Part shown: positions 1 through 64,000 of the stretch, one piece after another | Position numbering within the stretch: position 1 is the stretch's first letter | Layout of the letters: every line of letters starts with the position of its first letter | Source: Roseivirga misakiensis | GTDB lineage: Bacteria; Bacteroidota; Bacteroidia; Cytophagales; Cyclobacteriaceae | DNA: 64,000 nt | Reading direction: 5' to 3' | Assembly (NCBI RefSeq): GCF_001747105.1 | Contig: NZ_MDGQ01000003.1 | Span: 1,178,001 to 1,242,000 of the forward strand | Program-made: the position numbers and the translations under genes | Notes under the pieces: generated by a model | The model's database searches: none | Told to the model about the DNA's origin: nothing | The model's input: the letters and a program-made list of their open reading frames with translations, nothing else

Positions 1-3000
1 CAGTAATATTCTTATTGATTAAATCCCATTCGTTTTCTTCCATCTGATCGATCAACTTATCGATCTTCTCGCCCAATTTATTTCCATCAAGTCCGGTTTC
101 AAAATTTTCGAGTGCATTTCTTAACCTTTCTTGCTGTGATGCTAATTGAGCCAATTCTTCTGAGAGCTGCCGTCCAGTTTTTCCACTTTCTTTAAGCTCT
201 TTAATCTGTTCGCTTAATTGTCGCTGTAGATCACTAAGACCGCCCATTTGTGGCTTATTTTTGTTTCCTTTCTTTCCGTTACCAGGGCTCATCATTTGAT
301 TAGCCATTTGTTCTTGCATTTGTTGAACAATATCATCTAACAAAAGAGCTAAGTTATTAATAGAAGTCATTGCAAATTGCTGTTTACCAACGGCTTGACT
401 GATTCTCTTTTCTTTCAGCGTTTCTACCGCACCTGACATTTGAAAATTCATAGCGGCTAACTCTTTCATTACAAAAGAGGAGATTTGAAATACTCTTTGT
501 GATAAAGAGACTAAACTATCCTGGATAATTTTCGAGTCATCCTGTAGTTTGAGCTGGTCTTGAGATAGTTTAACATAGCGAGGGTCACTTTGCCGAATCT
601 CCTTGAACTCATTCATCAAGTTTTCTTGGTTAAACGAAAGCGTCACAAGGTTATCGACTAGGTCTCTAAGGTGCTCTAGGTTTTCTTGTTGTTGTTCCAT
701 TTGAGCGGCACTCTGCATGTTTTCAAGGCTTTGTTTTAGCTCTTGCATCTTACCAGTGGCTCGTTTCTGGGATTTAGCTGCGTTTTGTCTGCTTTGTGAT
801 TGCTTTTGCTGTCCTTCTTTAGATTCTTGTTCCTCTCCCTGCTCACCTTCTTCGTTCTCCTCTTCTTTTTCACCGTTTTCTTCCTCGCTACTTTCTTCCT
901 CCAAGGATTCTTGAGCTTTTTCCTGCTCTTCCTTAATGTCTTCTAACTGTTCATCTAGATCGTCAGGTAGCGGGTCTGGGTTTTTTCTCTCTTGATTAAG
1001 TTCTTCCAGTTTTTTGAGTTCCTCTTCTAATTTTTCTAAGTCTTCAAGCGCTTTTTCTTGTTCGTCAGCCAATTCTTCATTGCTCTTTTCCCCAGATTCT
1101 GTCTCTTTAGAGAGCTCCTCTTGGTCTTCGATTTCTTCTTCAAGATCCTCAATGCTATTTTCTAGCTTTTTGTCGAACTCCAGTTTTTTAAACAACTCAA
1201 GCGTTCTTTCAAGGTCTTCTTCAAGGTTTTGACTGTTTTCTCTCAAGTCTTGCATTTGATCCCTAAACTCCTCAATATCAGCGTTTTCTTCGAGTAGTTC
1301 TCTGAGTTCATCATACATTTTCTTCAACTCATCGTCAAGAACATTATTCATAATGTCTTGAAGCTGCTTCATCTTTTGTTTAAGCTCTTCACTTTGCGGC
1401 TGAAACTGATTTTGCTTTGAATTATTCAGTTCATTCTCTTTTTTCAGTTGCTCCATCTGTTGCGCGAGCTTCTCTTTTTGATCAAGAATCTCCTGCATTA
1501 GCTTTTCATCCTGCCAATCCATTTCCTTCTTGGTTTTTAAGCGTTCATCAGCTTCTTCGATCTTTCGGTTAAGTTCTTCCGCTTGCTTTAGACTTTCATC
1601 AACCTTTTGCTGAATTTGTTGACTGCTCTTTTCGATTTCTTCCTCGAGCTCTTCTTTTGAAGGAATTTTGAAACTGTATGTCGCACTTCTGTTAGTTTTC
1701 GACCCATTAACTGCATCATTATCAGATATTTGCATGTAATATTTCAGCTCGCTACCAGCTTGAATTTTAGCAGAATCTAATGTGAAAATGTGATAGTAAC
1801 TCTGATCGTTTAATGACTTATTAATCGGTATGCTGATAAATTCATAATTAGAATCGTCGTATGAATAGTGGAAGGTAAGTCTGTTGAAACCATAGTCATC
1901 TTTGATTTTTCCGCCCAGTACAACGTTCTTATAAAGTACTGTGTCTTGGAATTGATCTAGGTTAATTTCTGGAAACCGATCTTTTATCACTTCTACTTGA
2001 AAGAGCAGAGAGTCTTTATTTCCGCTATATTGGTTTTGGAGTTGAATGGAATATGCGCTCGATTTGGAAAGTGTTTTGTTTACCTCAAATACATCATTTG
2101 CCTTCTTATCACCTGCAAGGTTCAAGCTGTCACTATCGAAGTTGATAGCTAACGATTCTGTTTCTTTCGTATTAAATATCCATCGAATGTTGGTACCCTC
2201 TGGAACAGTCAGGTTTCCAGAATTCTGTACTTGCTCATCTTTTATTTTGGTATACTCAGGGAAATCAAGGTCTATATTAAAGAGTGAGATACTTGGTCTT
2301 TCGAAGACATCAATGGTGTATTCTTCTGATAATACCCCTTCAGATTCTAACTTAAACGTGGTTTTCTGCCGAAGGCGATTGATTTTGTAGCTAAACTCAT
2401 CAGCATTTATTTTCTCTGCTTTGATTTTTCGCTCGTTGATGACCACAAAAACATTTTCAGGGTTCGATCGCCCTTCAGTGTTAATATCAATAGTAAATGG
2501 CTCATCTTTAAATCCATTTAGCTGATTATTTTGAACGAGAAACTTGAATGGTGCTTCTGGTTGAAAATCGTTGTTGTAGTTGATGATTCTAGTGGAACTT
2601 TCAGTTATAAATTGCGGTAAGAACAGAAGAAGTAAAACCACAATTGATCCGGGGGCATAAATGTATCTTAAGTATTTCCGGTTCGCCTTTAAGTCAATTG
2701 CATTGACAAACGGTATGTGCTGTATTTCAGTGCTTTTTTGCCTTATACTCGCTTGTAATAACTCATTATCTTTATCAGAAAGAGACTCTAACTGTATGAT
2801 ATTCAGAAGCTTATCAGAAACCTCAGGGAAATGCTTACCAATTTGCTCCGCCGCTTCTTCATTACTGAGTTGATCGCCGCTTTTATTTAAAAGCATTAAG
2901 TTTTTAATGACCTTACTATAGAGTACGGCAAAGTTTAGCAGTATAAAACCGTAGAGAAGTATTGCCCTGCCTGCGTTTCCAAGTCGGCCAGAGTATTCTA

Positions 3001-3130
3001 TGGTATTTATGAGTAGGAAAGAAAGAATCAGCAATGCACCGAACACAATGGCACCCTTAATCGCTTTATTCTTATAAAACTTGGCTTTATAGGAATTCAG
3101 TTGATTTTTAAGTGCTTCATTCGAACCCAT
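1..3130 (-). CDS. DUF4175 family membrane/coiled-coil protein (3' end cut by window)
   Basis: An open frame runs from an ATG at 3130 to the left edge without a stop, giving over 1040 residues; the C-terminus lies outside. The first ~170 residues hold three hydrophobic segments, two near residues 25-65 and one near 165-180. A periplasmic-type region of beta-rich sequence follows to about residue 480. After that comes a very long Glu/Lys/Gln-rich coiled coil with many EEL, QLEQ and KEEQ runs. This matches the large Bacteroidota DUF4175 proteins, whose function is unknown. The long acidic coiled coil explains the Ser/Leu-rich antisense frames here, which are not genes. Family call is confident; role is not known. 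Confidence 0.85.
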   Translation of the reverse strand, partial: MGSNEALKNQLNSYKAKFYKNKAIKGAIVFGALLILSFLLINTIEYSGRLGNAGRAILLYGFILLNFAVLYSKVIKNLMLLNKSGDQLSNEEAAEQIGKHFPEVSDKLLNIIQLESLSDKDNELLQASIRQKSTEIQHIPFVNAIDLKANRKYLRYIYAPGSIVVLLLLFLPQFITESSTRIINYNNDFQPEAPFKFLVQNNQLNGFKDEPFTIDINTEGRSNPENVFVVINERKIKAEKINADEFSYKINRLRQKTTFKLESEGVLSEEYTIDVFERPSISLFNIDLDFPEYTKIKDEQVQNSGNLTVPEGTNIRWIFNTKETESLAINFDSDSLNLAGDKKANDVFEVNKTLSKSSAYSIQLQNQYSGNKDSLLFQVEVIKDRFPEINLDQFQDTVLYKNVVLGGKIKDDYGFNRLTFHYSYDDSNYEFISIPINKSLNDQSYYHIFTLDSAKIQAGSELKYYMQISDNDAVNGSKTNRSATYSFKIPSKEELEEEIEKSSQQIQQKVDESLKQAEELNRKIEEADERLKTKKEMDWQDEKLMQEILDQKEKLAQQMEQLKKENELNNSKQNQFQPQSEELKQKMKQLQDIMNNVLDDELKKMYDELRELLEENADIEEFRDQMQDLRENSQNLEEDLERTLELFKKLEFDKKLENSIEDLEEEIEDQEELSKETESGEKSNEELADEQEKALEDLEKLEEELKKLEELNQERKNPDPLPDDLDEQLEDIKEEQEKAQESLEEESSEEENGEKEEENEEGEQGEEQESKEGQQKQSQSRQNAAKSQKRATGKMQELKQSLENMQSAAQMEQQQENLEHLRDLVDNLVTLSFNQENLMNEFKEIRQSDPRYVKLSQDQLKLQDDSKIIQDSLVSLSQRVFQISSFVMKELAAMNFQMSGAVETLKEKRISQAVGKQQFAMTSINNLALLLDDIVQQMQEQMANQMMSPGNGKKGNKNKPQMGGLSDLQRQLSEQIKELKESGKTGRQLSEELAQLASQQERLRNALENFETGLDGNKLGEKIDKLIDQMEENEWDLINKNIT

Positions 3131-3222
3131 ACTTTATAAAAGAATTTATCTACACTCTAATTACGCAAATTAGCGTCAAAGGATTGTGAAACAATTGATA
3201 AACAGGAAAATATACGACTAAA

Positions 3223-3981
3223 TCAGTCAATTTCTACCACAATCGGGCAGTGATCGGAGTGTTTAGCTTCAGGAAGTATATGAGCCCCTTTTAGTCTTGA
3301 AGACATTTCTTCAGAAACCATGTTGTAGTCAATTCTCCAACCCTTGTTATTTGCCCGTGCGTTCGCTCGGTAACTCCACCATGAATAATGATGAGGTTGG
3401 TCATTAAAAACCCTAAAACTATCGATAAACCCCGCGTCTATGAATTTTGTTAACCAGGCCCTTTCTTCAGGAAGAAACCCAGAGGACTTTTTGTTAGAAA
3501 CAGGGTTGTGAATATCTATTTCGGTATGGGCAATGTTATAATCCCCGCATAGTACCAGATTCGGGTGTGTCTTTTTCAGCTCCAAGGCGTATTCGTAAAA
3601 AAAGTCGAGCCAGTCATATTTAAAGTCCTGTCTAATATCACCACTCGTTCCACTTGGCATATATACTGACATGACTGAAAAGTCTTCGAAATCTGCCCTA
3701 ATAACTCTTCCTTCGGTATCGTATAAGGGATTATCACAGCCGATCGCTACGTTTTTTGGAGTTTCTTTGGTTAGAATCGCTACGCCACTATATCCCTTTT
3801 TATCGGCCGTTTCTGTATACATTTCATAGCCTAGTTCCTTGTAAAATGGCTCAATTTGATCCGGGTGCGCTTTGAGCTCTTGTAAACAAAGAATATCAGG
3901 ATTTTCCTGAGCGAGCCATTCTGTAAAACCTTTCTTTAGCGCTGCACGAATACCGTTTACGTTGTAGGATATAATTTTCAT
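3223..3981 (-). CDS. xth: Exodeoxyribonuclease III (AP endonuclease family)
   Basis: 252 residues, the usual length for ExoIII/ExoA enzymes of the EEP nuclease family, which cut DNA at abasic sites and degrade 3' ends in base excision repair. Visible active-site motifs are NVNGIRAA near residue 7, LQELKA with metal-binding Glu35, YMPSG near 108, CGDYNIAH near 145 (catalytic Asp and Asn), and the C-terminal SDHCPIVV carrying the catalytic histidine. The start ATG overlaps the stop of the upstream small gene by four bases (3978-3981), so it is translated from the same message as the two genes above it. Nothing is missing or unusual. Confidence 0.95.
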   Translation of the reverse strand: MKIISYNVNGIRAALKKGFTEWLAQENPDILCLQELKAHPDQIEPFYKELGYEMYTETADKKGYSGVAILTKETPKNVAIGCDNPLYDTEGRVIRADFEDFSVMSVYMPSGTSGDIRQDFKYDWLDFFYEYALELKKTHPNLVLCGDYNIAHTEIDIHNPVSNKKSSGFLPEERAWLTKFIDAGFIDSFRVFNDQPHHYSWWSYRANARANNKGWRIDYNMVSEEMSSRLKGAHILPEAKHSDHCPIVVEID

Positions 3982-4343
3982 AGGGTTATAATTAGGTCGT
4001 ACTCATTTTCGAAATACTCGAGAACATTCATTTTCAAGAGCTTTTCTTGATCTAGTAAGTCGAAGCGGGGAAGCTTTTTTAAAGGTTTCCAATGTGGCCA
4101 ACCATCTTCATCCAGCCCCTCTATTTCGTAATATCCTGAGTAACTCAAGACTTTACAAATGGCAATGTGCATTAAGTCTTGCTTTTCCTCCTTTGAAAAT
4201 GTTTGCTTTCCTTTTCCAAGTTCTTGTACACCGATCAGAAAGAGGACGCTGTTCAAGTCTTTAGGCCTTTTACCGATAGTAGAGGCCAATGTACTCATTA
4301 GCTTTACCCACTTTCTTTGAAGGTCTAAATCCTTTTTGTACAT
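3978..4343 (-). CDS. Conserved hypothetical protein (121 aa)
   Basis: A small soluble, probably helical protein with no signal peptide and no membrane segment. I do not recognise a characterised domain. It contains a basic N-terminal part (KKDLDLQRKWVKLM), a central GKGKQTFSKEEKQDLMHIAI stretch, and an acidic, aromatic C-terminal part (GWPHWKPL). It sits between a CxxC carboxymuconolactone-decarboxylase-like gene (one base apart) and exonuclease III (4-bp overlap), so the three are one operon. A role linked to DNA repair or redox is only suggested by this context. Confidence 0.75.
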   Translation of the reverse strand: MYKKDLDLQRKWVKLMSTLASTIGKRPKDLNSVLFLIGVQELGKGKQTFSKEEKQDLMHIAICKVLSYSGYYEIEGLDEDGWPHWKPLKKLPRFDLLDQEKLLKMNVLEYFENEYDLIITL

Positions 4344-4344
4344 A

Positions 4345-4689
4345 TTACCCTTCTTTCTGGAGTTGCTCCCAGTATTCTACTGCTCTTCGCAAATGAGGAA
4401 TTACAATAGTACCTCCGATCAAATTGGCGATTGAAAATATTTCGAATACTTGCTGTGTGGTGACGCCCACTTCATGGCATTTACCTAGGTGATAGCGTAC
4501 GCAGTCGTCGCAGCGCAGCACCATAGAACTAGCCAAACCGACAACCTCTTTTGTTTTAACATCCAAAGCTCCCTCAGCAAAGGCGTTGGTATCTAAATTG
4601 AAAAGCCTCTTGAGAACTTTGTTATCTTCTTCAAGAATCTTTTCATTCATTTTAGTCCTGTATTCGTTGAATTCTTGAACTATACTCAT
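4345..4689 (-). CDS. Carboxymuconolactone decarboxylase / AhpD-like protein
   Basis: 114 residues, all helical in appearance, with the family motif CDDCVRYH (Cys60, Cys63, His67). In AhpD-like members this CxxCxxxH site carries out thiol peroxidase or disulfide chemistry. True 4-carboxymuconolactone decarboxylases lack the paired cysteines, so a redox role is more likely here. It is the first gene of a three-gene operon with a small hypothetical gene and xth. Only 33 bp separate its start from comF on the other strand, so the two divergent promoters must overlap. Confidence 0.88.
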   Translation of the reverse strand: MSIVQEFNEYRTKMNEKILEEDNKVLKRLFNLDTNAFAEGALDVKTKEVVGLASSMVLRCDDCVRYHLGKCHEVGVTTQQVFEIFSIANLIGGTIVIPHLRRAVEYWEQLQKEG

Positions 4690-4722
4690 GATTTGACTAC
4701 TTTCTACTCTAATTAACTTTTA

Positions 4723-5424
4723 TTGAAAAGGACTTTGGTATCATACTTTTCAGAATTTTTGTCTTTACTCTACCCAAACTTGTGTGTGGGTTGCGAAGAC
4801 CTGTTGCCATCAAGCAACAAATATATTTGTCCCAAATGTCTTTACAATTTACCGAAAACCAATTCTCACCAGCTCGAAGTTCCTGAGTTTGAAAATAAAT
4901 TTTCAGGTATTGTCAGGTTAGAGCATGTTTTGGTCTATTGCTATTTCAATAAACACGGTTTGGTGCAGAAGATTCTCAAGGCATTAAAGTATGGCGATCA
5001 GCCAGGAATAGGCGAGGAATTGGGCAGTAGATATGGTAATGAACTGGCCTTAGCTGGTTTTGAAGGGGAGTTTGATATCATTGTGCCGGTGCCTATACAT
5101 CATAAAAGGCTTCAAACTAGAGGTTATAATCAAAGCGAGTATTTTGCGATGGGTTTATCGAAGGCCTTAAGTGTACCAATGAATACGAGTGAATTCGTAA
5201 AAAAGAAACACATTGATTCCCTTACTAAGCAATCAAAAATTAACCGTATTGCGAGTGTGGATGATGTCTTTTCGGTAATAGATGGGCATTCTTTTGAAGG
5301 AAAAAGAATTCTATTAGTTGATGATGTTGTGACTACTGGTTCAACGCTTATCGCTTGCATTGAATCATTGGAAAAGGCTAATCCAAAGGCGATTAGTATC
5401 GCTACTATAGGTGGGTTGAAATAA
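4723..5424 (+). CDS. comF: ComF family phosphoribosyltransferase-like protein
   Basis: 233 residues with the ComF layout. An N-terminal zinc-finger-like pair, CVGC (Cys21/24) and CPKC (Cys36/39), is followed by a type I phosphoribosyltransferase fold with the PRPP-binding loop ILLVDDVVTTGSTL near residue 196. ComF proteins are tied to DNA uptake and competence or to nucleotide scavenging; in Bacteroidota the role is not settled. The frame starts at TTG (4723) followed by AAAAGG; no ATG lies nearby in frame. The gene ends at a strong hairpin terminator shared with gldJ on the other strand. Confidence 0.9.
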   Translation: MKRTLVSYFSEFLSLLYPNLCVGCEDLLPSSNKYICPKCLYNLPKTNSHQLEVPEFENKFSGIVRLEHVLVYCYFNKHGLVQKILKALKYGDQPGIGEELGSRYGNELALAGFEGEFDIIVPVPIHHKRLQTRGYNQSEYFAMGLSKALSVPMNTSEFVKKKHIDSLTKQSKINRIASVDDVFSVIDGHSFEGKRILLVDDVVTTGSTLIACIESLEKANPKAISIATIGGLK

Positions 5425-5459
5425 AAAAAGCACTAACCGAGTAGGCTAGTGCTTCTTTG
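5423..5459. terminator. Bidirectional intrinsic terminator between comF and gldJ
   Basis: An 8-bp perfect stem, AAGCACTA (5428-5435) with TAGTGCTT (5447-5454), has an 11-nt loop. It is flanked by seven As on the left and a T-rich tract on the right, so it can work for comF on the plus strand and for gldJ on the minus strand. Confidence 0.85.
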
Positions 5460-5472
5460 ATCGTTTCTTTAA

Positions 5473-6996
5473 TTATTTCTTGATGTCGTCTCCGATTGAA
5501 ATCATTGCACAACGGAATCCGATCGTACTGCTTGCTCGGTCCATATCGGTAAACCTTCTCGTACCAGGAGCCATCCAGTAGGCAACATCTTTCCAAGAAC
5601 CACCTTTGTAGACTTTTGAGCGATCATTTACTAGCGATCGGTACTCTAGTTGAGGGTTGTAAGAGATACTATCAGCCACTTGGCTCGATTGCCAGCCATA
5701 GTTTTCTTCTGAGTCGCCAGTACCATCTTTTCTCACGGGGTTTAAATCATCAAACTCTCCAAAAGAAAGTGGTCGATAGGTGTCGAAAACCCACTCACTC
5801 ACGTTTCCAGCCATGTTAAATAGGTTGAAATCGTTTGGTTCTCTTTGGCCTACTTTTTCTGGAATTGACGAACCATCGTTATTCGTGTTTCCTGCGATAC
5901 CGGCATAATCTCCTCGGCCTCTTTTAAAGTTGGCTAATTGCTTTCCTCTACGCTTACCAAACGGGTTTCGCGTACTTCTGCCATCCCAAGGGTAAATACG
6001 ACCATACTCTTCATTTTCATCTAAGTATACCGTACCGATAGTTGCTTTTGCTGCATATTCCCATTCTGCCTCATTTGGAAGACGGAATTGCGGTAAGTAA
6101 ATACCTCTTTCTATAAACTCACGCTTGTTTAGTGGATCGTTGATGAATTCGACAACCTCTTGTTGGAAATCATCAAAGTCTTCTACAGAGATTACTTGCT
6201 TTTCACCGTTGTTATCCCCGATTATTTGTCCACCAATGGCCAATTCTGGATCACCAGTAGTTTCGTTGATTACGATGAACTCTTCTTGGAAAGCCAATGG
6301 AAGATCTTCAAAGTCCATTTCAAAGATGAGGCTAAGGTTTACATTGTCCGTACGCCATTTAGCGAAATCAACCACTTGTCTCCAAGAAACACCTACTACG
6401 GGATAATCATTGTAACCTGGGTTACTGTAGTAATTTTCCGCATAAACATCGTTAAATGAAAAGCTACTCGTCCAAACGTTATCATCAGGTATAATATCTT
6501 CCATCATTTTTGGACTACTAATGCTGTGCGTAGGTCCAGTATAATCAGGTAAGAATGGCTCTGGTGGCTCGGCTAAATCCGCAGCACCCTTGGAGTTAGG
6601 ATTTTCAATTTCAATATTCTTCGGAAGATCTAATACCTGAGGGTTGTATTGGTAGAACACATATTCTCTCCATTGAGAGTTTGTGATTTCAGTTTCATCC
6701 ATCCAGAAAGAATTGACTGTTACCGTTCTTTCTATGTTATCCCTAGAGCCATAAAGGTCCTCTTCAAAAGAACCTAGAACAGTTCTACCTCCTTGTACAT
6801 ACACCATTCCCGGAGGGTTCGGAAGTCTTCTGTCGTCATAAGGCTTAAAACCGAGGTTGCTCTTTCTGGTACCATAAGCAGCACCTGTTGTGCTACTTAC
6901 TCTTTGCTTCTTACCAAAAATAGAGCAGGCACTTACTGAAAACATAATCAGAAGTCCCAAGGAACCTACTTTTATGAAACCTACTAGATTTTTCAT
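5473..6996 (-). CDS. gldJ: Gliding motility / type IX secretion lipoprotein GldJ
   Basis: 507 residues. The signal peptide ends in the lipobox SVSAC (Cys24), so it is a lipoprotein. Residues ~60-505 form an FGE-sulfatase (SUMF1-like) domain, seen in motifs such as FWMDETEITNSQWREY, YPVVGVSWRQVVDFAKWRTD, RLPNEAEWEYAAKA, NMAGNVSEWV and VYKGGSWKD. A large insert with YPWDG and LANFKRGRGDY is typical of GldJ rather than GldK. GldJ stabilises other Gld proteins and is needed for gliding and type IX secretion in Flavobacterium. It is transcribed alone and ends at the shared terminator. gldE and gldD lie 50 kb away, the usual scattered arrangement. Confidence 0.92.
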   Translation of the reverse strand: MKNLVGFIKVGSLGLLIMFSVSACSIFGKKQRVSSTTGAAYGTRKSNLGFKPYDDRRLPNPPGMVYVQGGRTVLGSFEEDLYGSRDNIERTVTVNSFWMDETEITNSQWREYVFYQYNPQVLDLPKNIEIENPNSKGAADLAEPPEPFLPDYTGPTHSISSPKMMEDIIPDDNVWTSSFSFNDVYAENYYSNPGYNDYPVVGVSWRQVVDFAKWRTDNVNLSLIFEMDFEDLPLAFQEEFIVINETTGDPELAIGGQIIGDNNGEKQVISVEDFDDFQQEVVEFINDPLNKREFIERGIYLPQFRLPNEAEWEYAAKATIGTVYLDENEEYGRIYPWDGRSTRNPFGKRRGKQLANFKRGRGDYAGIAGNTNNDGSSIPEKVGQREPNDFNLFNMAGNVSEWVFDTYRPLSFGEFDDLNPVRKDGTGDSEENYGWQSSQVADSISYNPQLEYRSLVNDRSKVYKGGSWKDVAYWMAPGTRRFTDMDRASSTIGFRCAMISIGDDIKK

Positions 6997-7305
6997 TTTT
7001 TAATATTTTGTATTCTCAGGTGAAAGTTGAACGTGCTAATATACAGCTATAGTCATAATGTCACAAAACCAAAAACCTGATTCAATGTTCAAAACGCATT
7101 TTTATAACGCTTATTTTCAGGGAGTGCAGGAAATTGTATCTGTTTAACTTATTGTTAGTTACTAAAATTGTATTGGTGAACGAATAACGTACTTTCACTG
7201 CCTAACATTGTAAAATTAAACCGCATATATGTCACTTGGTCATTCCATATGACCTTTCAGTCAACAGATAAACGACGATCGGTAAGAATATTCTTTATTT
7301 GAATT
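6997..7305. promoter_or_regulatory. 309-bp divergent intergenic region with an inverted repeat
   Basis: AT-rich spacer between gldJ and the LytS/LytTR operon that must hold both promoters. No coding sequence or RNA gene is visible. A perfect 6-bp inverted repeat GGTCAT-N5-ATGACC lies at 7238-7254, about 50 bp before the kinase start, and a short palindrome TTAGTTACTAA lies near 7153. No clear TAnnTTTG box was found, so promoter positions are unassigned. Confidence 0.4.
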
Positions 7306-8457
7306 ATGAACAAAACTAAACTGTATTGGCTGCTACAGTTTGGAGGCTGGGGCGGACTTATGCTTACCAGTTTCCTTGTAATGGTATTGCTCCTTCCGAC
7401 ATTACCTGCCTTGGTTATCAATACGGCGATAGTATTTTTAGCCGTATTTGTGAGTCATCGGTACCGAGTTTATGTCAAAAAAAGGAATTGGAAGGACTTG
7501 CGTGTACCAGTCCTCGTTCCCAAGGTATTCGTTGCCAGTGTAGTACAGGGAATTGTACTTTCCGTACTAAGTCTACTAATCGTGGTGGGTATTATTACAG
7601 TACTGGCCGTTACGCACCCGGCATTGCTCGATAAACTGCTAAGTGTTCCAGAAATTGACGGCTTAGACGAGTCAACCCAAGAAATCATAAGACAAGCTAC
7701 TTTGGATTCATACTCTGGAAACCGAATCATAGTATTTGCCATAAGCTTTGTTATTAGCAATACCATCTACTTTATCAGTTGGTCGGCCATATATTTTGCC
7801 TATCAGTTCATTCTGAAGGCGCGTGAGATGGAAATTGAAAAATGGAAGCTTTCGGCGTCTGTAAAGGATGCAGAACTAAGTACGCTTAAGGCTCAAATCA
7901 ATCCACACTTTATTTTTAATAGTTTAAATAATATTAGGTCCCTTGTAGTTGAAGATGCCGACCGGGCACGTGACTCTATCACTCATTTATCAGACTTGTT
8001 ACGGTTTTCCATTCAATTCGATCAGTACGAGAAGGTTTCTTTAGAAAAGGAATTGGAAGTGGTGGAAGACTACCTGAATTTGGAAGCCATCCAACTGGAA
8101 GAGAGGCTACGGTATAGTTTTAACATAGATGAGGAGGCAAAAGAAGTATTAATTCCTCCGATGATCATTCAAACATTGGTTGAAAACGCTATAAAGCACA
8201 GTATAAATAACCTTCCTGATGGCGGAGAGATCATTGTTTCCACTCGAATTGATGAGGAAAGCATGAGTATTTATGTGAAAAACACGGGTCAGTTGAATAT
8301 GAAGGCCTCTGTAGAGGGTAAAAAGAAACGTCGTGGAATAGGGATAAGTAATTCCAGAGAGCGATTGAGACTTTTGTATGGGCAGGAAGCTCGGTTAGCA
8401 GTTGAAAATATGAACGAACAAATGGTGTGCGCTACAGTAAGGATACCATTTAAGTAA
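7306..8457 (+). CDS. LytS/YehU-type sensor histidine kinase
   Basis: 383 residues. Four or five hydrophobic segments (about 15-50, 72-102, 140-170) form a membrane domain with a short extracytoplasmic stretch, followed by a His_kinase (PF06580) domain and an HATPase. The H-box is QINPHFIFNSLNNIRSL with His201. The N-box is LVENAIKH and the G-box is GIGISNSRERL, so all catalytic motifs are present. It would phosphorylate the LytTR regulator starting 15 bp downstream. The ligand is unknown; the membrane part shows no recognised sensor domain. Confidence 0.92.
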   Translation: MNKTKLYWLLQFGGWGGLMLTSFLVMVLLLPTLPALVINTAIVFLAVFVSHRYRVYVKKRNWKDLRVPVLVPKVFVASVVQGIVLSVLSLLIVVGIITVLAVTHPALLDKLLSVPEIDGLDESTQEIIRQATLDSYSGNRIIVFAISFVISNTIYFISWSAIYFAYQFILKAREMEIEKWKLSASVKDAELSTLKAQINPHFIFNSLNNIRSLVVEDADRARDSITHLSDLLRFSIQFDQYEKVSLEKELEVVEDYLNLEAIQLEERLRYSFNIDEEAKEVLIPPMIIQTLVENAIKHSINNLPDGGEIIVSTRIDEESMSIYVKNTGQLNMKASVEGKKKRRGIGISNSRERLRLLYGQEARLAVENMNEQMVCATVRIPFK

Positions 8458-8472
8458 TAGATAAATTAAGGC

Positions 8473-9198
8473 ATGAAAACACTAATTATAGACGATTCAA
8501 GGTTAGCAAGAAACGAGTTAAAAAGGCTTTTGAAGGAATTTGACAATGTTCAGATCATTGGTGAGGCTGCTAGTGCCGATGAAGCCAAAGAAAAGATTGG
8601 TGAGTTAAAACCAGATTTGATTTTTCTGGATATTCAAATGCCTGGAAAAAATGGTTTTCAGTTGCTAGAAGAACTAGAGGTGTTGCCAGAAGTAATCTTC
8701 TCTACGGCTTACGACGAACATGCGCTGAAAGCTTTTGAATATAATGCACTTGACTATTTGGTTAAGCCAGTACAAAAGCAGCGATTAGCTGGGTCTGTAG
8801 CGAAGGTTTTCGACAAGATCAAGAAGAAAGAAGCGGACCAGAATGAAAACAATGACAATTTATTGACGATCCACGATCAAGTGTTTGTGAAGGATGGTGA
8901 GAGATGTTGGTTCGTGCAGTTATCGGATATAAGGTTATTTGAGGTAAGTGGTAATTATACAACGGTTTACTTCGACACATCTAAGCCGATGATCACCAGA
9001 ACGTTGAACTATTTAGAATCTCGATTAGATGACAAAACGTTCTTTAGAGCAAACAGACAGCAAATCATTAACCTAAAGTGGATTGAAAGAATAGAGCCTT
9101 GGTTTAGCGGAAGTTTACGAATTTACCTGAAAGGTGGAGAGGAAATTGACGTTTCAAGAAGACAGACCCTGAAGTTTAAGGAGTTGATGAGTTTCTAA
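8473..9198 (+). CDS. LytTR-family response regulator
   Basis: 241 residues: an N-terminal receiver domain with acidic pocket DDS and phospho-acceptor Asp53 in FLDIQMPGKNG, a conserved KP lysine in LVKPVQK, then a C-terminal LytTR DNA-binding domain (about 140-240, with GNYTTVYF and FFRANRQQIINL). LytTR proteins bind paired direct repeats upstream of target promoters. It is cognate to the kinase just upstream. Its stop codon TAA shares one base with the ATG of the next gene, so translation is probably coupled. Confidence 0.93.
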   Translation: MKTLIIDDSRLARNELKRLLKEFDNVQIIGEAASADEAKEKIGELKPDLIFLDIQMPGKNGFQLLEELEVLPEVIFSTAYDEHALKAFEYNALDYLVKPVQKQRLAGSVAKVFDKIKKKEADQNENNDNLLTIHDQVFVKDGERCWFVQLSDIRLFEVSGNYTTVYFDTSKPMITRTLNYLESRLDDKTFFRANRQQIINLKWIERIEPWFSGSLRIYLKGGEEIDVSRRQTLKFKELMSF

Positions 9199-9785
9199 TG
9201 AAATTAAATGCAAAAAGAGCGGTTCTAGAATTCACTTCTATCGTAGTAGCGGTGATATTGGCCATGTCGTTGAGCGAACTCCGACAAAACTATTTGAACG
9301 AACAGCTCGCGAAAAAGACATTTAAAAATATAGTGCTCGAAGTAGAGCATAATGAAGAACAACTCAAGCGAGACTCTGCCAAAATCGCAAAGGATTTGGC
9401 GTTTATACAAAAATGGGTTGAAGACGTAAGTGAGGATAAAAAGCCCGAGACTTTTAGTGCTGGTTTTAGCCTATCATTTCTAAACAGTTCTGCCATGGAG
9501 GTAGCTGAAATCAACCAATCCTTGGCTTTTTTGAGCATGGAACAGCATATGGACTTGGCGGATATTTATGCCGCGCAAGACTTTTACAGTGAACATGGCA
9601 CTAAGATGTTCGATATTATGGGAGGGTTTGTAGGTCAAATGACCGAACCGAATCCTAAGGAAGTTCTACCGCACGTGCTTACGCTCAGGTTTCACTTAAG
9701 AATTATCTACAATACGATAAACGCTTATTTGGAACAATCTAGCACCTTTTTAGAGAATTATGCTACGGTGCTAGCATCTGATTGA
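9198..9785 (+). CDS. Membrane-anchored hypothetical protein, third gene of the LytS/LytTR operon
   Basis: 195 residues with one N-terminal membrane segment (about residues 10-26, LEFTSIVVAVILAMSL) and then a charged, helical, probably periplasmic domain (NEQLAKKTFKNIVLEVEHNEEQLKRD-type heptads). I know no named function. It is translationally coupled to the response regulator (TAATG overlap), so it may be an accessory sensor or output of that system; this is inference from position. Its last 23 bases overlap the end of mfd on the other strand. Confidence 0.8.
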   Translation: MKLNAKRAVLEFTSIVVAVILAMSLSELRQNYLNEQLAKKTFKNIVLEVEHNEEQLKRDSAKIAKDLAFIQKWVEDVSEDKKPETFSAGFSLSFLNSSAMEVAEINQSLAFLSMEQHMDLADIYAAQDFYSEHGTKMFDIMGGFVGQMTEPNPKEVLPHVLTLRFHLRIIYNTINAYLEQSSTFLENYATVLASD

Positions 9786-12700
9786 GGAGCGCTTTTCCTT
9801 CGTCCACGGACTTAATTTCGTTGAAGGTTAAGATTAGCCTTGTTTTGTACTCCTTCATTTTGCTGGTTTTCGGTCTTTTTTGAACGAAGGCAAGGATTTT
9901 TCCAAATGTGGGAGATTGGAAGTATGCCTCGTTGTCCGACGGAAGGAAATAGCATTTCATAGCCTCGTTTTTCAAAACTACCTTTTCGAAACCGAGCTGT
10001 TCGGCCAGCCACCTTAACCTGACGGTTTCCACTAAGTCAACCACAGCTGTAGGTAGGTTACCAAACCTATCCTGAATGTTATTGATGAACTCCTGAAGCT
10101 TTTCTTCATTTTTAATACTATCCAACTTAGAATAAAGGCTGAGTCTTTCGGATATGTTGGAAACATAGGAGTCAGGAATCAGGATTTCCAAATCCGTTTC
10201 AATGGTACAGTCTTGGGCCACAATTTTAGCGGCCTCTTTTACCAGATCTTTCTCAAAAAGAGACTTGAACTCATTTTCTTTTAGTTCTTGAACAGCCTCA
10301 TCCAGGATTTTATGGTACATGTCGAAACCAAGGTCCGAAATAAAACCACTTTGTTCGGCCCCGAGTAAATTACCCGCACCGCGGATATCTAAGTCGCGCA
10401 TGGCCACCTTAAAGCCATCACCTAAATCAGAAAATTCCTCTAATGCACTGAGCCTTTTTCTGGCTTCGCTTGTAAGTCCAATGGTAGGAGGAGTCAATAG
10501 ATAGCAGAAAGCCTTTCGGTTAGATCGTCCTACACGACCTCGCATTTGGTGCAAATCAGAAAGACCGAACATGTGTGCATGATTGATAATGATCGTATTG
10601 GCATTCGGAATATCCAGGCCTGATTCAATGATATTTGTTGAAACGAGTACGTCATATTCACCTTCGATGAACTTGACCATACGCTTTTCTAAAACGCTTC
10701 CGTCCATTTGGCCATGGGCAATACCGATTCGGGCATCTGGGACTAATTTTAGAATAATATTACCGATTTGCTCTATATCGTTGATTCGATTGTGAACTAC
10801 GAAAACTTGACCACCACGCCTCAGCTCAAAGCTAATTGCGTCTCTCATGATGACCTCGTTAAAAGAATGAATCTCGGTGGTTACTGGCTGCCTATTTGGT
10901 GGAGGAGTGGCAATCACGCTCAAATCTCGAGCACCCATGAGTGAAAAATGAAGTGTTCTCGGAATTGGTGTCGCTGTGAGCGTTAGTACGTCAACATTGA
11001 CCCTAAATTCTTTCAACTTGTCTTTCACCTTTACACCGAACTTCTGTTCCTCGTCAATTACTAATAGGCCTAAATCTTTGAAAGACACGTCTTTGTTGAC
11101 AATTCTATGCGTACCGATCAGTATTTCGGTTTTACCCTCTTTTACCCGTTCTAAAGTCTCTCTTATTTCTTTGGCTGTCTTAAATCGGTTGATGTATTCT
11201 ACCTTAATTGGGAAGTTGCTCAAGCGCTCGGCAAAGGTCCTGTAGTGCTGCATGGCCAAGATAGTTGTTGGCACAAGTACTGCGACTTGTTTTCCGTTCA
11301 CTGCGGCTTTAAAGGCGGCACGAATTGCTACTTCCGTCTTGCCAAAACCGACATCGCCACAAACCAATCTGTCCATTGGGTGCGAAAGCTCCATGTCATG
11401 TTTAACATGTTCTGTTGCTAGGGCTTGGTCTGGTGTGTCTTCGTAAATAAAGGAAGATTCGAGTTCGGCCTGTAGAAAGCCATCTTGGGAGAAAGCGAAA
11501 CCAGGGGCATTTTTTCTTTTCGAATAAAGACTGATCAGATCCTTGGCAATGTCTTTTACTTTTCCCTTAACCCGTTTCTTTTTGTTTTCCCATTCTGGGC
11601 TACCCAGTTTACTCATGGACGGCGCCATGCCCTCTTTGCCCGTATATTTAGATATTTTGTGCAGAGCGTGTAAACTGACATAGAGCAAATCATCATCGCG
11701 ATAAACCAGCCTAATGGATTCTTGGAGCTTTCCGTTGACCTCCTTTTTTTCCATACCCACAAAACGGCCGACGCCATGATCTATATGGGTAACATAGTCT
11801 CCTGGCTGGAGCGATCGTAGCTCTTTTAGCGTAAGGGCCTTTGACTTAGAGTGTTTTGTTTTGGTTTTGTACTTGTGAAAACGATCAAAAAGTTGATGAT
11901 CTGTGTAGCAAAGAACCTCCCTGGTTTTATCAATAAAGCCTTGCCGAAGTCCGATGTTCAAAGACTGGATCTTGAGGGTTGGATCAAGCTCCAGAAAGAT
12001 AGTTTCCAGCCTGTTGATCTGATTGAGTGATTCGGCAGCGATACATAGCATTGTGTTTTGTAACTGCCATTTCCCTAGGTTTTCAGTAATCTTATCAAAG
12101 TTCTTATTGAAAGATTGCTGTGCCTCTACGTCGAAATCGAAAGCAAAATCAGGTTGCATGTAGTTCCTACTGCCAAACTCCACTTGTGCATAACCGTGAA
12201 TATCGGAAATGAAAGAATCAGCATTCTCGAATAAAGAGCTCGGGCTTAAGACGACTTGCGTATCTGTTACTGACAGTACTTCGTCGAAGTTTTCTGTCGC
12301 TTTGGCAAAGTACTTATCTATGGTATCAAGGGTTTGTTGATAATCCTTGAACCAGATTTTAGTATTGTTTGGCAGAAAGCTTGGAAAAGACTGCCTAGTC
12401 TCTTCTAATAATCTGGTTTGCACGTTAGGAATAATGTTGATTTCCTTAATGCTGTCTTCACTCAGCTGGGAGACTGGGTCGAAAGTTCTAATGCTTTCTA
12501 TTTCATTGCCGAAAAGCTCAATTCTATAAGGTAAGTCGTGGGCATAGGAATATACGTCTACAATGCCACCACGCACTGAAAATTGACCTGCTTCATAAAC
12601 AAAGTCATTTTTCTCAAAATCATAAGTCGCCAAGAGATCCGAAAGGAAGGCAACGTCAAGCTGTTCGCCTACCTTGGCAGAAAACGTATTACTAGAAAGT

Positions 12701-13116
12701 GCTTTTTTGTTAATAACCTTTTCGGTGAGGGCTTCCGGATAAGTCACCACTAGTTCACCTGTAGAGGCTTTGTGGTTAATTCTATTGAGAATTTCTGCCC
12801 GCATTAAAATGTTGGCATTTTCGGTCTCATCGAATTGGTAAGGGCGTTTATAAGAAGTTGGGAAGAGGAGAACCTCTTTTTCTCCCATTAAATTTTGAAG
12901 GTCATTATGGAAATAGGCAGCCTCCTCTTTATCGTGAAGTACAAAGACATTCGTCTGCTTTGTCAGCTGATAAGTGGCCGCCGCCACTACAGCATCCAGG
13001 CTGCCTACCAGTCCCTTAAGCCTAAGCCTTGACGACTGATTTGGCTTTATTCTTTCCGCAATGGTCTGAATAAGCGCATCCTCTTTATAAACCTTTATGA
13101 AATCTTTAACCTTCAA
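9763..13116 (-). CDS. mfd: Transcription-repair coupling factor Mfd
   Basis: 1117 residues, normal for Mfd. The N-terminal UvrB-homology region (about 1-450) is followed by the RNA-polymerase-interacting CarD-like domain (YVTHIDHGVGRFVGM near 475). The SF2 helicase core has Walker A GDVGFGKTEVA (near 585), DEEQ (near 689) and a RecG-like motif VGRSNRKAFCYLL. A C-terminal TRCF domain ends the protein. It removes stalled RNA polymerase and recruits UvrA. The only usable start is TTG at 13116, because an in-frame TAG lies four codons upstream. The 3' end overlaps the preceding plus-strand gene by 23 bp. Confidence 0.97.
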   Translation of the reverse strand: MKVKDFIKVYKEDALIQTIAERIKPNQSSRLRLKGLVGSLDAVVAAATYQLTKQTNVFVLHDKEEAAYFHNDLQNLMGEKEVLLFPTSYKRPYQFDETENANILMRAEILNRINHKASTGELVVTYPEALTEKVINKKALSSNTFSAKVGEQLDVAFLSDLLATYDFEKNDFVYEAGQFSVRGGIVDVYSYAHDLPYRIELFGNEIESIRTFDPVSQLSEDSIKEINIIPNVQTRLLEETRQSFPSFLPNNTKIWFKDYQQTLDTIDKYFAKATENFDEVLSVTDTQVVLSPSSLFENADSFISDIHGYAQVEFGSRNYMQPDFAFDFDVEAQQSFNKNFDKITENLGKWQLQNTMLCIAAESLNQINRLETIFLELDPTLKIQSLNIGLRQGFIDKTREVLCYTDHQLFDRFHKYKTKTKHSKSKALTLKELRSLQPGDYVTHIDHGVGRFVGMEKKEVNGKLQESIRLVYRDDDLLYVSLHALHKISKYTGKEGMAPSMSKLGSPEWENKKKRVKGKVKDIAKDLISLYSKRKNAPGFAFSQDGFLQAELESSFIYEDTPDQALATEHVKHDMELSHPMDRLVCGDVGFGKTEVAIRAAFKAAVNGKQVAVLVPTTILAMQHYRTFAERLSNFPIKVEYINRFKTAKEIRETLERVKEGKTEILIGTHRIVNKDVSFKDLGLLVIDEEQKFGVKVKDKLKEFRVNVDVLTLTATPIPRTLHFSLMGARDLSVIATPPPNRQPVTTEIHSFNEVIMRDAISFELRRGGQVFVVHNRINDIEQIGNIILKLVPDARIGIAHGQMDGSVLEKRMVKFIEGEYDVLVSTNIIESGLDIPNANTIIINHAHMFGLSDLHQMRGRVGRSNRKAFCYLLTPPTIGLTSEARKRLSALEEFSDLGDGFKVAMRDLDIRGAGNLLGAEQSGFISDLGFDMYHKILDEAVQELKENEFKSLFEKDLVKEAAKIVAQDCTIETDLEILIPDSYVSNISERLSLYSKLDSIKNEEKLQEFINNIQDRFGNLPTAVVDLVETVRLRWLAEQLGFEKVVLKNEAMKCYFLPSDNEAYFQSPTFGKILAFVQKRPKTSKMKEYKTRLILTFNEIKSVDEGKALLNQMLAP

Positions 13117-13247
13117 TGAATCTCGCTAGAGTGGGCAGCAAATGTAGTATATTTTGGTCTTAAGCACATGAGGCGTTAATTGCCTTTGAAAGAAATAATT
13201 GTTGCTAAACTAAACCCTTTCGTTTATCTAGTTGTTACGAACGGCGA

Positions 13248-13874
13248 ATGAAAAAGGAAAAGCGGCGTGTTGACTTAAGAAAAGAGGCTTTCAAACGTAT
13301 TGAAAGCATGCATCCTCACATGGTATTGCTCTATGTGAGTATGATTGGGAGTGCCATTATTTTTCTTTTCACTATAGTGGCATTTACTGTATCTAGGCCT
13401 GCTGACGCTGATTTTCTGACGATTAACTTCCCAAAGTCTTTTATCATCAGTACGTTCGTTTTACTGCTATCGAGTTTTACGGTTTCGAAGGTTTTACCAG
13501 CCTATGAAAAGGACGATTTAGATGAGGTAAAGAAGTGGCTTGGCTTTACTCTTTTGCTGGGTTTTGCTTTCTCGCTATCCCAACTCACGGGATGGAAGGA
13601 GCTACAGTCTTATAATATCCTGTTTACTGGGCATCGGTCTGGGGCTTATTTATATGTTATTTCTGGCTTACATGTTTTACATATGGCAGGCGTTATGATT
13701 TTCGCGGTTGTTCTTTTGCTAGAATGCCATAAAACATCACAAGATGCAGTCAAGCATCTAATGTATTCCACGAACCCGTACCAGAAGGTTAAGCTAAAGA
13801 TTCTAACAGACTTTTGGCATTTTGCAGATGCTGTTTGGATTGTTCTTTTCTTCTATTTCCTATTTAGCTTTTAG
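13248..13874 (+). CDS. Cytochrome c oxidase subunit III-like protein
   Basis: 208 residues with five predicted membrane helices, the size of the short CtaE/CyoC type. Family features are the LYVSMIGSAIIFLFTI first helix, the TGHRSGAYLYVISGLHVLHMAG segment and a final WHFADAVWIVLFFYF helix, all characteristic of heme-copper oxidase subunit III. It acts in the inner membrane as a non-redox subunit of the proton-pumping oxidase. No other oxidase subunit is present, so this is an orphan copy. Its last 11 bases overlap a small minus-strand membrane-protein gene. Confidence 0.88.
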   Translation: MKKEKRRVDLRKEAFKRIESMHPHMVLLYVSMIGSAIIFLFTIVAFTVSRPADADFLTINFPKSFIISTFVLLLSSFTVSKVLPAYEKDDLDEVKKWLGFTLLLGFAFSLSQLTGWKELQSYNILFTGHRSGAYLYVISGLHVLHMAGVMIFAVVLLLECHKTSQDAVKHLMYSTNPYQKVKLKILTDFWHFADAVWIVLFFYFLFSF

Positions 13875-14115
13875 ACTGAAGTAGCTGTTTTAAATCTTTG
13901 AAAAACTTACCCACAACCTTGGGTATAGAAACACCGATTTTCTGTAAACCAATATTCAATACGGCAAACCAGATCATAAATAGGATGATCATTACCGCAA
14001 TGACTATATTATTGAATTGTGGCTCTACTGCGTTGACCTCTACTGTTTGGGAAATGTCATTATTTTGGAAAAAACCTATCAATGAATGATCGGTGGGGTA
14101 ATGGAGTTTACTCAT
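13864..14115 (-). CDS. Small single-pass membrane protein (83 aa)
   Basis: One hydrophobic helix (about residues 34-57, NNIVIAVMIILFMIWFAVLN) with a short polar N-terminus and a basic C-terminal tail (GKFFKDLKQLLQSKS). No family is recognised. Its start is five bases below the stop of the next upstream gene (14121), so both are one operon. Because it overlaps the end of the oxidase subunit III gene by 11 bp, it is the convergent partner of that gene. Confidence 0.65.
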   Translation of the reverse strand: MSKLHYPTDHSLIGFFQNNDISQTVEVNAVEPQFNNIVIAVMIILFMIWFAVLNIGLQKIGVSIPKVVGKFFKDLKQLLQSKS

Positions 14116-14120
14116 GTCTT

Positions 14121-14795
14121 TTATCGAATATTTACAGCATTCGAAGTTTTTATTCTGTTTCTAATAACCAGTAAAGCTTTTGTAATCCGATTCAAAATAT
14201 AAATCGTGGGTCCAATAACAGGGGTAATGAAAAGCACAATGAACAGCCAAATCCTGTTGATGTTCCTATGAAAGGACATTAAGAAAAATGAAACTATCAT
14301 AAGAAAGAACTGATAGACATATAGTTTTCTCACGAAAATAAATGAACCACCAATTTCAGGCTTGTTATAGATAAAGCTTTCAATCTCAGGTTGGTTTGAG
14401 CCATCCGTGAAAAAGGCATTAAGCTCACCTTTGATGAATAAACTTTCAACAATGTTTAACCCGCTTATTCTTAATGAAACAGGTAGAGACCAATAAACGG
14501 TGTTTTCCTTCGAGTTCTGCGTTAACTGAAGACCTTGGTGGAATACTTCAATTCCGATGAGCAGGCCTGTTAATGTACTCACTATGGTGTCAAGCTTTAT
14601 GCTGCCATTGTCTGTTTTCCTAAAAACTAATGATAGTCTCAAGTCAGTAAAGTCATCAACCATGAATGTGTGTTCATGTAAGTGAGCATCTTTAAATCCG
14701 TAAACCACACTACTCCAACCTTGGCCCTTGATTGAGGTCGTGCAGATTGATATGAATAGGACCCACGTCAAGAGCCTACTTAGAACAAACTTCAT
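14121..14795 (-). CDS. Hypothetical protein with signal peptide and C-terminal membrane helices
   Basis: 224 residues. An N-terminal signal sequence ends near residue 24 (TTSIKGQ), a beta-rich soluble part follows (about 25-150, with DFTDLRLSLVFRK), and then come two membrane helices (about 155-176 and 180-206) and a basic tail (RNRIKTS). The topology suggests an outside sensing or binding domain tethered by a C-terminal hairpin. I recognise no domain. It is cotranscribed with the 83-residue membrane protein downstream. A clear -7 box was not found upstream. Confidence 0.7.
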   Translation of the reverse strand: MKFVLSRLLTWVLFISICTTSIKGQGWSSVVYGFKDAHLHEHTFMVDDFTDLRLSLVFRKTDNGSIKLDTIVSTLTGLLIGIEVFHQGLQLTQNSKENTVYWSLPVSLRISGLNIVESLFIKGELNAFFTDGSNQPEIESFIYNKPEIGGSFIFVRKLYVYQFFLMIVSFFLMSFHRNINRIWLFIVLFITPVIGPTIYILNRITKALLVIRNRIKTSNAVNIR

Positions 14796-14882
14796 AATGG
14801 TCCTTTCTATTGATAAAGATATTAAACATAAATATAGGCAGAATATATTCTCCCTGAATTATAAAATATTATCAATCAAAAT

Positions 14883-14912
14883 AAAAAAGGCCGCGTGACC
14901 AAACGCGACCTT
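14883..14912 (-). terminator. Intrinsic terminator downstream of the repeat-protein gene
   Basis: A 10-bp stem formed by 14887-14896 and 14903-14912 has a 6-nt loop. Read on the minus strand it is fully paired, with one G-U wobble, and is followed by a run of Ts (TTTTTTATTTT). It fits as the terminator of the gene ending at 14968. Confidence 0.8.
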
Positions 14913-14967
14913 CAGCAATTGACTTATGAAGAATTGTTTTTGACTTTTGGGCTCAGCCCTGAGTTTT

Positions 14968-16191
14968 TTAGTTAAAAGTGATTGACTTAACGTCTTCCCA
15001 TGCTATGTACTTAGGATCTCCACTTCCTGAGAATACTAGTACACCGTCGTTGTCTTCGTTTACATCTCGAGCATCTCCGATTAATAGCTCTGTACCATTT
15101 TTCAGTACTACGCTCGAGTAATCATAATTTTTTGGAGTAATGCTTTTGATACTGCCCATGGTGATGATGAATTCAACATCGTCATCTTTTCCCTGAAGCA
15201 TTTCATAAGAGTAAGCTTCGTCTAAATCGTAAGTGATATCTCCGCTTAATGTTTCACCATCTACAGTTGTTACTGTACCAGATAGTCTCTTTAGGTTGGC
15301 AAAACTCTTGTAGTTTTGAACGGTTTTCGGCGCATCTTTAAAAGTTACTTTTTTGAAATCTCTCCATGGAATATCAACTTGACCAAAGTCGGTACTCACA
15401 ATGATTCCTCTATTTTCACCATTTACGTCGTTAGAACCTCTCAAGTATAACTCTCTACCTGATTTAGTGATTACGTTACTGCCACTACGTTCTCTTTCAA
15501 TTGACTTAAGCTTGCCGAATTCGATTTTCACGTCACCATCTCTAGTATCGCCATCTAGGATGTCAGTTGATATTCTTTCGTCGTGATCCCACTCGATAAA
15601 TCCAGTATACTCACCACCGTAAATTTCAACTGTACCGTAAAGAGGAGCGCCCATGGTTTCATCAAGTTTTGATGGTGTATCCATGAATTCGATTGTTTCA
15701 ATTCTACTCCATCTGAAAGAACTTTTACCTAGCTCTTTGTCCATAATGTGAACCGTCGTGTTGAAGTCATTCGATCCATCTTTCACATAAACCGTTTCGC
15801 CATCACGCATGGTCATCTTTACTTCAGACCTTCTGTTAATCTCTATTTTAGAGATGTTACCGAATTGTGCTTGGAACTCGTGAGTGGTTTCGTAGTTGCT
15901 GTTGCTGTTCCAACTGATGTTGAAACCATTCCAGCTTCTTCTTTCCCTGTTCCTTAATTCTCTTCTGTCTTCTCTAGATAAGTATCTATAATTTTCGTTG
16001 TCTTCTTTGTTGCCGTTGAAGATGTCCACCCACATGGCTTCTTCATCGCCCCATCTAATTTGACCTGTATATGTATCACCGTCAATAGTTGTTAGTTTTC
16101 CGTAGATGAGTGCTTCATCTTGAGCGACAGCACTCATGGAACCTACCAAAGTGAAAACTGCTATTAAAGTGATTTTAAGTTTTGAGTTCAT
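14968..16191 (-). CDS. Secreted three-repeat protein of unknown function (paralogue A)
   Basis: From ATG 16191 the product is 407 residues with a clean signal peptide ending SAVAQ. A longer frame to ATG 16221 adds ten basic residues, but a -7-like box at 16233-16240 would put the transcript start almost on that ATG, so I prefer 16191. The mature part is three diverged repeats of ~105-140 residues (about 30-171, 185-285, 303-407). Each begins GxVTTxxGExYxGxIxW(D) and ends with an IxWxDxxxIxF strand; the second carries GRELYLRGSNDVNGENRG. No domain is recognised. A paralogue lies at 18134-19402, with a LytTR two-component pair between them. Confidence 0.85.
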   Translation of the reverse strand: MNSKLKITLIAVFTLVGSMSAVAQDEALIYGKLTTIDGDTYTGQIRWGDEEAMWVDIFNGNKEDNENYRYLSREDRRELRNRERRSWNGFNISWNSNSNYETTHEFQAQFGNISKIEINRRSEVKMTMRDGETVYVKDGSNDFNTTVHIMDKELGKSSFRWSRIETIEFMDTPSKLDETMGAPLYGTVEIYGGEYTGFIEWDHDERISTDILDGDTRDGDVKIEFGKLKSIERERSGSNVITKSGRELYLRGSNDVNGENRGIIVSTDFGQVDIPWRDFKKVTFKDAPKTVQNYKSFANLKRLSGTVTTVDGETLSGDITYDLDEAYSYEMLQGKDDDVEFIITMGSIKSITPKNYDYSSVVLKNGTELLIGDARDVNEDNDGVLVFSGSGDPKYIAWEDVKSITFN

Positions 16192-16339
16192 GACCTTTTT
16201 ATGTTTTAGTTGTTTTCTCATTTTCGATACGTCAAATATGAAGACAACGGATAGGTTATGAAATCAATAGGGGTTCTATCGGGGCATTATTGAACTGAAA
16301 CGGGCGCGCCTAATACCGAATCCGACAGCCTGATTCAGC

Positions 16340-17101
16340 TTACTGGTCTAACCAACGCTTGAAGAGAGGAGTTTTCTCACTACTCACCACTATATCCTGA
16401 TCGATAGCAGGGTTCAACCCAAGCTTGACACGACCTTTGAAATAAGGGTGAATGTCTGTGACAGCATCAAAATGGACGAAGAACTTGCGGTTTACTCTGT
16501 AGAAATGCTTGGGGTCTAAGAGTGATTCTAATTCTTCTAGGGTCTGATCGATTGGTAATTTCTGGTTGTCAAAAGTGACCAGGTATGAAAGCTTATCTTG
16601 AGAGAAGAAATAAGCGACCTTTTCTATAGGAATGGCTTTAATTCGCTGCCCTAGCTTTACCAAAAACCTAGATTTGTACTCTTTCGAGGCGCCTGAAATC
16701 ACAGCTCGAATTTCGTCCATATCAATCTTGCTGTTGTCTTCGGAAGCTTGCCTGTTATCGTATTTGTCGAGTGCGCTCGCTAGCTTTTCTTTTTGAATAG
16801 GTTTAAGTATGTAATCCACACTATTTACCTCAAATGCTTTGATCGCGTATTCGTCATAAGCTGTGGTAAATATTACAGGCGTCTTTACTTCAACCTGATC
16901 GAAGATTTCAAAGCTCGAGCCATCCAGTAGGTGTATATCGCTAATGATAAGGTCGGGGTGTTCGTTGTTCTGTAGCCATAATACAGCCGCTTCGATTGAT
17001 TTCATGGCCGCAAGAATTTCGGCCTCAGGTTTCAGGCTCTTTAAAAGCTGGATCAATCGATCGGAGGCTAATTTTTCGTCTTCAAAAACAACTACATTCA
17101 T
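16340..17101 (-). CDS. LytTR-family response regulator
   Basis: 253 residues: a receiver domain with DEK pocket and Asp55 in LIISDIHLLDGSSFEIF, a conserved TTAYDEYAIKAFEV switch segment and KPIQK lysine, then a LytTR domain (about 150-250, FYRVNRKFFVHFDAV). It follows its kinase by three bases. Together with the kinase and paralogue B it forms one minus-strand operon. The 148 bp between its stop and the start of paralogue A hold the likely promoter of paralogue A, a natural place to look for its binding site. It resembles the regulator at 62358-63137 closely in layout. Confidence 0.93.
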   Translation of the reverse strand: MNVVVFEDEKLASDRLIQLLKSLKPEAEILAAMKSIEAAVLWLQNNEHPDLIISDIHLLDGSSFEIFDQVEVKTPVIFTTAYDEYAIKAFEVNSVDYILKPIQKEKLASALDKYDNRQASEDNSKIDMDEIRAVISGASKEYKSRFLVKLGQRIKAIPIEKVAYFFSQDKLSYLVTFDNQKLPIDQTLEELESLLDPKHFYRVNRKFFVHFDAVTDIHPYFKGRVKLGLNPAIDQDIVVSSEKTPLFKRWLDQ

Positions 17102-17104
17102 AAT

Positions 17105-18124
17105 TTACTGTGCCTCTAAGTCTACCAAAGGGATTTTAACAATAAAGTTATCGGGATTCTTAAACACCTGAACTTCCTTATCGGTAAAGTAAGAATATCT
17201 TTTCTTAATGTTATCCAGCCCGGTTTTCCCACTGTTCCTAGTTTCAACACGTTTTTCTCTCAGGTTGTTTTTAATCGTCAGATAACCGTTTTGACAAGAA
17301 ATATGGATTTTCAGAGGTTTTACTTCGGATATGATGTTGTGTTTGATCGCGTTTTCTATCAGCATTTGCAGCGTTAGCGGTGGCAGATAAAGCGTGTGAG
17401 ATTTACTTTCTATATCTATGAAAGTCTGGATAGTATCTTCGAACCTGATTTCTAATAGGTATAAGTAAGAAGCGATAAACCTAAGCTCTTCATTTAGTGT
17501 AACTAGTTCTTCTTTACTACTCTTGAGAATATTGCGGTAAACATCGGCAAATTTTTCTAAGTACGTCTGAGAAAGTTCAGTATCCACACTAATCAATGAG
17601 GATAGAATGTTCAAGTTGTTAAATAGAAAATGTGGGTCTAAGTGGTTTTTTAGTGTGGTGAGCTCTGCCCGAATGGTTTCTTTTTGAAAAGTTTCAGAGT
17701 TAACCTGCGCTGTCTTCCAGTTGCTAAGAAACTGTATGCCGAAGTTGATCGAAATGGTAGGTAAAAGTACTAGAAGCCCCAAAATATTCATCGATACTAT
17801 TTGCGCTTCATTAGGCGGATCGGTTGTTAGGCCTAGTTTTAATATAAAGTAGCTTAGGTTAATAATAATGAGTGAAAGAAGAATTCCCACCCCCAATTGC
17901 CAATAGAAACGTTTATTGCCATGTTCTAGCCATGGCATACTTTTATCTAGTTTTCTGGTTAAAAAGTGATTGGAAATCCAAACCAATATAAGTGTGATAA
18001 CTACCCAACTTGCAGTTAAATAGAGCTCTCTATCGGCGTTTGTAGCGTAAAGTGTTATAAAAACAGCAGCCGTTAGCACTACGCTAACGATCAACTGGTT
18101 TCTAATTTTTTTGGATAGTGTCAC
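17105..18124 (-). CDS. LytS/YehU-type sensor histidine kinase
   Basis: 339 residues with four membrane helices (about 10-27, 37-54, 75-97, 108-133), then a His_kinase domain with H-box HLDPHFLFNNLNILSSL (His165), N-box LIENAIKH and a shortened G-box GKTGLDNIKKRY. It is catalytically complete, though the G-box is less canonical than in its neighbours. The frame begins with GTG (18124), nine bases after the stop of paralogue B, so it is translated from the same message. The extracytoplasmic loops are very short, which suggests a signal in the membrane or from a partner protein. Confidence 0.9.
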   Translation of the reverse strand: MTLSKKIRNQLIVSVVLTAAVFITLYATNADRELYLTASWVVITLILVWISNHFLTRKLDKSMPWLEHGNKRFYWQLGVGILLSLIIINLSYFILKLGLTTDPPNEAQIVSMNILGLLVLLPTISINFGIQFLSNWKTAQVNSETFQKETIRAELTTLKNHLDPHFLFNNLNILSSLISVDTELSQTYLEKFADVYRNILKSSKEELVTLNEELRFIASYLYLLEIRFEDTIQTFIDIESKSHTLYLPPLTLQMLIENAIKHNIISEVKPLKIHISCQNGYLTIKNNLREKRVETRNSGKTGLDNIKKRYSYFTDKEVQVFKNPDNFIVKIPLVDLEAQ

Positions 18125-18133
18125 GGATACAAG

Positions 18134-19402
18134 TTAATCAAAAATGATTTCGTCGATCTTTGACCATTTGATATAGATTGGCTCTGCATTTTTTGAAGGG
18201 AAAACTAAGACTCCGGCATTATTCTCGCTCACATCTCTGTGGTCTCCAAGTAACAATCTTTCTCCGTTTTTAAGTTCTACCATAGAGTAGTTATAATTCT
18301 TTGGAATAATGCTCTTAATGTTTCTAAATACTATTTGAAATTCAGCCTCATCGTCGTTGGCATCCAACAGTTCGAATTCGTATGCTTCATCAAGATCAAA
18401 TGCGATCAAACCATCATATTCGTCACCTTGAATTGTAATAACTTTTGCATTAAGACCTCTTGAAGGAAGAAAGTCGTCATAAGACATGCGCAAGCTTTCG
18501 TCATCCGAAATATTCAATTCAATGAAGTCTCTCCAGGCAATCTTTACTTGACCAACATCAGGGTCGTTTACGACTATACCGCGGTTTTCATTGTTTACGT
18601 CATTGCTACCCGTGAGATAAAGCGATCGGCCAGACTTTAGAGTCAGATCAACTCCATTTCTTTGTTTTACAATTTTTTGAATACTTCTAAAAGGAACCTT
18701 TTTGTCGCCATCTCTATCCTTACCGTCTAATACTTCTTCCAAGAAGCGCTCATCAGAATCCCACTCGATTTGACCTTTAAAAGTTCCTTTTCTGCCCGCA
18801 TTTACAACACCATAGATCGGTTTACCAAACCCTTCTTCTTGGGTTTTAGGGGAAGCCATAAACTCGACTTTTTCAACACGGCCCCACGAAAGCATTACTT
18901 CGCCTAGCTCGAAATCGTAAACTCCAATACTTCCTCCAATATCTTCACTATTGCCAGCCTTGATCTCCATGGAGGTGCCATTTTTGAAAGTAACCATGGC
19001 TCGATCTCTCTTTACTGGCTCGATTGATTTTAGATCACCAAAACGGGCCTTAAACTCATGTGGGGTATCAGTAAATTTGTCAGCCCAAATACTTAGCACA
19101 CCTAGATCAATATTTAACCAAGATCCACCGCTTTCTTCACCTTGCGAAAGTTCTTCGATTTCAGATTTTGACAGATATTTCAGCAGGTCGTTCGATGTTT
19201 TGGTGCCATTGAATACCTCTACCCAAAACACCTCTGCTTTTTGTGCATTTTTACTACCCCACCTAATAGGTCCAGTGTAAACGTCTCCACTGATCGTAGT
19301 GACTTTGCCATAGATAAAGCTGTTTTTCTGCGCATTGGATTGATTGCTAATAATGAGCAAACCAACCACGATGCCGATGAAGAGTAATATGCCTCTGACC
19401 AT
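18134..19402 (-). CDS. Secreted three-repeat protein of unknown function (paralogue B)
   Basis: 422 residues from ATG 19402, with a signal peptide ending near QSNAQ. Longer starts exist at 19432 and 19495, but a -7 box (19437-19444) places the transcript start near 19430, so 19402 fits best. The three repeats (about 31-182, 197-299, 318-422) match paralogue A module for module; for example, module 2 has GRSLYLTGSNDVNNENRG and module 3 has DLDEAYEFELL. It heads an operon with a LytS kinase and LytTR regulator. It is either an extracytoplasmic partner or a target of that system. No known domain. Confidence 0.85.
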   Translation of the reverse strand: MVRGILLFIGIVVGLLIISNQSNAQKNSFIYGKVTTISGDVYTGPIRWGSKNAQKAEVFWVEVFNGTKTSNDLLKYLSKSEIEELSQGEESGGSWLNIDLGVLSIWADKFTDTPHEFKARFGDLKSIEPVKRDRAMVTFKNGTSMEIKAGNSEDIGGSIGVYDFELGEVMLSWGRVEKVEFMASPKTQEEGFGKPIYGVVNAGRKGTFKGQIEWDSDERFLEEVLDGKDRDGDKKVPFRSIQKIVKQRNGVDLTLKSGRSLYLTGSNDVNNENRGIVVNDPDVGQVKIAWRDFIELNISDDESLRMSYDDFLPSRGLNAKVITIQGDEYDGLIAFDLDEAYEFELLDANDDEAEFQIVFRNIKSIIPKNYNYSMVELKNGERLLLGDHRDVSENNAGVLVFPSKNAEPIYIKWSKIDEIIFD

Positions 19403-19436
19403 TTCCCTACTTAATTGATTCTGTCTATGCATACTA

Positions 19437-19444
19437 CAAACGTA
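19437..19444 (-). promoter_or_regulatory. Candidate -7 box of the paralogue B / LytTR operon
   Basis: Read on the minus strand the octamer is TACGTTTG, matching the Bacteroidota sigma-A -7 consensus TAnnTTTG. A TTTG occurs 14 bp upstream, shorter than the usual -33 spacing. Predicted transcription from about 19430 gives a ~28-nt leader to the ATG at 19402. Confidence 0.45.
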
Positions 19445-19531
19445 TACTGCTGGTTGCTCAAATTGAACCGGATTAGGCCAAAGTAGTGCTTTCATATTCT
19501 GAATCGGGAAAATTAACGACTGAACTTTTAG

Positions 19532-20617
19532 TTATTGTGGAAAGATACTTGAGTCTATTCCAGGTATTATCCTTAAGGCATTTTTATAGTATATCTTTTT
19601 TAAGACGTTATCCGATAAGCCTAGACCGTACATACGCCAGAAGGCGTGGTACCTTTTATAGTATGGAAAATATTCGTCTTCTGACTCTAGAACTCTAAAG
19701 TAGGTAGGGTACTCGTCTGGGTTGTAAGCGTCCTTTCCAAACAGCACTCTGTCCTGATATTTTTCTAAAAATGCTTTAGCAAAACGAGGCTGCCGGCCTA
19801 GCTCCGCGATTACAGCACCAATTTCTACCACCATATTAGGCATCGCATCTAAGAGTTCTCCTAAATGATTCAAGTCATTGGCATACCAACCCATATGAGC
19901 TGCTATAAAAATGGTGTTTTTATGTTTTTTGAAAACGTTGTGCTGTTCTTGAATCAATTGTTTGAAAGGAGCAGGGTCGTCGTCTTCACGTTTTCTTCGA
20001 GGGTGCGTTTTTAACTCTAACCATCTTTCGTTGTTGGCATCGAAAGGTTCCCAAAACTGTTTTGGATCGCCTGTATGAATCAGAACAGGAATGCCTAATT
20101 CACCACATTTAGCCCATAAAGGATCTAGACGAGGGTCATCTACGGCTACGCGGTTACCGTCCTTGTCTTTAACTGAAAAGCCCAAGCTTTTGAAAATTTT
20201 TAAGCCCCGGGCTCCTTGATTATAATCTCTTTCTAGTTGAGCGGCCGCACGAGCACCCCAGTCATCATCGATGTTATTAAAGTTTGTATTGGCAAAGACT
20301 ATAAAGCGCTTTGGTTGATTTCCCTTGATGTTTTTGATGGCGTCGACCACGGCTTTTCCACTGCCTCCTGATAAATTCACCATTAAGCCCATATTCAGTT
20401 CATCCATTTCTGATGCAAGCTTGTTTAAGTCTCGTTCGCCCATGCGCCACTGATGACTGTGTACGTCTATAAAAGGAAATTTTGACTTGAAAATGGGGTT
20501 TTCTGGGACTACTAAGGAAGAAGGAGGGTCGTATTCCTCGAAAGTTACCGTTTGGCCTTGAGTCACCTGGTCAGTGAAAAATAAACAGAGTAAGATGAAG
20601 AAGTATAGTTTTTTCAT
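19532..20617 (-). CDS. Secreted amidohydrolase-family (TIM-barrel) metal-dependent hydrolase
   Basis: 361 residues with a signal peptide (cleavage near VTQGQ) and an Amidohydro_2 fold. Metal-ligand motifs are FIDVHSHQW (first strand), LIHTGDP, FIAAHMGW and LFGKDAY (last-strand Asp). The family contains decarboxylases and hydrolases of aromatic or lactone acids; the substrate here is unknown. Export to the periplasm is unusual for the family but common in Bacteroidota. It is a single-gene unit; the next gene upstream, an SDR enzyme, diverges from it across about 100 bp. Confidence 0.85.
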   Translation of the reverse strand: MKKLYFFILLCLFFTDQVTQGQTVTFEEYDPPSSLVVPENPIFKSKFPFIDVHSHQWRMGERDLNKLASEMDELNMGLMVNLSGGSGKAVVDAIKNIKGNQPKRFIVFANTNFNNIDDDWGARAAAQLERDYNQGARGLKIFKSLGFSVKDKDGNRVAVDDPRLDPLWAKCGELGIPVLIHTGDPKQFWEPFDANNERWLELKTHPRRKREDDDPAPFKQLIQEQHNVFKKHKNTIFIAAHMGWYANDLNHLGELLDAMPNMVVEIGAVIAELGRQPRFAKAFLEKYQDRVLFGKDAYNPDEYPTYFRVLESEDEYFPYYKRYHAFWRMYGLGLSDNVLKKIYYKNALRIIPGIDSSIFPQ

Positions 20618-20714
20618 AGCCGAAACAGTTTACATTCATTTATCGGATTTAAAAACCATAGGGTTTATTAAGCGCAATAAACAATGTAATTTATCGGACT
20701 AAATCGTTTTGTTC

Positions 20715-21473
20715 ATGGAAATTTCTTTAAAAGGAAAAGTAGTGTTAGTAACAGGTGGCTCTCGTGGTATTGGAGAAGGGTTCTCTTTGGCCCTGGCGGC
20801 CTCAGGAGCCGAGATTGGGCTACATTATAATAAGAGTTCAAAAAAGGCTGAGGAATTAGTTTCAAGGCTAAAAACTAGATCAAAGGCATTTTCGGCCAAT
20901 TTGGAAAATGCGGCGGATGTCATAAAGTTGTTTGAACAAGTTAAAGCGTATTTTGGTCGTATTGATGTACTCATAAATAATGCTGGTGTTGCTCTTTCCT
21001 CTGATTTAGGGCAAGATGACCACACTTGGGTAGAAGAATGGGATAAAACTTTTGCGGTTAATACACGCGCTACGGGAATTTTATGTAAAAAGGCGATTGA
21101 TCATTTTCGAGAAATTGGTGGAGGACGAATAATCAACATTTCATCTAGAGCCGCATTTAGAGGGGACACCCTAGATTATTTGGCATATGGGGCATCTAAA
21201 GGTGCTATTCCATCTTTGACCAGGTCGATCGCCCGTTATTGCGGAAAGGATAACATTAAGGCATTTAATATTGCGCCTGGTTTTGTAAGGACCGACATGG
21301 CGAAAGATTTTATGGATCAGTATGGAGAGGGCTTTGCCCTAAATGATATTGCCCTTCCGACGCTGACTGAACCGAAAGATTTGGCCCCAATGATTGTGTT
21401 ACTCGCCAGCGGATTGGCCGATCACGCTACAGGAACTACAATTGATATTAATGCTGCGAGTTATGTTCACTAA
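20715..21473 (+). CDS. Short-chain dehydrogenase/reductase (SDR)
   Basis: 252 residues from ATG 20715; the frame opens with TTG at 20709, but MEISLKGKVVLVTGG is the natural start. Classical SDR features are the TGGSRGIG NAD(P)-binding loop, LINNAGVA, catalytic Ser in INISSRAAF, the YGASK catalytic pair and the NIAPGFVRTDM segment. It resembles FabG-like oxidoreductases acting on a 3-oxoacyl or similar ketone; the exact substrate cannot be read. Arg-rich loops suggest NADPH use, which is uncertain. The 3' end overlaps the HisKA kinase gene on the other strand by 26 bp. Confidence 0.93.
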   Translation: MEISLKGKVVLVTGGSRGIGEGFSLALAASGAEIGLHYNKSSKKAEELVSRLKTRSKAFSANLENAADVIKLFEQVKAYFGRIDVLINNAGVALSSDLGQDDHTWVEEWDKTFAVNTRATGILCKKAIDHFREIGGGRIINISSRAAFRGDTLDYLAYGASKGAIPSLTRSIARYCGKDNIKAFNIAPGFVRTDMAKDFMDQYGEGFALNDIALPTLTEPKDLAPMIVLLASGLADHATGTTIDINAASYVH

Positions 21474-22785
21474 ATGGGATATTTATTTGTGCATTAAAGT
21501 ATCCCCCATCGTTTGAATAGCTGAATTCAAACCCTTGCTTTTGTGAAAGTTGTTCACATATCCATAAACCAAGCTGATTTCCGTGGTTTTTGGCTTTCGT
21601 AAGACTCACTTTGTTTCGAATGAATAGCTTGAGATTACTATTTGTTCTTTTCAGGTGAAATTCTATTGGCTTTGAGATATCACCATATTTTTGTGCGTTC
21701 TGAAATAAATTGACAAGAATACTTTCCATTTTTTCATTGTCACCTTTAATGCTGTGGTCGGTATGTGGGTCGATTTCTAAATGAAATTCAAATGGCTCGT
21801 CATCTTTATTAAAATGCATCTTTTCCAAGACGTCATAGACTAAATCATCAAGTCGAAATTCCGTCAATTGAAGGGATAATGTGTCTGATTTGAGTTGACT
21901 CATTAGCAAAAAGTATTCGACTACTCTTTTCAATCGCTGCAACTCTTGGCGAAAGCTGCTTAATGTCTCTGTATTTGGTGCTTCATTGGAAAGTGGCTCC
22001 GTCAAATCTAATTGAGCTTGCATATTGGCTAGTGGCGTTCTCAGTTCATGTGCTGCCGACGTAAAAAACTGGCTCTGATGCTGAATGGAAGACTCGATTC
22101 CTTCAATCATTTTATTCATTGTGAGACCGAGTTCTGTAAGCTCATCATTGGCGGAGGAAACAGGAACTCTCTCCATCTTTTCGGACGCTTTAATCCGGCG
22201 TGCTTGTGTGATTAAGGCCTTAATAGGTTTTAATACCCATCCAGAAACCACAAGGGCAACTAAAAAAGAAATCAAGGCGGCGGTGATGCTCATATAAATT
22301 TGTGATTGCCTCAAAGAGCTAATTTGAGCATACGCATTATTGTTATTCTGTGTAGTTATTATAGTGAGCTTATCGGGTTGTCCTTTGATAAGCGCTGCTT
22401 CTACTATACAATAGGTGATATCATCTAATTCTAGGATGGAAGGTTCTTCTAAACCAGGGACGAACATATTGGCATTTAAGAGCGGAAAATTTTCATGGAA
22501 ACTTTCTGGAAAATTGCCTTGAGTCTTTATTAGAGAGCTTTTTTCGGCGTTGGAGTGCCAAACTTGAAATGAATTTACATTTGGTAGCGCGGTAGGATCT
22601 CGATTGACAGAGTCTATCTCAGTCAAAATGGTCTGTGCTTCCGCCGTTACTTTTTCATAATAGGCGCCAATAAGGCTATCCTTAACAGCTTTAAAATAAA
22701 AAACGTTGAAAAGTGAAGCGATTATAGTAAAAACCACAAAAAATGAGGTAGCGATTTTAAACCGTAAACTCCTGAGAAAATTCAA
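21448..22785 (-). CDS. HisKA sensor histidine kinase (OmpR-type system 2)
   Basis: 445 residues with the classical layout: TM1 (about 11-31), a ~130-residue extracytoplasmic domain, TM2 (about 164-183), HAMP (184-235), HisKA with His246 in SAAHELRTPLANMQ, and HATPase with an NLFQNAQKYG N-box. The G-boxes are weak (SLTKAKNHGNQLGLWI), but GLWI is retained. The start is TTG at 22785, ten bases below the regulator stop. It pairs with the regulator at 22796 and is a duplicate of the kinase at 23570, with a diverged sensor domain. The last 26 bases overlap the SDR gene. Confidence 0.92.
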   Translation of the reverse strand: MNFLRSLRFKIATSFFVVFTIIASLFNVFYFKAVKDSLIGAYYEKVTAEAQTILTEIDSVNRDPTALPNVNSFQVWHSNAEKSSLIKTQGNFPESFHENFPLLNANMFVPGLEEPSILELDDITYCIVEAALIKGQPDKLTIITTQNNNNAYAQISSLRQSQIYMSITAALISFLVALVVSGWVLKPIKALITQARRIKASEKMERVPVSSANDELTELGLTMNKMIEGIESSIQHQSQFFTSAAHELRTPLANMQAQLDLTEPLSNEAPNTETLSSFRQELQRLKRVVEYFLLMSQLKSDTLSLQLTEFRLDDLVYDVLEKMHFNKDDEPFEFHLEIDPHTDHSIKGDNEKMESILVNLFQNAQKYGDISKPIEFHLKRTNSNLKLFIRNKVSLTKAKNHGNQLGLWICEQLSQKQGFEFSYSNDGGYFNAQINIPFSEHNSQH

Positions 22786-22795
22786 TTTGGACAGT

Positions 22796-23479
22796 TTAAC
22801 GTTTGATTAATACACCAGAAATTTGATAACCACTTCCTACTATGGTTTCTATCAACTGTTTTTCAAAACCGTCATTTAGCTTCTTCCTTAATTGATGCAT
22901 ATGCACTTCAATTACATTGGTGCCCATGTCGAAATTGATGTTCCATATCTTTTCCGTGATTTCTGCTTTCGACAAAGGTCGATTGGCATGTGTTAAAAGT
23001 AGCTCCAAAATGGCGAACTCACGTTTACTAAGTTCTATCTTCTTATTAGCGCGAAAAACTTCTCTTTTAATCAAGTCCACCTTTACTCCTTCAAGTTCAA
23101 GTATTGACACTCGATCCGAGCCAAACTTCCTCTGCACATTTCTAATGCGCGCCCTCAACTCGTCAAAATCAAATGGTTTTTTGATATAGTCAACTGCGCC
23201 ATAGTCCAGTCCTTTAATGACAGTTTTGCTTTCATTCAAAGCACTAAGGAATATGATCGGGGTGATTATATTATTTGCCCGAACTGCCTGAAGTACGTCA
23301 AACCCACTTTGGTCAGGTAACATAATGTCCAAAAGAATCAGATCAAATGTCTGGTTGATTGCGGTGGCTATTCCATTGCTTCCGTTCGTTTCAACAGTTA
23401 CGATATAGTCAGATTTTTCCAGCCCCTCTTTTATTAGCGCGGCTAGTTTAGCTTCATCTTCTATGACCAGAATTTCCAT
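22796..23479 (-). CDS. OmpR/PhoB-family response regulator (system 2)
   Basis: 227 residues: receiver with Asp51 in LILLDIMLPDQSGF, the GAVDYIKKPFDFDELRARIR segment, and a winged-helix DNA-binding domain with NVIEVHMHQLRKKL. It is strikingly similar to the regulator at 24895, including the DMGTNVIEVHMHQLRKK recognition-helix region, so the two may bind similar DNA. A 90-bp gap separates it from the upstream kinase gene, enough for its own promoter. Confidence 0.95.
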   Translation of the reverse strand: MEILVIEDEAKLAALIKEGLEKSDYIVTVETNGSNGIATAINQTFDLILLDIMLPDQSGFDVLQAVRANNIITPIIFLSALNESKTVIKGLDYGAVDYIKKPFDFDELRARIRNVQRKFGSDRVSILELEGVKVDLIKREVFRANKKIELSKREFAILELLLTHANRPLSKAEITEKIWNINFDMGTNVIEVHMHQLRKKLNDGFEKQLIETIVGSGYQISGVLIKR

Positions 23480-23569
23480 AATCGGATAGCATGCTCTTAT
23501 TGGCCCTAAACATAAGGATCATGTAGTATAATAGCGTGAGTAAGCGATTAATGTTTCTTAATACGACGT

Positions 23570-24880
23570 TTATGCCCTTTTCTGGAGAATAAGCGAAACT
23601 GTGAATTTACCGGCATTGGAAGCTGTCGATAGAGTGAAACCGTGTAGTTCAGCTATTCTTTGACAAACCCATAGGCCTAGGTTGCTGCCTTTCACCACAT
23701 CTTGATCACTAATATTATTTTGAACTTCTAAAGAGAGCTTGTCTGTTGATTCCTCAATCTTTATGATAATTGGCTCAGCGTTATCACCATATTTTTGGGC
23801 GTTATCGATTAGGTTAAGGATTAGGCTTTCCATCTTTTCTGAGTCGAGTTCAACCTTCGTTAATTCCTTGGGTAGTGAAACCTTAATTTCATACCCAGAC
23901 TTTCTTAGTGTAGGCCTGCTTTTTTCTAAAACATCATAAACGATATCGTCCAACCGAATGCTTCGTTTTCTGAGCTCGAGAGTTTCATTTTTAAGCTGAC
24001 TTACGAGTAGAAAATCCTGAACGACAACTTTTAACCGAACGACTTCATCTCTTATACTATCAAGCGACTCATTATCTACTTGACCTTTTTTAGACATTCT
24101 ATATTCTATTTCTGAAAGCATATTGGCGAGCGGCGTACGCAATTCGTGCGCGGCAGAAGAGAAAAATCGATTTTGGTCATTGATCGATGCCTCAATGCGG
24201 GCAATCATGGCGTTCATAGTATTAGATAACTGAGCGATTTCATCACCAGAATCGGCTACCGGTAATCGAGCCATTTTTGTCCCAGCTTTTACTTCTTGAG
24301 CCTTTGCAATTATGGCTTTAATAGGCTTTAGGGAATAACCCGATAGAAAATAGGCAAGGCTTAGTGATAAGGCAATCGCTAATAAATTAGCCAAAACCAT
24401 ATTGCCTTTTACGCGAGTGAGCTGTTGCTTGAATTCATCATTATTTTTTGCGAGCACAAGGTTGAGCGTGCCATTTTCTCCAGAAGTGACCTGTTTTCGA
24501 GCCAATACATATGTGACCGTATCGGAAAGGAATGAAACATTGCCTTCTACTTCTTCTAACATGAAGCTTTGGTCATTAAAATCCAGAAGTAAATTGGCGT
24601 CAAAAGGAAACCCGCTTTTTTGATAGATCTCTTGCTGTTCATTCGCAGACTGAAACCATATATAAATCCACTGATCTGTGTCTGTAATGGGTATTTGAAT
24701 TGGGTCGAACTCTGTGTCTTCCAAAATACTTCGAGCTTCTAAGAAGGAAGACTGGATATGGGTTTTTTCGAGTGTGGACTGTATGAACAGATAAAGTAGT
24801 ATCCCCGTGATTGTGGAGATAAGTACAAAGACGCCGAAAAAGGCAAAAGCGACTTTGGAACGTATACTTAACCTGTTCAT
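23570..24880 (-). CDS. HisKA sensor histidine kinase (OmpR-type system 1)
   Basis: 436 residues: TM1 (about 12-33), a ~125-residue extracytoplasmic domain, TM2 (about 160-180), HAMP, HisKA with His245 in SAAHELRTPLANML, and HATPase with NLIDNAQKYG and GSNLGLWVC. All key residues are present. It is cotranscribed with its regulator (14 bp gap) and probably with the secreted protein gene above. Its cytoplasmic half matches the kinase at 21448 closely, while the sensor halves differ, pointing to tandem duplication with new inputs. Confidence 0.93.
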   Translation of the reverse strand: MNRLSIRSKVAFAFFGVFVLISTITGILLYLFIQSTLEKTHIQSSFLEARSILEDTEFDPIQIPITDTDQWIYIWFQSANEQQEIYQKSGFPFDANLLLDFNDQSFMLEEVEGNVSFLSDTVTYVLARKQVTSGENGTLNLVLAKNNDEFKQQLTRVKGNMVLANLLAIALSLSLAYFLSGYSLKPIKAIIAKAQEVKAGTKMARLPVADSGDEIAQLSNTMNAMIARIEASINDQNRFFSSAAHELRTPLANMLSEIEYRMSKKGQVDNESLDSIRDEVVRLKVVVQDFLLVSQLKNETLELRKRSIRLDDIVYDVLEKSRPTLRKSGYEIKVSLPKELTKVELDSEKMESLILNLIDNAQKYGDNAEPIIIKIEESTDKLSLEVQNNISDQDVVKGSNLGLWVCQRIAELHGFTLSTASNAGKFTVSLILQKRA

Positions 24881-24894
24881 CTGCCTACGGTCAT

Positions 24895-25578
24895 TTAATT
24901 TTTAATGAGTTCGCCCCTGATCAAGTATCCAAAACCCACCTGAGTTTCGATTAGCTTTTCAGTGGCGTGTTCGTCTACTTTCTTTCTCAATTGGTGCATA
25001 TGTACTTCTATGACGTTGCTTCCCATATCAAACTCAATATTCCAAATCTTTTGAGTCATCTCAGTTTTAGAAACAACACGATTTGTATTTCTAACCAGTA
25101 ATTCCAAAATCGAAAACTCTCTTTTACTCAAGTCGATTTCAACGCCATTTCGGCTGACCATTCTCCGTACCAAATCAAGTTCTAAGTCCTTTATCGATAA
25201 AATAGTGGCTCTTTTTCCAGTGAATTTTCGGGAAACGTTCCTAATCCTGGCTTTAAGCTCTTCTATATCGAAAGGCTTTTTTAGGTAGTCTACAGCACCT
25301 AGGTCTAGTCCTTTAATTACGTGCTCCGTTTCATTTAAGGCGCTGATGAACACCACTGGCGTTTCGATTTTAAACTTGCGAAGGTTCTTCAGTACTTCAA
25401 ACCCATCTTGACCCGGGAGCATAATGTCCAAGAGGATCAGATCGAAACCGCCAATGGCAGCGAGCTCTAAGCCCTCGCTGCCATTAGTGGATAGTTCGCA
25501 TGAATAACCAGACTCTTCAAGTGCTTTTGAAATAAATAAGCCTAGCTTTTCCTCATCTTCTATCAATAGTATCTTCAT
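24895..25578 (-). CDS. OmpR/PhoB-family response regulator (system 1)
   Basis: 227 residues: receiver with Asp51 in LILLDIMLPGQDGF and GAVDYLKKPFDIEELKARIR, followed by a winged helix (DMGSNVIEVHMHQLRKKV). Its ATG overlaps the stop of the secreted-protein gene by four bases (25575-25578), so the three genes 25575-26933, 24895-25578 and 23570-24880 form one translationally coupled operon. The phospho-acceptor and DNA-binding segments are intact. Confidence 0.95.
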   Translation of the reverse strand: MKILLIEDEEKLGLFISKALEESGYSCELSTNGSEGLELAAIGGFDLILLDIMLPGQDGFEVLKNLRKFKIETPVVFISALNETEHVIKGLDLGAVDYLKKPFDIEELKARIRNVSRKFTGKRATILSIKDLELDLVRRMVSRNGVEIDLSKREFSILELLVRNTNRVVSKTEMTQKIWNIEFDMGSNVIEVHMHQLRKKVDEHATEKLIETQVGFGYLIRGELIKN

Positions 25579-26933
25579 CTGATATTTATGCTATAGGTGA
25601 TGTTACCAACCTTAATTGAGATCGGTTTAAACATTTGCTTGACCCCATCTTCCAATACTTCTCCTTCTTTCTTGACATAGGGCACTCCAGTAATTTCAAT
25701 TTCGTCGCCAGGTAAGAGAGGTGTTTTAAAACTTTTCCTAATTCTCTCACTAATACTGAAGGCATACCCATTATCTAATAAAAATCGGTTATCGTATATG
25801 TTCAGCCATTCAAAGTTTTCAGAAGTCTTTTTTTCTGTCTCAACGATTTTGGACTTAAGAGTAACGGTGTCTTGATAAGTGTATGGCTCAAAACGATCGT
25901 TAAGAAGTACATTGCCCTCATCCGTGGGAATGGCACTAATGTCATAGGATATACCAACAACTCGTCTCTTATTGGCTCTCTTTATCACACGCTTTGACTT
26001 CCCAGATGTAAGCAGCTCATGCACCTCTCCTTGGTGTTCATCGGCATAAGCTTGAATTTGTTCTGCGTGAAAAGGCTCAAACTTAACAACCGCTTCCTTA
26101 CCATCCACAACGGCCTCATAAGCAAATAATCTGCCCCAATTATCATAAAGAGGTGTTGACAATTGCATTTTTTGACCTTTTAAGACTCTGGCCTTACTTG
26201 CGTTTTCGAAAAAGACGTCGCTTACGGGAACCTCTCCTTCAAAAAGCCATGGGTATTGAACTAAGAAGGTAGCTTTGTCACCAACTTTACGATCAATATA
26301 ATTCTTTATAGAAAGCGTCCTGCCATATTCAGTTTTTACAGTGGAGGTGAAGCGGTTTTCCTTTTTTACGCTTAAAACCGTGATGTTCTCGAATAATTCG
26401 TCCTTTTTCGGTCTGGTTTTTTCACGCTCAAATGTTTTTGGATTTTCAACATATTGATTGCCGCTTTTGACGGAGATTAATTCATTTATCTCGAAGCCTC
26501 TGAGCTCTTTTCGGCTCATGTTTTTCATGGCTTCTTTTTGTACTTGTAAGTCGTTGCTCAGAACTCGATAGGCAGAACCACCCTCTGGTAAACCAACGTT
26601 ATTGTAGTAACTTCTAAAAAGAGCTGTGTTGAACATCATGTTCATTTGCCACCGAGCTCTTTTACGAAATTTTACTTCCGCTTTTGTGCCAATTGGAAAT
26701 GCATCCATCATTTCTTTAGCTAATATCGATTTGAATTGGATGTACGCTGTTTCACCGTTTTCTTTTTCAACTTCGACACCGATAATCAACCCAAGTGTCG
26801 AGGGTAGAAATTTGTTTATGGTAACTTTTTCGGTATAAGAGACGCTTGGGTCGGCATTAAGCCTAATTACCTTTTGCGCTAAGCTGATGTTTGCCAGCAC
26901 AGTTAAGCATAGTATTGTGATAGTTTTTTTCAT
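25575..26933 (-). CDS. Secreted hypothetical protein heading an OmpR-type signalling operon
   Basis: 452 residues with an N-terminal signal peptide (MKKTITILCLTVLANISLAQ) and no further membrane segment. The mature part is basic and beta-rich, with two stretches that look related: LPSTLGLIIGVEVEKENGE / FENITVLSVKKENRFTSTVK and, near the end, a GDEIEITGVPYVKKEGE strand pattern. I recognise no domain. It overlaps the response-regulator gene by four bases, so it is made together with that system and may be its extracytoplasmic partner (inference). Confidence 0.8.
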   Translation of the reverse strand: MKKTITILCLTVLANISLAQKVIRLNADPSVSYTEKVTINKFLPSTLGLIIGVEVEKENGETAYIQFKSILAKEMMDAFPIGTKAEVKFRKRARWQMNMMFNTALFRSYYNNVGLPEGGSAYRVLSNDLQVQKEAMKNMSRKELRGFEINELISVKSGNQYVENPKTFEREKTRPKKDELFENITVLSVKKENRFTSTVKTEYGRTLSIKNYIDRKVGDKATFLVQYPWLFEGEVPVSDVFFENASKARVLKGQKMQLSTPLYDNWGRLFAYEAVVDGKEAVVKFEPFHAEQIQAYADEHQGEVHELLTSGKSKRVIKRANKRRVVGISYDISAIPTDEGNVLLNDRFEPYTYQDTVTLKSKIVETEKKTSENFEWLNIYDNRFLLDNGYAFSISERIRKSFKTPLLPGDEIEITGVPYVKKEGEVLEDGVKQMFKPISIKVGNITYSINIR

Positions 26934-27015
26934 AATTCTTGAGTTTATGATCGCAAGCTATGGCCTAACCTTAAGATGAAATTAAATTGAAATTAATGTT
27001 TCTTAATTTAAGCGT

Positions 27016-27579
27016 ATGAAAAAAAGGTGTGCTTGGTGCGAAAATAGTTTTGATGCTTATATAACCTATCATGATACAGAATGGGGTGTGCCTGTCCATG
27101 ACGACCGCGTGCACTTTGAGTTTTTAATTTTAGAAGGGGCACAAGCTGGTTTAAGCTGGTCTACCATTTTAAAAAAGCGGGATGGATACCGAAAGGCCTT
27201 CGCAGATTTCGACCCAGAGATTGTCGCTGAGTACCCACAGAGCATGGTTGAAGAACTTTTACTTGACCCTTCAATAATCAGAAATAGGCTTAAAGTGCAA
27301 GGGACCGTTATTAACGCTCAAAAGTTTCTAGAAGTGCAAAAGGAGTTTGGCTCATTTGATCAATACATTTGGTCATTCGTCGGCCATAAGCCTATAGTTA
27401 ACCGCTGGAAAACTATGGAGGAGGTGCCAGCGAAAACCCCAGAATCCGATGCAATGAGTAAAGACCTAAAAAGGAGAGGGTTTAAGTTTGTAGGGAGTAC
27501 TATTATGTATGCTTACATGCAGGCTTGCGGTTTGGTCAACGACCATGTTGTAGACTGCTTTCGATATGCTACTGTTTAA
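27016..27579 (+). CDS. tag: DNA-3-methyladenine glycosylase I
   Basis: 187 residues with the Tag signature: N-terminal CAWCENSFDAYITYHDTEWG (zinc-binding Cys, substrate-pocket region), FEFLILEGAQAGLSWSTILKKR and the C-terminal zinc ligands in QACGLVNDHVVDCF. It removes 3-methyladenine from alkylated DNA. Single gene; it diverges from the secreted protein gene across 82 bp, and its last 11 bases overlap a convergent lipoprotein gene. Confidence 0.96.
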   Translation: MKKRCAWCENSFDAYITYHDTEWGVPVHDDRVHFEFLILEGAQAGLSWSTILKKRDGYRKAFADFDPEIVAEYPQSMVEELLLDPSIIRNRLKVQGTVINAQKFLEVQKEFGSFDQYIWSFVGHKPIVNRWKTMEEVPAKTPESDAMSKDLKRRGFKFVGSTIMYAYMQACGLVNDHVVDCFRYATV

Positions 27580-28060
27580 TATTTAATACCACGTTTTTTC
27601 TAGGTATTTCTATTGTCCACATACCGACGGCAGTGGTATCGTTGGCAATCATTGGTTTGGTGTATAGTAGCACTTTTCCATCCTCAATTTTCTGGACATT
27701 AGCTTCCGAAACCAGTCCAGCTTCACTGTTATACAAATAAGCTTCAAAGATATCTAGGGCCTTGCCAGATAAGTCTCTGGGGTCATCAAAAAAGTAGTGA
27801 TCTTTGACATAAATAGAATCTGTACCATACCTGATATTTAATACATACGTATCTGATATAGGCTCTGGAATGGCGCTGAGGCTAAAATCTGAAGAGATTT
27901 GATCGCCCATTTTCATAGCCTCCTCTTGAATTTCGGCGTCGGACACAATTCTTATTTCACGGGCATCCATTTCAGCCTTTGCGCTAGCGGTATCTATTTT
28001 CTCGTTGCCACAACTTTGTAAAAAGAATAGGCAGGTAATAAAGGTTAATGTCTTTTTCAT
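27569..28060 (-). CDS. Hypothetical lipoprotein (163 aa)
   Basis: The signal peptide ends in the lipobox LQSC (Cys17), so the product is a lipoprotein. The ~145-residue mature domain has no recognised family; it has an acidic helix (AKAEMDAREIRIVSDAEIQE) and a beta-rich second half that includes SVYVK/TYVLNIRYGTDS-like strands. It is a single gene, overlapping the end of tag by 11 bp and diverging from prfA. Confidence 0.75.
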   Translation of the reverse strand: MKKTLTFITCLFFLQSCGNEKIDTASAKAEMDAREIRIVSDAEIQEEAMKMGDQISSDFSLSAIPEPISDTYVLNIRYGTDSIYVKDHYFFDDPRDLSGKALDIFEAYLYNSEAGLVSEANVQKIEDGKVLLYTKPMIANDTTAVGMWTIEIPRKNVVLNIKQ

Positions 28061-28114
28061 TCACTTGTTTCTATGGAATGGTATACAAATGTATAACGGA
28101 TTGCTTTTGTTTTT

Positions 28115-28122
28115 TAATTTTG
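28115..28122 (+). promoter_or_regulatory. Candidate -7 box of prfA
   Basis: TAATTTTG fits the Bacteroidota TAnnTTTG -7 consensus and lies 19 bp before the prfA ATG, giving a short leader. No convincing TTTG -33 element is at the usual distance. Confidence 0.45.
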
Positions 28123-28141
28123 GTACTTAATACCGCCAAGA

Positions 28142-29206
28142 ATGATTGAAAAACTCATTGCCATAAAAGATAGATTTGAAGAAGTGGGTCAGTTGATTAT
28201 CCAACCAGATGCCATGTCTGATATGAAAGTTTACTCCAAGCTAAGTAAGGAGTATAAGGATTTGGAGAAGATCGTCAATATCTACAATGAGTATCAAAGT
28301 GTAATAGACAATATTGCGAACTCCAAAGAGATCTTAAAAACCGAAAAAGATGAAGAGTTTCGCGAGATGGCGAAGCTGGAATTGGAAGAGCTTAACCCAA
28401 GACAAGAAGAACTTGAGGAAGAGCTCAAGATATTACTGATTCCGAAAGATCCTGACGATGAAAAAAATGTAATCGTTGAAATTCGCGCAGGAGCCGGGGG
28501 CGACGAGGCTGGAATTTTTGTAGGTGACATGTTTAGACTATACGAGCGCTTTATCGACGCTAAAGGCTGGACTAAGGAATTGATTACGACTAATGAAGCT
28601 TCTTCCGGAGGTTTTAAGGAAATCGTTTTTAGTGTGGAAGGTGAAGATGTTTACGGTTCCCTGAAGTTTGAATCCGGTGTTCACCGAGTGCAAAGGGTTC
28701 CAGTCACAGAGTCTCAAGGTCGCGTGCATACCAGTGCTGTTTCTGTTGCGGTACTGCCTGAGGTTGACGAAGTTGATTTTGATTTGAACATGAAAGATGT
28801 TCGTAAAGATACCTACCGAAGTTCTGGTGCTGGTGGTCAGCACGTAAACAAAACAGAATCTGCTGTACGTTTGACGCATATTCCAACCAACACGGTTGTG
28901 GAGTGTCAAGATGGAAGGTCACAGCATAAAAATTACGCCAAAGCACTCCAGGTACTGCGATCTAGACTCTATGAACAAGAGCTTAAGAAACAGCAAGACG
29001 AAATAGCAGGAGAACGAAAGTCACTTGTAGGAAGTGGCGATCGATCGGATAAGATTAGAACTTATAACTATCCGCAAGGAAGGGTAACAGATCACCGAAT
29101 TGGCTATTCTGTTCACAATTTACCGACAGTAATGGACGGACAGATCGATGACTTCATAGAGAATCTAAGAATCGCTGAAAATGCCGATAAAATGAAGGGC
29201 GAATAG
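28142..29206 (+). CDS. prfA: Peptide chain release factor 1
   Basis: 354 residues, the normal RF1 length. The N-terminal helical PCRF domain is followed by the stop-codon-reading PVT tripeptide within [16 protein letters not shown], and by the GGQ peptidyl-tRNA hydrolysis loop ([16 protein letters not shown]). RF1 reads UAA and UAG. The stop codon is one base from the ATG of yjbQ, so the two are cotranscribed. Nothing unusual. Confidence 0.98.
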
Positions 29207-29207
29207 C

Positions 29208-29630
29208 ATGAAATTTTTTCAGGCTGAGACCCGTCTTTCTCCTAGGTCAAGGGGCTTTCATTTAATAACGCATGAAATTACAACTGCTATTCCAGCATTG
29301 AAAGAGATAAATACTGGGCTGCTTCATGTTCATATAAAGCATACATCTGCAAGCCTAACGATTAATGAAAATGCTGACCCAACAGTGAGAGAGGATTTTG
29401 AATCTCATTTCAACCTATTGGTTCCTGAAGATGGTACCCACTATCAGCACACATTTGAAGGGCCAGATGATATGACATCTCACATAAAGGCTTCGATACT
29501 TGGTTCATCTGTTACTGTACCGATCACAAATGGAAGGCTCAATTTGGGAACCTGGCAGGGGATTTATCTATGTGAACACAGAAACCATGGCGGTAGCCGC
29601 TCTATAGTGCTGACCGCACAGGGTATTTGA
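29208..29630 (+). CDS. yjbQ: YjbQ family protein (UPF0047; secondary thiamine-phosphate synthase-like)
   Basis: 140 residues with the full family signature: HIKHTSASLTINENADP, DDMTSHIKAS, ITNGRLNLGTWQGIYLCEHR and a C-terminal HGGSRSIVLTAQG. Members form trimers and have weak thiamine-phosphate synthase activity in E. coli; the physiological role is unsettled. It lies one base after prfA and 18 bp before the end of a convergent HTH gene. Confidence 0.92.
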   Translation: MKFFQAETRLSPRSRGFHLITHEITTAIPALKEINTGLLHVHIKHTSASLTINENADPTVREDFESHFNLLVPEDGTHYQHTFEGPDDMTSHIKASILGSSVTVPITNGRLNLGTWQGIYLCEHRNHGGSRSIVLTAQGI

Positions 29631-29648
29631 TTGTATTAAGAGTGGTTT

Positions 29649-29858
29649 TTAGGAATTATAGTCTTCAGCCTCAAGCTCGAAAAGGCGATTCACCGAGGTA
29701 TTAAAGATTTCTGAAATTTTGAGCGCAAGGACCGTTGAAGGAGTATATTTCCCTCTTTCAATAGCATTGATACTTTGACGAGACACACCGACTAGTGTTG
29801 CTAGCTGTTCTTGCGTAATTTTTTTCTTTTTGCGTTCTTCCTTGAGTATACTTTTCAT
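29649..29858 (-). CDS. Small XRE-family transcriptional regulator (YozG-like)
   Basis: 69 residues, almost entirely one helix-turn-helix domain: KKITQEQLATLVGVSRQSIN (helices 2-3) and AIERGKYTPSTVLALKISEI. This single-domain type often controls a neighbouring membrane-protein gene. Upstream, across 188 bp, lies a 44-residue membrane protein on the other strand, and the spacer holds two copies of an 11-bp direct repeat that could be its operators (inference). Confidence 0.92.
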   Translation of the reverse strand: MKSILKEERKKKKITQEQLATLVGVSRQSINAIERGKYTPSTVLALKISEIFNTSVNRLFELEAEDYNS

Positions 29859-29885
29859 GTCTACCGGAAATATTTATCGTCCAAT

Positions 29886-29962
29886 ATTAGACTTAAATGC
29901 ACTTTTATGTCAGGTAAGTAGAGTTAACTTTGTATTACATTTTTGTGCCGAATTAGACTTAA
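29886..29962. repeat. Two 11-bp direct repeats in the HTH / small-membrane-protein spacer
   Basis: ATTAGACTTAA occurs at 29886-29896 and again at 29952-29962, 66 bp apart (about six helical turns) and in the same orientation. They lie between the divergent small regulator and the 44-residue membrane protein. A second -7-like octamer TAACTTTG sits between them at 29925-29932. Operator function is a guess from position and spacing. Confidence 0.5.
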
Positions 29963-30018
29963 TTGTTACACAGTTGTTAAAAATTTGTGAAGGGCTTCTT
30001 AACAAATGACTTTTGAAC

Positions 30019-30026
30019 TATCTTTG
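30019..30026 (+). promoter_or_regulatory. Candidate -7 box for the 44-residue membrane protein
   Basis: TATCTTTG matches TAnnTTTG exactly and ends 20 bp before the ATG at 30047. A TTTG at 29984-29987 is too far upstream to be its -33 element. Confidence 0.5.
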
Positions 30027-30046
30027 TGCTCTCAAAACGAAAAATT

Positions 30047-30181
30047 ATGTTGTTTGATCCACCAATCGCTTCTGGCGCAAATACATTTATCTGGATTGTT
30101 GTTATTCTAATTGGATTTGTAGGCGCAATTAGTCAACATGACGCCCTGTTTAAAGGGAAAAAGAAAAAAGAGGAACACTAG
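30047..30181 (+). CDS. 44-residue single-pass membrane protein
   Basis: ATG 30047 to TAG 30179-30181 encodes a short polar start (MLFDPPIASGANTF), one membrane helix (IWIVVILIGFVGAIS) and a strongly basic C-terminal tail (FKGKKKKEEHY). It has an excellent -7 box 20 bp upstream and a sensible initiation region, so I believe it is real even though it is very small. Its stop abuts the stop of the convergent lipoprotein gene with no gap. The topology resembles small accessory subunits of membrane complexes (CcoQ-like in general shape), but there is no sequence proof of that. Confidence 0.65.
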   Translation: MLFDPPIASGANTFIWIVVILIGFVGAISQHDALFKGKKKKEEH

Positions 30182-30733
30182 TCAGATCCTTTTAACTAGT
30201 TTGTAATAATCGAATACGGTTATTCTGAAGGCTTCCCTTGACTTTTCAGTGTCTAGGAAAGCCACCCAATCATCCTCTATTTTTATAGAAAAAGTACTGC
30301 CTTTTTGTATATGCGCATATATGCTATCCGCAAATTCGGCTTGTTTATTCTTATTTCCTTTCTCGTATAATACTTCTCCATTATTACCATCAGCGTTAGA
30401 CCATTTTATGGTGATTGTATCTGCTTGTCCAATAAGGTCATTGGGTTCTAAAAGTAAATAGGCTTCATCGAAGCGCCAGTTATTGACAATGGCCAAATTG
30501 ATGATAGGCCTGTCATTTGACAAATCCCTTTTCTTTAGCCTGAAAATATTGAGCTTGGCCTCCTCCATTACTTCTGTGTTGTAATAGAGTTGGCGAACAT
30601 TTTTAAAGAATAGTTCAGAAGCATCATCCGTGGCGAAAGTCACCGATGCCTGATCCACTACAGTTCTTTTATCTGGATTGCAGGATAGGAATAGGGAAAT
30701 CAGACAAACCGTAAGAAATGATTTAACATGCAT
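30182..30733 (-). CDS. Hypothetical lipoprotein (183 aa)
   Basis: Lipobox FLSC (Cys18) after a short signal peptide. The mature ~165 residues have no recognised domain; they include a strand-rich core (FSIKIEDDWVAFLD, IINLAIVNNWRFDEAYLLLE) and a C-terminal FRITVFDYYKLVKRI. The gene follows the PLP decarboxylase gene by 17 bp on the same strand, so they may be cotranscribed. Confidence 0.75.
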   Translation of the reverse strand: MHVKSFLTVCLISLFLSCNPDKRTVVDQASVTFATDDASELFFKNVRQLYYNTEVMEEAKLNIFRLKKRDLSNDRPIINLAIVNNWRFDEAYLLLEPNDLIGQADTITIKWSNADGNNGEVLYEKGNKNKQAEFADSIYAHIQKGSTFSIKIEDDWVAFLDTEKSREAFRITVFDYYKLVKRI

Positions 30734-30750
30734 GAGTTTCTAACCCATAG

Positions 30751-32166
30751 TTAAGCTTCTTGTTTGTACGTTTTACTCACTTCCTGGATTTGGTTCCATG
30801 CATTTTCAACATGGTAAGCCTCTAGGTTGGTGTTACCAAAAGCTAGTCGGAGTGTAAATTGATCTAGAAGTTTGGTTTGGGTGAAAAACAGCTTTCCAGA
30901 TTTATTGATTTCATTCATAATCGCTTTGTTGATCTGGTCGAGTTGATCTGGGGGGGCTCCTACGAACCGAAAGCATACTGTATTTAAAGGAACTGGTGCC
31001 ATTAATTCGAAATCTGGATGCTCAATAACTTCTTGCGCTAGCCATTTACCGAGGGCTATATGCGCTCTGATCTTCTTTTGAATTCCCTCAACGCCCATTT
31101 CTCTTATCACAAACCAAAGCTTTAAAGCCCTAAATCTTCTGCCTAGTGGTATTCCCCAATCTCTGTAATTTTTCACCTCTTCATCAACTGAAGTTTTAAG
31201 GTAATCGGGTGTAATAGTAAATGTGTTAACGAGTGCGACAGGGTCTTTGACAAAATAAGCAGTGCAGTCAAAATTGGTAAACATCCACTTGTGGGGATTA
31301 AAGACAAAAGAATCGGCTTCGTCCACACCTTCAGACATCCAACGCAATTCGGGCAATACCAATGCTGTACCGGCGTAGGCAGCATCTACATGATGCCAAA
31401 TGTTGTGGCGCTTGCAGATTTCGCTGATTTTAGCGATAGGATCAACCGCTGTGGTACTTGTTGTCCCAATAGCTGAGACAACACAGATAGGTAAAAAGCC
31501 TGCTGCGATATCCTTTTGAATTGTTTCGGCCAAAACTTCCGCACGCATGGCAAAATTCTCGTCTACAGGAACCTGCCTGAACTGCGATGCTCCGAAACCA
31601 GCGATTTTAACTGCTTTTTCAATTGATGAATGAATTTCAGAGGAGGCGTAAACAGTGAATTTTTGTTCACCAAAACCATCTTCATTAATGGCGAACGCTG
31701 TGGCCTTTTCTCTAGCAGTAAGGAGGGCACATAATGTAGCTGTGGAGGCAGTATCTTGAATAACACCAGTGTAATTACTCGAAAGCCCAAGCATTTCTCT
31801 TAACCAAATCATTACTTGCTCTTCCAACTCCGCTGCAGCAGGAGATGTAAGCCAAATCATGCATTGAGAGCCTAAGGTACTCATTAGCATTTCGGCCAAA
31901 ACAGAGGCTTTACTCTTGTTTGCAGGGAAATAGGCCATGAAGTTTGGACTTTCCCAGTGGGTTATACCAGGCATGATCACATCCTTGAAATCTTTGAAGA
32001 TGGCCTCGAAGGGATCAGCTTTATCCGGTGCATTATTGGGAATCTGATTGAGAATTTGGCCGGGTTTAATATCTGGAAGTACAGGGTAGTCCTCCACATT
32101 TTCAAAATAGTCGGCCATCCAATCGACTAACTCATGTGCGTGCTTTCTAAAATCTGACGTGTTCAT
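30751..32166 (-). CDS. Pyridoxal-phosphate-dependent group II decarboxylase (aromatic amino acid type)
   Basis: 471 residues from ATG 32166 (MNTSDFRKHAHELVDWMADY). The open frame extends to 32217, but the upstream 17 codons look like untranslated DNA. The fold type I decarboxylase shows TASTATLCALLTAREKA, the cofactor aspartate in WHHVDAAYAGTALVLPE and the Schiff-base lysine in NPHKWMFTNFDC. Length and motifs fit aromatic-L-amino-acid/tyrosine decarboxylases; the substrate cannot be fixed from sequence. The product would be an amine plus CO2. Confidence 0.93.
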   Translation of the reverse strand: MNTSDFRKHAHELVDWMADYFENVEDYPVLPDIKPGQILNQIPNNAPDKADPFEAIFKDFKDVIMPGITHWESPNFMAYFPANKSKASVLAEMLMSTLGSQCMIWLTSPAAAELEEQVMIWLREMLGLSSNYTGVIQDTASTATLCALLTAREKATAFAINEDGFGEQKFTVYASSEIHSSIEKAVKIAGFGASQFRQVPVDENFAMRAEVLAETIQKDIAAGFLPICVVSAIGTTSTTAVDPIAKISEICKRHNIWHHVDAAYAGTALVLPELRWMSEGVDEADSFVFNPHKWMFTNFDCTAYFVKDPVALVNTFTITPDYLKTSVDEEVKNYRDWGIPLGRRFRALKLWFVIREMGVEGIQKKIRAHIALGKWLAQEVIEHPDFELMAPVPLNTVCFRFVGAPPDQLDQINKAIMNEINKSGKLFFTQTKLLDQFTLRLAFGNTNLEAYHVENAWNQIQEVSKTYKQEA

Positions 32167-32365
32167 GCAGCTCTGATTATAAACCGAAGTTAAAATAAGA
32201 ATGGACGTAATGATCAAAACTAGGCGCTATTTATTCGGTTTACCGTGGCTTCTAAGGCCTTGTTATTTAATCAAGGAAATTAAAAACATAATTATTTTAA
32301 AATATGTCATTGATATTCCGATTAATTATTGGTACTTCATGTTTATAAACTAAATAACTAAAAAC

Positions 32366-32581
32366 ATGAAAAAATTATTATCAATAGTGTTGCTCTTAGC
32401 TTTAACGGTACCTTTTGCTATTTCACAACAAGGACCACTACCTGGCCAAACTGGTAAAAGCTTTTGTAGGGATGAAAAGGGAAGGTGTAAAATAGATAAA
32501 AAAGCTAATGGTGATTATACCTCCAAAGAACGCGCGGAATGTAAGCTGTTTAAGTTGAACTGTAAAATACTTCATACTTAG
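32366..32581 (+). CDS. Small secreted four-cysteine protein (71 aa)
   Basis: A typical signal peptide (MKKLLSIVLLLALTVPFAIS, cleavage after residue 20 or so) is followed by a ~50-residue basic mature peptide with Cys34, Cys41, Cys59 and Cys66. The two C-x6-C pairs are symmetric, suggesting two disulfides. No family is recognised. It stands alone 76 bp ahead of a propeller lipoprotein gene. The AT-rich region before it holds no clear -7 box. Confidence 0.65.
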   Translation: MKKLLSIVLLLALTVPFAISQQGPLPGQTGKSFCRDEKGRCKIDKKANGDYTSKERAECKLFKLNCKILHT

Positions 32582-32657
32582 GAAAGCTTCTTTAGTTTAA
32601 ATAAACCTTCAATTAAGTCCTTGTAAACATTCTACGGGGACTTTCCAATTTCTTATT

Positions 32658-33641
32658 ATGACGGTGAATAGAGTTTTGTTAACTATTTGTGCCTGCTTAG
32701 TATTAGGCTGCAGTTCTCAAATAGATGTGCCTGAACTCGAAGTTCAAATGGTTAAAGAAATCAATACAGATCATTTGATGCCTAAAAGTTATCTCATTAA
32801 TTCAAAAGTAGGCCAGTTGGGGGATACACTGTTTTACTGGGATAAAACCATATTTCAACTAGTGTTAGTTGATAAAAAGTTTAATTGGGTCGCTGGTCTT
32901 TTGGGGGAAAGGGGTGTTGGCCCTGATGCACTATCATTTCATAGTGGTCATAGCGTTATCGATAACATGTATTTTATTTATGGACAGAATGTTGTGGTTT
33001 TTGATGCCCGGACCTTAGGTTTTTTGGGTAAATACAAACTACCTCAGATAGATGTCGACTGGATTATAAAGTACCAAGATAAATATCTCGTAGGAGGTCT
33101 TTTCTATGAAGAAAACACTTATTCGGTTTTCTCCCTTGATTTCAGTTTAGACAAGGGTTTCGATAATCAAAAGAAACTTTTTGATATAGAGTTTCCTGAA
33201 AGGCTTGATGAGTTGAGCAAAGTTACGAAGGCGTTAGTTTTAAATGATTTTCTATTTATTCTAAAGCCTGATTTGGGGGAATTAGTGAAGGTAGATTCCA
33301 CTTTAAGTATTGTATCAGATAATCCACTCCCCTATAGTTTTACTAAGGAAGAAAACATTATTGATTACGGAGATGAGCTCGATATCGACATATATGAGTG
33401 TTGGGATTTTACAGCAAAGGATGGCCGGCTATTCTTTCTCAGGACACTCGATTTGGCCAATCTACACCTACCAAAAGAGGCGGTAAGCAGAAAAACCATA
33501 CATGTATTGAATGCCGATGAGCAGGTGCTCGGTGCACTGCACTTAAAAGAAAAGGCTGTTTTCATCAGCTTTGTGGATGATGAACTTGTTACAATTGATC
33601 AGAATAATGAAAAGTATGTCAAGTATAAGGTCACTTATTAG
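32658..33641 (+). CDS. BF3164-like lipoprotein (6-bladed beta-propeller type)
   Basis: 327 residues with lipobox VLGC (Cys18). The pattern of repeated strand segments (DTLFYWDKTIFQLVLVDKK, GERGVGPDAL, VVVFDARTLGFLGKY, FLFILKPDLGELVKVDS) matches BF3164-like lipoproteins, which are predicted six-bladed propellers on the Bacteroidota surface or periplasm; function unknown. It overlaps the next gene by about 35 bases, so both are one unit. Confidence 0.8.
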   Translation: MTVNRVLLTICACLVLGCSSQIDVPELEVQMVKEINTDHLMPKSYLINSKVGQLGDTLFYWDKTIFQLVLVDKKFNWVAGLLGERGVGPDALSFHSGHSVIDNMYFIYGQNVVVFDARTLGFLGKYKLPQIDVDWIIKYQDKYLVGGLFYEENTYSVFSLDFSLDKGFDNQKKLFDIEFPERLDELSKVTKALVLNDFLFILKPDLGELVKVDSTLSIVSDNPLPYSFTKEENIIDYGDELDIDIYECWDFTAKDGRLFFLRTLDLANLHLPKEAVSRKTIHVLNADEQVLGALHLKEKAVFISFVDDELVTIDQNNEKYVKYKVTY

Positions 33642-34632
33642 TTTCTTTTTGATTCTCTTTCTTGGCCAGCTACATGCCCAGGACAGAGACATTGTGGAGT
33701 CGTTTCTAAAGAAATTAAAAGTTGAATACCCTCAATTTTCTTTGATTTATTTAAACGACAATATTCAAATAAAAGAGTTTGTAATTACTGACCGATACGT
33801 AGTATTAATGGATGCAAAATGGGGTACAAAAGGAAGGTCGGGTAGTTACTTTTATTTATTCGATAGGCAAAGCATGGTAGTTCAAGATACTCTCATTATG
33901 CAGCAAGTGTCACCAAGCTTTAATAACAACCTTCTTGTTAGTGAAGATAGATTGTTTTATCGGCCCAAAACAGGGTTTCTGGAAGAGTATACCAAAAAGG
34001 TATTTTATGATGCCTTAACACTAAGTATACCTTTAGAGGAAGGTAGGTTTGGGTCTCTAGGTTTTCATGAAGATTCAGGTCAGGCTAGTGAAAATATGTT
34101 TTTACATTTCCGTGATGCCCGAAATTTCATCAGGTCAGACACAAAAAAAACAGTTTTTTACACAATCAATGACAAGACTCAGTCTTATAAGTTTAAAGAC
34201 TTAGCAGATTACAGTTATGCCAAAAGGAGCCTATATAAGTACTTATTTCCATCTACTGTGACCAGCAAAGGTCTAGTCTTAATAGATGGAGTAGCTGGTA
34301 AATTGGTTACGGCTAACCAAAATAAAAGCGAAAAGAGCTCCATAGTTCTACCAAAGGAGTTCAATGAATCCATATTAAACGCACTTCTTTATGATGAACA
34401 AGCTGATCGTTTGTATTTGCGACTTGTTTTCAAGAATGATGAGAAACTTTATCGGCTGAGCGGCGGAGAATTTCGTCGTTTAGGGATTAATCTTCCTATG
34501 GCATTTAGTGAAGTGAGTATCGGAATTGGATATCATCGAGCCATGCACATACGTGATGGAAAGCTTTATATTTCTTTGGATATAGAAGAAGGTGGAAAGT
34601 CCTACGACGGTCTTTTCGTGGCTGATTTATAG
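33607..34632 (+). CDS. Secreted hypothetical protein, possibly propeller-like
   Basis: 341 residues from ATG 33607 (MKSMSSIRSLISFFLILFLG; cleavage near QLHAQ). The frame is open from 33571, but that start would lack a signal peptide. The mature part is strand-rich with motifs such as RYVVLMDAKWG, GSYFYLFDRQS and DRLYLRLVFKNDEKLYRL that hint at a propeller. No domain is recognised with certainty. It overlaps the upstream propeller lipoprotein gene and, at its stop, a convergent LytTR gene by six bases. Confidence 0.75.
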   Translation: MKSMSSIRSLISFFLILFLGQLHAQDRDIVESFLKKLKVEYPQFSLIYLNDNIQIKEFVITDRYVVLMDAKWGTKGRSGSYFYLFDRQSMVVQDTLIMQQVSPSFNNNLLVSEDRLFYRPKTGFLEEYTKKVFYDALTLSIPLEEGRFGSLGFHEDSGQASENMFLHFRDARNFIRSDTKKTVFYTINDKTQSYKFKDLADYSYAKRSLYKYLFPSTVTSKGLVLIDGVAGKLVTANQNKSEKSSIVLPKEFNESILNALLYDEQADRLYLRLVFKNDEKLYRLSGGEFRRLGINLPMAFSEVSIGIGYHRAMHIRDGKLYISLDIEEGGKSYDGLFVADL

Positions 34633-35292
34633 ATTGGTTACTAAGTTATCATAATATGTCTGGCTGATTGGTATTGTGCCTTCTTCAAGGTGTAATTGGT
34701 GTTTTTCTACTTTGAGGATCATCGATTTGTTCACAACATAAGAGCGGTGTACTTTGATGAAGTCATCGCTTGAAACAAGTGACTCAGCTTCATCCATTTT
34801 CATGCGGCAAAGAACCTTTCTTTCAGACGTATGAAAACCAACATAATTACCATCACCTTTTATATATCTTAAATCCGACTTTTCTATTCGGATAAATTCA
34901 TAACCACTTTTTAGGAATAGGTAGTTTTGGCTTGATTTTTCTGTTTGCTCTGCCAATTTGTTGACTGCCTTTAAGAACCTTCCAAACTCGAATGGCTTGA
35001 GTAAGTAATCCGCCGCCTCCAGTTCATAACTTTCTACAGCGTATTCTGAATAGGCTGTGGTGAATATAATGTGTGGCTTATTCGTTAGGCTTTTTACAAA
35101 TTCTAAGCCTGAAATGTCGGGCATATTTATATCAAGAAAAATGAGGTCGACTTGGTTTGCATTTAGGTAATTGAGCCCTTCCAAAGCATTTGTAAAAACT
35201 GCTTCTAACTTTAAATATGGAATTTTAGCTGCATGTTTTTCGACAATTGAAAGTGCTATCGGTTCGTCGTCTATGGCAATGGCGCTGATCAT
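34627..35292 (-). CDS. LytTR-family response regulator
   Basis: 221 residues: receiver with DDE pocket, Asp54 in LIFLDINMPDISGLEF, TTAYSEYAVESYELEAADYLLKPFEF, and a compact LytTR domain (about 120-221, GNYVGFHTSERKVLCR and FIKVHRSYVVNKSMI). Its ATG overlaps the kinase stop (35289-35292), so the pair is translationally coupled. It is the third of four LytTR regulators in the window. Confidence 0.94.
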   Translation of the reverse strand: MISAIAIDDEPIALSIVEKHAAKIPYLKLEAVFTNALEGLNYLNANQVDLIFLDINMPDISGLEFVKSLTNKPHIIFTTAYSEYAVESYELEAADYLLKPFEFGRFLKAVNKLAEQTEKSSQNYLFLKSGYEFIRIEKSDLRYIKGDGNYVGFHTSERKVLCRMKMDEAESLVSSDDFIKVHRSYVVNKSMILKVEKHQLHLEEGTIPISQTYYDNLVTNL

Positions 35293-36815
35293 GATAGTGT
35301 CACTTTAATATTAGCCTCAAATTGCTCCTCATTTTCGAAAAGTTGAAAAAGATGCTTTTCGGGATAAAGAATGGCCAATCGTTTTCTGACGTTCTCTAAA
35401 CCTATACCACTTTCCTCTTCTTTACGATTAGTTTTTGGGTGCATACTATTCTTCACGTTGAGGGTAACGTCATTTCCATCACACGTTAATTTTATTTTTG
35501 CCCAAGAAGAAGCGTTCATACTAATCCCATGTTTGAAGGCATTTTCTATCATTGGAATCAGTAGCATAGGGGCGATTTGCCCGTTACAACCATCCGCTAT
35601 ATCAATGCTTAGGTCTATATTTTCTTTGTTATCAATTCTTAAAAGTTGAAAATCAATGTAGTCATGAATGTATTTGATTTCTCGATCTAGCGGAATTTTA
35701 TCCGTAGTATTTTCCTGAAGCATAAAGCGCATCATGTCGCTAAGTTTCTGGACTCCTTCAGCTGATTTGGGGCTCTCTTCTTCCAAAGCCAAACCATAAA
35801 CAGTATTTAACGAGTTGAAGAGAAAATGCGGGTTAATTTGGGACTTAAGAAACGATAATTGTGATTCACTTTCTTTCAGGTTTTTCTGAAGGCGAATGCT
35901 ATTACGAGCGTTTGCTAAGTTTAACCTAAAAGTAATTACAGAAACAACAGCGACAATTACAGTTAAAAAGAATGTAATACCAAGAGCAATTATCCAATCT
36001 GGGTTAAGCCACCTATCGCCAAAGGTTAAACTATCATCAATGAACAACATCACTATTCCCAAAAGTCCCAAAGAAGGAAATAGAAACTGTGAAAATTTGT
36101 TTCCAATGCCTGTAGAAGAAATACGGCCTTTATTTAGGAATGCAGAGAAGAAAATTGCTGATGAAAGTGTCATAAATGATGCTGCAACCAAAGACTGAGG
36201 TATTAGCATAATCACCTGGCCTAAGCCAATAAAGATATAGGTAAAGAGACCTATTATTATGGTGAAGTAGATTAAAAAAGAGATGAACCAAAATGAGTTA
36301 TTGAGCCTTTGAGTATCGTTTTTCCAAGTGGTTTCGAGCTTTTGTATTTTAAAAATCAATACACTTATCCCGAAAGCATTTAAAAATCCAATACTATTTC
36401 TGATGATTAAGTGTTCGAAAAGAGAAATCGATGATGCAGAAATTTTACCATTCCTTGGGCTTATAAAATAGGTACTATTGATTGCCTGATCGAGGTATCC
36501 TAGAGCTATCCCTAGCAATACACTTACTAGAATTGCTATTGGAAAAGCTAGCCACCACTTCTGGTGCTTGTCTAGTCTCTTGAACAGGAATACGTAACTG
36601 ATAGGGACTATTAGAATATAGGCAGAGTAATTAATTAACTTATGCCAAACAAAGTATTTAAGTTTAGCTCTGGCAATTTCCTCGGTACCGAAAAATTCGG
36701 TTGCATTCATTACCCACAATTCACCGTTATGTCCAGTAAGACTAAAATATTTTTGAACAAAGAATAGAACCAATGCTACGAGAAAGGCCCAGAATGTAAT
36801 TGTTATCTTTTTCAT
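35289..36815 (-). CDS. LytS/YehU-type sensor histidine kinase with a large membrane domain
   Basis: 508 residues from ATG 36815; the frame extends to GTG 36845, but MKKITITFWAFLVALVLFF is the natural start. About seven to nine membrane helices fill the first ~300 residues, including a soluble loop near TGHNGELWVMNATE. The kinase domain has H-box QINPHFLFNSLNTVYGL (His330 from this start), N-box MIENAFKHG and G-box SGIGLENVRKRL. All motifs are intact. It resembles multi-pass kinases that may sense in-membrane signals. Confidence 0.92.
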   Translation of the reverse strand: MKKITITFWAFLVALVLFFVQKYFSLTGHNGELWVMNATEFFGTEEIARAKLKYFVWHKLINYSAYILIVPISYVFLFKRLDKHQKWWLAFPIAILVSVLLGIALGYLDQAINSTYFISPRNGKISASSISLFEHLIIRNSIGFLNAFGISVLIFKIQKLETTWKNDTQRLNNSFWFISFLIYFTIIIGLFTYIFIGLGQVIMLIPQSLVAASFMTLSSAIFFSAFLNKGRISSTGIGNKFSQFLFPSLGLLGIVMLFIDDSLTFGDRWLNPDWIIALGITFFLTVIVAVVSVITFRLNLANARNSIRLQKNLKESESQLSFLKSQINPHFLFNSLNTVYGLALEEESPKSAEGVQKLSDMMRFMLQENTTDKIPLDREIKYIHDYIDFQLLRIDNKENIDLSIDIADGCNGQIAPMLLIPMIENAFKHGISMNASSWAKIKLTCDGNDVTLNVKNSMHPKTNRKEEESGIGLENVRKRLAILYPEKHLFQLFENEEQFEANIKVTLS

Positions 36816-36944
36816 ACCCAATGTTAGCGGCTGCAATGCTTTCACTCAATTAAATGTGACCAAATACCTGCAGAATGTGGTGGAATCAAAAAATGGGTTG
36901 TGCCCCTGCTTTTAAATCGCGAATTTGTTCGAAAATTAGTCAGT

Positions 36945-37361
36945 ATGAATGCCCCTTTTCATTTAGCCTTTCCTATTAAAGATATTGAAACTACCCGTAC
37001 TTTTTACGGTGACTTACTGGGATGTGAGATCGGCCGCTCAACAGAGAAATGGATAGATTTTAACTTTTTTGGGAATCAACTCAGTGCTCATGTTAAACCA
37101 GAAGAGTTAGCACAAGCGAGTACTAATGCTGTAGATGGTAAGAACGTACCTGTTCGTCATTTTGGAGCAGTTTTAGAATGGGAGGATTGGCATACATTGG
37201 CCGACAAGCTGAAAGGTGTAAAGACCGAGTTTATCATCGAACCTTATATTCGATTTGAGGGAGAGGTCGGGGAACAGGCCACGATGTTTTTTCTAGACCC
37301 AAGTGGTAATGCCCTTGAATTCAAGTCATTTAAAGACCCATCTCAAATCTTCGCTAAATGA
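36945..37361 (+). CDS. VOC-family (glyoxalase-like) protein
   Basis: 138 residues from ATG 36945 ([26 protein letters not shown]); the longer frame from 36900 adds an unlikely N-terminus. The VOC fold is shown by [16 protein letters not shown], the [16 protein letters not shown] strand, the central HFGAVLEW (metal ligand His) and [12 protein letters not shown] (Glu ligand). VOC members include glyoxalase I and dioxygenases. The stop overlaps the ATG of the DJ-1-like gene (ATGA, 37358-37361), so they are coupled. Confidence 0.88.
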
Positions 37362-38134
37362 AACAATCTATGAGAAGTTTGGAGACATTTCTAGGACGAA
37401 GTCTATCAATAAAAGTATTGTTATTAACTCTCGCTATCCTTTTTTCAGCTTGCAGCCAAGAAAAAGTAACTAATGAAGTTGTCCGTGCAACTAAAAGCTT
37501 CCATGAAGTTAAGAACAAACCCTCAGACACTTTAAACGTAGCTTTTTTGGCCATTGACGGGGTTTATAACTCTGAGTTAATCGCACCCTACGATATTTTT
37601 CAACACACGATTTTTCATACCAACCCTGGAATGAAAACTTTTATTGTTTCACCGACGATGAACCCTATTACCACCTTCGAAGGTATTACGGTTACCCCTC
37701 ACTACAACTTTGAAAATGTACCAGATATCGATGTATTGATAGTGCCGAGTGCAGAACACAATATGGATACTGATTTGGAAGACGAACACCTCATCTCATT
37801 CGTAAAAGAGAAAGGTGGAAAAGCCCAATTCGTAATGTCGCTCTGCGATGGTGCCTTTATTTTGGCACAAGCCGGCCTCTTAGAAGGCCTTAAATGCACG
37901 ACATTTCCCAGTGATATCGGAAAATTTCGAGAGACATTTCCCGCGCTAGATGTGTATGAAGATATTAGCTTCGTTCATGACGGTAAAGCCATCACATCGG
38001 CTGGTGGCGCCAAGTCCTATGACCCTGCTTTGTACCTTGTAGAATACCTCTACGGCCAGAAAGCAGCGATCGGTGTGGGTAAAGGCCTAGTAATCGATTG
38101 GGATGTAGATCAAGTGAAGCATATAAAGCCATAA
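37358..38134 (+). CDS. DJ-1/PfpI-family lipoprotein
   Basis: 258 residues. A signal peptide with lipobox LFSAC (Cys32) is followed by a class I glutamine amidotransferase-like / DJ-1 domain with Glu73 in [11 protein letters not shown], nucleophile elbow [10 protein letters not shown] (Cys163) and [22 protein letters not shown]-1-family members include glyoxalase III/deglycase-like enzymes and chaperones. A lipid-anchored form would act in the envelope, which is unusual. It is coupled to the VOC gene upstream (4-bp overlap) and precedes the PRMT-like gene by eight bases. Confidence 0.85.
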
Positions 38135-38142
38135 CTTATCAT

Positions 38143-39186
38143 ATGAGTAAATCAGGGGCCGATATTGGTTTCTTATTGAAAAAGGCCACCGCTTTCGCTA
38201 GGCAGCATAAGAAAATGGAAGCTGAGGCTTTATTCCTTGAAGTTTTAGAGGTCGACCCCGATAATTTTCAGGCAAAAAAGGGACTTGAGGCTCTCGTTTC
38301 TCTAAGTATACCTCAATGGCACTTCGATATGTTGGCAGATGAGAACAGGAACTTTGCTTTTCAAAGAGCCATTGAAAAATTTGTGAGTAATGACTCAAAT
38401 GTGCTCGATTTAGGTACTGGATCGAGTCTTTTGGCGCTAATGGCGGCACGTGCAGGCGCAAAGTCGGTGTTGGGTTGTGAGGTAAATCCAGATATTGCCC
38501 AAGTGGCTCAAAAAGTAGTGGTTATGAACGGTTACCACGACCGGGTTAACATTGTAGGAAAGCACTCAAATCAAATTGAAATGGGGGTTGACTTTGAAGA
38601 AAAGTTCGATGTTATTCTCGCTGAGGTTTTAGACACAGGTGGTTTGGGAGAAGGGGTTTTACCTTCCTTGAGGCATGCGACTGAGCATTTGGCAAAGCCA
38701 AATGCAATTATTCTTCCTTCAGGGATTTCTTTAAACGCTGTATTAGTTGAAGCCAAGAGGCTACAAAAAGTAAATCCAATTCATGAAATTTCAGGATTTG
38801 ACCTTTCTGCTTTCCAGGATTTTAGCATGAGTGATACTTATAAGCCGATCAACCTCAAAGATGAGCCTCATGAAAAACTTAGTGATGTTTTTCCACTAAG
38901 AACCTACGATTTTCGCAATCTACCCGCCGAAATTCCTTTTGATAACCCTGAAGTAGAAAGTTATAAGGTAAAATGTACCGCCTCTGGCCAGTTACAAGCC
39001 GTGGCTTTTTGGTTCGACATGCACATGGGTGATGAGGCCTCATACTCTTCTGGGCCCGATGGAGAGTTAGTTCATTGGCAGCAAGCGGTTTACTTTTTTG
39101 AAAAGCCAATCGATATTAAAAAAGGCCAGCAAGTTGATTTGCAGGCCCTTTTCAGTGATGAATTGATACGATTTAGGTTGACTTAA
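38143..39186 (+). CDS. PRMT-like protein arginine methyltransferase (PRMT7/9 type)
   Basis: 347 residues from ATG 38143. An N-terminal TPR-like helix pair (about 10-50) precedes WHFDMLADENRN, then an SAM-binding fold with motif I VLDLGTGSSLLALMAARAGA (87-106) and acidic Glu113. The double-E loop EVLDTGGLGEG has Glu161 and Glu170 eight residues apart, as in PRMTs. The C-terminal beta-barrel carries HWQQAVYFFEKPIDIKKGQ, the THW-loop equivalent. These features match eukaryotic PRMT7/PRMT9 better than small-molecule methyltransferases. Substrate unknown. It is the last gene of a VOC, DJ-1, PRMT operon and overlaps the ABC gene end by 4 bp. Confidence 0.8.
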   Translation: MSKSGADIGFLLKKATAFARQHKKMEAEALFLEVLEVDPDNFQAKKGLEALVSLSIPQWHFDMLADENRNFAFQRAIEKFVSNDSNVLDLGTGSSLLALMAARAGAKSVLGCEVNPDIAQVAQKVVVMNGYHDRVNIVGKHSNQIEMGVDFEEKFDVILAEVLDTGGLGEGVLPSLRHATEHLAKPNAIILPSGISLNAVLVEAKRLQKVNPIHEISGFDLSAFQDFSMSDTYKPINLKDEPHEKLSDVFPLRTYDFRNLPAEIPFDNPEVESYKVKCTASGQLQAVAFWFDMHMGDEASYSSGPDGELVHWQQAVYFFEKPIDIKKGQQVDLQALFSDELIRFRLT

Positions 39187-39881
39187 TAGTCAGAGAAATA
39201 GTTTTCAAGTTCTTTCAGTGTAGACTCATTAGTTTCTACGTCCATTTTAACATCGCCTTTTTCCATCAGTACGATTCTTTCGCAAACTTCTGTCACATGG
39301 TTTAGGTCATGGCTTGAAATTAACATGGTCAACTGATGGTTCTCTTTCCAATCTTTAAGAATGTTCTTTAATCTAATTTGAGTTGTTGGATCAAGGTTGG
39401 CAAATGGCTCATCTAGCAGTATTACTTCTGGGTTTCCCATTAAAGCGGCTACTATGCCGACCTTCTTTTGGTTACCCTTCGACAGATCTCTGATGTACTT
39501 TTTCTTGCCGATTATTTCTCCATTAAATAGCTGCTCAAACTGCTCTAAAAACTCTTTCATATCACCAGGGGAGTAATTATGAAGAGAACCTACAAAATCG
39601 AAGTATTCGTCTGGTGTTAAGTAATCGATCAGGAAAGATTCATCTAAAAATGAACCCGTATAGTACTTCCAATCTTCCGTTTTTCTCACATCTACTTCCT
39701 TAGAAGTCACATAACCCGTAGTAGGTCTAATAAGGTCGAGAATCATGCGGAAAAACGTTGTTTTACCAGCCCCGTTATTGCCGACCAGACCAAAACTCTG
39801 GCCTTTTCCGATGGATAATTCGGGGATGTTAACTACTTCAACTCCCTTATAGGTTTTTGATAATTCTTTTACGTCAATCAT
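39183..39881 (-). CDS. ABC transporter ATP-binding protein
   Basis: 232 residues: Walker A GLVGNNGAGKTTFFRM, signature LSKGNQKKV (a variant of LSGGQ), Walker B VILLDEPFANLDP and H-loop ISSHDLNHV. The YIRDLSKGNQKK form is typical of ABC-2 type exporters. It follows the DUF5687 membrane gene by 11 bp, so the two form one transporter. Its last four bases overlap the PRMT-like gene. Confidence 0.95.
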   Translation of the reverse strand: MIDVKELSKTYKGVEVVNIPELSIGKGQSFGLVGNNGAGKTTFFRMILDLIRPTTGYVTSKEVDVRKTEDWKYYTGSFLDESFLIDYLTPDEYFDFVGSLHNYSPGDMKEFLEQFEQLFNGEIIGKKKYIRDLSKGNQKKVGIVAALMGNPEVILLDEPFANLDPTTQIRLKNILKDWKENHQLTMLISSHDLNHVTEVCERIVLMEKGDVKMDVETNESTLKELENYFSDY

Positions 39882-39892
39882 GATAGAACTAT

Positions 39893-41368
39893 TTATTGTG
39901 CACGAAAACCAGCAGCGATTTTGTGTTTGTTTTGGACAAAGTAATCAGTAATAATTTTCAAAGATTTTTCTCTGAGGATGAAGCCAACCAAACCTGCTCC
40001 TCCTGTAAGGATAATTCCTAGATCGGCATAGCCAAAAATGGCTAAAGGCGCATAAATAAGGTAAGGAAGGATCATTATAGGAATAGCAATCAGGAATTGA
40101 GCCGCTCCGACACCTTCATAGTTAAACGCTGCTCGTTTATTCAAATCAATCTTCTTCGGGTTAAACATCGCGATTCTCATGACCGCAAAAACATTTATGC
40201 CGATGTTGAACAGGTACGCACAGAAATTGATCAGCACGATTTTCCAACCAAAATAGCCGTAACCCAAGGATACCACGAACCCAATAGTTGAGATTAGCAC
40301 GAATAGATAATATTTCGCTTCTATATACTCTTTAAAAGTCGATTTCCTTACCAGTACAAAATCAAAGAAGCTACTATCCCAGCTTAACAGGAATTGACCA
40401 TACTGGATAAAGAAAATTCCAGTAATGAATACCCCCACAAATACGAAAATGAACTCCATTTCTTGATATTGAGGGTTAGGGTAAAAGATCAGTCCGTAAA
40501 AAAGAAAAATAGCACTAAACATGACCGTATTTCTTGGTCGCTTATGTCTTAAAATCAACTTAATCTCCGTGGCCATAAGTTCTCCTTTATGACCAAACCG
40601 CTTAAGGAAGGCAAAATCGCCTGAAACGCTTGCTTCCTTCTTTTTAATTGATATTTCTTCTGGGTAAGTGTTGTTTACTAAGAAGTTAAAATTTAGGAAG
40701 TAAAAGAGAACCGTTGCTAGCCATGGAATAGCACCTAAATATGGTGTAGCGAGCACAGTACTCATCATTTCTGACGATATAGAAGACAAGCTTACAATTC
40801 CGTAAAAGTCCAATGCAGCAATGCCTGCGATTACGATAAAAGCATAGAAAATTAGGTTAGGATGCTCACTTAGTTTTTTCTTAAATAGAATGATTGCATA
40901 GTGTAGCATAAAGGCTAAACCGACAATGAATAGAAGCCAACCCACAGCTTGGCCAGTACTATTAGCACTATTGACCACCCGAATGGCGAAAGGAGCAAAG
41001 AATAGTAGACTCAATACATTGAAAGGGCTAAGCAAGCTTTTGCCCAACATGTAGTTGATCATTTTAGCCTTTCTAATGGGCAGATGCAAATAAGGTTGTA
41101 TAGACAGTACGGGCACATTTTGCAAAAAGAACCTGATAAAAAACTCAAAGGCCACATAATAGATAACTACACTATTAATAATGCTTAGCGGATCAGTATC
41201 AGGCAAAATTGCCCCAACGATTTCTTTCAGGAAAATGCCTATCAAGAGCGCATAGGCTGTGATCATAATGGCTGCCAAGCCAAGGAAAATGTTGGCTACG
41301 AGGTTTTTGGCCCAAACTGCCGACCTGAATTGCTCTTTCCAAGAGTGACTTAAAAGGGCTTGAATCAT
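39893..41368 (-). CDS. DUF5687 family ABC-type membrane protein
   Basis: 491 residues with about ten to twelve membrane helices in two halves and a conserved cytoplasmic stretch GELMATEIKLILRHKRPRNT in the middle. DUF5687 proteins are the permease partners of ABC ATPases in Bacteroidota. The substrate is unknown. It lies between an M28 peptidase gene (4 bp) and the ATPase, forming an exporter plus peptidase operon. Confidence 0.9.
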   Translation of the reverse strand: MIQALLSHSWKEQFRSAVWAKNLVANIFLGLAAIMITAYALLIGIFLKEIVGAILPDTDPLSIINSVVIYYVAFEFFIRFFLQNVPVLSIQPYLHLPIRKAKMINYMLGKSLLSPFNVLSLLFFAPFAIRVVNSANSTGQAVGWLLFIVGLAFMLHYAIILFKKKLSEHPNLIFYAFIVIAGIAALDFYGIVSLSSISSEMMSTVLATPYLGAIPWLATVLFYFLNFNFLVNNTYPEEISIKKKEASVSGDFAFLKRFGHKGELMATEIKLILRHKRPRNTVMFSAIFLFYGLIFYPNPQYQEMEFIFVFVGVFITGIFFIQYGQFLLSWDSSFFDFVLVRKSTFKEYIEAKYYLFVLISTIGFVVSLGYGYFGWKIVLINFCAYLFNIGINVFAVMRIAMFNPKKIDLNKRAAFNYEGVGAAQFLIAIPIMILPYLIYAPLAIFGYADLGIILTGGAGLVGFILREKSLKIITDYFVQNKHKIAAGFRAQ

Positions 41369-41372
41369 AGTG

Positions 41373-42278
41373 CTAGTTTAAATTTATATCTAAGGCTAAA
41401 ATACAATCGAGTATGGCATGAGTCGCCTTTATATAGAATTCCTGATTTACATTTTCGAATGTATCTGTGGGTTTGTGATAATGGGCATGGTCTTCTACAC
41501 CAAAGTAGAGGAAAGGAATTCCCTTCTTGTGAAAAGCACCATGATCAGATTGGTTGGTCCAATCGTTATACCCCAAATCTGGCGTATCGTGTCCTAGTTT
41601 AAGCTGTAATGGCGCCGGGTCTATTTTTTCCACGATAGGCTTGAGGTTTGGGTAATGGTGCGTTCCAGCCACATAAAGCTCATTTTTATCGTTGATGCTG
41701 ATCATATCCATGTTAATATTTAAGACAACATCTTCTACGGGAATCTTTTGATCTTCTAAAAAGGCAGTAGCTCCTCTTAAACCCATTTCTTCACCATCCA
41801 AAGCTGCAAAGATCAAGGTATGTCTTGGTTTGTTGGCTCGGAAATATTCCATTAAACCTAAAAGAGCGGCAACTCCCGAGGCATTATCATCAGCCCCATT
41901 GTAGATCAGGCTATCTCTTACTCCTAAATGATCGTAATGTGCGGTGATGGCAAAAGCAGAACTCTCTTTTCCTTTGATGACGCCGATTACATTAACGCCT
42001 TCTATTTCTTCACCATTGCGGTTTTTGAAGGTAAACGGGTGACGATAGCCCTTTTTATAGCTTTTTGCACTAACATCTTTGAATTGCCCAATGATAAACC
42101 TTCGAGCAGCTTCAGCACCAGGAGTTCCTGTTTTTCTACCTTGAGCCGCATCATGCGAAAGTCGCCTTAAGTCATCAAGCATTAGCTCTGTATCCAGGCG
42201 ATTTAGTTGTGCCGTAGCGGATAATGTTACGCACAATGAGAATATAAATAGGACAATGAAATTTGAATATCTTTGCAT
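41373..42278 (-). CDS. Secreted M28 family zinc aminopeptidase
   Basis: 301 residues with a signal peptide (cleavage near LSATAQ). Two-zinc M28 ligands are visible: ITAHYDHLG (His), YNGADDNASG (bridging Asp), LDGEEMGLRG (Glu catalytic base and ligand), NMDMIS (Asp) and a C-terminal DHAHYHKPTDTF (His). It acts in the periplasm on peptides. The first gene of an operon with DUF5687 and the ABC ATPase; it diverges from the gene at 42365. Confidence 0.93.
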   Translation of the reverse strand: MQRYSNFIVLFIFSLCVTLSATAQLNRLDTELMLDDLRRLSHDAAQGRKTGTPGAEAARRFIIGQFKDVSAKSYKKGYRHPFTFKNRNGEEIEGVNVIGVIKGKESSAFAITAHYDHLGVRDSLIYNGADDNASGVAALLGLMEYFRANKPRHTLIFAALDGEEMGLRGATAFLEDQKIPVEDVVLNINMDMISINDKNELYVAGTHHYPNLKPIVEKIDPAPLQLKLGHDTPDLGYNDWTNQSDHGAFHKKGIPFLYFGVEDHAHYHKPTDTFENVNQEFYIKATHAILDCILALDINLN

Positions 42279-42364
42279 CGTTATAATCGTTGTTGAAAGC
42301 TATTTACTACTTCAGTTCTGGTTCAATTTAACTTTCATAAACATAATCAATACGAAATAAAGTC

Positions 42365-43420
42365 TTGCGACCATTCATAGATAAGTTGTTTCTCACTATG
42401 CTTCTTTTGGGCTATACAATGACTGTATTTGGCCAAAATAGCACCGACTTACTACTTAGTAAATTGGAAATAAGTCAAGCACTTTATCCGCCTAAAGATA
42501 TTCTCAGTACCAAGTCGATTGTCCTAATTTCAGTGCCAGAGGATGCAGATAGAAATGAGTGGATGGAATCGGTAGATGAGTTGCAGCAGTTCTTTGCCGA
42601 AGAAGGTATTGACGCAGTGGCTTACATAGAAACAGAGGTTTTGTTTTCTCAACCTAATGATCGCTTGACCATACCTGAATTTCTACGTAAAAGGGGAATT
42701 AACAACCTAATTCTGTTCGCAGCGGGAGGTAAAAAGGGGCCAGTTTTCTTAGCGATAGGACCTTATAATGGGGAAGAAAATTTCTTTGACAAAGGAGCTA
42801 CTTTTTGGGCACGAGAAGGAGCAAACCTAGATGGGATTAAAGATGAACTGAGCGCCTATTTTAAAACAGGGGCGATTTACAGAGGAAACTTATTGGTGAA
42901 CGAAAATGCAGAATTCTTTTATCCTGAAGTAGATTTGGGTGTAGTAGCAAAGAGTGTTCCGCCGAAAATTGCTGATTTTAAAGTGGCCATCGAAAGGATA
43001 GATAAAGCTCTTTTGGCAGATCAAGGGCCGGCTGCATTTAGATATGCTAATTTCTACAATCAAGTGCGTTATGACAGCGAAATCACAGGTAGGGAACGGT
43101 GGTTAAATTCGCTCCACTCCGATACGACTAACAATTTCTATTACAAAGAGGAAAAGCAGACAAACCAACAGTTGCGGAAAGATGGTTTTCAGTATGAGCT
43201 TCGATACGTTTCTGCACCTGAAAACTTGCTATATGATTGGATTTCTTTTCCCGACCGCAAGAAACCACGAAAAGCTCTAGTTCATAAATTTTACTTGAGT
43301 GACCTACGCAATAATAACATTTATGTAGGTAAGAATTGGGATGCCGCATTGGACTGGGAAGCTGCCTTACAAAACTTTTTAGGCCAAATACAGCAGGTTA
43401 TACAAGAAAACGCGAACTAA
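42365..43420 (+). CDS. Secreted hypothetical protein between two M28 peptidases
   Basis: 351 residues from TTG 42365 (the frame's first useful start, giving MRPFIDKLFLTMLLLGYTMT as a signal peptide ending FGQ); the next ATG at 42398 would leave too short a leader. The mature part has strands such as SIVLISVPEDADRNEWMESV and NLILFAAGGKKGPVFLAIG, and a helical second half with many aromatic residues. I recognise no named domain. The gene lies between two secreted peptidase genes, one divergent and one downstream on the same strand. Confidence 0.7.
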   Translation: MRPFIDKLFLTMLLLGYTMTVFGQNSTDLLLSKLEISQALYPPKDILSTKSIVLISVPEDADRNEWMESVDELQQFFAEEGIDAVAYIETEVLFSQPNDRLTIPEFLRKRGINNLILFAAGGKKGPVFLAIGPYNGEENFFDKGATFWAREGANLDGIKDELSAYFKTGAIYRGNLLVNENAEFFYPEVDLGVVAKSVPPKIADFKVAIERIDKALLADQGPAAFRYANFYNQVRYDSEITGRERWLNSLHSDTTNNFYYKEEKQTNQQLRKDGFQYELRYVSAPENLLYDWISFPDRKKPRKALVHKFYLSDLRNNNIYVGKNWDAALDWEAALQNFLGQIQQVIQENAN

Positions 43421-43503
43421 TCCCCTCTATTCTCCATACGTCTAATTTCATTATCGTCAGTTATTCAGTCTGCCTATATTGTGTCTAAACTGATGATAAC
43501 AAC

Positions 43504-45048
43504 ATGAAAAAGATTACTGTATTTTTTGTCTGTCTCTTTATGACAGGCGTTAGCGTATTTGGTTTTCAGAACACAGAAATCGACTATGACGCTATATATA
43601 AGATTAAAGACGAAGGGTTAAATAATAGCCAAGTAATGGATATTGCTTGGAATTTGACCGATCGTATTGGTCCACGGCTTACAGGTTCGGAAGGACTTAA
43701 AAGAGCCTATGATTGGACTTCAGCAGAAATGAAAGAATGGGGCCTCTCCAATGTAAAAGTAGAAGCTTGGGGTGAATTTGGTCCTGGATGGGGCGTCAAG
43801 AAGTCTTACTTAGCAATGACAGCTCCTTATTACCAAGCGTTGATTGGTATACCGAAGGCTTGGACACCTGGCACTGATGGTGAAATTGAGGCTGAAGTAG
43901 TTTATGTAAATATTCAAAACGAATCAGATTTAGCTAAATACAAAGGTAAATTGGCCGGTAAGGTCGTAATGTTACCAACCACAGCTAGTGCAGAAACAAC
44001 CTTTGAAGCGGATGCGCGCAGACTTACCGATGAGCAATTGGACGGTATGATGAGTGCTCGTGTGAGCAATGCCAACAGACAATTTTCAGCAAGGAGAGTA
44101 TCTGATTTTAGAAGAAGGGCGCAATTGCGAAACGCAGCTTACCAGCTCTTTAAAGACGAAGGCGTAAAAATGGTACTAGCAACCAACCGAGGAGGTCAGG
44201 GTACTTTCTTTACTTCAAATGGAGCAAGAAGAGACCCTAATGCACTTCCTGAAATGGAAATTTCTCCAGAACACTATAATAGACTAGTCCGACTTGCTGT
44301 AAAAGGTGAGCCAATCAGAATTGAAGCAGATACTAAAACTGTTTTCCAAAGAGAAGATTTGAAAGGCTATAATGTTTTGGGCGAAATACCAGGTTCTGAT
44401 CCAAAACTGAAGGATGAAGTAGTGATGCTAGGGGCTCACTTGGATTCTTGGTTTGCAGGTACAGGTGCTACCGATAATGCGGCAGGTTCTGCGGTAATGA
44501 TGGAAGTAATGCGAATTCTAAAGGAGTCTAAAATTCCTTTAAAAAGAACGGTTAGAGTCGCGCTTTGGAGTGGTGAAGAGCAAGGTCTTTATGGTTCAAG
44601 AAACTACGTGCAGAACACATTTATGAAAAATGGAAAGCCAAACTCAGCACATGAGAAGTTTTCTGCTTATTACAATATGGATAATGGTACTGGTGCTGTC
44701 AGAGGAATTTACTTACAAAGTAACGAGGCTGTAAGACCAATTTTCCAAGAGTGGTTTAAAGCTTTTGAAGACATGGGTGCAAGCACTGTAACCATTAGAA
44801 ATACTGGTGGAACTGACCACCAAGCTTTTGATGGAATTGGCTTACCAGGGTTTCAGTTTATTCAAGACCCAATTGATTATGGTACTAGAACGCACCACTC
44901 GAATATGGATGTATTTGAGCGTTTGCAAGCGGCTGACTTAAGAAAAAATGCAGTAATCATAGCTACAATGGTTATGCAAACTGCTAATATGGACGAGAAA
45001 ATGCCTAGAAAACCTAAGGTGTTTGAAAGCCTTAATAGAAGCAGATAG
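43504..45048 (+). CDS. Secreted M28 peptidase with PA domain (carboxypeptidase Q-like)
   Basis: 514 residues with a signal peptide. A PA (protease-associated) insert lies around residues 115-270. The M28 catalytic domain has GAHLDSWFAGTGATDNAAGS (His, Asp), WSGEEQGLYGSRNY (Glu), YNMDNGTG (Asp) and RTHHSNMDVF (His). The layout matches plasma glutamate carboxypeptidase/carboxypeptidase Q. It ends just before a strong terminator. Confidence 0.93.
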   Translation: MKKITVFFVCLFMTGVSVFGFQNTEIDYDAIYKIKDEGLNNSQVMDIAWNLTDRIGPRLTGSEGLKRAYDWTSAEMKEWGLSNVKVEAWGEFGPGWGVKKSYLAMTAPYYQALIGIPKAWTPGTDGEIEAEVVYVNIQNESDLAKYKGKLAGKVVMLPTTASAETTFEADARRLTDEQLDGMMSARVSNANRQFSARRVSDFRRRAQLRNAAYQLFKDEGVKMVLATNRGGQGTFFTSNGARRDPNALPEMEISPEHYNRLVRLAVKGEPIRIEADTKTVFQREDLKGYNVLGEIPGSDPKLKDEVVMLGAHLDSWFAGTGATDNAAGSAVMMEVMRILKESKIPLKRTVRVALWSGEEQGLYGSRNYVQNTFMKNGKPNSAHEKFSAYYNMDNGTGAVRGIYLQSNEAVRPIFQEWFKAFEDMGASTVTIRNTGGTDHQAFDGIGLPGFQFIQDPIDYGTRTHHSNMDVFERLQAADLRKNAVIIATMVMQTANMDEKMPRKPKVFESLNRSR

Positions 45049-45075
45049 GCTCAGAAATTAATCGAATGATTTTGG

Positions 45076-45106
45076 AAAGCACCATGTTTAGTCATGGTGC
45101 TTTTTT
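45076..45106 (+). terminator. Intrinsic terminator of the M28 peptidase gene
   Basis: An 11-bp stem (45076-45086 with 45093-45103), a 6-nt loop and a T-run to 45106. The T-run also contains the stop codon (45105-45107) of yjjX on the other strand, so the two gene ends interlock. Confidence 0.88.
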
Positions 45107-45656
45107 AGTATAAATCGGGGTTGATAAATGGTATGAGTGCCAAAACAACCGCTGGTTGATAATAATCGGCACGATTGATTAAATCCTTTGTCAGAATTCC
45201 GACGGCCCCGTTTGACTGTTTTGAATTACTTCTATTAAAGACAATGTCATCGGCCTCACCGAGTTCAATACCTTGCCGAACGAGTTCTTGAATTTTAGGG
45301 GGAAGCTGAAAAGCCGATGTTCTAGCATCTCCGTTAGCGTCTCGAGAAAGGATGTATACCCAAGCGAAGGCTTCCATTTTCTGGGGGCTATCTGTGATCC
45401 CACCTTCAATTCCGACCCAATAATCCGATTCAGGGTAACTGTTTCGTGCGTGATGGCTTCGGTTTTTAGCACCAATCCAAGTCTCTTCATCAGTCATGGG
45501 CTGATCGCTGACGTCGGAAGGAACAGCGGCACCTTCTACAGTGATTTTGTTATCTGGAAATACTTGCTGAAAAGCGTCTTGGGTACACTTTAATTTGACT
45601 GGGTTTTTAGAACCGACTATGACTTTAATTTCGGTTGAGGGCAATGAGTTTCTCAT
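45105..45656 (-). CDS. yjjX: Inosine/xanthosine triphosphatase (DUF84, YjjX family)
   Basis: 183 residues with family features VGSKNPVKLKCTQDAF (phosphate-binding start), TDEETWIGAKNRS, SDYWVGIEGGI and a C-terminal SNGAVGILTKDLINR. YjjX hydrolyses ITP and XTP, removing deaminated purines from the nucleotide pool. Its ATG overlaps the end of the TPR gene by 32 bp, a rather long overlap for a single operon, but no later in-frame ATG keeps the conserved N-terminus. Confidence 0.92.
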   Translation of the reverse strand: MRNSLPSTEIKVIVGSKNPVKLKCTQDAFQQVFPDNKITVEGAAVPSDVSDQPMTDEETWIGAKNRSHHARNSYPESDYWVGIEGGITDSPQKMEAFAWVYILSRDANGDARTSAFQLPPKIQELVRQGIELGEADDIVFNRSNSKQSNGAVGILTKDLINRADYYQPAVVLALIPFINPDLY

Positions 45657-46797
45657 CCATTTTAAGTCTACTATAAAATACAGTTAACGCTTCTTGTACT
45701 TTTTTGTCGCCCTGTTTTACTTCCCACGCTTTCTCCATGTATGGCAAGGCTTTTCTGGTCCAATCATGGCCGATTTCCTCAGTCTCTTTACCAACGATTT
45801 CATATTCCTCGTTGCTCATCAGGTTAATCCGAGTATAAATTCTATTGGCTTGTTCGTTAATCATTACAGCGTAGTTATAATTCGCCGTAAAGTTATCAGG
45901 TGAATTGGCCAAGAAACGTTCGTAGTTCATGGAAGCCTGCTCAAAATAGCTTTCGGATCTTTCAGGCCTACCTTCGGCATAGGCGGTTTTAAAGATTATA
46001 TCAAATAAATCGGCCTGTCTAAGGACCAACTCCATATTACTTGGGTTTCTTTTTACGGCTGTGTTGAGAACAGATTCCGCCTCTTCTAGCTTTCCGATTC
46101 GAATCAATGTTCTGACTTCTTCAATCACATATGGGATATGGTCTGGATAGTTGAATCTTGCATCTTCAACCACATCCAGCAATTCTTCAGGGCTCACTCT
46201 TAAGTTCCTTTTGGCAATGATTAAGCCGTCGTAGGCCTGTTTGCTGAGCACGTCTAAGTCTTTGGCAGCTAGGTAGTTTTCCACCGCCAGTTCGTATTTA
46301 CCAGCATATACTGCGCACAATGCAGTAAAAATAAAGGCACGTGTTTCGGTCGGTTTAGAGATTTTGGACACTAAAAAGGCGTCTATTGCGTCGTTAAACT
46401 TTTGTGCTTGAAATAGCCGTGTACCCTCATTGATCCCATTAGCCCACAGGATTTCAATTTGGTTCTTGGCCAATACTTGAAGGTTACTCTTTCGGGTCGT
46501 GAGCGATAGGGTATTATTGTAGGAATCGACAATAGTGTTGATGAGTTCGCTCGGGTTTTCTTTGAATTTGTTGAGTTGCGGATCTTTGGATTCAAAGATT
46601 TCATGATAAACGCGAGCTTTCATAAACCAAGCTCTCGGATTGTCGCTGATGCCTGGCTGTTCAAAAGCCTCATCGATCGCTGCTTTGGCTTCGACGTAGT
46701 TTTTATCATTCAGCATCGTCGTGGCCACAGATATCAAATCTTGCGAATAGCTATTCGCAGAGAGTAGATAGATGAATATAGAAAGTAAGTGTTTCAA
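45625..46797 (-). CDS. Secreted TPR-repeat protein
   Basis: 390 residues starting at TTG 46797 with a signal peptide immediately after (KHLLSIFIYLLSANSYS). Several tetratricopeptide-type helical pairs are visible (NYVEAKAAIDEAFEQPG, FNDAIDAFLVSKISKP, KLEEAESVLNTAVKRNP, KALPYMEKAWEVKQGD). Such proteins serve as envelope scaffolds; no specific function can be read. Upstream lies a 262-bp spacer with two palindromes. Confidence 0.85.
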   Translation of the reverse strand: MKHLLSIFIYLLSANSYSQDLISVATTMLNDKNYVEAKAAIDEAFEQPGISDNPRAWFMKARVYHEIFESKDPQLNKFKENPSELINTIVDSYNNTLSLTTRKSNLQVLAKNQIEILWANGINEGTRLFQAQKFNDAIDAFLVSKISKPTETRAFIFTALCAVYAGKYELAVENYLAAKDLDVLSKQAYDGLIIAKRNLRVSPEELLDVVEDARFNYPDHIPYVIEEVRTLIRIGKLEEAESVLNTAVKRNPSNMELVLRQADLFDIIFKTAYAEGRPERSESYFEQASMNYERFLANSPDNFTANYNYAVMINEQANRIYTRINLMSNEEYEIVGKETEEIGHDWTRKALPYMEKAWEVKQGDKKVQEALTVFYSRLKMDEKLIALNRN

Positions 46798-46889
46798 TGA
46801 TCCAGCAGCCAGTAACGTGCAAAGTTAGTCTTTTTGACCTACTTTGTAAACAGTCCGATAAAGAATGAGGATTAAATATACCACAGAAA

Positions 46890-46932
46890 ATGTAACTTTT
46901 ACATACATTTTTTTGTGGAACGTCACAAAAAA
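46890..46932. repeat. Two adjacent palindromes upstream of the TPR gene
   Basis: ATGTAA-CTT-TTACAT lies at 46890-46904 and TTTTTTGTG-N6-CACAAAAAA at 46909-46932 (9-bp perfect arms). They are 93-136 bp upstream of the TTG at 46797. Candidate operators or a bidirectional transcript end; no function is known. Confidence 0.5.
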
Positions 46933-47021
46933 CCAATGTGGCCATTGATAATTTTTATGAAAGATTACTGAATATCTTCCAATCGGCAGCTTTATACGTT
47001 GAGAACTGTTGTGGATAATTT

Positions 47022-47052
47022 TTGAAGGGGGCTAGTCAATAGTCCCCTTCAA
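47022..47052. terminator. Strong hairpin just after the BNR-repeat protein gene
   Basis: A 13-bp stem formed by 47022-47034 and 47040-47052 closes a 5-nt loop; it contains one G-U wobble on the plus-strand reading. It is seven bases beyond the stop of the minus-strand gene. A T-run is absent on the minus strand, so it may be a transcript-stabilising stem rather than a classic terminator. Confidence 0.55.
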
Positions 47053-47059
47053 GAACCCT

Positions 47060-50000
47060 TTATTTCCTCCAATTAGGCAAGTTACCCGGCATTTGGAGCG
47101 CTAGATTGCCTTTGAATTTTTCATCCATTTTCTCAAAATCTTGTCGCAGTGACTTGACTTTAGCAAGGATCGGCGTAAACTCATCGGCAGCAACATCATA
47201 ATTTCTTTTTGATGTACCTGGTACATTAGAAGTTGAACCAAAAGTATCGAATATCGCATTTTGTGCTCTTTGTGCAGTGCTGTACTCAGCATCAATGTCA
47301 AGCCTACCCAGCACTGGGTCTCCATTGATATCCATTCTCACAGAATTCAGTTGCCTTTCAAGCGCCAAGATTTCCTTGAAAAGACTATTAGCTGTTTCAG
47401 CGGGATAAGTCTTGGATGCTGCTTTGTACTGTTGAATCTTGGTGTTCAAATTACGCAAGACACTCTGTGTAGCATTGATGGCATTGACAAGCTTGATGGC
47501 TTTCTTTTTGAAAGCGGCCATTTCTCCCCAATTCTCGGCAGGAATAGTTCGATTATTAAGTTCACTCACTTCGAATTCCACGGGTGGATGAATTTGGCTT
47601 AATTCTCCTTTCACGTTTTTGCTCATGGTGACAGTATAGGTGCCCGGCACCACGAAAATATTAGAAGAAGATAAGCTCTGACTTTGATTGGCTTGTCTTT
47701 CATTTACCTGCCCAAAACTCATGTAAGTCATATCCCATACGACTTGGTTCATGCCCTTGTTTAAGCCTGTTCTCAACTCACTTACAACGTCACCTGCCTG
47801 ATCCTTAATCGTAAATAGCAAGAACGAGGGAAGCTCATCTTGTTCTGCCTTATATGCCTCGACTGTTGGGTAAGGGATGGCGTCATTATTCTTGAAGGCT
47901 TCTCTTTCTTTTTTCTGTCTTTCTGATTTTAAAGACGTGGTTCCTTCTTTGAGCCAGTATTTGATAACGGCTCCTTTTTGAGGGTTAGGGGAGGTGTGAA
48001 ACATTTCACCTTGAAACCCTTTCTGCGGAGAACCAAGACTTCCTAGAGGAGTCCAAGTATTAAACATATAAGCCTTCTTGATATCAAATATATGAGCCTC
48101 TTTTTCAGTGACTTTTTCAGCTAGTTCTCTCAAAGCACTGTAATTGTCCAGTATGTAAAATCCTCTGCCAAAAGAAGCGACGGCCAAATCATTTTCGCGT
48201 TCTTGAATAGCCAGATCCCTTACATTGATCGTTGGTATACCCGATTTCAAAGCTGTCCAGCTGTCCCCACCATTAATGGAAACATGAACACCATACTCTG
48301 TTCCTGCAAATAGGATATCTGCATTTTTATGATCTTGTTCTAAGGCGTATACCGCCCCTTCTGGCAAGTTATTGCTGATGTTTTTCCAACTTTGTCCCTT
48401 ATCATTACTCACATAAACATAAGGGGTAAAATCACCACTTTTGTGGTTATTGAAGGCTGCATAAACAGTGTTAACGTCATATTTGGAAGCAATCAAGTCA
48501 TAGACGTAAGTGTTTTCAGGCACCTCTGGAAATCGATTAATCTGGCGCCAGTTTTTACCATCGTCTTCTGTAATGCTAATTTGTCCATCATCTGAACCGA
48601 CATAGATTAGTCCTGCTTGAAGTCTAGATTCATCTAGTGAAACAGCTGCGCCATATCTTGACGTAGAACCATTTTTTGCCACGGCATCCATTGGCCAAAT
48701 TTTACCCATAACGGGTAGTAGGTTTCGGTCAATATCCTGATCTAACTCACCACTGATCACTTCCCAAGAATCTCCTCGGTCTGTACTTTTAAAGAGCTTA
48801 TTTGCCGCATAGTATAAGGTTTTATGATCATGAGGACTAACCATTAATGGTGCATCCCAGTTGAAATTATAGGCTTTTTCTCCTTTTCTAGGCCTTGGTA
48901 TGATCGCTACACCTTCACCACTTTGTCGATCGAAACGTGTAAGTCCACCATTTTGATACTGAGCATAAACTATGTTATCGTCCACAGGATCAGGAACTGA
49001 TTCAAAACCGTCGCCTCCCTGGGTTACAATCCAATCGCTGCTGACAATACCATGTTGGCTCACTGTTTGAGATGGACCGTGTAAACTATAATTGTCCTGT
49101 GTTCCGCCCATTACATTGTAAAAAGGCTCGGCATTATCCACAGACACTTTGTAAAATTGAGTAACAGGAAGGTTTGTAAAGAACTTCCATGTTTTTCCCT
49201 GGTCAAACGATTCATAAACGCCACCGTCGCAGCCTTGTAATATGTGGTGATTATTATTTGGGTCAATCCACAAGGCGTGGTTATCCCAGTGTTTGCTTTG
49301 CTCTCCAAGGTTGTTGAAAGTTTTTCCACCATCTACTGTGAAAGATGTGAAAGTATTGAGAAGGTAAACTCTGTTTTCATCTACTGGGTCTGCCACAATC
49401 TCTTGGTAGTAGTTACCGCTAGAGGAGGTACCACTCATTTTTTGCCATGATGCTGCACGATTGGTGCTCTTGTAGAAACCCCCTTGTCCGTTTTGTGCTT
49501 CTACAACAGCGTAAATGATTTCTGGGTTGGCAGGAGAGATCGCCATACCAATTCTCCCTTTGTCAACACCTGGTAAACCGCTATTTGCCTTTTCCCAAGT
49601 GGCTCCAGCGTCTTTAGACTTATAAATACCTGACTCTGGCCCGCCGCCAAGGTAGGTCCATTGTCTTCTTCTTCTTTGATGCGCAGTGGCATAAAGGACG
49701 TCAGGGTTTCTTGGATCAATATGAACTTCATTGACACCAGTGTGTTCGCTAATTTCTAATACTTTATCCCATGTTTTACCCCCATCAGTAGTTTTATAAA
49801 GGCCTCTGTCTCCACCGGCACTCCATAGAGGTCCTGTGGCAGCCACATAAACGACATCGGAGTTTCTTGGGTCTATCTTAATCATACCGATATGCTCTGA
49901 CTTTTCTAAGCCAACTTTTTTGAAAGAGGCACCTCCGTTAACGGATTTATAGAGGCCATCGCCATAGGAGACAGATCTTTGGTTGTTATTTTCTCCTGTT

Positions 50001-50368
50001 CCTACCCAAATGACATTCGAGTTATTTGGGTCCATCGCTAGAGAACCGATGGAATAGCTTCCATAATTATCAAAAATAGGCTTGAAAGTGGTTCCGGCAT
50101 TTGTAGTTTTCCAAACACCACCAGCTGCTGCTGCTACATAAAATTCGCTTGAATTATTCGGGTTTACAGCGATATCAGCGATTCGGCCCGACGTTAAGGC
50201 TGGTCCAATGCTTCTAAACTTTAAGCTACCAAGGGAGATACCTTTTAGAGGGTCTACTACTTCAGTCTTGTCTTGCTTTTTGTTTTTCTTTCGCTGTGCC
50301 GATGCCTCATGACCAAATAGAGATAAAATCATAAGGAGGGAAAGGAAGAGGGAATAGTGTTTTTTCAT
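47060..50368 (-). CDS. Large secreted BNR/sortilin-type beta-propeller protein
   Basis: 1102 residues from ATG 50368 (MKKHYSLFLSLLMILSLFGHEASA signal peptide); the frame to 50401 adds a hydrophilic extension. About 750 residues of BNR/Asp-box repeats (SxDxGxTW-like, for example TNAGTTFKPIF, TTDGGKTWDKVL, SKDAGATWEKA, STDRGDSWEVI, SINGGDSWTAL) form one or two propellers. A beta-sandwich and a helical C-terminal region follow. It is related to sortilin/VPS10-type and WD40/YVTN/BNR families often called glycosyl hydrolases, though no sialidase active site is evident. Confidence 0.9.
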   Translation of the reverse strand: MKKHYSLFLSLLMILSLFGHEASAQRKKNKKQDKTEVVDPLKGISLGSLKFRSIGPALTSGRIADIAVNPNNSSEFYVAAAAGGVWKTTNAGTTFKPIFDNYGSYSIGSLAMDPNNSNVIWVGTGENNNQRSVSYGDGLYKSVNGGASFKKVGLEKSEHIGMIKIDPRNSDVVYVAATGPLWSAGGDRGLYKTTDGGKTWDKVLEISEHTGVNEVHIDPRNPDVLYATAHQRRRRQWTYLGGGPESGIYKSKDAGATWEKANSGLPGVDKGRIGMAISPANPEIIYAVVEAQNGQGGFYKSTNRAASWQKMSGTSSSGNYYQEIVADPVDENRVYLLNTFTSFTVDGGKTFNNLGEQSKHWDNHALWIDPNNNHHILQGCDGGVYESFDQGKTWKFFTNLPVTQFYKVSVDNAEPFYNVMGGTQDNYSLHGPSQTVSQHGIVSSDWIVTQGGDGFESVPDPVDDNIVYAQYQNGGLTRFDRQSGEGVAIIPRPRKGEKAYNFNWDAPLMVSPHDHKTLYYAANKLFKSTDRGDSWEVISGELDQDIDRNLLPVMGKIWPMDAVAKNGSTSRYGAAVSLDESRLQAGLIYVGSDDGQISITEDDGKNWRQINRFPEVPENTYVYDLIASKYDVNTVYAAFNNHKSGDFTPYVYVSNDKGQSWKNISNNLPEGAVYALEQDHKNADILFAGTEYGVHVSINGGDSWTALKSGIPTINVRDLAIQERENDLAVASFGRGFYILDNYSALRELAEKVTEKEAHIFDIKKAYMFNTWTPLGSLGSPQKGFQGEMFHTSPNPQKGAVIKYWLKEGTTSLKSERQKKEREAFKNNDAIPYPTVEAYKAEQDELPSFLLFTIKDQAGDVVSELRTGLNKGMNQVVWDMTYMSFGQVNERQANQSQSLSSSNIFVVPGTYTVTMSKNVKGELSQIHPPVEFEVSELNNRTIPAENWGEMAAFKKKAIKLVNAINATQSVLRNLNTKIQQYKAASKTYPAETANSLFKEILALERQLNSVRMDINGDPVLGRLDIDAEYSTAQRAQNAIFDTFGSTSNVPGTSKRNYDVAADEFTPILAKVKSLRQDFEKMDEKFKGNLALQMPGNLPNWRK

Positions 50369-50442
50369 GGCTTTTCTTTTTGACGAAGGAATATAAATCA
50401 AATACTAGAGATTGAGTAATCGTCTTCCGTCAATGGCCATAA

Positions 50443-50569
50443 AAAAAGGGCCAATTTCGAATTTTTGTGACTCGTCTCTTCTCATTTATGAGAAGTTTAG
50501 ATTGGTTCAACAATCTAAAAATTACCTATTCAGGTAATTACGAGACACTTAGCCGAAACAGCCCTTTTT
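50443..50569 (-). ncRNA. Nested inverted-repeat structured RNA element after rng (candidate)
   Basis: Immediately after the rng stop codon lies a 127-nt element. Outer arms 50443-50451/50561-50569 (9 bp), inner arms 50455-50459/50554-50558 (5 bp) and 50467-50475/50540-50548 (9 bp, one mismatch) close three perfect, directly adjacent hairpins: 50478-50495 (7 bp, TTTA loop), 50496-50519 (9 bp, 6-nt loop) and 50520-50539 (8 bp, 4-nt loop). Read on the minus strand it ends in seven Ts. It resembles a four-way junction on a long stem. It may be the rng terminator, an RNase-resistant 3' element or a small RNA; the pairing was done by eye. Confidence 0.6.
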
Positions 50570-50571
50570 CT

Positions 50572-52128
50572 CTATGCTTTCAGTTCTATTTCCTCACCCT
50601 GCTTATTATAGAATGTATAATCAGAGAGCCCGAGGGAACTGTCTTTTTCAATTTTTACCCAGGTATGGAATTTTCTATACCACTGCCACCTTTTTGAGAA
50701 GATGCCTTGTGTAAAATATGCTTGTAAGAAAGGGTGAACAGCAATGGTTACTCCTTTCTCATTTTGAGTACTTAAAATGTATTCCATGTTCTTCTCGATT
50801 TGATCAGAAACAAGGATTGTTGCACTTACTTTACCAGTACCTCCACAAGTAGGGCAAACCTCTCGTGTAGCGATACTCAATTCAGGCCTGACACGCTGAC
50901 GCGTGATTTGCATTAAACCGAATTTTGTAAGTGGGAGTATCGTGTTTTTAGCACGATCTTCAGACATGATTTCACGCATGAATTGATAAAGCTGCTTTTT
51001 GTTTTCAGCTTTTCTCATATCTATGAAATCAATGACGATGATACCGCCCATATCTCGCAACCTGAGTTGACGAGCTACTTCTTTGGCAGCCTCCATATTG
51101 ACCATCATCGCTGTGGCTTCTTGATCTTCGCCAGCATTGGATTTGTTTCCACTGTTGACGTCAATTACGTGAAGCGCTTCAGTATGCTCAATGATCAAAT
51201 AGCCACCTTTCGGTAAACTGACAGATTTGCCAAATAATGACTTCATCTGCTTTTCTATGCCGAATGATTCGAAGATCTTAGCCTTACCATTGTAGAGTTT
51301 GGCTATTTTCTCCTTTTCTGGAGCGATTTTCTGAATGAAGCTTTTTATCTCTTCATGGATTTCCTTGTCGTCTGATACAACACTGTCGAAAGACTCATTT
51401 AAGATATCTCTTAACAAGGAAGAAGCTCTGCTTACCTCACCGATTACCTTATCTCTTGGGTTTAGTTGATGGAGTCTTTTCATTCCATCGATCCAAGTGT
51501 CGTGAAGGTTCCGGAGGTCTTTATCGAGTTCGCCTACGTTTTTTGTTTTCGCAACCGTTCTGATAATTACGCCAAAATTCTCTGGCTTGATAGACGATAT
51601 AAGACGCAATAATCTTTTGCGCTCTTCACCATCCGTTATTTTTTTCGAAACGTTAATAGCATTTGAAAAAGGCACTAAAACCATGTAGCGCCCCGCTATT
51701 GATAACTCACAAGTGAGTCGCGGCCCTTTTGTAGAAATCGGTTCTTTGACAACCTGAACAAGTATCTTTTGTCCCTTTGTCAAGACTTGGCTCATTTTGC
51801 CAAGCTTATTAATGTCATTCTCGTTCTTGAATTTACCTAGGCCACCAGTATTGTGTTTGTTGGTTAGCGCCTGCTTGGTATACTTGTTAAGCGACTTTAT
51901 CTGCGGACCAAGGTCCAAATAATGCAGAAAAGCATCTTTTTCGTATCCAATATCAACGAACGCGGCATTTAAGCCAGGTACAATTTTCTTTACTGTACCA
52001 AGATATATGTCACCGACTTTGAACTTACTTTCATCATTGTCGTGATGAAATTCGACTAAGTTCTTGTTTTTAAGAAGGGCTATACGACATCCACTTTGAG
52101 TTGAATTGATAATTAATTCATTACTCAA
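50572..52128 (-). CDS. rng: Ribonuclease E/G family endoribonuclease
   Basis: 518 residues: S1 RNA-binding region (GDIYLGTVKKIVPGLNAAFVDIG), RNase E/G core with metal-binding Asp in VIDVNSGN and IIVIDFIDM, and the Zn-link CPTCGGTG that joins protomers. It lacks the long E. coli RNase E scaffold tail, so it is RNase G-like. It would process rRNA and decay mRNA. The start codon is TTG (52128). It follows the mS38-like gene by 65 bp across a hairpin and is followed at once by the nested structured element. Confidence 0.96.
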   Translation of the reverse strand: MSNELIINSTQSGCRIALLKNKNLVEFHHDNDESKFKVGDIYLGTVKKIVPGLNAAFVDIGYEKDAFLHYLDLGPQIKSLNKYTKQALTNKHNTGGLGKFKNENDINKLGKMSQVLTKGQKILVQVVKEPISTKGPRLTCELSIAGRYMVLVPFSNAINVSKKITDGEERKRLLRLISSIKPENFGVIIRTVAKTKNVGELDKDLRNLHDTWIDGMKRLHQLNPRDKVIGEVSRASSLLRDILNESFDSVVSDDKEIHEEIKSFIQKIAPEKEKIAKLYNGKAKIFESFGIEKQMKSLFGKSVSLPKGGYLIIEHTEALHVIDVNSGNKSNAGEDQEATAMMVNMEAAKEVARQLRLRDMGGIIVIDFIDMRKAENKKQLYQFMREIMSEDRAKNTILPLTKFGLMQITRQRVRPELSIATREVCPTCGGTGKVSATILVSDQIEKNMEYILSTQNEKGVTIAVHPFLQAYFTQGIFSKRWQWYRKFHTWVKIEKDSSLGLSDYTFYNKQGEEIELKA

Positions 52129-52174
52129 TGGGATAATATTTTATGTGAAAAAAGAACTAAAAAATGTGTATAGC

Positions 52175-52209
52175 ACATAAGAAGAAGCTAAAATTACTTC
52201 TTCTTATGT
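52175..52209 (-). promoter_or_regulatory. 13-bp hairpin spanning the mS38-like stop codon, ahead of rng
   Basis: Arms 52175-52187 and 52197-52209 pair perfectly around a 9-nt loop that contains the mS38-like stop codon. A run of six Ts on the minus strand (52159-52164) follows ten bases after the stem. It may end or attenuate transcription before rng, or serve as a processing site in the rng leader. Confidence 0.6.
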
Positions 52210-52283
52210 CTGTTCTTTCTTAGTCTTTTCTTTCTCTTGTGAGTAGAGATCTTATGTCTTTTTCTTTTTTTACCGCAAGGCAT
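52194..52283 (-). CDS. mS38 / COX24-domain-like small ribosomal protein (29 aa)
   Basis: ATG 52283 to TAA 52194-52196 encodes MPCGKKRKRHKISTHKRKKR followed by LRKNRHKKK: 29 residues, nearly all basic. This matches the Bacteroidota AURKAIP1/COX24-domain small proteins related to mitochondrial ribosomal mS38, so it is probably a ribosome component. Its 3' codons form one arm of the hairpin before rng. The short length explains why gene finders often skip it. Confidence 0.8.
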   Translation of the reverse strand: MPCGKKRKRHKISTHKRKKRLRKNRHKKK

Positions 52284-52303
52284 AACAATAATTTTTTAAT
52301 GTT

Positions 52304-53122
52304 CTAATTAATTCTTTCGAGGTACTCGTCAGCAGCCGTTAAAGTCTGCTCATTTGCACCTAATTCTTTTACTTTATTGAACTGTGTCTTTGCTTTGACC
52401 ATTTGGCCAGTTTCATAATAAGCCACACCCAAAAAGAAATTTCCTTCAATATGCTGAGGGTAGTTTTCTACCAGTGTCTCAAACCGATCAGCTGCATTTT
52501 CAAACTGACTGGTATTGATGGACATAAATCCCATGCTCAGAAGTGTTTTGAGGTTCTTTGGGTCTTTATCCAAAATTCCTCTCAACATCATGATTCCTTG
52601 CATCGGGTTCGATGAACCAATGACATAGGTCATACCAATGTCATGTTGTGCATCTAGATCGTCAGGTCTCTGAGCTAAAACTTTCTCGTAAACCTTTCTG
52701 GTCTTTTGTCCCAGCAAACGGATTTTTTGCTCATCCAAAGCAAAACTAAAGGCTTCGTAATAAGCTTCACCAGCCTTCTGCCAGTGATCAATTTCATCAA
52801 ATTTTATAGCGTATAGTTCTGCGTAATGTGCAGCACTATCGTATTTATTGATTTCCATAAACACAGCCATCAACGAGTCTAGAGACGCCGGTTCTAGCTG
52901 TATTTCATTATTTTCAAATAACCTGTCTTTCCAAAAACTGATACGATCAGCAAATGCTTCTGGAATTTCAGTACTGTGATCCACGATACCTCCTGGAACA
53001 CTATCGTCAATGAACGCTGACTCCTCAAGTTTACTATTGTTGATCACTACTTTCGGTAGGCTATAAAGGCCTACAGTCAATAGAATGGCAACAGCAGTAA
53101 GTATTACCTGAGATTTATTCAT
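52304..53122 (-). CDS. TPR-repeat protein with N-terminal membrane anchor
   Basis: 272 residues. One N-terminal hydrophobic segment (residues 6-26, VILTAVAILLTVGLYSLP) serves as anchor or uncleaved signal, followed by a linker and TPR repeats (DSAAHYAELYAIKFDE, QHDIGMTYVIGSSNPMQGIM, LKTLLSMGFMSINTSQFENA, EGNFFLGVAYYETGQMVKAK). No enzymatic domain. It lies between HU and the mS38-like gene in a conserved Bacteroidota neighbourhood. Confidence 0.88.
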   Translation of the reverse strand: MNKSQVILTAVAILLTVGLYSLPKVVINNSKLEESAFIDDSVPGGIVDHSTEIPEAFADRISFWKDRLFENNEIQLEPASLDSLMAVFMEINKYDSAAHYAELYAIKFDEIDHWQKAGEAYYEAFSFALDEQKIRLLGQKTRKVYEKVLAQRPDDLDAQHDIGMTYVIGSSNPMQGIMMLRGILDKDPKNLKTLLSMGFMSINTSQFENAADRFETLVENYPQHIEGNFFLGVAYYETGQMVKAKTQFNKVKELGANEQTLTAADEYLERIN

Positions 53123-53142
53123 AAAGCCAAACAGGCTTAAGT

Positions 53143-53445
53143 TTAACTATTAGCAGTTTTTACTTTATCGCTGCTTTTTACTTGTTCGATGAAAACCTTT
53201 GAAGGTTTAAAACTAGGAACATAGTGTTCGTCGATCACGATCGCTGTGTTCTTAGATATATTTCTCGCAATTTTCTTAGCTCTCTTCTTATTAACGAAGC
53301 TTCCAAATCCCCTCACGTAAATGTTTTCTCCTTCTGCCATTGAGTCTTTCACTACTGCAAAAAGAGTCTCAACAGTTGTAGTAACATCAGACCTGTCAAT
53401 GCCTGTTTTGTCGGCTATCTGATTGATAACATCTGCTTTAGTCAC
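53143..53445 (-). CDS. HU/IHF-family DNA-binding protein
   Basis: 100 residues with the HU fold: helical start (ADVINQIADKTGIDRSDV), VRGFGSFVNKKRAKKIARN at the base of the DNA-binding arm, PSFKPSK at the tip end, and a short polar C-terminal extension. It bends and compacts DNA as a dimer. The start codon is GTG (53445). It diverges from mutY across 158 bp. Confidence 0.93.
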   Translation of the reverse strand: MTKADVINQIADKTGIDRSDVTTTVETLFAVVKDSMAEGENIYVRGFGSFVNKKRAKKIARNISKNTAIVIDEHYVPSFKPSKVFIEQVKSSDKVKTANS

Positions 53446-53603
53446 TGTATCTTATATTTTTAGGTTGATAATATTGTGTAAAAAACTAATTCCCAGTTAT
53501 TTTGGCCTGCAAAATTAAGCGTTCGGCCCTAATTAAAAAACGTATTCAATAAAAAAGTTAAAGGGCAAGCCTACAACACTTTAAAGATTCAACACAAAAC
53601 GCA

Positions 53604-54662
53604 TTGGAAAGCGAAATATTTGTAAATCAATTAATTGACTGGTATCGTCATCAAAAACGTGATTTACCATGGCGACATTCTAAAGACCCATACAAGATTT
53701 GGCTTTCGGAAATAATACTCCAGCAAACACGTGTAGCACAGGGCATGCCTTACTACCTGCGGTTTGTAGAAAAGTATCCTTCGGTTGAAGATTTAGCCAA
53801 TGCTTCGGAGGCAGAAGTATTACGATTGTGGCAAGGTTTGGGCTATTATTCCAGGGCGAGAAACCTTCACGCCTGCGCGAAGACTGTCGCGTCGGATTAT
53901 GAAGGAAAGTTTCCTAGCACTTTTGAGGAATTATTAAAATTGAAAGGTATTGGTAGGTATACTGCTGCCGCTATTGCTTCTATCGCCTTTGATCAACCGA
54001 ATGCCGTAGTAGACGGCAATGTTTACCGTGTTTTGAGCCGTGTTTTCGGTATTTCGGATGATATCGCCGATTCGAAAACACTAAGAATTTTTGAAAAGAA
54101 GGCCAATCAACTCATCCAAGGACAAAAACCTGGTGAGTTTAATCAGGCAATTATGGATTTTGGCGCAATTCAGTGTACCCCAAGAAGCCCATCGTGTGCC
54201 ATTTGTCCGATGACAGCGTATTGCTATGCTTTCAATCAGGGAAAACAAGATGCGCTACCTGTGAAATCAAAAAAGGTAAAGGTTAGAAATCGCTATTTCT
54301 ACTATTTCGTCTATGAGCATGCCGATCGCGTTTTGATGAGGGAACGTGGGCCAAAAGATATTTGGCAAGGGTTATTCGACTTCGAAATGATAGAGTCAAG
54401 CAACCCAAAAGAGCAAGAAGAGGTCTTTTCGGCTATTTCAGCCCGTGATTCGTTTACAGTTGTAGATTATTCGGAAGAGGTGAAACATGTCTTAACGCAT
54501 CAGAGAATTTTCACAAGATTCCTTAGGGTTCAGGTCAATGATTTGGGTAACTTTGAGGCCTTAGCAGAGAGTAGAAATTTGAGGCCTTATCAATTGGAAG
54601 AAGTTCAAGAATTACCGAAGCCGATTCTCATTCAAAACTATTTGAAGCAAGAGTTTTTTTAG
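53604..54662 (+). CDS. mutY: A/G-specific adenine glycosylase
   Basis: 352 residues: HhH-GPD glycosylase domain with LKGIGRYTAAAIASIAFD and catalytic Asp in NQAIMDFGAI; [4Fe-4S] cluster ligands in the C-x6-C-x2-C-x5-C spacing (CTPRSPSCAICPMTAYC); a C-terminal NUDIX-like domain that recognises 8-oxoG. It removes adenine mispaired with 8-oxoguanine. The start is TTG (53604). It begins the mutY-ssb-gldE-gldD cluster seen in Bacteroidota. Confidence 0.96.
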   Translation: MESEIFVNQLIDWYRHQKRDLPWRHSKDPYKIWLSEIILQQTRVAQGMPYYLRFVEKYPSVEDLANASEAEVLRLWQGLGYYSRARNLHACAKTVASDYEGKFPSTFEELLKLKGIGRYTAAAIASIAFDQPNAVVDGNVYRVLSRVFGISDDIADSKTLRIFEKKANQLIQGQKPGEFNQAIMDFGAIQCTPRSPSCAICPMTAYCYAFNQGKQDALPVKSKKVKVRNRYFYYFVYEHADRVLMRERGPKDIWQGLFDFEMIESSNPKEQEEVFSAISARDSFTVVDYSEEVKHVLTHQRIFTRFLRVQVNDLGNFEALAESRNLRPYQLEEVQELPKPILIQNYLKQEFF

Positions 54663-54701
54663 TTAGATTCATTGCACTAATCAGCATTTTAAGCGCAAAG
54701 T

Positions 54702-55136
54702 ATGGCAGGAGTAAATAAAGTGATCTTAGTAGGTAACTTGGGCAAAGACCCAGAGGTTCGTCACTTAGATAATGGTAGAGCGGTAGCGAATTTTTCTCTG
54801 GCTACCAGCGAAACCTACAAGAATAAAGCGGGAGAGAAAGTAACAAATACGGAATGGCACAATGTGGTGCTGTGGACGCCGCTTGCAGAAATTGCTGAAA
54901 GGTTTTTGAAAAAAGGTGGTCAAGTATATATCGAAGGAAAACTTACCACTCGATCTTGGGATGACCAAGAAGGCAATAAACGATATACTACGGAAGTAGT
55001 TGGTCGTGAATTGACGCTGCTTGGAAGAGCAGAAGGTGGCGGTGGAGCACCACAAAATAGTGGAATGGCAAACACACCAGCCGAAAGTCCCGTATCAACT
55101 ATACCGGAAGACGATACAGACGACTTACCATTCTAA
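54702..55136 (+). CDS. ssb: Single-stranded DNA-binding protein
   Basis: 144 residues: OB-fold ([43 protein letters not shown]) followed by a short Gly-rich linker and the acidic tip DDTDDLPF that docks partner proteins such as RecG, RecQ and Pol III chi. It lies 39 bp after mutY and 21 bp before gldE. Confidence 0.97.
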
Positions 55137-55157
55137 TGTTGGATTAAAGCGTACAAT

Positions 55158-56492
55158 TTGGACTTACCCTCAGACGACCCCGAGCCTAGTTTAGCGCTCC
55201 TTTCTCAATTCGTAGAACTACCCTTTTCATATTGGTTAGTCAATAGTATTGCCTTTGTCTTACTGATTTTGGCCTCGGCGCTTATTTCCGGTTCAGAAGT
55301 CGCTTTCTTCTCTTTGGATCGTGAGCAAATGAAGGAGTTTGATAAAGATGGTTCTGCTTCAGGAAATGCGATAATCAGGCTTTTACAGCGAAAGAGATAC
55401 CTTTTGGCCACCATATTAATCATGAATAACTTGATTAATATCGCCATAGTAACCCTTTCCACTTTCTTTACATGGAGCCTCGTGGGTACCAAGAGTACAG
55501 AGGGTAAAGTAATCGTTACCCTATCCATTATCGTCACATTTATTATTCTGTTTTTTGGGGAAGTCGTTCCAAAAAACTTCGCAAATCAGCATAATATTAA
55601 GTTTGCTCGAGCAACTGCACGCGTCTTACTATTACTTGAAAGGCTCCTTAGGCCATTTTCGTTTCTATTGATATCAGTCACCAACGTGATAGAAAAAAAT
55701 GTAGAACGAAAGGGACATGATATTACCGTCGATGGACTGAATCAAGCGTTGGAAATGACGACTGACGAAAATACCTCTGAAGAAGAAAAAGGTATTCTCA
55801 AAGGGATAGTGAATTTCAGCACGTTAACGGTCAAGCAAGTCATGAAATCCCGCATGGATATTACGGCGGTTGAAAATGACCTAGACTTCCATGAATTGAT
55901 GGATAAGATTAATAAGTGCGGATTTTCGCGCATACCAGTCTATAAAGAAACGATCGATAAGATCGAAGGAATTCTCTACATCAAGGACTTAATATCGCAT
56001 ATCGAGAAAGAGGAAGACTTTGCATGGCAAGAGCTAGTACGCCCTGGCATGTTTGTTCCAGAAAATAAAAAGGCCGATTCTTTACTGAAGGATTTTCAAG
56101 CACAGCGGGTACACATGGCTATTGTGGTGGATGAATATGGGGGCACTTCCGGACTCATTACCATGGAAGATATTATTGAGGAAATCGTAGGAGAAATCAA
56201 TGATGAGTTCGACGATGAAGATGTCGCCTACAATAAACTAGATAACTCCACGTATATATTCGAAGGAAAAACGTCTTTGAACGACTTCTGTAAGATTGTT
56301 GGTGTAGAACCGGTTTTATTCGATGAGGTAAAAGGTGAGAGTGAATCCCTCGGAGGGCTCTTGCTCGAAATAAATGAAAAGCTGCCAAGAGCAGGTGAAA
56401 AGATCACTTTTGAGAACTTTCTTTTTACGATCGTTGCCGTTGATCCAAGGCGTATCAAAAGAATTAGGGTATTGATTAAACCCCTCAGTTGA
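55158..56492 (+). CDS. gldE: Gliding motility-associated protein GldE (CNNM/CBS membrane protein)
   Basis: 444 residues from TTG 55158. A DUF21/CNNM domain with about three membrane helices (30-50, 85-110, 115-135) is followed by a CBS pair (MKSRMDITAVENDLDF, AIVVDEYGGTSGLITMEDII) and a CorC_HlyC transporter-associated domain. GldE is homologous to TlyC/CorC proteins and is linked to GldD, though it is not strictly required for gliding. The stop is one base from the gldD start. Confidence 0.93.
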   Translation: MDLPSDDPEPSLALLSQFVELPFSYWLVNSIAFVLLILASALISGSEVAFFSLDREQMKEFDKDGSASGNAIIRLLQRKRYLLATILIMNNLINIAIVTLSTFFTWSLVGTKSTEGKVIVTLSIIVTFIILFFGEVVPKNFANQHNIKFARATARVLLLLERLLRPFSFLLISVTNVIEKNVERKGHDITVDGLNQALEMTTDENTSEEEKGILKGIVNFSTLTVKQVMKSRMDITAVENDLDFHELMDKINKCGFSRIPVYKETIDKIEGILYIKDLISHIEKEEDFAWQELVRPGMFVPENKKADSLLKDFQAQRVHMAIVVDEYGGTSGLITMEDIIEEIVGEINDEFDDEDVAYNKLDNSTYIFEGKTSLNDFCKIVGVEPVLFDEVKGESESLGGLLLEINEKLPRAGEKITFENFLFTIVAVDPRRIKRIRVLIKPLS

Positions 56493-56493
56493 T

Positions 56494-57084
56494 TTGAGAA
56501 AAAGAAGCGTATACATTCTGCAATGCTTGATTTTGACGCTTGTTGTATTGTCATCTTGCGAAGAAGTTTACTTACCAAAACCAAAGGGATACAATCGCAT
56601 CGATTTGCCAAACCCTGCTTATCAAGCGTTGCCTGATACATTTCCTTATCAATTCGATTATTCTACCTACGCTGAACTCTTGGGTGACTCCAACAAACGT
56701 GCAGATCGGTATTGGTCCAATCTTTATTATCCCGATTTTGATGCGTTAGTTCAGATAACTTACAAAGACCTCACGCAAGACGAAAATGATGTGGGTAAGC
56801 TTTTAAATGAGTCATTTGCCTTAACAATGAAACACGACCAAAGGGCTTATGGCATTGATGAGAGCCTGATAAAAATACCCAATAATCAAGTAGCCAGTGT
56901 CACAAAATTGGAAGGGGAAGTACCAACGCAATTGCAGTTTTTTACCTCCGATTCTACCCGACATTTCTTTAGAGGAGCACTATACTTTAATACAGCCACT
57001 AAAAATGACTCGCTTCAACCGATAATTGATTTTATCACCGAAGATGTCCTATACATGCTCAACTCTTTTGAGTGGAGGTATTAA
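56494..57084 (+). CDS. gldD: Gliding motility lipoprotein GldD
   Basis: 196 residues from TTG 56494. Lipobox VLSSC (Cys22) is followed by the GldD domain with YLPKPKGYNRIDLPNPAYQ, DRYWSNLYYPDFDALVQITY and a C-terminal FITEDVLYMLNSFEWRY. GldD is required for gliding and type IX secretion. It directly follows gldE (one-base gap), the standard pairing. Confidence 0.93.
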   Translation: MRKRSVYILQCLILTLVVLSSCEEVYLPKPKGYNRIDLPNPAYQALPDTFPYQFDYSTYAELLGDSNKRADRYWSNLYYPDFDALVQITYKDLTQDENDVGKLLNESFALTMKHDQRAYGIDESLIKIPNNQVASVTKLEGEVPTQLQFFTSDSTRHFFRGALYFNTATKNDSLQPIIDFITEDVLYMLNSFEWRY

Positions 57085-57163
57085 AGTAACTCTTCTAGCC
57101 TTTAATTGGCACTATATCGAGTGCTAAATCGGCGAATTTCTCTTTTTTCAATTAGTTTTAAGC

Positions 57164-59257
57164 ATGTCCTCATTCTTCAACACCAGTATTGAGTTTTTGA
57201 AAGGTGTAGGGCCGCAGAAAGCGGCACTTATTGGGGCTGAATTGTCCCTTTTTACCTACGGAGACTTAGTGCAGCACTACCCTTTTAGGTATGAGGACAG
57301 GACCAAATTCTATAAAGCGACGGAAGTCACTGGCGACCTCCCTTTTGTTCAAATTAAAGGCCGAATCACCAAGTTAGATACCATCGGAGAACTGAGAAAA
57401 AAACGTTTGGTTGCTCGGTTTTCTGATGATACCGGCCATATAGAGCTTGTTTGGTTTAAAGGAATTCCCTGGGTGAGTAAAAAATTGAAACTTGGGGTAG
57501 ATTATGTTGTCTACGGGAAGCCGGCTGCTTTTGGGAGAAAAGTTAATATTGCCCACCCTGAAATTGAGGTATTGACAACTCAAAATGATAAGGCAGCTTT
57601 TCTTCAACCAGTTTATCATACCTCTGAAAAAATGAAGGCTAAATTCTTGGATAGTCGAGCTATGTCCAAGTTAATCAGGCAAGTCATGGTGCTCGCGGAG
57701 CGCCACATCAATGAAACACTTCCACAAAAACTGACCGATCAGTTTAGCCTCATCGAAAAGAAGTTTGCCTTATGGCATATACATTTTCCCTCAAACACGG
57801 AATTACTTCAAAAAGCACAATTCAGACTGAAGTTTGAGGAGCTTTTCTTCATTCAGCTCAGGTTATTGAAGCTTAAAATCTCGAGAATCGATAAGTTTCG
57901 AGGTCAAATTTTCAATGACTCGGCCCTACTTACCTCTTTTTATAACGATCATTTGCCCTTTGATCTAACGAATGCCCAAAAGCGAGTCATTAAGGAAATC
58001 TACTTCGATATGAAGTCAGGAAAACAAATGAATCGCTTATTGCAAGGAGATGTTGGTTCGGGAAAAACGATAGTTGGGTTCATTTGTATGCTTTTGGTGG
58101 TAGGTTCTGGTAGCCAAGCTTCTATGATGGCACCTACGGAGATTTTGGCAGCGCAACACTACGAAGGACTGAAAGAATACGCTGATAAGCTTGGCTTGGG
58201 CATTGCCAAACTGACTGGTTCGACTAAAACGAAAGAACGCCGGATTATTCACGAAGGCCTTCGTTCGGGCGAGATCAAAATTCTTGTCGGTACGCACGCT
58301 TTGATTGAAGACACAGTCCAATTCAAGAATTTAGGCCTAGCGATAATTGATGAGCAACACCGATTTGGTGTCGCACAACGCGCCAAACTTTGGAATAAGA
58401 ATACGTCGGTTTATCCGCACATTCTGGTGATGACCGCAACACCGATTCCAAGAACTCTAGCCATGACGCTCTATGGGGATTTGGATGTTTCAGTGATCGA
58501 TGAAATGCCTGCAGGCCGAAAACCGATCAAAACAATGCATCAGTACGATGCAAAACGACTGGAAGTATTCGGTTTTATGAAGCGAGAAATTGCCAAAGGC
58601 CGACAGATCTATGTGGTATACCCGTTAATTGAAGAATCGTCGAAACTGGACTTGAAAGACCTAATGGACGGCTATGAAAGCATAGCAAGGGCTTTCCCAG
58701 AAAACCATATTAGTATAGTGCATGGCAAAATGAAGCCGAAGGACAAAGATTTTGAGATGCAGCGCTTTGTAAATCACGAAACGCAATTAATGGTGGCTAC
58801 TACTGTGATTGAAGTCGGGGTAAATGTGCCAAATGCCTCTGTTATGGTGATCGAAAATGCAGAACGTTTCGGCTTAGCCCAACTCCATCAGCTTAGGGGT
58901 CGAGTTGGTCGTGGGGCAGATCAGTCATATTGTGTACTTATGACGGATTATAAACTGAGTAAAGAGGCTAGAACGAGGATTGAAACTATGGTCAAAACCA
59001 ATAATGGCTTTGAAATTGCCGATGTGGACTTAAAACTTAGGGGCCCCGGCGATATAACGGGTACCCAGCAAAGTGGTGTTTTAGACCTACTGATCGCTGA
59101 TATAGCTGCTGATAGTAAAATTCTCCAAATTGCCAGAAATGCAGCGAGTGATTTGCTAGATGAAGACCCAGAATTGACAAACCCTGAGAATGCAAATATT
59201 CAAAGGCACATTCAATCTCTAAGAAAAACTACGGTGAACTGGGGTAGAATTTCATAG
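57164..59257 (+). CDS. recG: ATP-dependent DNA helicase RecG
   Basis: 697 residues. The N-terminal wedge OB domain (about 50-150) is followed by an SF2 helicase with Walker A GDVGSGKTIVGF, DEQH box (IIDEQHRFGVAQR), TATPIPRT motif and the C-terminal TRG-like region (LRGRVGRGADQSYC, LRGPGDITGTQQSG). It reverses stalled forks and processes Holliday junctions. It follows gldD by 79 bp and ends seven bases before the convergent DUF5916 gene. Confidence 0.97.
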   Translation: MSSFFNTSIEFLKGVGPQKAALIGAELSLFTYGDLVQHYPFRYEDRTKFYKATEVTGDLPFVQIKGRITKLDTIGELRKKRLVARFSDDTGHIELVWFKGIPWVSKKLKLGVDYVVYGKPAAFGRKVNIAHPEIEVLTTQNDKAAFLQPVYHTSEKMKAKFLDSRAMSKLIRQVMVLAERHINETLPQKLTDQFSLIEKKFALWHIHFPSNTELLQKAQFRLKFEELFFIQLRLLKLKISRIDKFRGQIFNDSALLTSFYNDHLPFDLTNAQKRVIKEIYFDMKSGKQMNRLLQGDVGSGKTIVGFICMLLVVGSGSQASMMAPTEILAAQHYEGLKEYADKLGLGIAKLTGSTKTKERRIIHEGLRSGEIKILVGTHALIEDTVQFKNLGLAIIDEQHRFGVAQRAKLWNKNTSVYPHILVMTATPIPRTLAMTLYGDLDVSVIDEMPAGRKPIKTMHQYDAKRLEVFGFMKREIAKGRQIYVVYPLIEESSKLDLKDLMDGYESIARAFPENHISIVHGKMKPKDKDFEMQRFVNHETQLMVATTVIEVGVNVPNASVMVIENAERFGLAQLHQLRGRVGRGADQSYCVLMTDYKLSKEARTRIETMVKTNNGFEIADVDLKLRGPGDITGTQQSGVLDLLIADIAADSKILQIARNAASDLLDEDPELTNPENANIQRHIQSLRKTTVNWGRIS

Positions 59258-59273
59258 AGGTTCCCTAGAACCT
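59256..59273. terminator. Short hairpin between recG and the DUF5916 gene
   Basis: GAGGTTC (59256-59262) pairs with GAACCTC (59267-59273) around a 4-nt loop; both stop codons lie in or touch it. There is no T-run on either side, so it is a weak candidate for a shared transcript end. Confidence 0.35.
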
Positions 59274-61418
59274 CCAGAGGTAAGAAGCCTTGAAAAAGAA
59301 TCCACTAAACGTCTGTAGATAGTTATCCGATGGCACATAAGACTGTCCGTCCCATTCCGTTCTTTCCAGTACCGTACTATAGCCTAAATGCACTACAGTG
59401 CCAGGGATATAGGTAAATGAAGCCAAGAAATTAGGGCTCCAGACTTTCGATAAGCTATTGTATTGGCCAATGGCCCTAAAGAATAAATACTGATTGGCCT
59501 GATATACTAAACGCCCACGAACAATATGTAAGTCATAATATTTGGCATCGGTGTTTTCACTGAATAGTGAAACGAAATTGTGAGCGACTTGAACGTTTAA
59601 TTTGTCCGAAGCCTGATAATCTACGGAATTTCTAATGCGCTTTCCATAACCCTGCTCTGCTGATTGGTAAAAGATGCCATTATCCCAATCGTAACTTGTG
59701 CTGATCCGAAGCCTCTTGTTCAATTGTGACCTCGCCGATAGGCTGATGGAGCCGTCTTTAAACTCTACACCTTGGAAAATTTCGGTAGATCTGTCCGCGG
59801 AAATACTAAGCCTAGTATTCTTGGGTAGGTTTGCAGCAATCGATCCGTATAGTACACTTTCATTTAACCCACTTGGTTTGTCTTTCGTCAATGACCCATA
59901 AAGGGTAAAATCCCAGCGTTGAACAAGGTTTTCTTTTTTTGGAAACAGCTTCGGGTTCACTGATCCAGATATTCTAGAAATTCCCGTTCGGGTAACGAAT
60001 CCTACCTGAGACTGAAAATCTTCGGCTATGTCTTCGATCGTAAAGTTTCCGTTAAACGTTCGCGTATTTCTCGAAATCCTTAGCGACATGGAGTTGTTGC
60101 TGTTGGACGCACTGTTTTTATCCGCTTTTGTAACTGAGTTCAGAAAATTTCCACTGACTACATTCGCTTCATTAAATCTATATTGTCCATCGACGCCCAT
60201 AACGGTATTGTACCCTCCGTTTCTAGCTCTATGCGTGCCGATCATGCCCAGATAACTGTCTTGTTTAAATGAACGCATATAACGCAAAATCCCTACATCT
60301 GCAGTTTCATCTTCTGCATAGTCTGCTAAAGATTGATCTGCTCTGTCAAGGGCATATATGGTGGAAATGATATTCTTATCACCGATTTTCCCAGTCAGTT
60401 TAGTGGCTGTTCTGGGCGATACAATTGTCCTGGTATTAACGACTTGTCTGACAGGAGAAAACATGGACGTTCCTGCAAAATTGAAGTTCTGACTTCCTTC
60501 AAGGAAAAACGGCCTACGTTCAGGGTAATTGACCGCAAAACGTTGGTTTACCTCCACTTGTTGAGCATCGGACTCTATTTGACTGAAGTCGGGGTTCAGC
60601 GTAGCATCTAAAACCAGCTCGGAAGTAATGCCGACTTTAGCCGTAAGACTAGGCTCAAAATTATCGCTCCTTACATCCTGTCCGTTTTCTTGCGTGGTGC
60701 TATTACTGTAGGTAATCGCAGGTAAAAGCTCTAATAGGGTATATTTTCTAACGCCAGAATAGTTTAGTGGCATCATTTGCGTGAGAAAAGCAAAACCCTT
60801 TTCAGGGTCTAGTGCTGGGTAGGAAACTTGCGTAGAAAGTCTGGAAATTCGGCGCTCGAAAATCACGCCCATTTCTACATCTCCATCGTCATCACTATAG
60901 CGAATACTTTTAAACGGAATCTTCATTTCCACGCTATATCCTTCCTCATCGATTTTGGCAGCACTATACCAAATAAGGTCCACACCAATGTCTTCCGCGC
61001 CAGCGGCAAATTGCGTGTCCATTTGAATGCCACTTGGGTTTACATATAGCCCCAAAAGTGACTGCCCGCCATTAAAAGTATCGAGGTTTATGCATATCCA
61101 GTCATCTGCCCTAATTCGATCTCGCGCAGCGATAGAAGTTTTTATTTTATCAGGTTCGTCAAAGCACTTAATGGCGAAGTACAGGTTTTCCTCATCGTGT
61201 GCCACATACGCTATAGTTTTGAATGGGATATCTTGACTAAAGTCAGGAACGAATGTTTTAAACCCGGTAACTGATGGGCTGTTTTTCCAAACATCGTCGT
61301 CCAGAATGCCATCAATGATCGGTGCTTCGTCGGTATTAAATGATTTGACCTGAGCGTATCCAGACAGCGAGAAAAGTATCATGATCGCCGAAAGGAAGAG
61401 TTTTGAGTATTGCTTCAA
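59265..61418 (-). CDS. DUF5916 family outer-membrane protein (CBM9-like N-terminus)
   Basis: 717 residues from TTG 61418. Signal peptide (MKQYSKLFLSAIMILFSLSG), a CBM9-type domain (PIIDGILDDDVWKNSPSV and YVAHDEENLYFAIKCFD), a central linker, then a beta-barrel that ends in the aromatic YLWRF, an outer-membrane sorting signature. DUF5916 proteins are common in Bacteroidota and of unknown function; sugar or polymer binding is plausible. It stands alone. Confidence 0.9.
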   Translation of the reverse strand: MKQYSKLFLSAIMILFSLSGYAQVKSFNTDEAPIIDGILDDDVWKNSPSVTGFKTFVPDFSQDIPFKTIAYVAHDEENLYFAIKCFDEPDKIKTSIAARDRIRADDWICINLDTFNGGQSLLGLYVNPSGIQMDTQFAAGAEDIGVDLIWYSAAKIDEEGYSVEMKIPFKSIRYSDDDGDVEMGVIFERRISRLSTQVSYPALDPEKGFAFLTQMMPLNYSGVRKYTLLELLPAITYSNSTTQENGQDVRSDNFEPSLTAKVGITSELVLDATLNPDFSQIESDAQQVEVNQRFAVNYPERRPFFLEGSQNFNFAGTSMFSPVRQVVNTRTIVSPRTATKLTGKIGDKNIISTIYALDRADQSLADYAEDETADVGILRYMRSFKQDSYLGMIGTHRARNGGYNTVMGVDGQYRFNEANVVSGNFLNSVTKADKNSASNSNNSMSLRISRNTRTFNGNFTIEDIAEDFQSQVGFVTRTGISRISGSVNPKLFPKKENLVQRWDFTLYGSLTKDKPSGLNESVLYGSIAANLPKNTRLSISADRSTEIFQGVEFKDGSISLSARSQLNKRLRISTSYDWDNGIFYQSAEQGYGKRIRNSVDYQASDKLNVQVAHNFVSLFSENTDAKYYDLHIVRGRLVYQANQYLFFRAIGQYNSLSKVWSPNFLASFTYIPGTVVHLGYSTVLERTEWDGQSYVPSDNYLQTFSGFFFKASYLWRF

Positions 61419-61544
61419 CCTCTAAAAATTTAGGTAAAATTAACTTTATGAAATGAAAAAAGGTAACCACTTATATATTTCGTTTAGGGCAGTCATAATT
61501 CTCTCCTTTAGAAATGTGTTTATCTTTATTTCCTTGAAAAGCAT

Positions 61545-62348
61545 ATGTCTATGAAGCACCTATTTATCGTTTTATCATTGTTTTTGCCTTTAGCACTAGT
61601 AGGTCAAAATTTAGAGATTACTTACATAGCAAATGAAGGAGTGCTGATCGCCAATAACAATCAAAAGGTGCTTATCGATGCGTTATTCGACGATTTCTAT
61701 AAACAATACTCCAGCCCAAGTGAGAAAGTAGTGACCAGTATGATGGCATCAGAAAACCCATTTGAGCAAGTCAAAGTGGTTTTGACAACGCATATGCATC
61801 GAGATCACTTTGAGGCAAACATTACTGGTGAGTTCTTAAAGGAGCATCAAGAATCGAGATTCTTAAGTTCAAATCAGGTTCGGGACGAGCTTAAGGCTAA
61901 GTACGTGGATTTTTCGAGTATTCAGGGTAGAGTAAAAGCCTATGTTAGAGGTGTTCATACTTTAAAAGATGAAATTAATGGGGTTACTGTTTATTCCTTC
62001 TTCATTTATCATGCTGGTGGCGAAAGAACAAGAAGCATTGAAAACATGGGGTTCATTGTGGAGGTAGGAGATAAAAGGGTATTGCATTTAGGAGACTCGG
62101 ATATGAATCCTGATCGGTTTAAAGAAGTCGATTTAGCGAAATATGAAATTGATGTGGCTTTGGTGCCTTATTGGTATATGACCAGCGATGCAGGAATTGA
62201 TATCATCAATAATTCTATCAAAGCCAAACAGCTAATCGGTATTCATTACCCTAAGGCACCTTCTAAAACGGCGTTAGAGCAGATAGAAAAGAACTATCCT
62301 CAGGCGAAAGTTTTCCAAAAGGCCATGGAAACCTTTATCTCAAATTGA
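61545..62348 (+). CDS. Secreted MBL-fold metallo-hydrolase
   Basis: 267 residues with a signal peptide (cleavage near ALVGQ). A beta-lactamase-like fold shows the HxHxDH motif THMHRDHFEA, a further ligand in FIYHAGGERTRS and LHLGDSDMNPDRF, and a C-terminal GIHYPKAP. It resembles the UlaG/L-ascorbate lactonase-like subgroup. The substrate is unknown. It ends nine bases before the LytTR gene on the other strand. Confidence 0.88.
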   Translation: MSMKHLFIVLSLFLPLALVGQNLEITYIANEGVLIANNNQKVLIDALFDDFYKQYSSPSEKVVTSMMASENPFEQVKVVLTTHMHRDHFEANITGEFLKEHQESRFLSSNQVRDELKAKYVDFSSIQGRVKAYVRGVHTLKDEINGVTVYSFFIYHAGGERTRSIENMGFIVEVGDKRVLHLGDSDMNPDRFKEVDLAKYEIDVALVPYWYMTSDAGIDIINNSIKAKQLIGIHYPKAPSKTALEQIEKNYPQAKVFQKAMETFISN

Positions 62349-62357
62349 TTGGGCAAA

Positions 62358-63137
62358 TTACTCCCCGTCGAACCACTGCTTGAAGGCGTTTACCTTTTCA
62401 CGACTTACAATAATCTCGCGATCGAAATCTTGGTTTAAGATGATCTTTAAGCGACTGTTTGAATAGACGAGTACGTCTTTGATCGCATTTATTTCAATGA
62501 TAAAGGTTCTATTGACGCGAAAGAACTTTTTAGGGTCGAGCATTTCCTCCAAAGTCTCCAATTTGTAGTCAATAATCAGCCTTCTCTTTTGATCGGTTAC
62601 TATGTAAGCATTTCGACCTTCTGCATAAAATAGTTCAATCTGATCGGTCGTCACTGACTTTATGTGTTCGCCAATTTTCACCATAAAACGAGTCTTATAC
62701 TCTCTTTTACTCAGCATTTGTAAGGCGCTTTGCAAATCAATCACTGAACTTGCCTCAGATTGTCCAGGTTCTGAGAGTTTCGTTTTTAGGTTCTTAAACT
62801 TATCTAAACTATCGGTGAGGGCCTCAAAAGTGATTGGTTTCAGGAGGTAATCTATACCGTTAGCCTTGAAGGCTTCAATGGCGTATTCGTTAAAGGCGGT
62901 TGTAAATATGACTGGAATATCCAGAGAGACTTCTTTAAAGATGTCAAAGCTAAGGCCATCGGTAAGCTGGATATCCATCAAAAGAAGGTCAGCGTTTCCA
63001 TCTGTTTGAACCCAATTCACGGTTTCCTTTACACTCATAGCACGCCCAACGATGGTAATATTTTCATCGTATCGATGTAAAAAACGCTCTATTTTTTCAG
63101 CAGCAGGGATTTCATCTTCTATAATAAAGACTCTCAT
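62358..63137 (-). CDS. LytTR-family response regulator
   Basis: 259 residues: receiver with EDE pocket, Asp55 in LLLMDIQLTDGLSFDIF and TTAFNEYAIEAFKANGIDYLLKPITF, then LytTR (about 155-259, FYAEGRNAYIVTDQKRR, FFRVNRTFIIEINAI). All residues needed for phosphorylation are intact, although its partner kinase (overlap 63134-63137) has lost its own. It closely resembles the regulator at 16340. Confidence 0.94.
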   Translation of the reverse strand: MRVFIIEDEIPAAEKIERFLHRYDENITIVGRAMSVKETVNWVQTDGNADLLLMDIQLTDGLSFDIFKEVSLDIPVIFTTAFNEYAIEAFKANGIDYLLKPITFEALTDSLDKFKNLKTKLSEPGQSEASSVIDLQSALQMLSKREYKTRFMVKIGEHIKSVTTDQIELFYAEGRNAYIVTDQKRRLIIDYKLETLEEMLDPKKFFRVNRTFIIEINAIKDVLVYSNSRLKIILNQDFDREIIVSREKVNAFKQWFDGE

Positions 63138-64000
63138 AGGTTATCGTTAATCTCAAGTATTGGCATCTTTATAAATACATCGCCATAAGCTTTAATCTGT
63201 ATTACAGGTTTATCTGTAAAAAAGGCGAAGGTTTCATGCAGGTTCTGAAAACGGTTTTTAATGTACTTATTATTGCTCAGTTTGTCATTCCCTTTGTGTT
63301 GAACCACCACATAATCGTCTTCTCCGGCACAGTCGATGATGATGTTCATGGGTTGCCAAGGTGAAATAATACTACCATTGATCATGCAGTCCAAAACCAT
63401 AGGAATGGTGTTTGGCACCAGGTATTTACTAGACGTTTGAACCTCGTTTTTGATAGTAAGTGTGACTTGATCAGGGAATTTTTCTTTGAATAAGTAAACG
63501 AGATTTTTTGCGGCCCTAAGTTCGTCCTCCAAGGCAACGACTTCTTTCTTTCTATTATCTAGAATATACCGATAGACTAGGGCCAAGCGATCGACAAAAT
63601 CTTCGGCAGAATTCAGGTTATGGTGGACTAAGGAAATCAGTGTTTCTAAACTCTGAAATAAGAGGTCTGGGTTAATCTCGTTGTTGAAAATTTCTAACTG
63701 GTGCTCAAGGTTTTGCCGCTTTAAGTCTTCCTTCTTTAATTCAGATTCATTTTTAATCGAGAGTAAGTGAATACTTAAAAAGAAGAGGGTATAAAACATG
63801 GCATTTATGCCGTATATCGTCGTGATTTTGTAGAGTATGGAGGAGAAGGTAGAAAAGTATTCTGCTTCTTCGATTTCCCGATAATAACCGTAAACGATCA
63901 AGTAGGTTACTACCGACCCTATCACTAAACTGCCGACGAATAGATAAATAATGTTGACAGTTTTTCGAAGGTTTTCCTGAACTCTTCTTTCAAAAATTAC
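63134..64000 (-). CDS. Degenerate LytS/YehU-type histidine kinase (5' end beyond window)
   Basis: The frame is open to the right edge; at least 288 residues are visible and the N-terminus is missing. Two or three membrane helices precede a His_kinase-like region. The H-box reads EINPDLLFQSLETLISL: the phospho-acceptor His is Asp (codon 63665-63667). The N-box region LDCMINGSII lacks the usual Asn, and no GxG motif is seen in YIKNRFQNLHETFAFF. So this is a probable pseudokinase that keeps the overall fold. It overlaps its regulator by four bases. It may signal by binding rather than by phosphotransfer. Confidence 0.85.
   Translation of the reverse strand, partial: VIFERRVQENLRKTVNIIYLFVGSLVIGSVVTYLIVYGYYREIEEAEYFSTFSSILYKITTIYGINAMFYTLFFLSIHLLSIKNESELKKEDLKRQNLEHQLEIFNNEINPDLLFQSLETLISLVHHNLNSAEDFVDRLALVYRYILDNRKKEVVALEDELRAAKNLVYLFKEKFPDQVTLTIKNEVQTSSKYLVPNTIPMVLDCMINGSIISPWQPMNIIIDCAGEDDYVVVQHKGNDKLSNNKYIKNRFQNLHETFAFFTDKPVIQIKAYGDVFIKMPILEINDNL

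Follow-up and report, generated by a model that had tools for sequence, protein, structure and literature searches.

RNase E/G class enzymes can be autoregulated through structured RNA, as is known for Escherichia coli rne, which carries such RNA at the 5' end of its mRNA, and terminal hairpins are known to protect the 3' ends of mRNAs. Like the E. coli rne leader, the element described here is a structured part of an mRNA that encodes an RNase E/G family enzyme, but it lies at the 3' end, is not conserved and has no sign of regulation. Its closer counterparts are the intrinsic terminators found after rng in other genomes of the genus (Roseivirga): like them, it follows directly after the stop codon, has GC pairs at the base of its stem, pairs an A tract with a T tract and folds on both strands. 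It differs from them in size and shape: it is 129 nt long with three inner hairpins meeting in a four-way junction, whereas its counterparts in 17 relatives of the genus have a single hairpin of 27–36 nt.

We analysed this element in a 64,000-nucleotide stretch of Roseivirga misakiensis DNA (the window), whose numbering is used below. It is most likely the intrinsic (Rho-independent) terminator of rng, in an unusual, branched and lineage-specific form, situated at a joint of an apparent ∼200-kb inversion; it is probably no new class of RNA. The features are as follows.

50443..50569, minus strand: branched (four-way-junction) intrinsic terminator of rng, by fold, arms and position (termination predicted)
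50441..50447, minus strand: T7 tract on the rng strand (complement of 50441–50447), whose inner five T pair with the 5' A tract
50443..50451, minus strand: 3' arm of the outermost stem, GCCCTTTTT on the rng strand, pairing perfectly over 9 bp with 50561–50569
50561..50569, minus strand: 5' arm of the outermost stem, AAAAAGGGC
50455..50459 and 50554..50558, minus strand: second enclosing arm pair, 5 bp
50467..50475 and 50540..50548, minus strand: third enclosing arm pair, 9 with one mismatch
50520..50539, minus strand: inner hairpin 1, 8 bp with a 4-nt loop
50496..50519, minus strand: inner hairpin 2, 9 bp with a 6-nt loop
50478..50495, minus strand: inner hairpin 3, 7–8 bp with a 2–4-nt loop
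50572..52128, minus strand: rng, encoding an RNase E/G family protein of 518 aa (PF10150, TIGR00757), upstream of the terminator
47060..50368, minus strand: gene for a Sortilin/Vps10-domain protein (PF15902), adjoining rng only in this genome among the loci compared
50369..50440, minus strand: upstream region of the Vps10 gene, beginning directly after the T tract and partly alignable with the Vps10 upstream regions of some relatives
G000:C3, 1.028 Mb and 1.228 Mb: the two joints of the apparent inversion

The original prediction described three abutting hairpins inside an interrupted stem that ends in seven T on the rng strand, and both the coordinates and the arms were as described. The stem indeed starts two bases after rng (the stop codon ends at 50572 and the element at 50569), and zero bases separate the three inner hairpins. 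The hairpins had been given as 7, 9 and 8 bp; the 9-bp and 8-bp hairpins stand, while the 7-bp one (inner hairpin 3, 50478–50495) has 8 complementary bases with a 2-nt gap and folds as 7 bp.

By position and composition the element is an intrinsic terminator: a stable hairpin with GC pairs at its base is followed by seven T, just after the end of a gene and in the sense of that gene. Such terminators usually, though not essentially, consist of a single compact hairpin with a short loop; here there are three inner hairpins and outer arms 109 nt apart, so we class the branched form as a variant. A simple terminator scan made no call for the element on the rng strand because it allows loops of 3–8 nt only (on the plus strand it called inner hairpin 3 alone; 1 found, 0.2 expected), and scans limited to short loops assume away long-arm terminators of this kind. 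In the open-access literature we found no paper that names a branched terminator, which is weak evidence of absence.

The fold is well defined. The folding energy is −48.8 kcal/mol on the rng strand (z = −8.5; none of 200 dinucleotide shuffles was as stable) and −46.0 kcal/mol on the plus strand (z = −7.2). When 120 nt of rng and 60 nt of downstream sequence are folded along with the element, pair probabilities are 1.0 for GGGC/GCCC at the stem base, 0.93–1.0 in the hairpin cores, 0.68–0.98 for the end pairs of the hairpins and 0.33–0.94 for the A-U pairs running into the T tract. The element ranks second by z-score and fourth by energy among 1037 windows of 130 nt (those with <40% in long reading frames, from 864 kb of its own genome, the element being added as one; z-scores from 20 shuffles per strand), and second place by z-score is level with plain hairpin terminators. 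Within the window, it has the lowest energy per base on the minus strand among multi-hairpin domains that are at least 70% paired; on the plus strand two overlapping domains at 57166–57303 have a lower energy per base. The structure thus exceeds chance, yet not beyond that of good terminators: what is unusual is the branching, not the amount of structure.

The minimum-energy folds of a growing transcript (in 6-nt steps; equilibrium folds, not kinetics) form the inner hairpins in turn. At prefix 120 the outer stem has yet to appear; at prefix 126, with the GGCCC arm out, it is there. Before it closes, the part preceding the inner hairpins pairs locally or with rng. This timing, with the U tract then in the polymerase, would be what an intrinsic terminator needs. 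The fold and its position suggest how the element may act in the cell. As RNA polymerase moves on from rng, the three short hairpins would fold in succession and bring the two outer arms closer together, allowing AAAAAGGGC to pair with GCCCUUUUU; closure while the polymerase pauses on the U tract would release the transcript. The completed 3' end would in addition protect the mRNA against 3' exonucleases. With 109 nt between them, the arms may be slower to close than those of a compact hairpin, and the terminator might then work less well than a plain 28-nt one. If it terminates well, such a separation is tolerated when inner hairpins shorten the path.

Evidence for a terminator also comes from the relatives. 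The rng gene is present in all 19 genomes of the genus that we searched, and all 19 have a T-tailed hairpin 1–26 nt after it, which fits the specialised terminator listed in the original prediction as one of its alternatives. The hairpin is plain (27–36 nt) in 17 genomes and branched in two, the genome under study and its closest relative, G016: after rng, the position of the hairpin is conserved, and its shape and sequence are not. The plain form is probably ancestral, since three species with 89–91% rng identity have an identical 28-nt hairpin after the gene. The rng of G016 is 94% identical to ours in protein and 83% in DNA, and its terminator (locus L010) resembles ours in having the same position, a long outer stem closed by A and T tracts and more than one inner hairpin; it differs in being 80 nt long, in having two inner hairpins and in facing a porin-like gene. 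Homology of the two branched terminators is unsupported (their local alignment score was reached by 993 of 1000 shuffles). That the closest relative also has a branched rng terminator, yet one that cannot be aligned with ours, is unexplained by the reading we prefer and counts against it.

In the other genera of the family, 60 genomes were searched for rng and 56 matched, giving 57 loci: 31 with single-hairpin calls, 12 with multi-hairpin calls, 13 with none and one without the rng end (not every hairpin call at these loci is a terminator). Two of these 12 would satisfy the thresholds for energy and pairing of the census described below: L175, 27 nt after the rng stop, which is mainly one strong plain hairpin accompanied by a weaker second, and L149, at a distance of 181 nt from the stop. 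The remaining ten have poorer pairing or lower stability.

The census took in closed stems with a T tail, seeded by an exact match of 8 nt and spanning at most about 280 nt, and detected 105 sites in 1.264 Mb of the element's own genome and 56 in 0.84 Mb of G016. With strict criteria for branching (two or more hairpins, ≥70% paired, energy per nt no higher than −0.30 kcal/mol), three of the 161 detected sites are branched: in the own genome the element and a single unit of a tandem array in L213, and in G016 the 3' end of rng. Under looser limits the own genome has four such sites and G016 three. The scan misses terminators, so these rates hold among detected sites only. They are also not independent of the finding itself: the window and the G016 rng stretch were sampled because of it, and the rules were loosened stepwise (a 6-nt arm rule missed the element and a GC filter missed the G016 case) until the final rule, which was tuned to include both known cases. 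The array in L213 (5130–6058; G000:C5:1630130–1631058) has 7.6 copies with a period of 122 bp, and its units contain a ∼71-nt quasi-palindrome.

A 3'-end-derived small RNA, or a structured element stabilizing the rng mRNA, is an unlikely alternative to a terminator; the cloverleaf would then be released or protected, and act in trans or tune the dosage of rng. A very stable, compact fold directly past the stop codon would suit such a role, as would the precedent of E. coli rne, whose autoregulatory structure is at the 5' end. Against it, both fold and sequence are missing from 17 of the 18 other genomes of the genus and the sequence in the remaining one (G016) is unrelated, and no Rfam family matches at gathering cut-offs. 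Conservation of the paired arms in relatives, on which the original prediction had staked its interpretation, was looked at in the genus and is lacking. There is likewise no homologous copy of the element, as a conserved regulatory RNA should have, in 196 genomes of the family (own included) or at the 18 other rng loci of the genus. Of the original interpretation, then, the terminator part fits, and neither the regulatory part nor autoregulation of rng through the element is supported, with neither fold nor sequence conserved in the genus. A role as a small RNA in this single species is possible but unsupported. We found no paper on RNase G autoregulation in Bacteroidetes in the open-access literature (weak evidence). 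In the whole window Rfam gave no match at gathering cut-offs, the only match at E up to 5 having 20.2 bits against a cut-off of 70 bits (E = 0.92). A reading of the cloverleaf as a tRNA or tmRNA was rejected, as ARAGORN found no such gene in the window.

Searches for further copies, which the original prediction had proposed, also bear on whether a mobile palindromic repeat (MITE- or REP-like, or the remnant of an insertion sequence) landed in the rng terminator. The nested inverted repeats with A/T ends look the part, and other palindromic repeats do occur in these genomes (the 122-bp tandem array of the own genome and a repeat with four copies in the G016 sample). A mobile repeat should be present in multiple copies, however, and the element is single-copy in its own genome, where the next-best match is 22 nt long (E = 0.17). 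The 196 family genomes, own included, hold no substantial DNA homologue, only three other matches (20, 42 and 24 nt) at E up to 0.01; distant blastn searches gave no match in plasmids and one 30-nt match in phages (E = 0.1). We therefore consider a mobile origin very unlikely. The G016 repeat (L192, 18449–18583) is a palindromic element of ∼140 nt that looks like a MITE, with 91–100% identity among its four copies in the 840-kb sample. A G016 palindrome suggested an IS-like terminal repeat, GGCTGTYTC, which was rejected: there is no inverted pair within 2.5 kb, although single sites occur (13 in the G000 sample and 10 in the G016 sample). A long nested inverted repeat of G016 (L191, 9404–9542) ends in GAAAGAGGCTGTCTCAAAAG, and its 41-nt inner part recurs in L096 with 90% identity.

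The reading as a branched rng terminator has a second part, which is new here: the element sits at one end of an apparent ∼200-kb inversion, as judged from a comparison of neighbours at the joints only and not of gene order inside the 200 kb. At 11 of the 19 rng loci, among them those of the ten relatives scoring highest for rng, the gene is convergent with one for an outer-membrane beta-barrel (porin-like) protein (PF13568). At 10 of the 17 Vps10 loci in relatives, the Vps10 gene has an S9 peptidase gene upstream, either next to it or beyond a DoxX gene (of the seven loci without an upstream S9 peptidase, one, L044, ends at a contig end; the DoxX gene has no match in the own genome, in a search without a positive control). 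In the own genome, the gene after rng is the Vps10 gene; 200 kb off, on the same contig, the S9 peptidase and porin-like genes point towards each other. Turning the stretch between the two joints around would bring back both arrangements of the relatives, with the strands correct, and G007 shows the arrangement to be expected prior to the inversion: S9 peptidase, Vps10 gene, about 180 kb, porin, then rng facing the porin. Neighbours within the blocks are kept: the Vps10 gene is still followed by a TPR gene, and the porin gene still adjoins one that was judged by eye to be lipoprotein-like.

Both joints contain the 10-mer GGCCCTTTTT, which occurs four times, on either strand, in the 864 kb sampled; one of the four is at the element, carried by the outermost 3' arm (50443–50451) plus the next base. 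The second joint is a plain hairpin, AAAAAAGGGCCTCAAATCAGTGATTTGAGGCCCTTTTT. An identity of 10 bp is short, and GC-then-T arms are common in terminators, which counts against an inversion through GGCCCTTTTT. The sequence downstream of the T tract partly aligns with Vps10 upstream regions (best with G016, G005 and G011; poorly with G007). Since complementarity runs through the whole cloverleaf, one side must have supplied all of it unless it grew later, which would place the joint in or next to the 3' arm and T tract of the terminator. From the observed exchange of gene partners and the common 10-mer we infer a route and its timing: the branched terminator likely stood first between convergent rng and porin genes, and breakage or recombination through GGCCCTTTTT, common to two terminators, would then have flipped the segment, so that the Vps10-domain gene came to lie downstream of rng. 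In G003, G005 and G018, rng and the Vps10 gene are arranged differently again, in order and strand; the region is therefore fluid, and several events may have taken place.

That the palindrome acts at the DNA level, extruding as a cruciform and serving as a recombination or protein-binding site with the inversion as its product, is extremely unlikely: the near-perfect four-way geometry on both strands and the place at an inversion joint would suit it, but the other joint is a plain hairpin, so a branched element is not needed on both sides.

A wider proposal, doubtful as it stands and put forward tentatively, is that terminator palindromes act as inversion joints in the genus: two of them would recombine, the segment would flip, and working terminators would stay at both new joints. 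At the rng terminator, branched forms that change fast would then have arisen in two close species through repeated rearrangement or the growth of hairpins. Pairs of terminators could recombine because each reads nearly alike on both strands and a GC-then-T arm is common to many of them. If inversions are often joined at terminator arms, a simple rule would follow for rearrangements between genes that do not break transcription units. The open-access literature yielded no paper linking transcription terminators with bacterial inversion breakpoints, and none on terminator inverted repeats or microhomology in chromosomal inversion (weak evidence in both cases).

Two minor observations concern the Vps10 and rng genes. 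In G001 (L055), the terminator before the Vps10 gene is about 20 nt longer than the matching stem in G002 and G004; read by eye, the extra ∼20 nt fold as an extension of the same hairpin, not as a branch, and this stem is a possible snapshot of how terminators lengthen. The longest rng frame in the window starts with TTG (52126–52128; MSNELIINST...), and TTG is also the start of the G016 orthologue.
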